Below are positions 1 to 37,253 of a stretch of DNA of 37,253 bases, piece by piece. The notes below the pieces were generated by a model. That model was not told the DNA's origin. It was given only the letters and a program-made list of their open reading frames with translations, and did no database searches. This DNA is from Planctomycetia bacterium (lineage in GTDB: Bacteria > Planctomycetota > Planctomycetia > Planctomycetales > Planctomycetaceae): NCBI GenBank assembly GCA_016200145.1, contig JACQFH010000171.1:1-37253 (forward strand). The letters run 5' to 3'. A program made the position numbers and the translations under genes. The first letter of the stretch is position 1. Every line of letters starts with the position of its first letter.

Positions 1-104
1 AGTTCTCCTTGTGAATCGGACAAGGGTCTGTCATGGTCGGGCGCAAATCTCATGCCGAACTCAACGCATTTGTGATTCCGGTTTTTTGGCAGCCTCTAAG
101 CACA
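1..104. other. Left edge, no gene recognised
   Basis: This is the stretch downstream of the minus-strand propeller gene that ends at 105. I see no open frame with family resemblance, no strong hairpin and no RNA gene in it. It may hold the 3' untranslated region of the neighbouring gene. Confidence 0.5.
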
Positions 105-1418
105 TCACTTCTGTGGCACAAGCTCGACGCACACGAGGTCGCTGTCGCTGCGGGCGTAAACACAATTCCCGGCGTACGCCGGATGAGCCCAGATAGGCGC
201 CCTTTCTTTGCGCTCGATGATATTCGTCCGTGACTGCTCGTGGCAGCCCGACGGATTCAGCCGCGCGAGGATCAGGTCTCCCTCATCATTCAGGAGAATC
301 GCCCGGTCGCCGTCCCCCAGCCAGACGAGCGTTCCCTGCGGATTATGGCCGCGTGGGACCAGCTTGTGACCATCATCCCACAACTTGCGACTCGTCGCGA
401 ACTCGAAACAGGTCAGCCCGCGATCTTTGTCGATCGTGTAGACGTAGCCATCACGATACAGGGGCTGCGCCATCAAGCCGCGCAGGTTTCGGTTCTCCTC
501 CCAGATCAGCTCGGCCTGATCGGGTTTTTTTCCCAGGCGAATGGCCTTCGAGCCGGCCCAATAGGCAGTGACGAACACGGTTGCATTGCGATAGATCGGC
601 GTGGCGATCGAAACGCCGTACGTGATTTCGTAGGGGACGCTCCAGTATTCCTTACCCGTCGCGGGGTTGATCCCGAGGATGTGCAGCGGAGTCCAGGCAA
701 CGAGCTGAGGACCGGAAGGTGCCTCGATGACGATCGGCGTGGCATAGCCTGCCGGGTCGGTCGACGTTCTCCAGATTTCCTTTCCTGTAGTCCGCTCCAG
801 CGCCATGACGCAGCCATTCTCTGCGCCGGGATGCAAAAATACGATCTCGTTCCAGATTACGGGGGATGCGGCCAGGCCCCACATGGGGATCTTCGCCCCC
901 GCCTCGGCGACCAGGTCCCGCGACCAGACCGGCTTGCCCGTCGCGGCATCCAGGCACCAGGCGTGCCCCATCGCCCCCAGCGTGTAAACCTTGCCAGCAT
1001 GGTTCGTCGGCGTGGCACGGGGGCCATTGCCGTAATCGAGCTTGCCATAGGCGACGGGGTAGTCGTGATGCCACAGCAGGCTGCCGTCCCGGACGTCAAA
1101 GCACAGCACGCGCTCGACTTCGCGCGGCTCGGTCTGGCGATCCATCACAAACCCGCGCCCGTCGACAACCGTGATGCCGCCGTATCCACCGCCGATCGGC
1201 TTCTTCCATTTGACCGGGAGCTTTCCGTTCGGCCAGGCATCGGGCAGTTTCGGGGCCTGCCACGATCCATCGCCGCGCGGCCCGCCCCAGCGCGGCCAGT
1301 CTTCGCCGCGTGCCGCGAGGCACGCGGCGAGAACCGTCAGCAACGCTGCGCAGGATCTCCCGACGGTTTTCCAGCCTGCCCGGTGCGGCAGGCGCCGGCG
1401 GTTTAACGTGTCTTCCAT
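105..1418 (-). CDS. Secreted PQQ-like beta-propeller repeat protein
   Basis: Predicted 437-residue exported protein. The N-terminus is basic (RRRLPHR, then K and R), followed by a hydrophobic stretch ending in LAARGEDW, which looks like a signal peptide. The mature part begins with DWPRWGGPRGDG, a motif typical of planctomycete PQQ-like (PF13360-type) propellers, and continues with blade-like units such as GKVYTLGAMGHAWCLDAATGKPVWSRD and GYVYTIDKDRGLTCFE split over the chain. Such propellers usually serve as binding or scaffold domains. PQQ binding itself is not shown, so an enzyme activity should not be assumed. I chose the ATG at 1418 rather than an upstream in-frame start at 1481, because the signal peptide follows directly and AAGG lies 8-9 bases upstream. 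The gene is divergent from the phosphoesterase gene at 1887. Confidence 0.85.
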   Translation of the reverse strand: MEDTLNRRRLPHRAGWKTVGRSCAALLTVLAACLAARGEDWPRWGGPRGDGSWQAPKLPDAWPNGKLPVKWKKPIGGGYGGITVVDGRGFVMDRQTEPREVERVLCFDVRDGSLLWHHDYPVAYGKLDYGNGPRATPTNHAGKVYTLGAMGHAWCLDAATGKPVWSRDLVAEAGAKIPMWGLAASPVIWNEIVFLHPGAENGCVMALERTTGKEIWRTSTDPAGYATPIVIEAPSGPQLVAWTPLHILGINPATGKEYWSVPYEITYGVSIATPIYRNATVFVTAYWAGSKAIRLGKKPDQAELIWEENRNLRGLMAQPLYRDGYVYTIDKDRGLTCFEFATSRKLWDDGHKLVPRGHNPQGTLVWLGDGDRAILLNDEGDLILARLNPSGCHEQSRTNIIERKERAPIWAHPAYAGNCVYARSDSDLVCVELVPQK

Positions 1419-1886
1419 GCAAAGACCTTGTGTGTGCTCGACAGGTTGTGAAACGGGGTTTTGCATCCCGCCATTGTGCATACGCGCACGCTGTCGGCAA
1501 GGGACGGCGCGTCGCGAGATGCATCGTACCGTGCGAGCAACAGTTCAAGTGTCCCGCTCGCGCATTGCGTACGACCCGGTGAGACCCCTGCCGGCAGGGG
1601 TCTTGACGATTCCCACAGCACGGTTTCTAGCCACGCAAACCTGTTCACCTGCCGGACGAGCCGGTAGGGGTCGGATCGAGATGGGGCGCGATCGTGAAGA
1701 TCCTGTGTGGCGCGGGTAAACTCTCGATGAGTGCGCGGGCGGGCGGCTTGTCTTGGGGCTTCGCGCGGCGTAGACTCCGCGCCACAGTTCGAACCACAGT
1801 CCGCTTCATTCGATTCGCGACCGTTTCATCACCGCTCGACTTCATTGCCGTACCAAGTTCATTGCCGCACCAGGGAGGAGCACCGC
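1419..1886. other. Divergent intergenic region with a perfect palindrome
   Basis: 468 bases separate two divergently read genes, so promoters for both should lie here. I see no credible small gene. The most distinct element is a perfect 20-base palindrome at 1583-1602. A TTGACG at 1603-1608 directly follows it and could be a -35 box, but I find no convincing -10 box at normal spacing. A ribosome-binding site (GGGAGGAG, 1873-1880) closes the region. Confidence 0.5.
1583..1602. repeat. Perfect 20-bp palindrome in a divergent promoter region
   Basis: GACCCCTGCC followed by its exact reverse complement GGCAGGGGTC, with no loop. It lies about 165 bases from the propeller start and 285 bases from the phosphoesterase start. 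The shape fits a dimeric regulator site. As an RNA hairpin it would be strained, because there are no loop bases. Confidence 0.6.
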
Positions 1887-4475
1887 ATGTTCTGCCGTTC
1901 TGCCACGATCGTGGGGGCCGTCGTTCTGGGAGTCATCGCGAGCCGCGGATCCGCGCAGGCTGAGGAGCCGCGCCGCGCGGGGCCAACGACGGCCTCGTCC
2001 GGCGCGGACGCCGAAGGATTCCTGCTCCCCAACGGCTGGCGGCTGACTCCCGCCGGCCGGCAGATCCCTCTCACCGATCTGCCCCTCAACATTCTGTGCT
2101 CTCCCGACGGGCGCTTCGCGTTCGTCGCCACCAGCGGCTACAACGCGCACGAGCTGACCGTTGTCGACCTGGCCTCGGCCGCTAAGGTCACCGCCGAGAC
2201 GGTCAAACAAAGCTGGTTCGGCCTCGCGGCCGATGCCGAAAAGGGAACGCTGTGGTGGTCTACCGGCGGCGACGGCACGATCCATGAATTCCACTGGGCC
2301 CAGGCCGCCCTCAAGCTGCGGGAAGGCCCGTTGCCCGCCAAATCCGATGCGGCGGCCGCCGATTCGAAAACGACGCTCGGCTTCCGCACCGGATTGTGCT
2401 TCGACAAAGCTGCGAGCGTCCTCTATTCGCTGGCGATCCTTCCCAAAGGGGGCAACAATTCGTTCGCGTGGGGCGACGCGACGACCGACGAAAAGGCCGG
2501 CGGCGCCATCACGCGGCTCGAACCGGGTAAGGCGACCGCACCTTATTCAGTGCCCTGCGGCAAGCGACCCTACGACGTGATCAAGGGACGCAATGGACTG
2601 CTGTACGTCAGCGACTGGGCAGACCGCCGCGTTCTGGTTGTCGATCCCGAGACACTGCGGACGATCGCGCGGATCCCCGTGGGCGAACACCCGAACCAGT
2701 TGGCGCTGCACCCCGAAGATGACCGCCTGTTCGTGGCCTGCGCATCGAGCAACGGCGTGTGGGTGATCGATATGGCGACCGGCACGGTGCAGGAGACGAT
2801 CTTCACGGCCCTGTTTCCGAAGTCACCGGAAGGGAGCACCCCCGACGCCCTGTGCCTCGATGCGGAAGGGGAAACGCTGTTCGTGGCCAACGCCGACAAC
2901 AACTGCATCGCCGTCGTCGATGTCGAGCACCCCCGCCGCAGCCAGGTGAAGGGGTATATTCCCACGGGCTGGTATCCCACGGCGATCGCCGTGACGCCTG
3001 ACGAAAAGCACCTGCTCGTTGGCGTGGGGAAGGGGAACCAGACGAAATCGAATAAACCCGAGCAGGCGAAACTCGACGAGGTGCGCTCGAAGCCGCAACA
3101 GGAGGGGGGCTACCGGCGCATTCCCTTCCCTCACGTGGGCACGACGCTGTCGGGCGCCCTGTCGATCGTCGAAGTGCCCGACGAAAAGCAACTCGGCAAA
3201 TATACCGATCAGGTGTATCGCAACTGTCCCTATTCCGACAAGCTGCTGACGGCGTCCCCCAGCGATCGGAAGACGGCGATTCCCGCCAAAATCGGCGATC
3301 CGTCGCCCATCACGCACGTGCTGTACATCATCAAGGAAAACCGCACGTATGATCAGGTCTTCAGCGATATCCCCCGCGGGAATCGCGACGAAAGCCTGCT
3401 GATGTTCGGCGAGCAGGTGACCCCTAACCATCACAAACTGGCCAATGAATTCGTGCTGCTCGACAACCTGTATTGCAACGGGCACGTTTCGGCCGACGGC
3501 CATCCCTGGTCGACAATGGCCTACAACACCGACTACATCGCCCGCAACTGGGCCCTAACCTATTCCAAACGTCAGGGGATCGATGATGACGACGACGGCG
3601 ATCTGTCAAATGCGCCCAGCGGTTACATCTGGGATTCGTGCAAGCGTCACGGGGTCACGTATCGCAGCTACGGCGAATACGGCGGCCGCGTGAGCCAGCC
3701 CGACGGGACGTTTCTGATGGAAGGCCGCGTCTCCGGGCTCGTCGGCCACACATGCCCCAGATTCGGATTGCCGCTTGCGGACGGAAAAAAATCGCGCGAC
3801 ACCGACCGCGTCGATGTGTTCCTCGAGGAATTCCGCGAGTACGAGCAGAAGGGAACCCTGCCGCGGTTCATCGTGATGAGCCTGGGCGAAGACCACACCG
3901 AAGGCACGAAGCCCGGCTCGCCGACGCCGCAGGCCTGCGTCGCCAGCAACGACCTTGCGCTCGGCAAGCTGGTCGAAGCGCTCAGCCGCAGCAGCTACTG
4001 GCCGAAGCTGGCGATTTTCGTAATCGAAGACGACGCCCAGAACGGGCCCGATCACGTCGATGCGCATCGCACGGTGGGACTGGTGATTAGTCCGTACTGC
4101 CGCCGCCGGCACCTCGACAGCACGCAGTACAGCACGTGCAGCATGCTGCGCACAATGGAGCTGATCCTGGGATTGCCCCCCTTGAGCCAGTTCGACGCGG
4201 CCGCCACGCCGATGTTCGAATCCTTCACCGACAAGCTCGACGCCACTCCGTACACGCACGAACGGGCGCGCATCGAATTGGGCGCCGTGAATACGCAACT
4301 GGCCTACGGGGCCGATCGCTCGAGCAAGATGGATTTCAGCGAATACGACCGGATCGACGATTTCGAGCTGAATGAAATCCTGTGGCGGGCGATCAAAGGC
4401 AAGGACGCGCCGATTCCCCCTGCCGTGCGGCGCGCAATCGCCTACCGCGGAATCGACCTGCCCGCAGAAAAATAG
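1887..4475 (+). CDS. YVTN-type beta-propeller fused to a phosphoesterase (alkaline-phosphatase superfamily)
   Basis: Predicted 862-residue exported protein. A short signal peptide (MFCRSATIVGAVVLGV, ending near SAQA) is followed by about 420 residues of propeller units with YVTN-like patterns such as RVLVVDPETLRTIARIPVGE and LFVANADNNCIAVVD. The C-terminal half is a PF04185-type phosphoesterase with ENRTYD at 484-489, HVSADGHPWS, and EDDAQNGPDHVDAHR starting at 714. These match the metal-binding and nucleophile regions of that family. The substrate is unknown; family members cleave phosphate esters or phospholipids. The ATG at 1887 is preferred over the in-frame start at 1731 because GGGAGGAG lies 6 bases upstream and the signal peptide starts there. 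Confidence 0.87.
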   Translation: MFCRSATIVGAVVLGVIASRGSAQAEEPRRAGPTTASSGADAEGFLLPNGWRLTPAGRQIPLTDLPLNILCSPDGRFAFVATSGYNAHELTVVDLASAAKVTAETVKQSWFGLAADAEKGTLWWSTGGDGTIHEFHWAQAALKLREGPLPAKSDAAAADSKTTLGFRTGLCFDKAASVLYSLAILPKGGNNSFAWGDATTDEKAGGAITRLEPGKATAPYSVPCGKRPYDVIKGRNGLLYVSDWADRRVLVVDPETLRTIARIPVGEHPNQLALHPEDDRLFVACASSNGVWVIDMATGTVQETIFTALFPKSPEGSTPDALCLDAEGETLFVANADNNCIAVVDVEHPRRSQVKGYIPTGWYPTAIAVTPDEKHLLVGVGKGNQTKSNKPEQAKLDEVRSKPQQEGGYRRIPFPHVGTTLSGALSIVEVPDEKQLGKYTDQVYRNCPYSDKLLTASPSDRKTAIPAKIGDPSPITHVLYIIKENRTYDQVFSDIPRGNRDESLLMFGEQVTPNHHKLANEFVLLDNLYCNGHVSADGHPWSTMAYNTDYIARNWALTYSKRQGIDDDDDGDLSNAPSGYIWDSCKRHGVTYRSYGEYGGRVSQPDGTFLMEGRVSGLVGHTCPRFGLPLADGKKSRDTDRVDVFLEEFREYEQKGTLPRFIVMSLGEDHTEGTKPGSPTPQACVASNDLALGKLVEALSRSSYWPKLAIFVIEDDAQNGPDHVDAHRTVGLVISPYCRRRHLDSTQYSTCSMLRTMELILGLPPLSQFDAAATPMFESFTDKLDATPYTHERARIELGAVNTQLAYGADRSSKMDFSEYDRIDDFELNEILWRAIKGKDAPIPPAVRRAIAYRGIDLPAEK

Positions 4476-4495
4476 CCTCCCGCGTCGCCACGCTC

Positions 4496-4563
4496 CCGTA
4501 GCGGAAGTCGTCAGACTTCCGTTGAATGGCGATGAATCGGAAGTCTCACGACTTCCGCTACGG
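4496..4563. repeat. Long inverted repeat downstream of the phosphoesterase gene
   Basis: Two 26-base arms (4496-4521 and 4538-4563) pair at 25 of 26 positions around a 16-base loop. The core is GCGGAAGTCGTCAGACTTCC and each arm is itself nearly self-complementary. It lies 20 bases after the phosphoesterase stop and just before the convergent gene's stop, so it could end transcription from both sides, though no T-run follows. It looks like a repeat-family member rather than a plain terminator. Confidence 0.75.
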
Positions 4564-4571
4564 CATCCAGA

Positions 4572-4916
4572 TTACGACGCGCGGCGGTGTTCAACCGCCT
4601 GAGGTGAATTCCAGAATTCTCCGGGAAGCGACCTGAGGATTTCGGCGATCCGCTTCAGCGAGGCAGCCGCTTCTTCCGATTGTTCGCGCTCCACGACTCC
4701 GTCGGCCTCGGCGACTTCCTGGGCGATCCGGCGGAACCGGCCGGCCGCCGCCCCAAGGGGAAATCCCAGGTCGGCAGGAAGGGTTTCCAGTCCGGCTTCG
4801 GCGATGCCAGCCAGCGCGCGTTCATTCAGCCATTGCGGGGACTTATCGATGCCCTTCTGTTCCGACAACAGACGGACGGCGGCTTCGACACTCGACTTAA
4901 ATTCTTGCATGCCCAT
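4572..4916 (-). CDS. Small hypothetical protein
   Basis: Predicted 114-residue soluble protein with no signal peptide or membrane segment. It is rich in A, E, R and L and looks largely helical, with blocks such as SSVEAAVRLLSEQKGID and AAASLKRIAEILRSLP. I do not recognise the family. The start is MGMQEF at 4916, preceded on the coding strand by GAGGGA a few bases upstream; the second Met at 4910 has slightly better spacing from that site. The longer frame beginning at 5045 has an arginine-rich, unlikely N-terminus. The gene faces the phosphoesterase gene and is divergent from the glycosyltransferase. Confidence 0.6.
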   Translation of the reverse strand: MGMQEFKSSVEAAVRLLSEQKGIDKSPQWLNERALAGIAEAGLETLPADLGFPLGAAAGRFRRIAQEVAEADGVVEREQSEEAAASLKRIAEILRSLPGEFWNSPQAVEHRRAS

Positions 4917-5173
4917 CGCTTCCCTCACTTTGGCTGGTTGCCGGGAATCGATCCGTAAGCCAGGGAAATCGGCGCGAAACCGGACGGGGCGACGCCGGAG
5001 CTTATGCAGATCAGGACCGCCTTGTAGCAGATTCCGCGATTTCAAGACAATGCCAGTTTACGGCTGGAACGGCGACTCCCCGAGATCCGGTCTGGACCCG
5101 ATCGACCGCTTTGATTACAACTCGCGCCCCTTCTCTTCGTCCCGTCTTTCAAATGACCTCTTGGCCGCTCACG

Positions 5174-5905
5174 ATGTCGGACATTTGTGTCCATCTCTAT
5201 GCGCTGTGCTGGAATGAAGAGCGGATGCTCCCCTTTTTCTTTCGCCATTACGATTCGCTCGTCGATCGCTACCTGATCTTCGACAATCACTCGACCGATC
5301 GTTCGCGAGAACTGATGGCGTCGCATGCCGGCGTGACTCTCGACCAGTTTTCGTTCAATGGGTCGTTCCTGGATGCCTCGCGGAATTTCTACGATAACTG
5401 CTGGAAAGCCAGCCGGGGCGAAGCCGACTGGGTCGTCGTCTGCAATGTCGACGAGTACTTCGATCACGCAGACCTGCGCGGCTACCTGCGCTCGTGTCGT
5501 CAGGAGGGGATCACGATGATCATCCCGCAGGGCTATCAGATGTTCTCACCGACGTTTCCGACAGAAACAGAACCACTGTGCCGTCAGATTCGCACCGGCA
5601 AACGGTGGACTCGCTTTGACAAACCGCAGCTCTTCAGCCCTGATCACGTCCGGGAAATCCATTTCGAGGCGGGCCGGCACACGGCGCAGCCCGAAGGAAA
5701 TATATGTTGTCCTGACGTTGCCGAGGTGCGCCTGCTGCACTACCGGTATCTGGGGCTGGATTACTTCATCCGGCGTTTGAGCGAACTGGGCGAGAAAATC
5801 CCGGCCGCGGATGTTTGCGGCCAGAATCACCATTATGAATGGAGCGCCGAGCGGAAAAGAGAAGATTTCCAGCGGCTCTCCGAAGCAGCGGCTTTAATCG
5901 ATTGA
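5174..5905 (+). CDS. Glycosyltransferase family 2-like protein
   Basis: Predicted 243-residue cytoplasmic protein. It opens with VHLYALCWNEERMLPFFFRHY, typical of the nucleotide-sugar-binding start of family 2-like transferases that begin with a 'CWNE' block. This is followed by YLIFDNHSTDRS and an acidic motif VDEYF (D93, E94) in the DxD position that would bind the metal and nucleotide sugar. It should transfer a sugar from an activated donor to an unknown acceptor. I chose the Met at 5174 directly before the conserved strand; Met at 5153 is an alternative, and neither has a clear ribosome-binding site. The next gene starts 8 bases after the stop, so the two are very probably co-transcribed. 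Confidence 0.8.
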   Translation: MSDICVHLYALCWNEERMLPFFFRHYDSLVDRYLIFDNHSTDRSRELMASHAGVTLDQFSFNGSFLDASRNFYDNCWKASRGEADWVVVCNVDEYFDHADLRGYLRSCRQEGITMIIPQGYQMFSPTFPTETEPLCRQIRTGKRWTRFDKPQLFSPDHVREIHFEAGRHTAQPEGNICCPDVAEVRLLHYRYLGLDYFIRRLSELGEKIPAADVCGQNHHYEWSAERKREDFQRLSEAAALID

Positions 5906-5913
5906 GGAAACCG

Positions 5914-6372
5914 ATGTCACAGGGCCAGATCCACGACGTCCTCGTCGTTCCCCTGAAAAAAGTGGTGAACGAACGCGGACATCTTCTGGAAGTACAGCGA
6001 AACGACGATTGCCATTTCCCGGGTTTCGGCCAGGTGTACCTGACGGCGACGAAACCGGGCGTCGTCAAGGCGTGGTATCGCCATCACCGGCAGATTGACC
6101 AGATCGCGCTGGCGGAAGGAACTCTGCAGCTCGTCTTGTACGACGCGCGCGACGCGTCGCCCACCTGTGGCATGGTCCAAGAGATTCTCATCGACGACAA
6201 TCAACCGGCGCTCGTCCAGATCCCGACGGGGATCTGGCACGGGTTCCGGGCCGTGGGGAACGAACCCGCGCTGCTGCTGCACCTCAATACGATTCCCTAC
6301 AGCTTCGAAGACACCGATGAAGACCGGCTTCCTTCGGCGGCGCCGGAAATCCCTTTTCGGTGGGACGCCTGA
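5914..6372 (+). CDS. dTDP-4-dehydrorhamnose 3,5-epimerase-like (RmlC family) protein
   Basis: Predicted 152-residue cupin-fold protein. NERGHLLEV, the block VVKAWYRHHRQIDQI and the block IPTGIWHGFRAVG match the conserved core of RmlC-type sugar-nucleotide epimerases. The central histidine (YRHH) sits where the catalytic base is expected, and the tail TDEDRLPSAAPEIPFRW resembles the family's C-terminal signature. It would act on a dTDP-4-keto sugar, but the exact product cannot be read from sequence. It is shorter than classical RmlC (about 180 residues), as are many family-like members. The ATG at 5914 has GAGGAAA at 5904-5910. It lies between a glycosyltransferase and DUF6817. Confidence 0.82.
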   Translation: MSQGQIHDVLVVPLKKVVNERGHLLEVQRNDDCHFPGFGQVYLTATKPGVVKAWYRHHRQIDQIALAEGTLQLVLYDARDASPTCGMVQEILIDDNQPALVQIPTGIWHGFRAVGNEPALLLHLNTIPYSFEDTDEDRLPSAAPEIPFRWDA

Positions 6373-6381
6373 CGCACTCAA

Positions 6382-7041
6382 ATGCCGATGAGGTTCGACG
6401 TGTCTCAGAGTTCCCGCGAATTCGCCGCGGCCCGCGCGTATCTGCTGTCGCACTCGGCCGACCTCGTGGCACATCCGGGTGGCACCCTGATGAAGCACCT
6501 GAACGGCACTTGCGAGCTGCTGCGAGCCTGGAACACCCCGGCAGAGATCTGCCTGGCCGGGTTGTGCCATACCGCGTACGGAACCGATGGATGGCCGAAC
6601 ACGATGGAAGACCCCGCCCGTCGGGGGAAGCTGACGGACATCATCGGCCCTGATGGCGAACAATTGGTCTATTTCTACGCCGCGTGCGACAGGGCCTGGT
6701 TGTATCCGCAGCTGGCCCCCGGGGCGCTGGTTGGAATTCACGATCTCGAACGGGCGCGCGAGGTCCAGCGAAACATCCCCGCCTCGATCACGGGGGAGAC
6801 GGCAATCACCTTTCGGGACCGATTCTCCGGAAACGTGTTTGTGCCGTCGCCGGATGTCTATGCGGCGTTTCTCGAGCTGACCTTCGCGAATGAACTGGAA
6901 ATCATCCGGGCCAGATGGACCCAGATTTCCGAGAGAAACCGAATTATGTGGCAGGCACTCTTTGAAGCCTGCCGCAAACATGTCAGCGAAGCCGCCTACG
7001 ATTGCTACCGCGAAACGTTTCAACTCGGCCGCTGTGCTTAA
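6382..7041 (+). CDS. DUF6817 domain protein
   Basis: Predicted 219-residue soluble protein. The N-terminal third carries HPGGTLMKHLNGTCELLRAW, followed by CLAGLCHTAYGTDGW. This pattern matches the family I know as DUF6817, with spaced histidines resembling an HD-type metal site (H31, H39, H63 region). The reaction is not known. It follows the epimerase gene by 9 bases, so it is probably the third gene of a sugar-modification operon. The start at 6382 and the Met two codons later are equally possible; no strong ribosome-binding site is visible. Its stop lies 3 bases from the stop of the convergent esterase gene. Confidence 0.72.
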   Translation: MPMRFDVSQSSREFAAARAYLLSHSADLVAHPGGTLMKHLNGTCELLRAWNTPAEICLAGLCHTAYGTDGWPNTMEDPARRGKLTDIIGPDGEQLVYFYAACDRAWLYPQLAPGALVGIHDLERAREVQRNIPASITGETAITFRDRFSGNVFVPSPDVYAAFLELTFANELEIIRARWTQISERNRIMWQALFEACRKHVSEAAYDCYRETFQLGRCA

Positions 7042-7044
7042 GGC

Positions 7045-7773
7045 CTATTCCTTTTTCGTGCGCTTCTGGGCGAGCAGCCATTGGTACAGCTCAGGGTTTT
7101 CGTAGGTCTCGGTCCACGAGTCGTGCTCCGCGTCGGGATAAACCGTCAATTTCGGATTGCCGCAGCGCTTGCGGAGGGCTTCGACCATGGATTCCGACCG
7201 TTCGACCGGCACTCCTTCATCCTTGGCGCCGTGAAAAGCCCAGACCGGCAAGCGCGCGATCTGCCTGGCCCAGTAGGTTTCGCCCCCGCCACAAATCGGA
7301 GCGATGGCTGCAAACCGGTGCGGCGCATACGCCGCAAGCCGCCACGTGCCGAACCCGCCCATGCTGAGGCCAGTTACGTAAACGCGATCGGCGTCGACTT
7401 TGTATTTGCGTCCGATTTCATCCAGGAGTGCGATCAACTCGATCGGCTCCCACCATTGGTCATCCGGACATTGGGGCGAGACGACAATGAAGGGCAGGCT
7501 CTTTCCCGCGGCGATCAGTTTTGGCGGGCCGTGCGTCTTTACGGCCTCGAGATCGGTCCCGCGCTCCCCCGATCCGTGCAGAAACAACAGCACGGGCCAC
7601 GACCCCTGCTGGTCGTAATCCCTGGGCAAGGCCAGCAGGTAACCCATCTGGACTTTGACTTGGGCGTCGAGCCGGGCAGCCTGCTGCGCGCCGGGTTCGT
7701 CGGCGACCGCGTCGCGAGCCGAGATGGCCATCAGCGGCAAGAGAACAACCGACGAAAGGCGGCTTTTTTTCAT
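7045..7773 (-). CDS. Secreted alpha/beta-hydrolase (esterase / dienelactone-hydrolase-like)
   Basis: Predicted 242-residue exported hydrolase. A signal peptide (MKKSRLSSVVLLPLMAISARDAVA) precedes an alpha/beta-hydrolase core with the oxyanion motif LFLHGSGERG, nucleophile elbow GLSMGG (S137), acid near HGAKDEGVP (D185) and base in AEHDSW (H217). This is the arrangement of planctomycete 'phospholipase/carboxylesterase' or prolyl-oligopeptidase-like proteins. The substrate is probably an ester released outside the cytoplasm, but it is not determined by sequence. The gene follows the M16 peptidase on the same strand after 158 bases, so co-transcription is possible but not required. Confidence 0.85.
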   Translation of the reverse strand: MKKSRLSSVVLLPLMAISARDAVADEPGAQQAARLDAQVKVQMGYLLALPRDYDQQGSWPVLLFLHGSGERGTDLEAVKTHGPPKLIAAGKSLPFIVVSPQCPDDQWWEPIELIALLDEIGRKYKVDADRVYVTGLSMGGFGTWRLAAYAPHRFAAIAPICGGGETYWARQIARLPVWAFHGAKDEGVPVERSESMVEALRKRCGNPKLTVYPDAEHDSWTETYENPELYQWLLAQKRTKKE

Positions 7774-7911
7774 TGGTTCTCATCCGCGTCATCTGCGGAT
7801 CTTTTTCTTTTGTGTTTCAGGAATGAACCGTGAGAAACTGTGGCGGAAAAAACAAGATCGCGTGCCGATTCAGTGGCCTGAACCGGCACGCGTTGTTGAG
7901 ACTGCATCGCC

Positions 7912-7935
7912 GTCAGGCTGGAAAGCCTGACCTAC
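7912..7935 (-). repeat. GTAGG-hairpin repeat, copy 1 (stem with TTCC loop)
   Basis: Read on the minus strand, GTAGG is followed by an 8-bp perfect stem with a TTCC loop. It overlaps the stop codon of the M16 gene (7932-7934), so it begins the 3' end of that transcript. Copy 2 lies at 20945-20968; the two copies differ at four positions that form two compensatory base-pair changes. Confidence 0.75.
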
Positions 7936-10727
7936 TGTTTGCCGGCTTTTGCTTCGGCGGGTTTCTTGGAAAAATCACCGGCCTCTACGATCGTGGTCCG
8001 CTTTGGGTCGACGTACTTGCGGAACGCGGCGAGCACCTCGGCAGGCGTGGTGTTGTGGATTCGCTTTTCCAGATCGGTGTAGTACTTCATCGATCGGCCC
8101 GCGCGGAGATTGTCCGCCAGGATCTTCGCCAGGCTGCCGTCTTTGGTCCGTTCCACCTCGTGCTGCTGCAGGTAGCCGCGCTTGGCCAGCTCGAGTTCTT
8201 CGGCCGTCACACCGCTCTTGAGCAGCAGGGCCACCTCTTCATCGATGGCGACTTTCACCTTCTCCATATTGGCCGGGTTGCAGATCGCCATAATCGACAG
8301 GGCAGCGCGCTTGTCGAGCAACGAGGCGTTCAGGTTCGACTGCACCCCGTACGACAGGCCTTCTTTCTGCCGAACGCGGTCACCCAGGCGCGAAGACAGA
8401 GTTCCACCACCGAGGATGAAATCGGCCATCACGAGCGCCGGATAATCGGGGTCGTCGTCGCGCATCGGAAACACCGTTCCGGCGGCGTACACCGCGTTCG
8501 CTTTTTCGGGCGTGGAGATCGTGGCCACGCCGCGGCTGACTTTGATGTCGCCCGAACGGCGCAATTCGGCGAAGGGCTGCGAGGGCTTCCAGTCGCCGAA
8601 GATCTTCGTCAGCGCGGCGACCGTCGCCTCGATGTCGAAATCCCCGGAGATCGCCAGCTCTCCCTGGGCGCCCAGGAATTCGTCGTACAGCTTTTTGACG
8701 TCGTCGCGCGTCACCGACTTGTAGCGCTGGATTTCCTCGGCGATCGTGGCCACGTAGCGCGGATCGTCGGCTTCATACGGATTGAGGGTGCGGCGGAGCG
8801 CGCGGAACGCCAGCGGGGCTGGGTCGTTCTGCTGTTGCTCCAGGGCCGACGTCGCTTCATGACGCAGCGTCTCGAGCTCCTCTTCGCGCAGGCCCGGTGC
8901 ACGAAGCACCTGCCGCAGCACATCGAGCAGCACCGGCAGGTTCGTGCGATTGGCCTTCAGCGTAAAGATCGCCTCGCCAGGGTTGCCCGTGGCGTGCAGC
9001 TCGGCCCGCTCTTTGTCGAGAGTTTCCTGAAGCTGGTCGTAGGTGAGCGATTTCGTGCCGCGAATCATCAGGTCGGGCAGAAACTCGCAGACCGTGGCCA
9101 ACCCGCGGAGGTTGCTCTCGTTCCCGTAGCGCAAGGTGATCCGCAGGCTGACGGCCTCGCCGCGCGTCTTTTTGGAGAGCAGCGCCGCTTTGATGTTGCC
9201 CGGCAATTTCGGGCGCACGAGGCGCGCCTCGATCTTATCGGGCGCCACGTCGAACGACTCTCCCTGGGCGATTGACGCGCGTCCCTTGTAGTCGCCGATC
9301 ATCCCGGCCAGCTCGGGCGTCTCGGGAATGCCGATGCTCTCGGATTTCTTGACCGGAGTGTAGATTCCCACGGTGCGATTGTCGCGCCGCAGATAGGCCT
9401 CGGCGACGCGCTGCACATCGGCTGCGGTCACTTTTTCGATTCGATCGCGATACAGAAAGTACAGCCGCCAGTCTCCCTGTGAAGCCCAGTTGCTGAGTTC
9501 GACGGCGATCTTGGTGCTGTCGGCTGCGTCGAGCTCGATCTGCTTGAGGAGCCGTTGTTTCGCGCGGTCGGTTTCTTCCGCCGTCACGCCGTCGCCGCGG
9601 ACTTTCTCGACAACGTCGTTGATCGTTTCCAGGACGAGGTTCGGCTCGATGCCCTGGATCACTTTGGCCGACAGCGATAAGAGCCCTGGGTCGTGCAGTG
9701 CATAGGCCCCGCCCGAGACGCTTGACGCCTTCCGCGTTTCGACCAGTGCTTTGTACAACCTGCCGGAAGGCGCCGGCGTCAGGATGCTTTCGAGGACGTC
9801 GATGGGGGCGAAGTCCGGGTGCGCCCCGGACGGAATGTGATACATCGTTCCGACGACTGACACGTCCCCCACGCGGCGCAGCGTCACGAACCGCTCGCCG
9901 TCCTGCGCCGGCTCTTCGGTATACGTCTCGTCGAGCTTACGCGCGGGACGCGGGATCGTTCCGAATTCTTTGCGGATCGTTTCGAGGGCTTTTTTCGCGT
10001 CGAACTGCCCGGCGACGACCAGCATGGCGTTGTCGGGCTGGTAATGCCACTTGTAGAACTTCTGCAGGCTGGCAATCGGCACACGTTCGATATCGGCCCG
10101 GTTCCCGATCGTCGATTTGCCGTAGTTGTGCCATTCGTAGGCCACCGCCATCATCCGCTGCGAGAGCACCAGCTCCGGCGTGTTCTCGCCGTACTCGAAC
10201 TCGTTGCGGACGACCGTCATCTCGGACTTCAGGTCTTCCCCTTTCACGAAACTGTTGACCATGCGGTCGGCCTCAAGGCGGATGCCGAATTCCATGTTGT
10301 CGTCGCCGGCGGGCATCGTTTCGTAATAATTCGTGCGGTCGTACCAGGTCGTGCCGTTGAAGTTGGCGCCACGCCCGGTCAGCAGCTTCGGGATATCGGC
10401 ATGTTTCGGGGTCCCCTTGAACAGCATGTGCTCCAGGAGGTGAGCCATCCCCGCCTCGCCGTAGCCTTCATGTCGCGAGCCCACGAACACGGTCAGGTTG
10501 ACAGTCACGGACTTCTTGGAAGGATCAGGAAAGAGGAGCACCTTCAGGCCGTTATCGAGCCGGTACTCGGTGATGCCTTCAATCGTGCCGATCATTTTCG
10601 GCTCCGCCGGCTCCGCCGCGCAGGCCACAGGCAGCAGATGGCCTGCGCTCCAGGCGATGGCCCCCAGCGAAACGCTGAAAAGGGTGTTTCGGATGACAGT
10701 CGTTCGAATCCGATGTCGTGCGTCCAT
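7932..10727 (-). CDS. Exported M16 family metallopeptidase, two-domain
   Basis: Predicted 931-residue protein with an N-terminal signal sequence (to about residue 38, ACA-AEPAEP). The first M16 domain carries the inverted zinc motif HLLEH at 96-100 and the third ligand E176 in VVRNEFEYG. The second M16 domain (roughly 500-900) lacks a zinc motif, as normal for the non-catalytic partner half. This is the layout of fused bacterial processing-peptidase or insulinase-like proteins that clamp and cleave unfolded peptides, probably in the periplasm-like space. The ATG at 10727 has AGGGAA upstream on the coding strand. The LysR remnant lies directly beyond its start, so the gene's promoter may sit in what was once that regulator. 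Confidence 0.93.
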   Translation of the reverse strand: MDARHRIRTTVIRNTLFSVSLGAIAWSAGHLLPVACAAEPAEPKMIGTIEGITEYRLDNGLKVLLFPDPSKKSVTVNLTVFVGSRHEGYGEAGMAHLLEHMLFKGTPKHADIPKLLTGRGANFNGTTWYDRTNYYETMPAGDDNMEFGIRLEADRMVNSFVKGEDLKSEMTVVRNEFEYGENTPELVLSQRMMAVAYEWHNYGKSTIGNRADIERVPIASLQKFYKWHYQPDNAMLVVAGQFDAKKALETIRKEFGTIPRPARKLDETYTEEPAQDGERFVTLRRVGDVSVVGTMYHIPSGAHPDFAPIDVLESILTPAPSGRLYKALVETRKASSVSGGAYALHDPGLLSLSAKVIQGIEPNLVLETINDVVEKVRGDGVTAEETDRAKQRLLKQIELDAADSTKIAVELSNWASQGDWRLYFLYRDRIEKVTAADVQRVAEAYLRRDNRTVGIYTPVKKSESIGIPETPELAGMIGDYKGRASIAQGESFDVAPDKIEARLVRPKLPGNIKAALLSKKTRGEAVSLRITLRYGNESNLRGLATVCEFLPDLMIRGTKSLTYDQLQETLDKERAELHATGNPGEAIFTLKANRTNLPVLLDVLRQVLRAPGLREEELETLRHEATSALEQQQNDPAPLAFRALRRTLNPYEADDPRYVATIAEEIQRYKSVTRDDVKKLYDEFLGAQGELAISGDFDIEATVAALTKIFGDWKPSQPFAELRRSGDIKVSRGVATISTPEKANAVYAAGTVFPMRDDDPDYPALVMADFILGGGTLSSRLGDRVRQKEGLSYGVQSNLNASLLDKRAALSIMAICNPANMEKVKVAIDEEVALLLKSGVTAEELELAKRGYLQQHEVERTKDGSLAKILADNLRAGRSMKYYTDLEKRIHNTTPAEVLAAFRKYVDPKRTTIVEAGDFSKKPAEAKAGKQ

Positions 10728-10807
10728 TGTCGTTCCCTGATTGTCGGGCCTTGCGGAGAATGCGGCTCCTGTCGAATCCGCTTCAAACCGGAATCGTAGT
10801 CCGCAAA

Positions 10808-11050
10808 CGCTCGCTCCGCCAGCAGATCATCAAGCTCGAACGGGAACTGCGACAGCCGGTCTTCGAGCGGCTGGGGCGCACCGTGCAACTGACCGAGGCG
10901 GGCCATGCGCTTCATGCACACGCCGTCGCCGTTCTGGCAGGCGTCGATGAAATCCAGGATCGGGTGGCGATGGCCGTCGACCCGAGCCGCTCGGCCGTCG
11001 TCCGCGTCGGGGCGATCCCGACGATTGCCCCGTATCTGCTGACCAGCGTC
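10808..11050 (+). pseudogene. LysR-family regulator remnant (both ends missing)
   Basis: In one frame, about 81 residues match the second half of a LysR helix-turn-helix, the linker and the start of the effector domain. Recognisable blocks are SLRQQIIKLERELRQPVFER, LGRTVQLTEAGHALHAHA and VRVGAIPTIAPYLL. The start of the DNA-binding domain and about 200 residues of effector domain are absent, and the frame outside these limits has no LysR character. I infer a deletion scar rather than a functional gene. It lies between the M16 peptidase start and an antitoxin-like fragment on the opposite strand. Confidence 0.75.
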
Positions 11051-11057
11051 ACGCCGA

Positions 11058-11291
11058 TTAGACCGAGTGTTCGTGCAGCGAGACGCGCCAGGTGGGCGCC
11101 GTCCGCTGCTCGTAGATTCGAACCTCGTCCTGAAGCGACGAGCAATTGGCCTCCAGGGACGCGACCTGGCTGTCAATCTGTTCGCTGGACAGCCCCGTCC
11201 GCTCAAGTTGATTTCGATATTCCGAAACCCTCGATTTGGCTTCGGCCAGACGGGCCAGGGTGGATTTGTACTCGAATTCATTGCGAATCAT
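11058..11291 (-). pseudogene. Truncated antitoxin/XRE-partner-like coiled-coil protein
   Basis: Predicted 77-residue product. It begins MIRNEFEYKSTLARLAEA and runs to SSLQDEVRIYEQ. This matches the N-terminal helical domain of a family that usually continues into a helix-turn-helix DNA-binding domain and is often found as the antitoxin of a two-gene module. Here the helix-turn-helix is missing: after residue 63 the chain is TAPTWRVSLHEHSV and then stops. The break lies within about 50 bases of where the LysR remnant breaks off on the other strand, so I infer one rearrangement hit both. A complete short protein is a less likely alternative. No toxin gene is seen upstream. Confidence 0.55.
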
Positions 11292-11364
11292 GACTTGATC
11301 TCATCTCTGCAGGACCGACGGAAGGCGGAATTCCAGGCCGATGGCCGAATCCAAAACGAACAAC

Positions 11365-11383
11365 CTGGTCGCGCAACGACCAG
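11365..11383 (-). terminator. Possible csrA terminator hairpin
   Basis: A perfect 7-bp stem (CTGGTCG with CGACCAG) and 5-base loop starts 8 bases after the csrA stop codon. Read on the minus strand it is followed by GTTGTTCGTTTTGG, a moderately T-rich stretch. The position fits a terminator; the T-run is weak. Confidence 0.4.
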
Positions 11384-11391
11384 TGTGCCAT

Positions 11392-11670
11392 TCAGGCTGG
11401 GGCAGTGCCGTTCAGGGTGCGAAAGACGCGCAGCGGCGCGTTTCCTGCTGTTGCGAGGCGGTCAGCCACCGCCACCGGCGCGACCAGAAAGTCGGCATCC
11501 GCGGGCGAGCAACCGGTCGTGCGTTCCGCCACTTCTGCCCGCTGAATCGGGATTTTGTGGTCCGCCCGAAACCCCAGTTTGACTTTTCCCCGACTGACCC
11601 CGACGACAAACACTTCAACGTCGTTCCCGACACGAACGGCTTCACCCAGCTTCCGGCTCAAAACCAACAT
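11392..11670 (-). CDS. csrA: CsrA carbon-storage regulator (with an unusual C-terminal tail)
   Basis: Predicted 92-residue RNA-binding regulator that acts by binding GGA sites in mRNA leaders. The first 50 residues match CsrA throughout: MLVLSRKLGEAVRVG, EVFVVGVSRGKVKLGF, and the RNA-contacting region with R44 and E46 (IQRAEV). The start at 11670 is chosen because GGAGG lies 5 bases upstream and because it gives the canonical MLVLSR start; the longer frame from 11742 would add an unrelated extension. CsrA is normally about 61 residues. Here some 40 further residues (GCSPADADFLVAPVAV... onward) have no CsrA character. It is divergent from the secreted gene at 11960. Confidence 0.9.
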   Translation of the reverse strand: MLVLSRKLGEAVRVGNDVEVFVVGVSRGKVKLGFRADHKIPIQRAEVAERTTGCSPADADFLVAPVAVADRLATAGNAPLRVFRTLNGTAPA

Positions 11671-11959
11671 ACCAGCCTCCTCGTTGAGGTTTCGGATCGA
11701 CCACACCGACCGGAACTGTGGAACGAGCAAACTCAATGCCATAATTCGCGTATTTTCCGTGCAGCGCCAGCATTCGGCGGCGGATCGACCATCCGGTCGT
11801 CAGCCTAACGTCGGTCCATTCGGTCCGGGAATTGCGGCACACCCACACACATGGCGCGGGATGATGAACCGAGGCGCCCCTCACCGACCCGCGAATCGTT
11901 GTCGCCGCTGGAGGTCGTGATCCATTTCCATTCAGTGTACGCAGAACAGGAGTGATGCA

Positions 11960-13870
11960 ATGTCCCGCTCAACTCAACACCGCGATCGAACAGGGCGCCT
12001 GGCAAACTGGATCGTCGCAGCCTGCGCATGCCTCGTCGCGGCTTCGCCGGTGCGAAGCGAAGAACGCAAAGCAGACGCGGCCTCGGCAAAGCCGCTGGTC
12101 GAGATCACGATTCCGAGCATCGACCACGCGTATCAGGACTTCAAGCTGCTCTTCGACCTGGCACACGATCAAAAGGGCTACAAGACCTTCAAAGAAACGC
12201 TCGACGAGTTCCTGGTGGGAGTCGATGCCGGCAAACCCTGTGAGGTGCGGACCTTTGTCACGTCCGATGGACTGAGCACCGTCGTCTCTGCGCCCATTGC
12301 CGACAAATCCGCCTTTCAGAAGTTTCTGATCAATCTGTGGGACCTGGACGTGAAGACCGCGCCGCCCCCTGCGCCGCAGTTGCAGAAAGCGGTCCCGCGG
12401 TCGGTTCAGGAGAGATTGCGCACCGAAAAGCCGCAGCCGCAGGAGCGAATCCTGTTCGGACTGACGGAAGGCGCGCTTCGTTACGACGCGGGTGCTGTGC
12501 ACCTGGGAAATTCGCTGGCTGCGGTACGCCTGGCGCCGACAGGAACATCGTCGCACAAGGACAAGGAATCGAGCGCCAGCCTCTCGATCCGTATGGACGG
12601 AGAAAGCTCAGACCCGGCCCGGCGGCGGAGCGCGGTCGAGAAGTCGCGGGATGACCTGCTGTCGCGGCCGAAGCGGGAGAAATTCGAAAGCCAGGCCAAA
12701 TTCGAGCTCGCGAAATCATTCGCCGATCTGCAATTGGAACGGCTTGAACGGCTGCTGGCCGATTCTGCGCAGGCGAGCGTTGACTACACCGTCTCGCGCG
12801 ACAAAAAGACTTCGAAACTGGAGGGGGAGGTTGTCCCAGTGGCCGACACGCCACTCGCGCACGACGTCGCCGGGCTGGGGCGGCACTCCGACGCCTTTTC
12901 GGGCGTGTCGCAGCAGAACGCGGTGGTCTCTGCCCAGATCAATCTGCCCCTCGATTCGAAGATGGGAGAGCTGCTCAAGCGCGTGGCCGCGAATGCACGC
13001 GCCGCGGCCGATGAGGCCGTTGACAAATCAACCCGGCTCGACGCCGCGCAGAAAGAATCCGGTAAAGATCTTTCCGAACTGGTTTTCGAGATTGCAAAGG
13101 ACGTTGCGGGAACGGATTCGTTCAACAGCTTCTTGCGGACCTGGACCGACACCGAAGGCAAACTGACCACCGTGGGGGGAACCCGGATTGCGCACGTTGA
13201 GACATTTCGCGAGCGGATCAGGAAATTCAAGCACCAGGAGCGCGTGCAGAAGTCAATTGCCGGCGTGGAGTTGCACAAATTGACCCATGCGCACTGGCAA
13301 GCCGACGCCCCGGAACTGTTCGACTGGGAGGGCACGGTGTACGTCGCCACTTCGGACCACGCGATCTGGTATGCTCTGGGGCCAGAGGCGCTGGAACGGC
13401 TCGAGCAGGCGATTCAGGCTGCGCCGCAAGGCGCCGCGTCCGGCGGCGCCAATGCCGTGCAGGCAGCGGGAGTCGATTTTCATGCCCGCCTGCAGCCTCT
13501 CGCGCGCATCTGGGACGCGATCAGCTCCCGGCGCGCTCCGCGGTCAGCGACTCGCGGCGAAGGCCGAACCGAGGCAAAGGCTGATCCCAAAGCACCGAAA
13601 AAATCCGGCAAGCAGGCGGATTCGAAGGAGCCGGCGAAAACCAGCCGTAAGAAAACCACCGACACCGTCTCCGCCTCTTCGATCGCCGGCTTACAGTTAC
13701 ACAAGATCGCTGCGCAGGCCTTCAAGGATGGCGACGGGCAGTTTTCTCTTTCGCTCACGCGGGACGGAGACAAAGCGCGCCTCTCGATCAACTGCGACGA
13801 GGGCATCCTGCGTTTCGCAGGAATGGTGCTTTCGAAGTTCACGCAGGAGAATCTGTCGGACGAGCCGTGA
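11960..13870 (+). CDS. Large secreted protein of unknown function
   Basis: Predicted 636-residue protein with a clear signal sequence (LANWIVAACACLVAASPVRS, then EE). I do not recognise a named domain. It contains a charged helical mid-section (residues about 210-270), a K/S/A-rich low-complexity linker near 525-570 (KAPKKSGKQADSKEPAKTSRKK), and a C-terminal block (GLQLHKIAAQAFKDGDGQFS... LRFAGMVLSKF) seen in other planctomycete secreted proteins. An earlier related phrase, AGVELHKLTHAHW, suggests an internal repeat of the same module. The start at 11960 has AGGAG 9 bases upstream. It stands alone between csrA (divergent) and the LEPR-XLL gene. Confidence 0.75.
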   Translation: MSRSTQHRDRTGRLANWIVAACACLVAASPVRSEERKADAASAKPLVEITIPSIDHAYQDFKLLFDLAHDQKGYKTFKETLDEFLVGVDAGKPCEVRTFVTSDGLSTVVSAPIADKSAFQKFLINLWDLDVKTAPPPAPQLQKAVPRSVQERLRTEKPQPQERILFGLTEGALRYDAGAVHLGNSLAAVRLAPTGTSSHKDKESSASLSIRMDGESSDPARRRSAVEKSRDDLLSRPKREKFESQAKFELAKSFADLQLERLERLLADSAQASVDYTVSRDKKTSKLEGEVVPVADTPLAHDVAGLGRHSDAFSGVSQQNAVVSAQINLPLDSKMGELLKRVAANARAAADEAVDKSTRLDAAQKESGKDLSELVFEIAKDVAGTDSFNSFLRTWTDTEGKLTTVGGTRIAHVETFRERIRKFKHQERVQKSIAGVELHKLTHAHWQADAPELFDWEGTVYVATSDHAIWYALGPEALERLEQAIQAAPQGAASGGANAVQAAGVDFHARLQPLARIWDAISSRRAPRSATRGEGRTEAKADPKAPKKSGKQADSKEPAKTSRKKTTDTVSASSIAGLQLHKIAAQAFKDGDGQFSLSLTRDGDKARLSINCDEGILRFAGMVLSKFTQENLSDEP

Positions 13871-14240
13871 CCGTCAGACGATCAATCGGAGCAGCGAGCG
13901 ATCAAATCAAATCGCGATCCGATCGAAGCGCGGTCACGCAAGTTCCGGAGATTCCAGGTGCGGCCCGACGCCATTCGCTGAAACGTTGCAGCTGCAAATT
14001 CTCCGCTGATTCTCCGATCGCGGCCCAGCGGACAGCGGCCTTGCAGGCGATGCCAGCATCCGGCTCACAGAATCGACTGAAGATTTTGTGATTGAACCGG
14101 CATACGTCTTGCGATTGGCCTCTTCGGTCTGAAGGCAAGACGAGTGTGCACGACGCGGGGAGTTTCTCCTGCGCGCAACTGTGCGCGACTTTCAACTGCC
14201 AAGAGATTCCCGGTTGCATGCAATTTTGAAGGAGCATCCC
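13871..14240. other. Long leader/intergenic region before the beta-helix gene
   Basis: 370 bases contain no open frame with family resemblance. The last 140 bases hold two stem-loops (14105-14142 and 14172-14187) and a good ribosome-binding site (GAAGGAG, 14228-14234), suggesting a structured mRNA leader. I could not match it to a riboswitch class. No clear sigma-70 promoter is visible. Confidence 0.45.
14105..14187 (+). promoter_or_regulatory. Structured leader of the LEPR-XLL gene
   Basis: The first stem pairs CGTCTTGC (14105-14112) with GCAAGACG (14135-14142) and encloses a second small stem, CTTC with GAAG. A second hairpin pairs CGCGCA (14172-14177) with TGCGCG (14182-14187). Both lie 50-135 bases before the ATG. 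They could control translation or mRNA stability; function is inferred from position only. Confidence 0.35.
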
Positions 14241-16985
14241 ATGCTGGTGTCCGCCCCGTTTCGCCGATTCGTCAATCGCCTGCATCGCACACTGACTCCC
14301 GGCCGGAGCCGCTCGCGCCTGCGTCGCACGCCGGCAAGCGCGCTCGCGCCCGTCGCGGCGATGGTCAACACGATCGAAACGCTGGAAGACCGGCAATTGC
14401 TGTCGGCCAGCATTCTGGTCAACAGCACCGTCGACGCGACGCATTACGCCTCCAGCGTCACGGCGGCCCAGTTGAACCCGGCCGTCACGTCGGTGACGCT
14501 CCGCGATGCCATCAACGCCTGCAACAACACGGCAGGCGACATTTCGATCACCTTCGATCCCACGATCTTCCAGGCCGGGCAGACGACGACCATCAACCTG
14601 ACCAGCGGCCCGCTCACAATTACAAATTCCACGGGACAGGTCACGATCCAGGGTGCTGCGGAAGTTTCCACCGCGGCCCAGCAGCAGATTATCATCAGCG
14701 GCACGAACTTGAGCGGCGTTTTCCAGGTGAATGCCGGGGCCAACGTCGAAATCGACGGCTGCACGATCACGGGCGGGCATGCCGCGATCGGCGCCGGCAT
14801 CAACAATCAGGGAACGCTGACTCTCCGCGGTGACACGATCTTCGGCAATGACGCCACAGTCAGTGCCTCGCTGAACGCCGGCGGGGGCATTGCCACGTCG
14901 GGCACTCTCAACGTGTTCGACTGCACGATCACCGAAAATGACGCCAGCGGCGCCACCGTCAATCTGGGGGGCGGGATCTACGTCGCGAGCGGTGGTTCTG
15001 CCACGATCACCGACTGCACGATCGCCCGCAATACCGCCTCAGTCGGCGGGGGACTCGACGCTCAAGTCGGCGGGCTGGTCCTGCTGCAGGGCACGATTCT
15101 CGCGGCCAACACCGTGAGCCTTGCCGACAGCACGCCCAGCGACTACGGCGGAATCTCTGCCAGCATTCTCGTCACCAGCAACCACAATCTCGTGGGTGAT
15201 GGCACCGGGACCGGCCTGACCACCGGGGTGAATGGGAACATTGTGGGGACGACGGGTTCTCCGGTAAATGCCAATCTCTCGGCACTGGCGAACTTCGGCG
15301 GGGGGGCGCAGATGATCGCCGTTCTGCCGGGCAGCCTGGCCATCAATGCGGGCGCGGTCTTCACCGACAACAACAGCGCCGTCATCTCGACCGACCAGCG
15401 CGGCATTGCGCGCGTCTCGGGGTCAATCGACATCGGGGCCTATCAGTCGGCCAACCCGACTGTGGTCAGCATCAATCGCGTGTCGCCGACCGTCGGCGTG
15501 ACCAGCGCCGATACGGTCACCTTCGCCGTGACGTTCGACATGCCTGTCGCCAACGTGTCGGTCGATGACTTCACGGTGAATGCCGGCACAGTGAGCGCCG
15601 TCTCGATGGTCAATGCGTCGAGTTACAACGTGACCGTTAACGGCCTCGGCAGTTTCACCGGCACCCTCACGTTGGGTTTCGCCGGCGGTCAGAACATTAC
15701 CGACACGGCCGGGCTGGCGCTGACGGTGACGACGCCGACGGGCGTCAACATCAACACTTACATCATCGATCATTCGCCTCCCGCCTCGGTGTCGCTGGCT
15801 GGCGAATACGCGATTTCTACGTCTGGCGGCCCGAGTCTCGCCTTAGCGACGATTGCGCAAACCGGCCCTGCGACGTTGACGCTCAATGGCTCGACCTCCG
15901 TGAGCGCAACGATCAACAGCTCCTCTTTGTTGACTCTGGCTGTGGGAACCGCGACCTATGCAGACGGTAAGATCACGTTCTCGGCAGACAGCGCGTTCGC
16001 AGGTCAGGTGTGGACGAAACTCGATCTGCCGGTCAACTTCACCGACAGCCACGGGGCCGCGACGCACGTCACGCAGACCGGCGCCAGCGTGACTTTCACG
16101 GACGAATCTGGCGTGTCCACTCCTGCCGTGTGGATCAATTCCACACAACTGTTGCTGGGCGGGACGACGACGGTGACTGTGAGCAAGGGCAAGCTGCTCT
16201 TCTCCGACGGTCGAGTGTGGTTCGAGAATGTCGCGCTCAACGGTTCCGTCTCGGGCACCGCGAGCGGGTCAGTGGCCCTCACGGCTGTCCCCAGCCAGAT
16301 CGTCGTAACCGATTTCACCTCCAGCAATGGTGGCATGTCGGTGCACATGGTTCAGAACGGCACCACGCAGGTCATTTTTGTCGATGGACTTGGAGAAATG
16401 GCCCTGGGAGACTTCTTCAACGCCAGCCAGGCCTCGTCCCCCCGCTGGCCGGGCCAAGTTGCCACGGTGAGCAACAATGGGAACACGATCACATGGACCG
16501 ACGGCACTGTCTGGACCAGGAGCGCTCCCTCGACCCAGATCATCGTCAGTGATTACGTCACCGATTACCCCGCCTATGCGGGCGTCGGCGTGCATGTGAT
16601 TCAGAACGGGACGTCCCAACTGGGATGGGCCGACGGCAGAGGCGAATTGTCTCTGGGAGTCTTCATCAATGCGACGCAGGCGACGTCCGATCGCTACCCG
16701 GGCGACGTGGCGACGTTTGCCGCGGGAAACGTTGTCTGGCAAGATGGCACGATCTGGACTCGCAGCGCGACTCCGCAGGTGCTGATCACAGCCAACGTTA
16801 ACGGCGCGGCGTCGCGGCTGCTGGCCGTCAACTCGACGACGCTGCTCGGGCTCGACGGTTCGTTGCAGGGCTCGACCGGAACTCGCCTCAACGGCAAGAT
16901 CTACTGGTCGAACGGACAAGTCTGGACTAACCTGGACTTCGACCAGCTGAATGCCCTCTTCCAGATGTCGGTGGGCGTTTCGTAA
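14241..16985 (+). CDS. LEPR-XLL-motif beta-helix surface protein with C-terminal repeats
   Basis: Predicted 914-residue exported protein. The basic N-terminus ends in LEDRQLLSA (residues 48-56), the planctomycete export-linked LEPR-XLL motif. Next comes a CSLREA-like block (VTLRDAINACNN), then a right-handed beta-helix with repeated CTI-type rungs (GCTITGG, DCTITEN, DCTIARN), then the choice-of-anchor Q-type ending SIDIGAYQS. A cadherin/Ig-like domain starts near VVSINRVSPTVGV. The last 300 residues contain four units ending in variants of G-x-I-x-W-x-D/N-G-x-V/I-W-T. It is probably a cell-surface adhesin or scaffold. The ATG at 14241 has GAAGGAG 6 bases upstream. A strong terminator follows. 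Confidence 0.85.
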   Translation: MLVSAPFRRFVNRLHRTLTPGRSRSRLRRTPASALAPVAAMVNTIETLEDRQLLSASILVNSTVDATHYASSVTAAQLNPAVTSVTLRDAINACNNTAGDISITFDPTIFQAGQTTTINLTSGPLTITNSTGQVTIQGAAEVSTAAQQQIIISGTNLSGVFQVNAGANVEIDGCTITGGHAAIGAGINNQGTLTLRGDTIFGNDATVSASLNAGGGIATSGTLNVFDCTITENDASGATVNLGGGIYVASGGSATITDCTIARNTASVGGGLDAQVGGLVLLQGTILAANTVSLADSTPSDYGGISASILVTSNHNLVGDGTGTGLTTGVNGNIVGTTGSPVNANLSALANFGGGAQMIAVLPGSLAINAGAVFTDNNSAVISTDQRGIARVSGSIDIGAYQSANPTVVSINRVSPTVGVTSADTVTFAVTFDMPVANVSVDDFTVNAGTVSAVSMVNASSYNVTVNGLGSFTGTLTLGFAGGQNITDTAGLALTVTTPTGVNINTYIIDHSPPASVSLAGEYAISTSGGPSLALATIAQTGPATLTLNGSTSVSATINSSSLLTLAVGTATYADGKITFSADSAFAGQVWTKLDLPVNFTDSHGAATHVTQTGASVTFTDESGVSTPAVWINSTQLLLGGTTTVTVSKGKLLFSDGRVWFENVALNGSVSGTASGSVALTAVPSQIVVTDFTSSNGGMSVHMVQNGTTQVIFVDGLGEMALGDFFNASQASSPRWPGQVATVSNNGNTITWTDGTVWTRSAPSTQIIVSDYVTDYPAYAGVGVHVIQNGTSQLGWADGRGELSLGVFINATQATSDRYPGDVATFAAGNVVWQDGTIWTRSATPQVLITANVNGAASRLLAVNSTTLLGLDGSLQGSTGTRLNGKIYWSNGQVWTNLDFDQLNALFQMSVGVS

Positions 16986-17019
16986 CGAGCGGCAATCGAC
17001 AACGACGGACGGGCACCCG

Positions 17020-17060
17020 CCCGGAGACGCGAGAGCGATGCGTCTCCGGGTTCTTTTTTT
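17020..17060 (+). terminator. Rho-independent terminator of the beta-helix gene
   Basis: A perfect 11-bp GC-rich stem (CCCGGAGACGC at 17020-17030 with its complement at 17040-17050) and a 9-base loop are followed at once by TTCTTTTTTT. It lies 35 bases after the stop codon. This is the clearest terminator in the window. Confidence 0.92.
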
Positions 17061-17160
17061 GCACTCCGGGGAATTGATCCCGAAGCTCCGGCGCGGGAGT
17101 GCTTGATCCCGTCCTCGCTGGCGCTTCGGGTTGGTACGTAGAGATGAGGTCGTCTGCTCA

Positions 17161-18069
17161 TTACCGGCTGACGAACTGATACTCGTCGTTCTCCGGGTCG
17201 AAGTCCCGCGACGTCAGCCCCACGTTCGTCCTGATCTCGGTGTAGACGTATCTCTCGAGCAGTGGCGGCTCTTCGCCCTGTCGCGCCGGCCAGCCAAAGA
17301 CCTCAGCATGAACAGGCAAGCCCGTCTCTCGATCGACCGAGACCCGCCCGATCTGGTAGCCGATCGTCGACCGCTGGCGAAGGTGCTTGATCTGCACCTG
17401 ATCGCAGACCGCCGACCCGATTTTGACGTCATGGAAGAACGTGACCTCGACCTGTGCTGGATCGGCTTCGCGCCGATCGGTCTTCCATTTGTCCATTGCC
17501 AGCTCGATCAGGCGATCGAGACCCACGTCGGTGATCGGATGCCGGTTCGTTTCCATCACCCTGGGCGAGTCGGGCGGAAGCTTGAGCGTCCCGATGATCG
17601 ATTTGAGACCACCCTCGTGAACCAGCAGATTGCCCTCGTTGGCGCCGGCCACGAAGATGACTTCCCGACCATTGCCCCCGCGGCGGTGATTTCGCAGGTA
17701 AACGCTGAAGGGCCGCCTGCGGCATTTGAAGTCCATGACCTGCGTGCACAGCTTGCCGTCGATCAATTCGGTTTTCGTGAAAACAGCCGTGTAATCGACG
17801 ACCGGCGTCAGCGCCGCGCGGCATTCGCGGCCGAATCTCAGGGCCTCGTTGAGCGGAGATCCCGAATCTTCGTGTGAATCGTCGGGCCGCAACGCTCGCG
17901 CGCCATCCATCATGGGCGCAGTCGCAAACGTGTTCGAGGGCCGACTCACGTGCAGAGATTCGGTGGCCGTCCAGAAACCAGTCGCCAGGGCGACGAACGC
18001 CGAGCCTGCAACTGCGTTTTTATGGCGGGCCAGCCGCTGAATTATCGTTTCGCGAACGTTTTCGATCAT
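17161..18069 (-). CDS. DUF1571 protein (copy 1)
   Basis: Predicted 302-residue membrane-anchored or exported protein. A short basic start (MIENVRETIIQRLARHKN) precedes one hydrophobic segment (AVAGSAFVALATGFW), then a low-complexity spacer. The DUF1571 core starts with DYTAVFTKTELIDG (from residue 92), followed by KCRRRPFSVYL, GREVIFVAGANEGNLLVHEGG and RHPITDVGLDRLIEL. The family is common in planctomycetes and its role is unknown. I chose the Met at 18069 over the 18231 frame start because GGGGAGGAAA lies immediately upstream. The gene is divergent from the MFS transporter. A second DUF1571 gene is at 32769-33818. Confidence 0.85.
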   Translation of the reverse strand: MIENVRETIIQRLARHKNAVAGSAFVALATGFWTATESLHVSRPSNTFATAPMMDGARALRPDDSHEDSGSPLNEALRFGRECRAALTPVVDYTAVFTKTELIDGKLCTQVMDFKCRRRPFSVYLRNHRRGGNGREVIFVAGANEGNLLVHEGGLKSIIGTLKLPPDSPRVMETNRHPITDVGLDRLIELAMDKWKTDRREADPAQVEVTFFHDVKIGSAVCDQVQIKHLRQRSTIGYQIGRVSVDRETGLPVHAEVFGWPARQGEEPPLLERYVYTEIRTNVGLTSRDFDPENDEYQFVSR

Positions 18070-18214
18070 TTTTCCTCCCCGCTGTCGCTGCGCCTCTCCG
18101 GTTCCACGAGCGCGGAAAATGGTGCCCAGCGCGAGATTGGGCAATTTGCGTGCCGCGGCAAGTGGCCGCACGGTGTACAGGTTGGCCTTTCGGCGATCAG
18201 ACGAGGGACGTAAC

Positions 18215-19567
18215 ATGCTGTCACCCACCATGAATTTGTCCTCCCCGTCTGACCCTCCGCCACTGGAATCAGACGACGCGATTTACGGCCGGAGCTTCTG
18301 GCTGGCTTATGCGGCCAACCTGATGCTCGTTTGCGCCAATTCGCTCACGTTTCGCTTCGCTGAATACATTGCCGCGCGCGAGGGGACGGAAGAGCTGGCA
18401 GGGGCGATCATGCAGGCCGGGCTGTTCGCGGCCATCACGTGCCGCCTGGTGCTGGGAGGGGCCATCGATCATTTCGTGCCGCGCCGGCTGTGGCTGCTGT
18501 CGGGAATCGTGTACATCGCCGGCGGGCTCGCGTTCCTGGTGCCGGAAAAGCTCACTCCGCTCGTCTGGCTGGCGCGAATCGCGTACCAGACCGGCCTCGC
18601 GGGAATGTTCTCGTGTTCCATCGTCCACATCCAGAACCAGGTTCCCGCGCATCGCCGCACCGAGGTGATCGGCAGCCTGGGGAGCAGCGGGTTCGTCGGG
18701 ACGATCGCCGGCACACAGCTCAGCGATCTGATTTTTTCGTGGGTCCGTGAAGGAGAGCCGCGCTTTGTCGCTATGTTCGGCGGCGCAGCCGCACTGGGCC
18801 TGGCGCATCTTTTCGTCGTGCTGGCGCTGACACGTCACGATTCGCACGCCCGCCCCGCCGCGACCCCCGGTCCCTTCCGGCTCCTGTTTCGCTACTGGCC
18901 GGGTCCGATCATCGCTGTGGCCGTCGCCCAGGGGACCGGCTTTGTCGTGACAACCGTATTTCTCACGCGCTACGCGACGGCGATGAGCTTTCGCGGAATC
19001 GCCATGTTCTTTCTGCCCTATGCGCTGACGGCCTTCGCCTGCCGCTGGATTTTTCGCGACTGGGGGACGTCGTACGGCCGGCATCGCATGGTGCTGTGGG
19101 GATTATCGGGAATGACGGTGGGACAACTGCTGTTCCTGACGGTGACGAAGGAATGGCTGCTCATTCCGCCGGCCGTCGTGTGCGGATTCGGGCACGCCCT
19201 GCTGTTCCCGGCGATCGTCTCGATCGGCGCCGGACGGTTTCCAGTTCAATATCGCGGGAGCGGAACGACGCTCGTCCTGGGATTTACCGAGCTCGGAACG
19301 GCCCTGGCGGCGCCGCTGCTCGGCAAGCTGATTGACAAAGGCAACGCCGGCGGCGGGACGCAGGGCTTTTCATGGATGTTCATAGCCGCCAGCGCGTTTG
19401 CCTGCACCGGACTCGTCTACTACGCACTGACCGCCGCGCGCCGTCCCGACCACGACCCACACCATGTCCCGTCGCCCGGCGAAGGTCCGCAGATCGTCGA
19501 GGCCGAATCGGACGTCGGCGACATGATCGCCGTGCCCGCGACCGAACCGTTTCCGCCGAAAGGCTGA
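18215..19567 (+). CDS. MFS family transporter
   Basis: Predicted 450-residue inner-membrane protein with about twelve hydrophobic segments, starting with FWLAYAANLMLVCANSLTFRF. The loop between segments 2 and 3 and the pattern RLVLGGAIDHFVPRRLW fit the major facilitator superfamily. A conserved-looking stretch QYRGSGTTLVLGFTELG lies in the second half. The substrate is not evident. The C-terminal 45 residues are hydrophilic and acidic. The ATG at 18215 is preceded by GAGGGAC; the Met at 18230 is a weaker alternative. Its stop is 4 bases from the stop of the convergent ATP-grasp gene. Confidence 0.87.
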   Translation: MLSPTMNLSSPSDPPPLESDDAIYGRSFWLAYAANLMLVCANSLTFRFAEYIAAREGTEELAGAIMQAGLFAAITCRLVLGGAIDHFVPRRLWLLSGIVYIAGGLAFLVPEKLTPLVWLARIAYQTGLAGMFSCSIVHIQNQVPAHRRTEVIGSLGSSGFVGTIAGTQLSDLIFSWVREGEPRFVAMFGGAAALGLAHLFVVLALTRHDSHARPAATPGPFRLLFRYWPGPIIAVAVAQGTGFVVTTVFLTRYATAMSFRGIAMFFLPYALTAFACRWIFRDWGTSYGRHRMVLWGLSGMTVGQLLFLTVTKEWLLIPPAVVCGFGHALLFPAIVSIGAGRFPVQYRGSGTTLVLGFTELGTALAAPLLGKLIDKGNAGGGTQGFSWMFIAASAFACTGLVYYALTAARRPDHDPHHVPSPGEGPQIVEAESDVGDMIAVPATEPFPPKG

Positions 19568-19569
19568 GA

Positions 19570-19590
19570 ACTCAGTACTCAGTACTCAGT
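19570..19590. repeat. Heptamer repeat (ACTCAGT) x3
   Basis: Three exact tandem copies of ACTCAGT between two convergent genes. On the minus strand they encode the last residues (STEY) and the stop codon of the ATP-grasp-like gene, so that gene's C-terminus is made of repeat DNA. Confidence 0.85.
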
Positions 19591-20918
19591 CGGATTGCCT
19601 GTGGAGTGAGATGATTGAACAGCGTCGCCTCCGCGATGTTGCGAACCTGAGGTGACGGCGCAAGGACGAGAACGCCACACGGCGAATTTGATCGCGCGGA
19701 CCGAGGCGACGCCGGAACGGCGATCGCGCCGCCGGGCAGATGACGCTCCAGCGCATGAAGCCACTCCGCGACAGAGAGTTTCCCAAGACGCAGTCCGCTG
19801 AAGTGCAGCCACGATCCGCACCATTGGTTCGTTTCACCAGACGCATCCCCCCCTTCGTAAAGGGGGGTAAGGGGGGGTGAAGTGACAATATATTCCGACT
19901 CTGCCGTGCCCGCCCGCCCGTCCCGGGAGGCCCCGCCCCCACCCAGCAACCGACAAAACCCCAGCGCCAACCTCCCCATCGTCCACCGTGCATTCAGATC
20001 CTGCAGGGGCCTCAGTCGCACCTCGCCAGCCGCGTCGCGATACAGCATGGCGTCGATTCCCAGCGGCCCGAAATATCCGAGTCGTTGCAGCTCGAGCGCC
20101 GCGCGCAACGCCACGTCGACTGCCGGCTGCCAGCAGGCGATTTCTTCCGGCAGACACCCAAACCGGCTGCCACGATAGACGCCGCTGGTGTCGACCAACA
20201 GCGGCGTGACGCCCATCAGCCGCGGCGCGCCATTCGAGGGGATTTCCAATTGAATTCCCGCTTCGGCGATGCGCTCGACGATCGGCTCGAAAATGATCGG
20301 CCCGTTCGACGCCAGCCGCTTCACTGCCCAGTTGTGAATGTTGCCCTCGAGGTTCCTTCCGCGCCCGCGCATCGCTTCGCGTCCCGACATTCCGTAATTC
20401 GCTTTCAGGAGCCAGCCGCGCGGATTCTCGCCCGAGCTGGCAACCACAGCGTCCAGGTCGTTGAGCGATCGTGCGATCGCCGCCTGCTCGAGGCCGATGT
20501 TCCAGTCGCGCTCGAGGCCGAATCGAAACTCGCGACTGTTGACGCGGCACACGACGTCGGCCGGCGGCGCTGCGGCGGTCCACCCGTGTTCCTTCGCGCG
20601 GCGCAACAGCGATTCGGTCCATCCCCAGGGAACAAGTTCCCAATCCGACCCCCGGGGTAATCGTTCCGCCGCGCCGCAGAATTGCGGAATCGAGAGCCCG
20701 AGCTCTGCCAGCGGCGAGAATTCGGCCGCGGGCATTTCACCGTTGATGACAACCACGTCGCCGGGCTCCGCAATCGCGGTCCACACCCACGCCCGATCCG
20801 AAAGAGATCCCGCGCCGGCAGCGAGCAGTTCGCCCGGCGCGGTGCGCGGTAAGTCCCCGCTCTGCCCTCGCGCCAGCTCGTGCTCAAATTCAAAGTTCCC
20901 GAAGAAGATGCGCGGCAT
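19572..20918 (-). CDS. ATP-grasp-like protein, carrying a repeat insertion
   Basis: Predicted 448-residue cytoplasmic protein. The middle resembles an ATP-grasp ligase: GWLLKANYGMSGRE (residues 168-181) fits the ATP-binding lysine region, and GPLGIDAMLYRDAAGEVRL followed by DLNARWTMGR (about 285-316) fits the metal-binding and N-x-R end of the fold. The partner substrates are unknown. Residues 341-365 (SEYIVTSPPLTPLYEGGD...) are encoded by a C7/G7 hairpin repeat inserted in frame, and the final STEY by a heptamer repeat. The start at 20918 is the first Met of the conserved-looking N-terminus MPRIFFGNFEFEHEL. I saw no convincing ribosome-binding site. Confidence 0.65.
   Translation of the reverse strand: MPRIFFGNFEFEHELARGQSGDLPRTAPGELLAAGAGSLSDRAWVWTAIAEPGDVVVINGEMPAAEFSPLAELGLSIPQFCGAAERLPRGSDWELVPWGWTESLLRRAKEHGWTAAAPPADVVCRVNSREFRFGLERDWNIGLEQAAIARSLNDLDAVVASSGENPRGWLLKANYGMSGREAMRGRGRNLEGNIHNWAVKRLASNGPIIFEPIVERIAEAGIQLEIPSNGAPRLMGVTPLLVDTSGVYRGSRFGCLPEEIACWQPAVDVALRAALELQRLGYFGPLGIDAMLYRDAAGEVRLRPLQDLNARWTMGRLALGFCRLLGGGGASRDGRAGTAESEYIVTSPPLTPLYEGGDASGETNQWCGSWLHFSGLRLGKLSVAEWLHALERHLPGGAIAVPASPRSARSNSPCGVLVLAPSPQVRNIAEATLFNHLTPQAIRLSTEY
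19845..19882 (-). repeat. C7/G7 hairpin repeat, copy A (inside a gene)
   Basis: Read on the minus strand: TCA, seven C, TTA, six C, TTTACGAA, seven G. It lies within the ATP-grasp-like coding sequence and keeps the frame. Other copies: 22721-22760, 26359-26396, 35291-35330. Confidence 0.85.
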
Positions 20919-20944
20919 GCCATGATTCTAGTATGTCGCGGTCG

Positions 20945-20968
20945 GTAGGGCAGGTTTTCCAACCTGCC
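20945..20968 (+). repeat. GTAGG-hairpin repeat, copy 2
   Basis: GTAGG followed by an 8-bp perfect stem with a TTCC loop, 27 bases upstream of the ATP-grasp-like start. It pairs with copy 1 at 7912-7935 by sequence, with compensatory differences in the stem. Confidence 0.75.
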
Positions 20969-21109
20969 AGTCCCTCCATCTTGTCGCCTCACTTCTCACG
21001 CGGTCTTCCGTTTCTCACGCACCGCGCGAGACGGGACAGGCTTCACTCGACACGCGCGGGGTGAGCCCCGCGGCTAAGCGCCTTGCGGCGTCTCGCCAAA
21101 ACCTCCTGT

Positions 21110-21137
21110 CATTCCGCACTCCGAATTCCGCAATGCG
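21110..21137 (+). repeat. Heptamer repeat (CATTCCG/CACTCCG/AATTCCG/CAATGCG)
   Basis: Four consecutive 7-base units, three ending in TCCG, just downstream of the PhoPQ-type gene stop (21147, minus strand). The first 18 bases recur exactly at 26403-26420. Confidence 0.65.
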
Positions 21138-21146
21138 CACTTTCTC

Positions 21147-22604
21147 TCACTTGCCGGGGTTTCGCGGCTCCAAGGGGGCCTTGGCGGGGTCGAGGTCGGC
21201 GAAGGGGAGGGTGTCGGGGAGGATGCGGACGGCGGTCGTAAGTTTCAGCGGGAACTTCTCGCCGACGTCGTAAGTCAGCTCGACGAAGAACGCCGTCCAG
21301 CCTTTCTCGGGAGCGACGATCTTGCCGACGAATCCGCCGGCCCCGTCTTCTTTGAGCGCCTGACTCTGGTACGACTTACCGATCGTCTTCACGCGGAAGT
21401 CGCGGGCGCCGGGGTTGGTTGCATGCCAGAGGGTCACGGCTTTCGGCGCGTCGGCCGTCTTCACGCGGATTGAGCCGTCCTTTTCGAACGTCCACGAGTA
21501 TTTCGGGCGCGGCTTGCCTGCAAGCACGGTCTGGTAGAAGGCAATGATGCTCTCTTGCGCGTCGGTCTCGCGCAGGGAATGATCGGCGTTCGGGACGTAC
21601 CGCAGATATTTCTCCCCTTTTAGATCGTCGTAGTAGAACTGCGATGAGTCGGGGGGGAAATACTGGTCGCCGGAAGCATTGACGACGAACTTCGGCATCG
21701 TCAGACGCTCGCGGTACGAATACGGGTCCTCGATGGCGTAGAGCAGCTTGGTTCGCGGGTCTTCCATCCGTCCCTTCAGGTTGTGCCGCACGTAGTCGCC
21801 GATCGCTTCGGCGTAAAAACCGTACGCCGCGATGTGGTGCCGCGAGCAGGCGGGGACGTTGACCACGTCAATCACGATGGGAATTGCGGCGACGACTCGC
21901 TTGTCGACGGCGGCCGTGCACCACGTGGTCCAGCCGCGCTTGGAGCCTCCCGACACCACGAATTCGTCGATCTTGTGCCCACCCCCCTGCTCCCCGGCAA
22001 TGAGCTCCTGCACACAGTCCATGGCGCGGACGGCGCTTTTGACCATGGGGAGGCGCGCTGGCCAGGTTTCATCGCCCGTCTTGAGGAACTGGTCCCAGGT
22101 GTAGGCGATGAAATCGTCTTCCTTTCGGGGAACGCCGTCGCCGTGCAGCACGAGCGGCTGGTTGGGAACCATTTTCAATTCGGCGACGACCGAGTTCGTG
22201 GCCTCGGCGATCCTCAGTGTCAACTGGTCGGCCGATTGCGGGGCATCGCCTCCGTTCGCGCCGCCGCCGATGAACAGCCAGGCGGTCTTGGATGTGGGCC
22301 GGGCGGGCTTCACGACGTTCAGCCAGTGCTTCCAGACCGGGCGATCGATGTCTTTCTCGGTGCGCCAGGTTTGAGACGTGAGGTCCACGATGTACTGGGT
22401 GGCCCCTCCCGCCTGGACGGTCCGCGCGATTTTCCACGAATACGTGGAATCGGGTTTGGCGACGTAGCGGTCGAGGGCGGTTTCCTCGGCCTGCAGTGGG
22501 AACGCCGCAGATACGACGGCGCCGACAAGAAGTCCGACGAAGAGACGGAACGTTGAACGTCGAACGTCGAACGTTGAACGTCGAATTGAACAACTAATTG
22601 GCAT
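21147..22604 (-). CDS. PhoPQ-activated pathogenicity-related protein (PF10142-type hydrolase)
   Basis: Predicted 485-residue exported protein. After a repeat-encoded N-terminus comes a hydrophobic signal segment (LFVGLLVGAVVSAAFPLQA), then ETALDRYVAKPDSTYSW, which begins the PhoPQ-related family. Other family marks are FIGGGANGG, the nucleophile-like GGSKRGW (S221), and PKFVVNASGDQYFPPDSS followed by YVPNADHSL, which supply acid and histidine candidates of an alpha/beta-hydrolase triad. The family was named from Salmonella PqaA; the substrate is unknown. No start other than 22604 is open before the signal segment, so residues 8-19 (RRSTFDVRRSTF) come from a tandem heptamer repeat. No good ribosome-binding site was seen. 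Confidence 0.86.
   Translation of the reverse strand: MPISCSIRRSTFDVRRSTFRLFVGLLVGAVVSAAFPLQAEETALDRYVAKPDSTYSWKIARTVQAGGATQYIVDLTSQTWRTEKDIDRPVWKHWLNVVKPARPTSKTAWLFIGGGANGGDAPQSADQLTLRIAEATNSVVAELKMVPNQPLVLHGDGVPRKEDDFIAYTWDQFLKTGDETWPARLPMVKSAVRAMDCVQELIAGEQGGGHKIDEFVVSGGSKRGWTTWCTAAVDKRVVAAIPIVIDVVNVPACSRHHIAAYGFYAEAIGDYVRHNLKGRMEDPRTKLLYAIEDPYSYRERLTMPKFVVNASGDQYFPPDSSQFYYDDLKGEKYLRYVPNADHSLRETDAQESIIAFYQTVLAGKPRPKYSWTFEKDGSIRVKTADAPKAVTLWHATNPGARDFRVKTIGKSYQSQALKEDGAGGFVGKIVAPEKGWTAFFVELTYDVGEKFPLKLTTAVRILPDTLPFADLDPAKAPLEPRNPGK
22548..22582 (+). repeat. Heptamer repeat (GAACGTY) x5
   Basis: Five tandem 7-base units: GAACGTT, GAACGTC, GAACGTC, GAACGTT, GAACGTC. On the minus strand they encode residues 8-19 of the PhoPQ-type protein, giving the repeating RRSTFDVRRSTF pattern before the signal segment. 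Confidence 0.88.
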
Positions 22605-22720
22605 GAGACACCGGGAACGGGATTGCAGAGGTTGAATGTATCGAAGGGTTGAGGATACAGGATTTCAGGAACAAAAGCGTCGTGCGGCGATTCTTTGCCC
22701 TGGGAGAGTCGAATGCCTGG

Positions 22721-22760
22721 AGCCCCCCCTGCCCCCCCCCCTTACGAAGGGTGGGGGAGA
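22721..22760 (+). repeat. C7/G7 hairpin repeat, copy B
   Basis: AG, seven C, TG, ten C, TTACGAA, then GGGTGGGGGAGA. It lies 14 bases downstream of the TIM-barrel gene's stop (minus strand) and could act as a barrier or terminator there. Confidence 0.82.
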
Positions 22761-22773
22761 TTGCGACGGACGG

Positions 22774-23673
22774 CTACACATCGCACACGCGCACGGCTTC
22801 GGTCAGGCCTTCGAGGGGGTCGCGGGTTGGGATGAATTCCTGGCCCACGAAACCCTGGTAGCCCGTCTTCACGATCTCTTCCATGATCGGCGGGTAATTG
22901 ATTTCCTGCTTCGCGTCGAGCTCACGCCGGCCGGGGTTGCCCGCCGTGTGATAGTGGCCGATGTATTCGTGGTACTGGCGAATCCGCGTGATGATGTCGC
23001 CCTCCATGATCTGCACGTGGTAAATGTCGAACAGCAATTTGAACCGCGGCGATCCGACCTGCTTGATGATCTCGACGCAGTAATCGGTGTGGTCTCCCTG
23101 GTAGCCGGGGTGCCCTTTCATTTCTTCATTCACACGGCTGTTGAGCATTTCGAGGCAGAGCGTGACCTTCTTCTGCTCGGCGTAGCCCACGATCTGCTTA
23201 AAGCCGGCGACGCAGTTTTTCATGCCGACGTCGTCGGGAATGTCTTCGCGAAAACCAGTGAAGGTGATTACGCTCGGGCAGCCGAATTCGCTGCTGGCGT
23301 CGATCGCGGCGCGCAGCTTTTCGAAGCACATCGGCTGGTGTTTGGGATTGTTCATCCCCTTATCGAACGGATGGCTGCTGGCGATTGCGCACTTCAGGCC
23401 ATGCTGCTTGAGGATCGGCCAGTCGCGGGGATTGACCAGTTCGACGCTGGGGATGCCGAGCTTTTTCGCGACCTGACAGGTCTCTTCGATCTTCCAGTGC
23501 TTGCCGAAGCACCACTGCACGACCGATTGCCGGATGCGCCCTTTGGTGACGGCCGGAGCAGATTGCTCGTCGCCGGCACCGGTCGCTGCACTTCCGATTC
23601 CAATTCCGCACGCCGCGGCGATTCCCGCGGTGCGTGACAGCATCTGCCGGCGATTCAGATGTCCCGAATGCAT
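22774..23673 (-). CDS. Tat-exported TIM-barrel isomerase (hydroxypyruvate-isomerase-like)
   Basis: Predicted 299-residue protein. A twin-arginine signal is visible (NRRQMLS at 7-13, then a mild hydrophobic run ending near ATGAG). The rest is an AP-endonuclease-2-type sugar-isomerase barrel. The metal-ligand glutamate lies in LCLEMLNSR (E175), followed by LLFDIYHVQ (D216), GHYHTAGNPGRREL (H242) and GQEFIPTRDP (E279). These agree with hydroxypyruvate isomerase-like proteins, but the substrate in the export space is unknown. The ATG at 23673 has GGAGA 8 bases upstream; the longer frame to 24075 runs into the M20 gene. The stop of the upstream M20 gene is 47 bases away, so the two are probably co-transcribed. 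Confidence 0.88.
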   Translation of the reverse strand: MHSGHLNRRQMLSRTAGIAAACGIGIGSAATGAGDEQSAPAVTKGRIRQSVVQWCFGKHWKIEETCQVAKKLGIPSVELVNPRDWPILKQHGLKCAIASSHPFDKGMNNPKHQPMCFEKLRAAIDASSEFGCPSVITFTGFREDIPDDVGMKNCVAGFKQIVGYAEQKKVTLCLEMLNSRVNEEMKGHPGYQGDHTDYCVEIIKQVGSPRFKLLFDIYHVQIMEGDIITRIRQYHEYIGHYHTAGNPGRRELDAKQEINYPPIMEEIVKTGYQGFVGQEFIPTRDPLEGLTEAVRVCDV

Positions 23674-23720
23674 GATTTGATCTCCTGGAATCAGTTTGCC
23701 CGAATTGCAACCACGCGTTT

Positions 23721-25229
23721 TCACATGGCCGCGGGGGAGCGCGTCGTCTGGGCGCGCGCCTTTGTGGGGGCCGTCTCTTCGGTCGGGCTGCGGGATTTCG
23801 GCGGGTTGCGATAATCGAGCGGGGGCTTCTGGCCAGGCTGCATCAGAGACTCGTATTTTCGCTCGCCCAGCCGGCGCGCAAGCTCCGCCTTCGCCGCGCT
23901 CAGTGTCTGGGGCGAGTGGAACAGGTCCCACGCCGAAGCCGCCACCACCCGCGCGGCCAGTTGCATACCTTTGCGGCCGATCGTCGTGCCCCCTGCGGCG
24001 CAGGCCTGCCACGTGTGCGGCGAGGTGCCTGGCACCCAGCAGGCCACGTTGAAGCCGGCCGTGGGGACGACCCACGAGATGTCGGCCACATCGGTCGAGC
24101 CGCGCCCGACATGCCCTGTCTGATCGATGACGTCTTCCAGGCTCGCCAGAGACTTGCGCTCGTCGAGCGTTTCCTGAATCTTGAGCGCGAACTGCCGCTC
24201 TTCGGCGGTGAGCTCGAGGTCATTGAGCTCGCGCAGGTTGGCCAGCGCCACTTGGGCCAGGGCCGAATTGGGCAGCATCTCGACGGTCCCTCCCAGATAT
24301 TCGACTTCCAGCTTCGTTTCGGTCGCCAGGGCCCCCGCCTGCGCGCACAATTCAAGCCGGCGATAGATGCTGCGGGCCACCGACGATTCGGGGTGCCGCA
24401 CGTAGTAGTACATCTCGGCGAATTCCGGGACGACGTTCGGCGCTTCGCCTCCCGAGGTGATCACGTGGTGGATGCGCGTGAATTCGGGAGTGTGCTCGCG
24501 GAGCAGCTCGGCCGCGTGCGCGGTGAGCTCAACCGCATCGAGGGCCGAGCGCCCCTGGCTGGGGGACCCCGCGGCGTGGGCCGCCTTGCCATGGAACCGG
24601 AATTTGGCGGCGATGCGGGCCATCGATGACACGTCTCCCGCCGCGTTGCGGTTGCCGGGGTGCCAATGCAGCACGGCGTCGCAATCGGCGAACAGCCCCG
24701 CCTGGACCATGAACACCTTGGCCGCCCCCCCTTCTTCGGCCGGGCAGCCGTAATAGCGCACGGTCCCTTTGATCTGACCGCCGGCGATCTGTTCGGCGAC
24801 CGCGATGGCAGCCGACGCCGAGGCCACGCCGAACAGGTGATGCCCGCAGGCGTGCCCGTAGGTCCCTTCCGCTCGCGGCTGGCGGTAGGGAACCGCTTCT
24901 TGCGAGAGCCCAGGCAGGGCGTCGAATTCGCCGACGATGCCGATGATCGGCGTGCCGTTCCCGAATGTGGCCGTGAAGGCGGTGGGGATCCCGGCGACTT
25001 TCTTTTCGATCTTGAAGCCGGCCTCTTCCAGCATGCCGGCCAGCAGTGCGGACGATTTCGTTTCCTGATACCCCGGCTCGGCCCAGCGCCAGATCTTGAG
25101 CGCGGCGTCCCACGAGACGGCTTCGCGCTTGCGAATCGAATCGCTCATCGCCGACTTCTGCGCCAGTGCGGGCTGTGCGAAACCGAAACTCAGCATGATG
25201 GCCGCGAACAATCCTGCTCGACTACGCAT
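23721..25229 (-). CDS. M20 family amidohydrolase (AbgB-like)
   Basis: Predicted 502-residue exported metal-dependent amidohydrolase. A signal peptide (RSRAGLFAAIMLSFGFAQPALA) leads into the M20 fold: IVGEFDALPGL, GHACGHHLFG (125-134), PAEEGGAAK (E165, E166) and HWHPGN. The dimerisation domain follows with KAAHAAGSP, and a final H in GTSPHTWQ. This layout resembles p-aminobenzoyl-glutamate hydrolase and related amide hydrolases. I use ATG at 25229, which has AGGTGG 9 bases upstream; a GTG two codons earlier is the alternative. It heads a probable operon with the TIM-barrel gene. The C-terminal 40 residues are polar and low in complexity. Confidence 0.9.
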   Translation of the reverse strand: MRSRAGLFAAIMLSFGFAQPALAQKSAMSDSIRKREAVSWDAALKIWRWAEPGYQETKSSALLAGMLEEAGFKIEKKVAGIPTAFTATFGNGTPIIGIVGEFDALPGLSQEAVPYRQPRAEGTYGHACGHHLFGVASASAAIAVAEQIAGGQIKGTVRYYGCPAEEGGAAKVFMVQAGLFADCDAVLHWHPGNRNAAGDVSSMARIAAKFRFHGKAAHAAGSPSQGRSALDAVELTAHAAELLREHTPEFTRIHHVITSGGEAPNVVPEFAEMYYYVRHPESSVARSIYRRLELCAQAGALATETKLEVEYLGGTVEMLPNSALAQVALANLRELNDLELTAEERQFALKIQETLDERKSLASLEDVIDQTGHVGRGSTDVADISWVVPTAGFNVACWVPGTSPHTWQACAAGGTTIGRKGMQLAARVVAASAWDLFHSPQTLSAAKAELARRLGERKYESLMQPGQKPPLDYRNPPKSRSPTEETAPTKARAQTTRSPAAM

Positions 25230-25414
25230 GCACACGGCCCACCTGTCTGCAGAGGAGGTCGACTTGTTTTCCGCAAGAGAGAGTGTGCCCCATTATGGAG
25301 ACGCCTCGACAAACAGGCAAACGTCGGTCCCCGTTCACCCGAGCGCCGCGGAAAAAGCACCACGGCCGGCCGCAGTCAGGAACGAAAGAAAGTTTGACCG
25401 CGGATGACGCCAGC

Positions 25415-26092
25415 TCAGCGAAACCGCCCACCCTGCAGCGACTGGACGTTGTCGAATGCCAGCGACGCGAACAGGAGAGCATTGAAGGTCATGCCCCGGT
25501 GAAACAGGTAGAAGGCCATGCCGATGCCGACCGCCAGCGATACTTTCAACGACAGATCGACCCCCGCGCGGGGCCGCCAGTGCGTGGCCAAAGCCCGGCA
25601 GATCTGACCGCCGTCGAGCGGATAGACGGGCAGCAGATTGACCAGCCCCCACCAGAGGTTGATGAATTCCATGTTATGGAATGTCTCGATCGCATATTTG
25701 GAAAGTTCGACCTGCTGCTGCACCAGCAGTTTTTCGAGTACATAGACGATTACATAGAGGATGAATCCGGCTCCCGGGCCCGCGAACAAGACGATCACCG
25801 AACGGGCCGTTGTATAACCCCAGGACGGTGTGAACGAGGCGTATCCGCCGAAGGAATACAGCACGATGTGGGGCGGCCAGCCATACGCCAGAGCCGTGAG
25901 CGCGTGACCGAGTTCGTGAATCAGGATCGACACGAAAACACAGGCCACCCAGAGAAGCGTCAGTTTGAGATCATGCCCATCCCCCCAGCCGAGGATCGCA
26001 GAAAACAGCCAGAAAAACGGATGCACTCGCACCGGAATCCCGAACAGTGAAAACCGCAGGTCAAACGGCGTGGGTTCGACAGTGCCGAGCAT
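25415..26092 (-). CDS. M50 family (site-2-type) membrane metalloprotease
   Basis: Predicted 225-residue membrane protein with about five hydrophobic segments. The zinc motif HELGH lies at 59-63 inside the segment VFVSILIHELGHALTALAY, and the second conserved site YPLDGGQI (D160) lies further on, as in intramembrane metalloproteases. Such enzymes cut membrane-anchored regulators, but the target is unknown here and no anti-sigma gene is adjacent. It has no PDZ domain and is a short single-core member. The start at 26092 has only a weak GGAAGAAG upstream. Confidence 0.88.
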   Translation of the reverse strand: MLGTVEPTPFDLRFSLFGIPVRVHPFFWLFSAILGWGDGHDLKLTLLWVACVFVSILIHELGHALTALAYGWPPHIVLYSFGGYASFTPSWGYTTARSVIVLFAGPGAGFILYVIVYVLEKLLVQQQVELSKYAIETFHNMEFINLWWGLVNLLPVYPLDGGQICRALATHWRPRAGVDLSLKVSLAVGIGMAFYLFHRGMTFNALLFASLAFDNVQSLQGGRFR

Positions 26093-26358
26093 GCGTTACT
26101 TCTTCCGCCTCCACTGACGTGGCAAGTTGAATGGATCAGGTGTTGCCACAGAGTCGCCTGCGCAATCGATTCCAGACGTCACGGGCGAGATATTTTTCCC
26201 GCTCGAGCGTCTTGCGGGCCATGATCCGATTCCCGTTGCCATGCTTGTGACGAACGGAATCATAGCGTGCCGCCGGATGAGAGGTAAGGCGGGCCGGCGA
26301 TCGTTGTTTCTTCGACCCGGCGAGCCGCCGGGTTGATCCCCGTCGGTATCGGGGTGAA

Positions 26359-26396
26359 GTCACCCCCCCTGCCCCGCATCGCTCAGGGGGGAACGG
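26359..26396 (+). repeat. C7/G7 hairpin repeat, copy C
   Basis: TCA, seven C, TG, four C, then GCATCGCTCA and six G. The middle is more diverged than in the other copies, but the order of blocks is the same. Confidence 0.7.
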
Positions 26397-26402
26397 CGCC
26401 GC

Positions 26403-26420
26403 CATTCCGCACTCCGAATT
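26403..26420 (+). repeat. Heptamer-type repeat, second copy
   Basis: 18 bases identical to 21110-21127. It lies immediately upstream of the 26423 stop of the hypothetical gene, with C7/G7 copy C next to it. Confidence 0.65.
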
Positions 26421-26422
26421 TC

Positions 26423-26923
26423 TCAGACCGCTTCCCACGTGCCGTCGGCGAAGTGCCGCAGGCCGGGGGAGACTTCGGCGGGGGGGGTGCAGAAGAGGCG
26501 CAAGCGCACCGTGTTGTCGTGGAAGCGGCCGTTCACCGAAACGAACGTTCGCTCGCTGCTGGGGACCCCCTGATCGACGTCGGTCGTGCCCGAAGGAAAT
26601 GCGTTCCAGCGAAACTCGTCGACCGCATCGAAGATCGCGCTCAAGCGCTGCAGGTCGAACTGAAACGCGACGGACCGCACTTCACCGTCGACCTTGCCCC
26701 CCACCGCCTCAGTTGCCCCGAGGTACATCGAGATCTCCCAGCGTTCGGTGCTGGGGGTGCACTCGTAGCCGACGCGGCCGACGTCCACGAACGGCTCGAA
26801 CAGCTCGGCGACCTGGTCGACGAACTCGGGAAGCCACGCCGGAGGCGTCGCGCGCTTTTGCCGGGGTCCGGCGGTGTCAATCTGGTGGATCAGATGCTGC
26901 AGCGCGAGGTGCGAATGACTCAC
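26423..26923 (-). CDS. Hypothetical protein
   Basis: Predicted 166-residue soluble protein without a signal peptide or membrane segment. I do not recognise the family. Notable blocks are WLPEFVDQVAELFEPFVDVG, TERWEISMYLGATEAVGGK and RLRLFCTPPAEVSPGL. The start is GTG at 26923, with GGAG about 11 bases upstream, so the exact start is uncertain. It stands alone between the M50 gene and argB, and its stop is 3 bases from a repeat. Confidence 0.65.
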   Translation of the reverse strand: MSHSHLALQHLIHQIDTAGPRQKRATPPAWLPEFVDQVAELFEPFVDVGRVGYECTPSTERWEISMYLGATEAVGGKVDGEVRSVAFQFDLQRLSAIFDAVDEFRWNAFPSGTTDVDQGVPSSERTFVSVNGRFHDNTVRLRLFCTPPAEVSPGLRHFADGTWEAV

Positions 26924-27114
26924 GGGGGGTCGAGCTCCGAAGCAGGGTCAGGCGGGGAAAAGAGAGGTCCGGACGCGATTCACGTAAGACCTACCCAATA
27001 TCGGGATATCGGCCGGGAGGTTTGACCGCAAACGAGCCCGCGCTGCGCGTCGGGCACGATGCATCGGCGGTCACGCGGAAAATGACACCCCTGCCGACGC
27101 TGCTGAACGGACAA

Positions 27115-27142
27115 TTGACACTCTCGCCGACAGACCTACAAT
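27115..27142 (+). promoter_or_regulatory. Sigma-70-type promoter for argB
   Basis: TTGACA at 27115-27120 and TACAAT at 27137-27142 are separated by 16 bases. Both boxes are near consensus. The likely transcription start near 27149 leaves a leader of about 35 bases before the GTG start of argB. Confidence 0.72.
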
Positions 27143-27182
27143 CGTTATCTTCCGCAATTTCTTTGATCTTTCGAGACCCGAC

Positions 27183-28061
27183 GTGCAAGACGACGCCATC
27201 CGCAAGGCCGACGTGCTGATCGAAGCCCTGGCCTGGATTCGGCGGTTCCGCGGCCGGCTGATCGTCATCAAACTCGGGGGGAGCGCGCTCGAAGATCCGC
27301 AGACCGTCGGCCATCTGCTGCAAGACCTGATCTTCATGGAGACGGTCGGGCTGAAGCTCGTCGTGATCCACGGCGGCGGTAAGGCGATCAACGCCGCGAT
27401 GAAGAAATCGCAGCTTGTTCCGCGCTTCGTCCAGGGGCGGCGCTACACCGACGTCGAAACGCTCGATATCGTGACCCGCGTCCTCGCAGGTGAAATCTGC
27501 AGCGACCTCGTCGAACGGATTCGCGAACGGGGGGGCCAGGCCGTCGGGTTCAATTACCTCACCCAGAACGTGCTGACAGCAAAAAAACTCGTCCTGAAAG
27601 GCGAACAGGGGGAGTCGCTCGACCTCGGGTATGTCGGCGAAGTCGTCGACGTGAACCGCGATGTGCTGCTCACGGCTTGCCGGTCTGGCGCGATCCCCGT
27701 CATCCCGTCGATCGCGCTCGACGAGACCGGCCAGAAGTACAACGTCAATGCCGACACGGCCGCCGCCGCCGTGGCCCGCATCCTCGATGCCGAAAAGCTG
27801 ATCTTCTTGAGCGACGTCTCGGGCATCTACCTCGACCGAACCCGGCCCGAGACTCTGGTGTCCAATCTGTCCGAACGGCGCTGCCGTGAACTGATCGCCG
27901 ACGGCACGATCGAGTCGGGAATGGTCCCCAAAGTCGAGGCGGCGCTTGACGCGCTGTCGGCGGGCGTCAAAAAAGTGCACATCGTCGACGGCCGCATGCC
28001 CCATTCGCTGCTCGTCGAAATCTTTTCAGACAAAGGCGTGGGGACGGAGATCGTGCCGTGA
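27183..28061 (+). CDS. argB: Acetylglutamate kinase
   Basis: Predicted 292-residue cytoplasmic enzyme that phosphorylates N-acetylglutamate in the second step of arginine synthesis. The amino-acid kinase fold is visible throughout: IKLGGSALEDP (K30), the glycine-rich VIHGGGKAIN, GRRYTDVETLDIV, the substrate part YNVNADTAAAAVA, and the end GTIESGMVPKVEAA. The start is GTG at 27183; no strong ribosome-binding site is visible, but a good promoter sits at 27115-27142. argD follows after 210 bases with a repeat between, so they may share a transcript. Confidence 0.94.
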   Translation: MQDDAIRKADVLIEALAWIRRFRGRLIVIKLGGSALEDPQTVGHLLQDLIFMETVGLKLVVIHGGGKAINAAMKKSQLVPRFVQGRRYTDVETLDIVTRVLAGEICSDLVERIRERGGQAVGFNYLTQNVLTAKKLVLKGEQGESLDLGYVGEVVDVNRDVLLTACRSGAIPVIPSIALDETGQKYNVNADTAAAAVARILDAEKLIFLSDVSGIYLDRTRPETLVSNLSERRCRELIADGTIESGMVPKVEAALDALSAGVKKVHIVDGRMPHSLLVEIFSDKGVGTEIVP

Positions 28062-28120
28062 GAGAGTGGCGCTGAAGAGAGTCGGCGCGGAGCATGCGAA
28101 GGACCCCACAGGTCAGACCC

Positions 28121-28201
28121 GAGGATAGAAGATCGAGGATAGAAGATAGCGGGGCGCCAGCCCCGTCCGTCGCCATCCTCTAACTTCTATCCTCTATCTT
28201 C
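28121..28201. repeat. Heptamer GARGATN inverted repeat (argB-argD gap)
   Basis: Four units on the left (GAGGATA, GAAGATC, GAGGATA, GAAGATA; 28121-28148) and four opposite-oriented units on the right (28174-28201), around a small GC hairpin (CGGGGC GCCA GCCCCG). It would form one long stem in RNA. Confidence 0.82.
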
Positions 28202-28270
28202 TCGCTGGATTCCAAATCGACATTGAACACAGAGACATCAATACTCAAGACAACGACCCGGAGCGCAACA

Positions 28271-29479
28271 GTGCATCCCGCCGCAACGCAGAGCAGCCAG
28301 GCCACGATCGAGACATTTCAGAAGTACGTCATTCCCAATTACACGCGCTATCCCGTCTGTCTCGTGCACGGCGAGGGATCGTACGTGTGGGACGCTGAAG
28401 GAAAACGATATCTCGATCTCTTTCCGGGCTGGGGCTGCAACATTCTGGGTTACGCTCCGCCGCGCGTCGTGAAAGCGATTCAAGAACAGGTCACCCACCT
28501 GATCCATGTGCCCAACACCTGGTACACCGAGGCCCAGGGCAAATTCGCCGAGGCACTGTGCACGCGCAGCTTCGGCCAGGCGTTCTTCTGCAACAGCGGG
28601 GCCGAGGCGATCGAAGGGGCCATCAAGCTGGCGCGGCTCACCGGTTCACCCCAGGGCCGGCACAAGATTATCACGTTCGAAAACAGTTTTCACGGCCGCA
28701 CGTACGCCGCGGTGACCGCGACCGCACAGCCCAAGTATCACGAAGGAATCGGACCGCTGCTTCCCGGGTTCCGGTACGCCCCCCACAACAACCTTTCGGC
28801 CGTGCGAGAGCTGGTCGACAAGGAAACGTGCGCGATCCTGATCGAGCCGGTGCAGGGGGAGGGGGGCGTCAACGTGCCGCGCGATGAGTTTCTGGCGGGC
28901 CTGCGGAAGATCGCCGACGAAAACGGTCTGCTGCTGATCTTCGACGAAGTGCAGACCTGTATGGGGCGGACGGGAACGTGGTTCGGGTACCAGCAGTGGA
29001 ATGTGCAGCCCGACATCCTGACGATGGCCAAGGGACTTTCGGGGGGCGTTGCCTGCGGGGCCTTCATCGCCAAGACAGAGATCGCCGCGAACCTCAAGCC
29101 GGGCAAGCACGCCAGCACGTTCGGGGGCAACCCGCTGGCGATGGCGGCGGGTTTGGCGACCATCGAGACGATCGAGAAAGACAAGCTGCTCGACAACGTG
29201 GCCGTGATGTCGGCTCGGTTCCGCGAACATTTCACGAAGCTCAAATCGGAGCTTTCGATCATCCGCGAGCTGCGGGTGCGGGGCATGATGATCGGGATCG
29301 ACCTGACGATCCCCGGCACCCCCGCCGTCGGCAAGTGCATGGAACGGGGTGTGCTCGTCAACTGCACGCACGACACGGTGATCCGCCTGCTCCCTCCGCT
29401 GAACATTACCGCCCAGCAGGTCGATGAAGGCGCGGCGGTGGTCTCGGAAGTCTTGCGCGAAATGGCCCGCGGCGCGTGA
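28271..29479 (+). CDS. argD: Acetylornithine aminotransferase (class III, PLP-dependent)
   Basis: Predicted 402-residue cytoplasmic enzyme of arginine synthesis that converts N-acetylglutamate semialdehyde to acetylornithine. Class III marks are visible: [14 protein letters not shown], the PLP-phosphate site [36 protein letters not shown] (D225) and the PLP lysine in MAKGLSGG (K254). I chose the GTG at 28271 because GGAG lies 8 bases upstream; the frame could also start at a TTG at 28223 with no ribosome-binding site. The argB neighbour supports the argD name over other class III transaminases. Confidence 0.9.
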
Positions 29480-29505
29480 AGTTCACGTCCAGCGCGCGAT
29501 GGAAT

Positions 29506-29578
29506 GAAGAGGGGGAGACAAGGAGAAAATTGCGACGGCGAAGCCGTCGTCCTTCGTTCTCCTTGTCTCCCCCTCTCC
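29506..29578. repeat. Inverted repeat between argD and the sigma factor gene
   Basis: 22-base arms (29506-29527 and 29557-29578) rich in GGGGGAGACAAGGAG match with one mismatch and enclose a second perfect hairpin (CGACGGC with GCCGTCG). Further right-hand repeat units run to 29592. It sits between two convergent genes and may end both transcripts. Confidence 0.75.
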
Positions 29579-29626
29579 TTGTCTCCTTGTCTTCCCTCGT
29601 CTGCGGGAACGGCACCCCGGCGCAAA

Positions 29627-30265
29627 CTACCGCACCCCCAGCTCAGCCAGATCCGCGCCGCGCAACGGCGACGCGGCGACCCAGTCTTTAAGTTTCGACA
29701 GCACGAAGTGTTTGTGATTGGCTACGGCCTGTTCGGAAATCCGCAGCTCGCGCGCGGCGTCCTTGTTCGCCCAGCCCAGCACAAATAGTAGTTCAATGCA
29801 CTTGAGCCGCTCGAATTCCCCCTGTTTGAGCCACTGCACGATCAGCGTTTCCAGGCCGTCGCGCAGGACCTGGGCTTCGATCGAACGCCGCTCGCGGCTG
29901 CGGGCCAGGCTGGAGGCCATCCGCCCGCTGCCGCGCAGCTCGGGGGCGCCGGCCTGCGAAGAGCCGGTAATGAGCGGCAGCGTCGGCCGGCGGCCGCGGC
30001 GCCTGAGGACGTCGGTCAGCTTGTGGGCCGCGATCGAGAACAGGAAAGTCTCGGGGGGGGTCTCGTCGTCGTAGTTTGGCAGCCCCACGAGAAACCCGAG
30101 AAACGTCTCCTGGACGACGTCTTCCGCCGCCGCGCGGTCTCCCAGCCGGCTGTCGACAAAGGCCAAAAGGCGCCCCTCGAACCGCTCGATGCAGTCGGCC
30201 CAGGCCTGTTGATCGCCGGCGCGAATGTGGTCGATCAGCAGTCGGTCGGCGTCGAGGGCTGCCAT
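29627..30265 (-). CDS. ECF-type RNA polymerase sigma factor
   Basis: Predicted 212-residue sigma factor with region 2 (QQAWADCIERFEGRLLAFV ... AEDVVQETFLGFL) and region 4 (LLFVLGWANKDAARELRISEQAVANHKHFVLSKL), separated by a longer than usual linker (about residues 100-140, including RRRGRRPTLPLI). It should direct RNA polymerase to a small regulon. No anti-sigma gene is adjacent. I prefer the ATG at 30265 (MAALDADRLLID) over a TTG 8 codons upstream; neither has a clear ribosome-binding site. Confidence 0.87.
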   Translation of the reverse strand: MAALDADRLLIDHIRAGDQQAWADCIERFEGRLLAFVDSRLGDRAAAEDVVQETFLGFLVGLPNYDDETPPETFLFSIAAHKLTDVLRRRGRRPTLPLITGSSQAGAPELRGSGRMASSLARSRERRSIEAQVLRDGLETLIVQWLKQGEFERLKCIELLFVLGWANKDAARELRISEQAVANHKHFVLSKLKDWVAASPLRGADLAELGVR

Positions 30266-30366
30266 GAAACGTATTGCCGAAGAGTGCAAAAAGAGTCAGG
30301 AAGACGGACAAGCCGCCGATTGGTTTACCATCCTAACGTATGCGGCGGCGAATGGATCACGCAAGA

Positions 30367-30416
30367 GTCGCTGATCTGCCTCCCGGGCGGAATAAGGAAC
30401 GTGGCAGGTCAGCGAC
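30367..30416. repeat. Inverted repeat near the sigma factor gene
   Basis: GTCGCTGATCTGCC (30367-30380) and GGCAGGTCAGCGAC (30403-30416) pair at 13 of 14 positions around a 22-base loop. It lies in the 294-base gap between the divergent sigma-factor and POT genes. It looks like a member of a planctomycete repeat type. Confidence 0.6.
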
Positions 30417-30520
30417 CCGCCCCACGTGGAGCAGGTCTCTAGTCTGTTCGAACGGCGTGTCCTCACCGCCGGACTCATTGCCGCTTCCTGAATCGCGATC
30501 AGCCAGGAATTCCAGTTCGG

Positions 30521-30549
30521 TTGCCCGCAATCGAGATTGCGGATACACA
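30521..30549 (+). promoter_or_regulatory. Possible promoter with operator-like palindrome for the POT gene
   Basis: TTGCCC (30521-30526) and TACACA (30544-30549) lie 17 bases apart. The spacer is almost filled by a perfect 18-base inverted repeat (CCGCAATC GA GATTGCGG, 30525-30542). If real, transcription would start within a few bases of the ATG at 30560. The -10 box is weak. Confidence 0.4.
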
Positions 30550-30559
30550 TTAGGACACC

Positions 30560-31987
30560 ATGCCAAAACAGCCCTACCGCACCGCCCCGATCGCAACAGA
30601 AAAACTCCCTCCCGGCATCGGGTACATCATTGGAAACGAGGCTGCCGAGCGCTTCAGCTTCTACGGGATGCGGACCATCCTCGTCGTGTTCATGACGAAA
30701 TTTCTGCTGGATGCGAGCGGAAAGTCAGCGGTCATGTCGGAAGAAGACGCGAAGTCGTACTTCCATTTGTTCGTCGCGTCAGCGTATTTTTTTCCGGTCA
30801 TCGGCGCGATCCTGGCCGACGTCTGGCTGGGAAAATACATGACGATCCTCAGCCTGTCACTCTTCTACTGCTTCGGACATGCCGCGCTGGCGGCGGATCA
30901 GACACGACTGGGCTTGTTCGCAGGCCTGGCGCTGATCGCGATTGGGGCCGGTGGAATCAAACCCTGCGTTTCCGCCAACGTGGGCGATCAATTCGGGAAG
31001 GCGAATTCTCATTATCTCGAACGCGTCTATGGATGGTTTTATCTGTCGATCAATTTCGGTTCGTTCTTTTCGACGATCCTCACGCCCTGGCTGTTGGAGG
31101 ACCTGGCTGCCTGGTTAATTACCACGTTTCAAGTGCAATCACCTGCGGCTGTCGACCGGCTGAAGCACATTGGTCCGCACGTGGCTTTCGGGGTGCCAGG
31201 GATCTTGATGCTCCTAGCGACCATCGTGTTCTGGATGGGACGGTACCACTATGCCCATGTCCCCGCGCGCGGTGTCGAGAACGTCTTCGGCGCCCTGCGG
31301 GGAGATGGCTGGAAGTGTCTCGTAAAGCTGATCCCCTTCTACGTGTTCGCAGCGATTTTCTGGTCGTTGTATGACCAGACCGGCTCGGCCTGGGTGCTCC
31401 AGGCCGAAAAGATGGACCGGAACTGGCTGGGGATTGAGTGGCGGGCTTCACAGATTCAGGCGATCAATCCACTGCTCATTCTGATACTCATTCCGATTTT
31501 TTCTTTCGGCATCTATCCCGCGATCAATTCCGTGTTTCGACTGACTCCGATGCGTAAGATTTCAATCGGTTTGTTTCTCACGGTCGTGGCATTTGCCATT
31601 TCATCGATGGCCCAGAAGCGCATCGACGACGGGCAGACTCCCAGCGTTGTGTGGCAGCTCGTGGCGTATGTGGTCATCACGATGGCCGAGGTCATGGTTT
31701 CCGTGACCGGGTTGGAGTTTTCCTACACGCAGGCGCCGCGGGAGATGAAGTCGTTCGTGATGTCGATGTGGATGCTGACAGTGACCTTTGGCAACCTGTT
31801 CACGACGCTTGTCAATAAGCTCATTCAGAAGCCACTGCCCAACGGGAAGGTGGAAGTAATTTTGAAGGGGGCTGACTATTACTGGTTCTTCACCGGCCTG
31901 ATGCTCGTTGCAGCCGTGGTGTTTATCGTTGTCGCATACTTCTACAAAGAACAGACGTTCATCCAGGAAGAGCAGCCCAACACGTGA
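30560..31987 (+). CDS. POT/PTR2-family peptide transporter
   Basis: Predicted 475-residue membrane protein with about twelve hydrophobic segments. The family's proton-coupling motif ExxER is visible in NEAAERFSFYGMR (E27-R31), and the second POT signature appears in FAGLALIAIGAGGIKPCVSANVGDQF. Such proteins import di- or tripeptides with protons; the exact substrate is unknown. AGGACACC precedes the ATG at 30560. The spacer upstream contains an operator-like palindrome. No partner gene is close: a repeat-filled gap follows. Confidence 0.92.
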   Translation: MPKQPYRTAPIATEKLPPGIGYIIGNEAAERFSFYGMRTILVVFMTKFLLDASGKSAVMSEEDAKSYFHLFVASAYFFPVIGAILADVWLGKYMTILSLSLFYCFGHAALAADQTRLGLFAGLALIAIGAGGIKPCVSANVGDQFGKANSHYLERVYGWFYLSINFGSFFSTILTPWLLEDLAAWLITTFQVQSPAAVDRLKHIGPHVAFGVPGILMLLATIVFWMGRYHYAHVPARGVENVFGALRGDGWKCLVKLIPFYVFAAIFWSLYDQTGSAWVLQAEKMDRNWLGIEWRASQIQAINPLLILILIPIFSFGIYPAINSVFRLTPMRKISIGLFLTVVAFAISSMAQKRIDDGQTPSVVWQLVAYVVITMAEVMVSVTGLEFSYTQAPREMKSFVMSMWMLTVTFGNLFTTLVNKLIQKPLPNGKVEVILKGADYYWFFTGLMLVAAVVFIVVAYFYKEQTFIQEEQPNT

Positions 31988-32329
31988 GCGGCGCACTACC
32001 GCCGGCAATGCTCGTGACGCATTTTTCTTCTTAAGACGGGGATGCAATTCTTGCCACGGCGTCCGCGGGTTCGATCAGCGAGCCATGGAAGGGCGGCAGC
32101 CAATAGCCAGGGGCGCAAGCCCCTGGATTCAGATCGATGAATCGACCGAGCCCTGAAAGGGCGAAACATTTCACCATCGAGCCGTCAGCATGCTTGCGTG
32201 TCGCCCTTCCAGGGCTGTCGCGATCGTGACACGTCGATCCAGGGGCTTGCGCCCCTGGCTATTCGCTTTCGCCCCTCCGGGGCTGAATCGTATGCGTGCG
32301 ACGCTGCACAACAGGGTCGCCGCGCCGTC
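31988..32329. other. Repeat-filled gap after the POT gene
   Basis: 342 bases without a supported gene. Most of it is occupied by a head-to-head pair of 66-base repeat units (32102-32263). Confidence 0.6.
32102..32263. repeat. Head-to-head pair of 66-bp repeat units
   Basis: Unit 1 (32102-32167) begins AATAGCCAGGGGCGCAAGCC; unit 2 (32198-32263) is its inverted copy. The first 27 bases match perfectly, a second block (GCCCTGAAAGGGCGAAAC versus GCCCTGGAAGGGCGACAC) differs at two positions. Each unit holds two hairpins (CCAGGGGC/GCCCCTGG and GCCCT/AGGGC). A 30-base spacer separates the units. Confidence 0.85.
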
Positions 32330-32680
32330 ATGCGGATCGAAGTGCTCGTCGTGCTGGCCATCGGCGCCTTCCTGATGGCCTCGATTCCCGCCGCCATCTT
32401 GTCGGGCCGCGAATCGGCCCGCGCCACCCAGGCGAGGAACAACCTTCGCAACCTGACGATCCACTATCGGGAATTCGGTCGCTTCGCTGACGGCGAACTG
32501 TCTCGCGCACCGTCGTCCGGGAGCAAGACCGACGAGGGAATGGTGGCGAGCGTCCTGATTGCCGCTTTGGCGGCGATCGCAGCGGTCGCCGCGGCATTCG
32601 TCATCCGCCTGATCGTGCGCCACGCCAACCAGCGTGAGGACTGGTACATGGACGAGAACGGCGTCTGGAGACCGGCGTAA
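32330..32680 (+). CDS. Small membrane protein with a pilin-like N-terminus (possibly truncated)
   Basis: Predicted 116-residue protein. MRIEVLVVLAIGAFLMASIP and ARATQARNNLRNLTIHYREF follow the type IV prepilin pattern (E5 and hydrophobic helix, then the 'NNL' turn seen in DUF1559-like proteins). A second membrane segment (MVASVLIAALAAIAAVAAAF) near residue 71 ends with QREDWYMDENGVWRPA. Read upstream in frame, RRAV stands where the prepilin cleavage site (RRG-F) would be, but no start codon is nearby. I infer the true N-terminus may have been displaced by the adjacent repeat element. The start at 32330 lacks a good ribosome-binding site. No other pilus gene is close. Confidence 0.5.
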   Translation: MRIEVLVVLAIGAFLMASIPAAILSGRESARATQARNNLRNLTIHYREFGRFADGELSRAPSSGSKTDEGMVASVLIAALAAIAAVAAAFVIRLIVRHANQREDWYMDENGVWRPA

Positions 32681-32706
32681 GCGCAGGCCGTGCGACCGCG
32701 CCTTGC

Positions 32707-32734
32707 CATCCTCGATCTTCCATCCTCCATCCTC
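32707..32734. repeat. Heptamer GARGATN repeat (single arm)
   Basis: Four consecutive 7-base units on the minus-strand sense (CATCCTC, GATCTTC, CATCCTC, CATCCTC read on plus), between the pilin-like gene and DUF1571 copy 2. Only one arm is present. Confidence 0.8.
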
Positions 32735-32768
32735 GACGGCGCTGGGGGCAATCCGCCGCGTGACCGCG

Positions 32769-33818
32769 CTACCGGCGGAGCAACTGGTAATCGGTGTTGT
32801 TCTTGTCGAACGCCACGTCGGGGAGACGCTCGTCGATCTTGATGTTCGTGTACCCGTAGTATTCGATGAGGGTCGCTTCATCGAGCGCAGCGGCGTCGGC
32901 TGCTTCCGTGCCGGCTTCGGGCCAGCCGAAGTTGCGGATGCAGACCGGCAGCGACAGGTCGCGGTCGATGTAGGCGATCGACTTGCGATACACGGGCTCG
33001 ACCTCTTTGCTGTCGTATTCCACGATCCAGCAGTCGCAGTGGCGCCCCATGAACTTCTGCTCCGGGTGCATCTCCCAGCGCACGCCCCCCTTGAGTGTCA
33101 GGTCGCGCTTGCGGTACTTGAGAATCGTGTCGGCAAGCTGCAACAGGCCCATCTCGGTGACAGGGTGCCGCGATTCGGCCATCGCCAGCGACCCGGTCGG
33201 ATCCAGTTTCATCAAAGGCAACTTTTTCTTGATGCCCCCCAGCCGCACAAGCATCTTGTCGTCGTATTGGCCGACGACGTGCAGCAGCTCGCGTCCTTCG
33301 TCTCCCCCCTCGACCCACTTCATATACACGCTGAAGGGATGATGCCGCAGCTTGAGCTCGATCGACTGCAGGTCCTGCAGGTCTCCGCCGTCGAGCCGTT
33401 CCTGCTTGACGAACGTCGCCGAGTAATCAGGACAGCGCTCGATGCGGTGTTTGCCGACTTCGAGCAGCGCGACATGCAGTTGCAGGGCCAGTCGGCTGCC
33501 ACGGATTGCCGTCTGAATCTGCTTGTTGAGCTCGGCCGCCGGCAGTGACGCCAGATTCGCGGACGCCCCTGCGGAAGCGGCGGGGGGCGAGCTGCTCGCG
33601 GGCGCGGTCGTCGACTTGGCGGCGGCATCCAGCCCCGCGCCGGCCGGTTTTGTCCGAAACGTCAGGAACAGGATCCCCAGCGCCATCATGCCGATCATCG
33701 CGGCCAGGCAGTTCTGGCGCGAGGTTCCGGGGGGAATCGACAGGCGCTTGCGGAATTGCCAGATCTGTTTGAAGTTCGGACGGCTGCGGAGTTGCCAGAT
33801 CTGCTTGAGTCGCTTCAT
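32769..33818 (-). CDS. DUF1571 protein (copy 2)
   Basis: Predicted 349-residue membrane-anchored protein. A basic start holds a tandem motif (KQIWQLR then KQIWQFR), followed by one hydrophobic segment (about 38-54: LAAMIGMMALGILFLTF) and an Ala/Ser/Pro-rich spacer. The DUF1571 core has DYSATFVKQERLDGG (from residue 131), RHHPFSVYMKWVEGGDEGRE, and RHPVTEMGLLQLAD. The function is unknown. It has the same order of blocks as the 17161-18069 gene, so the two are paralogs. No clear ribosome-binding site precedes the 33818 ATG. Confidence 0.85.
   Translation of the reverse strand: MKRLKQIWQLRSRPNFKQIWQFRKRLSIPPGTSRQNCLAAMIGMMALGILFLTFRTKPAGAGLDAAAKSTTAPASSSPPAASAGASANLASLPAAELNKQIQTAIRGSRLALQLHVALLEVGKHRIERCPDYSATFVKQERLDGGDLQDLQSIELKLRHHPFSVYMKWVEGGDEGRELLHVVGQYDDKMLVRLGGIKKKLPLMKLDPTGSLAMAESRHPVTEMGLLQLADTILKYRKRDLTLKGGVRWEMHPEQKFMGRHCDCWIVEYDSKEVEPVYRKSIAYIDRDLSLPVCIRNFGWPEAGTEAADAAALDEATLIEYYGYTNIKIDERLPDVAFDKNNTDYQLLRR
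33744..33809 (-). repeat. 36-bp tandem duplication inside DUF1571 copy 2
   Basis: Residues 4-13 and 16-25 are two versions of (L/F)KQIWQ(L/F)R(S/K)R. At the DNA level both contain CAGATCTGGCAA. The offset is 36 bases, so the frame is kept. The duplication sits in the positively charged, cytoplasm-facing start of the protein. Confidence 0.7.
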
Positions 33819-34268
33819 GCGTCGTCGATCCTGGAGCGCGGGCCTGGAGCGCGGGACCGAGGTCTCGCCCCGCGATTGATGATTCGATTACGGATCACCC
33901 TCGTTGCCGCAGTACCTTTGGCGGCCGCGGAGGTCATCCTGACAACTGCGCCGTGGCGGATCGAGCCCGCACGCAGCGCTCGCATTAAACGTCGGAATCC
34001 CCGTCACAGCGGTTGCAGGCATTCGTCGGAACACGGAATAAACGTTGCTTTCCGAGCGTCCGCCACACAGGCAGTTCAGTCTTTCTGGCATCAGAGGAAT
34101 TCTTTCGGCAGATTTCCCAGCTTGCCAACTCCGGGCAACCCGCAGGGTGCAAATGGTTTGACGCAGGGCGTAGAATGAAGTTGAGCGCATTGGGCGGACC
34201 CAAGGGAAAACCCGTGGGCCTGGAAGATGCGTCGTTTTGCGATCCGGACTGCTTGGGGATTTCATCGA
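33819..34268. other. Divergent gap before hemH
   Basis: About 450 bases with no supported gene. A direct repeat (CCTGGAGCGCGGG, twice around 33831-33856) lies near the DUF1571 start. A TAGAAT near 34170 could be a -10 box for hemH, but I find no good -35 box at normal spacing. No RNA structure stood out. Confidence 0.4.
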
Positions 34269-35330
34269 GTGTCGCTTGAAAAGCCTGCTTATGATGCAAT
34301 TCTCGTCGTTGGATTCGGCGGTCCGGAACAGCCTGCGGACGTGATGCCGTTTCTCGAAAACGTCCTGCGCGGCCGCAACGTCCCCGCCGAACGCATGCGT
34401 GAAGTCGCCTCGCATTACGAGCACTTCGACGGCAAAAGCCCCCTCAACGATCAGATGCGCGACCTGATCGCCCGGCTGCGCCCCGAACTCGAAGCGCACG
34501 GCATCCACCTGCCCATTTTCTGGGGCAACCGCAACTGGCATCCCCTGCTGCCTGATACTTTGCGCGACATGGCGGCCGCCGGGGTCCGGCGGGCCCTGGC
34601 CTGGGTCGCCAGCGGCTATTCCTCGTACTCGGGGTGCCGGCAGTACCTGCAGGATCTCGAACGGGCCAGGGCCGCTGTCGGTCCTGGTGCGCCGCAGGTC
34701 GCCAAGCTGCGAGTGTTTTACAATCACCCCTCATTCATCGCGACCAGCAGCGCCCGGTTGCAGGCGGCGTGCGAGCAATTGCCGCCCGATCGGCGCGGCT
34801 CGGCGCACCTCGCGTTCACGGCACACAGCATCCCTTCGTCAATGGCCGCGACCTGTGCGTATGAGCAGCAGTTGCTGGAAACGTGCCGGCTGACTTCTGA
34901 ACAGGCCGGCGCGGCTCCCGATTCCTGGCAGCTTGTCTACCAGAGCCGGTCGGGACGGCCGCAGGACCCGTGGCTCGGCCCCGACATCCTCGATCACCTG
35001 CGGTCGATCGCTGCGCAGGGAACTTCGGACGTGGTCGTCATGCCGATCGGTTTTCTCTCGGACCATATTGAGGTGCTGTACGATCTCGACTTCGAAGCGC
35101 AGAATCTGGCGCAGGAGCTGAACCTCAACATGATCCGTGCCGCGACCGTCGGCACGCATCCCCTGTTCGTCGGCATGATCCGCGAGCTGATCGCCGAGCG
35201 TCTTTCCGGGACGCCCGCCCACCCGGCGATCGGCGCCAACCCCGCCTGGCCGGACGATTGCCCTGCCGATTGCTGCCCGGCGCCGCGCACTCCCCCCCTT
35301 AGCAAGGGGGGGTCAGGGGGGGGCGGGTGA
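34269..35330 (+). CDS. hemH: Ferrochelatase, possibly [2Fe-2S]-type, with repeat-derived tail
   Basis: Predicted 353-residue enzyme that inserts iron into a porphyrin in the last steps of heme synthesis. The N-terminus AILVVGFGGPEQPADVMPFLENV, the iron/porphyrin histidine in FTAHSIPSSM (H186), and the acid in SDHIEVLYDLD (E268) are clear. Cysteines C123 (YSGCRQYL), C331, C335 and C336 (DDCPADCC) fit the four ligands of iron-sulfur ferrochelatases; this is inferred. The last 14 residues and stop come from a C7/G7 repeat. I use the GTG at 34269, with GGGGA 8 bases upstream and a family-like start; the ATG at 34227 adds 14 residues. Confidence 0.9.
   Translation: MSLEKPAYDAILVVGFGGPEQPADVMPFLENVLRGRNVPAERMREVASHYEHFDGKSPLNDQMRDLIARLRPELEAHGIHLPIFWGNRNWHPLLPDTLRDMAAAGVRRALAWVASGYSSYSGCRQYLQDLERARAAVGPGAPQVAKLRVFYNHPSFIATSSARLQAACEQLPPDRRGSAHLAFTAHSIPSSMAATCAYEQQLLETCRLTSEQAGAAPDSWQLVYQSRSGRPQDPWLGPDILDHLRSIAAQGTSDVVVMPIGFLSDHIEVLYDLDFEAQNLAQELNLNMIRAATVGTHPLFVGMIRELIAERLSGTPAHPAIGANPAWPDDCPADCCPAPRTPPLSKGGSGGGG
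35291..35330 (-). repeat. C7/G7 hairpin repeat, copy D (forms the hemH tail)
   Basis: Read on the minus strand: TCACCCG, eight C, TGA, seven C, TTGCTAA, seven G, A. On the plus strand it encodes the final PPLSKGGSGGGG and the TGA stop of hemH. Confidence 0.88.
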
Positions 35331-35343
35331 ACGTGAGAAAAGG

Positions 35344-35446
35344 GAGGATAGAGGATCGAAGATGGAGGATCGAGATTCGCGAACGAGATTCTCGCGCCAT
35401 CCTCGATCTTCCATCCTCCATCTTCGATTTTCCCTCCTCGATCTTC
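35344..35446. repeat. Heptamer GARGATN inverted repeat (hemH-AroDE gap)
   Basis: Four units left (GAGGATA, GAGGATC, GAAGATG, GAGGATC; 35344-35371) and seven opposite units right (35398-35446). The right run reaches the stop codon of the AroD-AroE-like gene. Related arrays are at 28121, 32707 and 36989. Confidence 0.85.
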
Positions 35447-36930
35447 TACCCTTCGGCTTTCGCCAGCGTCGCCTCCACGACATCGGCCGGCAGTTCCTTC
35501 CCGGTGATCGTCTTGAAAACCGTGGCGATGTAGTCGCCGAAGATTTTCAGGGGCTCGATGATCTTGCAGCCCCGTTCGCGGGCCTCGCGCATGAGGTCGC
35601 TTTCGCCCGTCAGGTTCGAGAGGTCTGTGACGAACATCGGAGGCCGGAGGAACGCCGGATTGACCTTAACACCAGGGCCGGCCGCGCCGCCGGTCATCTT
35701 GTCCTGCGCCTGCGCCTCGGAAATGATCACGACGTCGCACAGCGTGTCGTACATGTTGGCGATGGGAACGTATCGCGCGCCGGTGGCCTGGGCCAGGCGC
35801 TGGGCCTCGCCATCATCCGCGGCGGTCAGGCTCAGGAGCCCCTTCCGCTTCTGCACCCCGACGGCCACGCTGCGGGCCATGCCGCCGGCGCCGATCACGA
35901 ACACATTGCGGCGGTCGAGCGGCCGGTCTTCGGCCGTCTTGGCTCCCAGGGCGGTTTCGACGACCCGCAGCACGCTCTTCCAGGCCGTGTTGTAAGCGTG
36001 CCAGCCGTCGGCCTGCTTGACCACCATGTCGGCATACTGCGCCTTGCGCGCCGCTTCTTCGATGTCGGTCGCCAGGTTCAGTGCCCGCTCACACAGTTCC
36101 GGATTGGCCAGCAGCACGTTGACGTGCAACGTGTCGAGCATCTGGTTGATCTTGTCGGACACGCCGATTTCAAGCTGCAGGCAACGGATGTTGAGCTGCT
36201 GAGCGGCGAATCCCGCGTTGAGCAATTTGACCGCGGCGATCTCCGTCGGGCCAAACCCGGCGACCGCCACGAACCGGGTCTGCGGCCCGATCTCGCGGAA
36301 GCGATAAATCTCTTCCAGGTCGGCGACCGTCGCCTGCCCCTCGTGCGCTTCGAGGCCCCGCTCGAGCGCGCCATAGATCCACGGCGCGCCGTATTTCAGC
36401 CCAAGCAGCGAGAACATCACTCCCGGTTGCCCCAGGCCCATTCCCACGACTGGGATATTGCGCTTCTTGCTGATCGTCGCCAGCAAGGGCCACGCTGCGT
36501 CGAGCGTTGGAGTGGGGCCGACCAGCTTCACGACGTCGGCCTTGGCGGCGATCGCCTTCTCGATGATCGGCTCGAGGTTCGCAAGCGGCTTGGTCATGCT
36601 CGTGTAGCTCACGACCCGCTTCGTGTTGCCGAAACGGGGGATCTTGTCGGCGATGTCGAGTTCCAGCTCGACGTACGCCGGGGCGGTGATAATCGCCGTG
36701 CGGAGCTGCACCAGCCGCTCGTCTTCGGTGCCGTCCCAGTTGCCTCCGTCGGCTTTCCGCCGGCACGACACGAGGATCGGCTTCGAAATGCCTTCCATCA
36801 TCTCTTTGAGGTCGGGCTCTTTTCCCAGTCGGTCGAGCCGAAACTCGATCAGATCGCACTGCGGCGCGGCGTTAAAGAGATCGACTTTGCCGAGTCGGCG
36901 GGATTCAGGAGCAACAGCGATGCAGAGCAT
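35446..36930 (-). CDS. AroD-AroE-like fusion (dehydroquinate dehydratase / shikimate dehydrogenase fold), active sites altered
   Basis: Predicted 494-residue cytoplasmic protein. Residues 1-210 fold as type I 3-dehydroquinate dehydratase: DLIEFRLD (E29, R31), VSCRRKADGG (R57), ADVVKLVGPTP (Schiff-base K135) and EGQ (Q199). Residues 215-494 resemble shikimate dehydrogenase, with the nucleotide loop VIGAGGMAR (347-353). Several catalytic positions are changed: the dehydratase histidine is T110 (SYTSM), its substrate arginine is M172, and the dehydrogenase Ser-x-Ser, Lys and Asp sites read GFGPTE, NPE and NTA. Both activities are therefore doubtful. The start at 36930 (MLCIAVAPES) is the first canonical residue; the frame to 37086 begins in a repeat. 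Heptamer arrays lie on both sides. Confidence 0.85.
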   Translation of the reverse strand: MLCIAVAPESRRLGKVDLFNAAPQCDLIEFRLDRLGKEPDLKEMMEGISKPILVSCRRKADGGNWDGTEDERLVQLRTAIITAPAYVELELDIADKIPRFGNTKRVVSYTSMTKPLANLEPIIEKAIAAKADVVKLVGPTPTLDAAWPLLATISKKRNIPVVGMGLGQPGVMFSLLGLKYGAPWIYGALERGLEAHEGQATVADLEEIYRFREIGPQTRFVAVAGFGPTEIAAVKLLNAGFAAQQLNIRCLQLEIGVSDKINQMLDTLHVNVLLANPELCERALNLATDIEEAARKAQYADMVVKQADGWHAYNTAWKSVLRVVETALGAKTAEDRPLDRRNVFVIGAGGMARSVAVGVQKRKGLLSLTAADDGEAQRLAQATGARYVPIANMYDTLCDVVIISEAQAQDKMTGGAAGPGVKVNPAFLRPPMFVTDLSNLTGESDLMREARERGCKIIEPLKIFGDYIATVFKTITGKELPADVVEATLAKAEG

Positions 36931-36988
36931 GGGGGGTCCGTAGTTGGCGATGCGTTGATTGATCAGGAAGCCGCGTTCAAAAAACAAC

Positions 36989-37016
36989 GAGGATGGAGGA
37001 TCGAAGATGGAGGATG
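36989..37016. repeat. Heptamer GARGATN repeat upstream of the AroD-AroE-like gene
   Basis: Four units (GAGGATG, GAGGATC, GAAGATG, GAGGATG) in the 100-base gap between two minus-strand genes. Oriented opposite to the right-hand run at 35398-35446, so the gene is bracketed by inverted arrays. Confidence 0.82.
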
Positions 37017-37030
37017 GAAATTTGTGGGCC

Positions 37031-37253
37031 TCATCGTTTTCGTGGAGGAGTAGGACTCGGTTTGCAGAAGAACTCGGCCTTATCAATCATTCCGTTGAGC
37101 ATGGCCCCTACGCGTTGCCAACTCGAATCGAGTTGCGCGTGTCGATTTGCGTCGATGTAACGGCAATCCAAGGCGTGATCTAGCCACGCTTGTGTCTCCA
37201 TCGCCTCTCCCAATGCCTCATTGATCTTGTTGGAAAATGCCGCAATATACCAC
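37031..37253 (-). CDS. Four-helix-bundle protein (S23/IVP-like), 3' part only
   Basis: The last 73 residues of a gene that runs off the right edge. The frame is open through the edge: WYIAAFSNKINEALGEAMET, then QAWLDHALDCRYID and RVGAMLNGMIDKAEFFCKP. This is the typical C-terminal half of the four-helix-bundle family first seen as intervening-sequence proteins in 23S rRNA genes; elsewhere it occurs as a stand-alone gene of unknown function. No rRNA sequence is present here. The start is not in the window. Confidence 0.75.
   Translation of the reverse strand, partial: WYIAAFSNKINEALGEAMETQAWLDHALDCRYIDANRHAQLDSSWQRVGAMLNGMIDKAEFFCKPSPTPPRKR

Follow-up and report, generated by a model that had tools for sequence, protein, structure and literature searches.

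Type I dehydroquinase (AroD), as known from E. coli and Salmonella, is a barrel enzyme for which roles of S21, E46, R48, R82, D114, H143, K170, R213 and Q236 have been described, with the essential histidine helping both to form the Schiff base and to hydrolyse it (PMC9902378). Dehydratase and shikimate dehydrogenase are fused in the bifunctional AroDE enzymes, among them Arabidopsis DHQ dehydratase-shikimate dehydrogenase (2gpt/2o7q) and planctomycete AroDE. A non-catalytic fate of the same enzymes is represented by the fungal repressors QutR, qa-1S, GaaX and TanX, which are related in degenerate form to the last three domains of AROM; their dead dehydroquinase domain has been proposed to bind a ligand, dehydroquinate or a keto acid, that is not converted (PMC6528562, PMC10512348). 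No description of a planctomycete pseudo-AroDE or dehydroquinase pseudoenzyme was found in the open-access literature, and shikimate genes do not appear in the main text of the P. limnophila paper on essential genes.

The window, a stretch of 37,253 nucleotides from a Planctomycetia bacterium, encodes a pseudo-AroDE paralogue of 494 aa on the minus strand, running from an ATG at 36930 down to a stop at 35446; the span 35446–36930 given in the earlier note was correct. The frame could be extended to an upstream TTG, but nearly all homologues begin at M1 in the alignment. Residues 1–210 (36301..36930, minus strand) form a strongly conserved type I dehydroquinase-like barrel half, matching Pfam DHquinase_I with an E-value of 4e-34, and residues 218–490 (35461..36279, minus strand) a shikimate dehydrogenase-like half whose shikimate-site residues are lost and unconserved, with a weak match to Pfam Shikimate_DH (15 bits, under the cut-off of 24.3). 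NCBIfam equivalog cut-offs are missed widely (NF006802, 46.7 bits vs 598; aroD, 66 vs 139; aroE, 38.8 vs 200). An AlphaFold2 model, with 38 relatives included in the input, reached a pLDDT of 91 and a pTM of 0.89, and Foldseek matched the protein over its full length to the Arabidopsis enzyme (2o7q/2gpt) with a TM of 0.86, the domain order being common to both. Given the Pfam, AlphaFold2 and Foldseek results, the AroD-AroE-like fusion that the earlier note had proposed is real, and both of its folds are intact; Pfam and AlphaFold2 place just these two halves in the 494 aa, with no DNA-binding domain.

Active-site residues were compared with a set of 30 canonical AroDE sequences from planctomycetes, in which the His, Arg, Lys, Ser-x-Ser, Lys, Asn and Asp are present throughout (30/30), and were counted across 131 altered copies, gaps left out; residue equivalences to E. 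coli numbering beyond those with published roles are our own assignments. The side of the dehydratase pocket that includes K135, E29 and R57 is kept. Lys135 (36526..36528, minus strand), the equivalent of the Schiff-base Lys170, is present in 130/131 family members, and the window protein also retains E29 (Glu46), R31 (Arg48), R57 (Arg82) and Q199 (Gln236), in agreement with the earlier motif alignment, with D61 at the position of Glu86. Across the altered copies Glu29, Asp33 and Cys56 (130/130 each) and Trp184 (130/131) are near-invariant, as are Glu88 in place of Asp114 (128/131), Arg57 (126/130), Gln199 (124/131) and Ser55 in place of Thr80 (124/130); in all, 34 barrel-half positions are at least 95% conserved.

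The opposite side of the pocket, that of the histidine and the carboxylate-binding arginine, has been replaced in a conserved way. The site of the catalytic His143 is occupied by Thr110 (36601..36603, minus strand; T in 107, A in 15 and H in 1 of 131), a substitution that alignment to the canonical set bears out as first read. Loss of the substrate-carboxylate Arg213 is likewise borne out, although its equivalent is not M172, as had been suggested: that residue lies two columns off, and the gap-free alignment gives Ser174 (36409..36411, minus strand), with Ser in 119/131 copies and Arg in 0/131. With M172 corrected to S174, both this position and T110 are well conserved among orthologues. The changes H143->T and R213->S are accompanied by the linked replacements D114->E, T80->S and M205->L, and are not a matter of chance, being common to the whole clade. 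Positions 31, 110, 166, 174 and 196 are variable in altered copies. The R31 of the window protein is a genus exception, the Arg48 position being mostly Cys across the family (Cys 92, Arg 27); Arg is found there in the window genus and in the outlying families, so the Arg-to-Cys change arose later, within Planctomycetaceae. No His is conserved anywhere in the barrel half among the 131 copies, and by sequence no conserved His or Arg compensates for those lost from the active sites.

At the shikimate site of the dehydrogenase half, the window protein has I231, A233, C280, D301 and A316 where the canonical enzyme has Ser, Ser, Lys, Asn and Asp, respectively. The reported loss of Ser-x-Ser, Lys and Asp thus stands for the window and extends to the family, in which Ser-x-Ser and Asp are kept in 0/131 altered copies and Lys in 1/131, with Asn mostly replaced by Asp. 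The nucleotide loop, described earlier as kept, is indeed present in the window protein as a residual glycine-rich GAGG (residues 347–350; 35881..35892, minus strand), but is eroding across the family, G347 being found in 105/106 copies and G349 and G350 each in ~67%.

These residues bear directly on whether the protein could still work as a bifunctional AroDE, the missing roles having passed to other residues, an explanation for which the retained dehydratase Lys, Glu, Arg and Gln and the GAGG loop of the window protein might speak. It is very improbable: the barrel half lacks a conserved His, Arg213, Ser-x-Ser, Lys and Asp have been lost together without conserved replacement, the dehydrogenase pocket is conserved at a random level, and a complete canonical AroDE is encoded in the same genome. 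In comparison with type I dehydroquinase, the barrel, the lysine and the hydroxyl-side residues are common to both, whereas pseudo-AroDE is without His143 and Arg213 and is fused to a degenerate AroE; in comparison with bifunctional AroDE, the Schiff-base lysine and the equivalents of Glu46, Arg82 and Gln236 are common, whereas the catalytic His, substrate Arg, Ser-x-Ser, Lys and Asp are replaced in a separate clade living beside the true enzyme. With its defining residues absent, pseudo-AroDE is not an AroDE in the functional sense, and judging from its sequence the altered copy almost certainly does a job other than the two aromatic-synthesis steps.

The canonical AroD-AroE fusion, with all catalytic residues present, is encoded on contig C370, in line with the expectation of the earlier note that true AroD and AroE would be found elsewhere. 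A search of the genome found no aroQ (type II dehydroquinase), and AroQ as a stand-in for AroD was rejected. A further AroE-like protein (L214:1383-2237; genome G000, contig C199) is encoded between an RbsB-like binding protein and an RbsC-like permease; it is seemingly without the usual Ser-x-Ser, and is perhaps a sugar or cyclitol dehydrogenase.

An intact altered copy, scored at >=450 bits, was found in 70/73 Planctomycetaceae genomes of a class-wide sample, co-occurring with canonical AroDE throughout the family; relatives carrying it include Planctomycetaceae, Gimesia, Schlesneria, Thalassoglobus and Planctomicrobium. Outside Planctomycetaceae it occurs in 3/3 hits of one further family, in 15 genomes of another and in 1 genome of a third, and was not found in several sister families of the same sample; members in outlying families may stem from transfer between families. 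A maximum-likelihood tree of planctomycete AroDE sequences only separates altered and canonical copies into two clades, each with a support of 100, a split that points to an old duplication and not to repeated decay. The gene is absent from two Planctomycetaceae genomes, and in a Gimesia-like genome in one contig (L238:6566-8042, G498) it is broken into three frames, through loss of function there or sequencing error; broken in one genome and lacking in two, the altered copy is not strictly required. Another genome encodes two intact, diverged altered copies (L057; G025:C41:95136-96638) together with canonical AroDE.

Common occurrence with canonical AroDE, together with the shared fold and the constant retention of both halves, would also suit a non-catalytic subunit: a partner of canonical AroDE, or of another shikimate enzyme, that adjusts how stable or active the enzyme is, as is the case for other pseudo-paralogues. 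This explanation appears improbable, however, since canonical AroDE works without the altered copy in several sister families, the two genes are unlinked, except loosely in one genome (G026), and the near-invariant lysine would be left unexplained.

The altered copy is under purifying selection. A comparison of the window species with its nearest relative gives a dN/dS of 0.084 (0.058 in the barrel half and 0.098 in the dehydrogenase half), these values being rough with dS near saturation. Across the same 120 genome pairs, barrel-half conservation is 61.4% for altered and 62.0% for canonical copies, while that of the dehydrogenase half is 37.3% against 53.4%. Pocket positions of the altered barrel average 3.40 bits, compared with 3.04 for the rest of the barrel (P 0.04) and 3.87 for the canonical pocket; the dehydrogenase pocket of altered copies does not exceed random positions in conservation (P 0.6), whereas that of canonical copies does (P < 1e-4). 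This pattern indicates that the barrel pocket, though rebuilt and somewhat looser, is in use and that the dehydrogenase pocket is not. A decaying duplicate without function might be read into the faster evolution of the dehydrogenase half and the single genome with a broken copy, but is hardly credible and is refuted at the family level by a dN/dS of 0.08, retention in 70/73 genomes and conserved clade-specific residues; a decayed pseudogene was rejected on the same dN/dS and near-universal retention.

Among neighbouring genes, one alone recurs across deep branches: it encodes a large metallohydrolase of the CehA/McbA type (NF038032, E about 1e-82), probably secreted to judge from its N-terminus. 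In 20/86 loci with enough flank this gene is found upstream of pseudo-AroDE and in the same orientation, stop and start being 45–155 nt apart in the four cases measured. In the window, the upstream position is held by the C-terminal part of a four-helix-bundle protein (TIGR02436 type; 37031..37252, minus strand), cut by the contig end, and the N-terminal part of such a protein lies at the end of contig C9 (L213), just after a CehA/McbA-type hydrolase gene. The window contig (C442) and C9 probably abut, with one four-helix-bundle gene split between their ends; a relative (L107) has the intact order hydrolase, four-helix bundle, pseudo-AroDE, from which the hydrolase link would be present in the window genome too, across the assembly gap. 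Among the loci compared, neither transcription factors nor other obvious regulatory partners recur as neighbours. The neighbouring ferrochelatase gene is convergent and lies beside the gene in this genus only, and a link to it was rejected as a family feature.

Several further observations concern the surroundings of the gene. Short interspersed, partly palindromic repeats of the TCCTCCATCTTCGATCCTCC type flank it on both sides (35336-35447 and 36988-37022) and also occur on contig C9. In the sister species (G001), a paralogue fragment covering residues ~355-429 (L072:2879-3289) lies close to hemH and several kb away from the intact copy, and is a partial duplication or a rearrangement remnant. 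Elsewhere in the window, long candidate reading frames at 11960-13870 (+), 14181-16985 (+) and 19575-20918 (-) are without a Pfam match at an E-value of 1e-5.

The recurrent hydrolase linkage (20/86 loci) suggests a pathway, and with it a new lysine-dependent enzyme, in which Lys135 would serve as Schiff-base nucleophile towards another keto substrate, with Glu88 or Glu29 as general acid/base and an inactive dehydrogenase half. Near-invariant Lys135, Glu29, Arg57 and Glu88 with linked conserved replacements, and a barrel half as constrained as that of the true enzyme, are consistent with such a catalyst. The explanation is nevertheless rather unlikely: no conserved general base takes the place of the His, Thr110 has become Ala in 15/131 copies, positions 31, 166, 174 and 196 also vary, and the pocket is looser than the canonical one (3.40 vs 3.87 bits). 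The looseness at 31, 110, 166, 174 and 196 speaks against a newly evolved catalyst with tight tuning, although the near-invariant lysine keeps this rival alive.

The preferred reading, at a probability of roughly 0.45, is a neofunctionalised ligand-binding or sensing pseudo-AroDE, with a keto or polyol metabolite at Lys135 and a non-catalytic dehydrogenase half. The protein is an ancient paralogue of the planctomycete AroDE fusion that, on the evidence of its residues, appears no longer to perform either shikimate-pathway step. From ligand binding onward we infer the mechanism: a small metabolite, keto or polyol, would be held reversibly by the barrel at Lys135, perhaps as an imine, and would not be turned over, since the His needed for making and hydrolysing the imine is missing; the dehydrogenase half would act as a scaffold or partner surface; and the whole might be a metabolite-sensing or regulatory pseudoenzyme, working as QutR and GaaX have been proposed to work in fungi. 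The sensor reading is weakened by the lack of a regulatory neighbour and of a DNA-binding domain; the sole recurrent neighbour would suit a metabolic enzyme equally, and the near-invariant Lys135 could equally mean catalysis on another substrate. The alternatives of the earlier note, a different chemistry or a regulatory pseudoenzyme, are supported as a pair, and the data do not choose between the two.

By analogy, the closest functional likeness of pseudo-AroDE would be to the fungal QutR/GaaX group, without membership of it. Like QutR, qa-1S, GaaX and TanX, it comprises catalytically degenerate relatives of dehydratase and dehydrogenase kept beside the true pathway enzyme; unlike them, it has no shikimate-kinase-like domain before the dehydratase domain, and no partner comparable to the Zn2Cys6 activator gene that adjoins the fungal repressor genes. 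More tentatively than the preferred reading, pseudo-AroDE may possibly be a covalent, reversible keto-metabolite trap on Lys135 that signals via the dead dehydrogenase half, as a separately evolved bacterial counterpart of QutR/GaaX, or else a new lysine-dependent enzyme class; either way, it would represent a near-core, undescribed function of Planctomycetaceae.

In very many genomes of planctomycetes, domain-based automated annotation would mislabel the gene as an enzyme of the shikimate pathway. The family amounts to a natural experiment, in which a dehydratase barrel has kept its Schiff-base lysine across a deep bacterial radiation after loss of the catalytic His. With it one can test directly whether a site of this kind turns into a covalent metabolite sensor or into a new enzyme, and it may offer a bacterial parallel to the fungal repressors derived from the same pathway enzymes.
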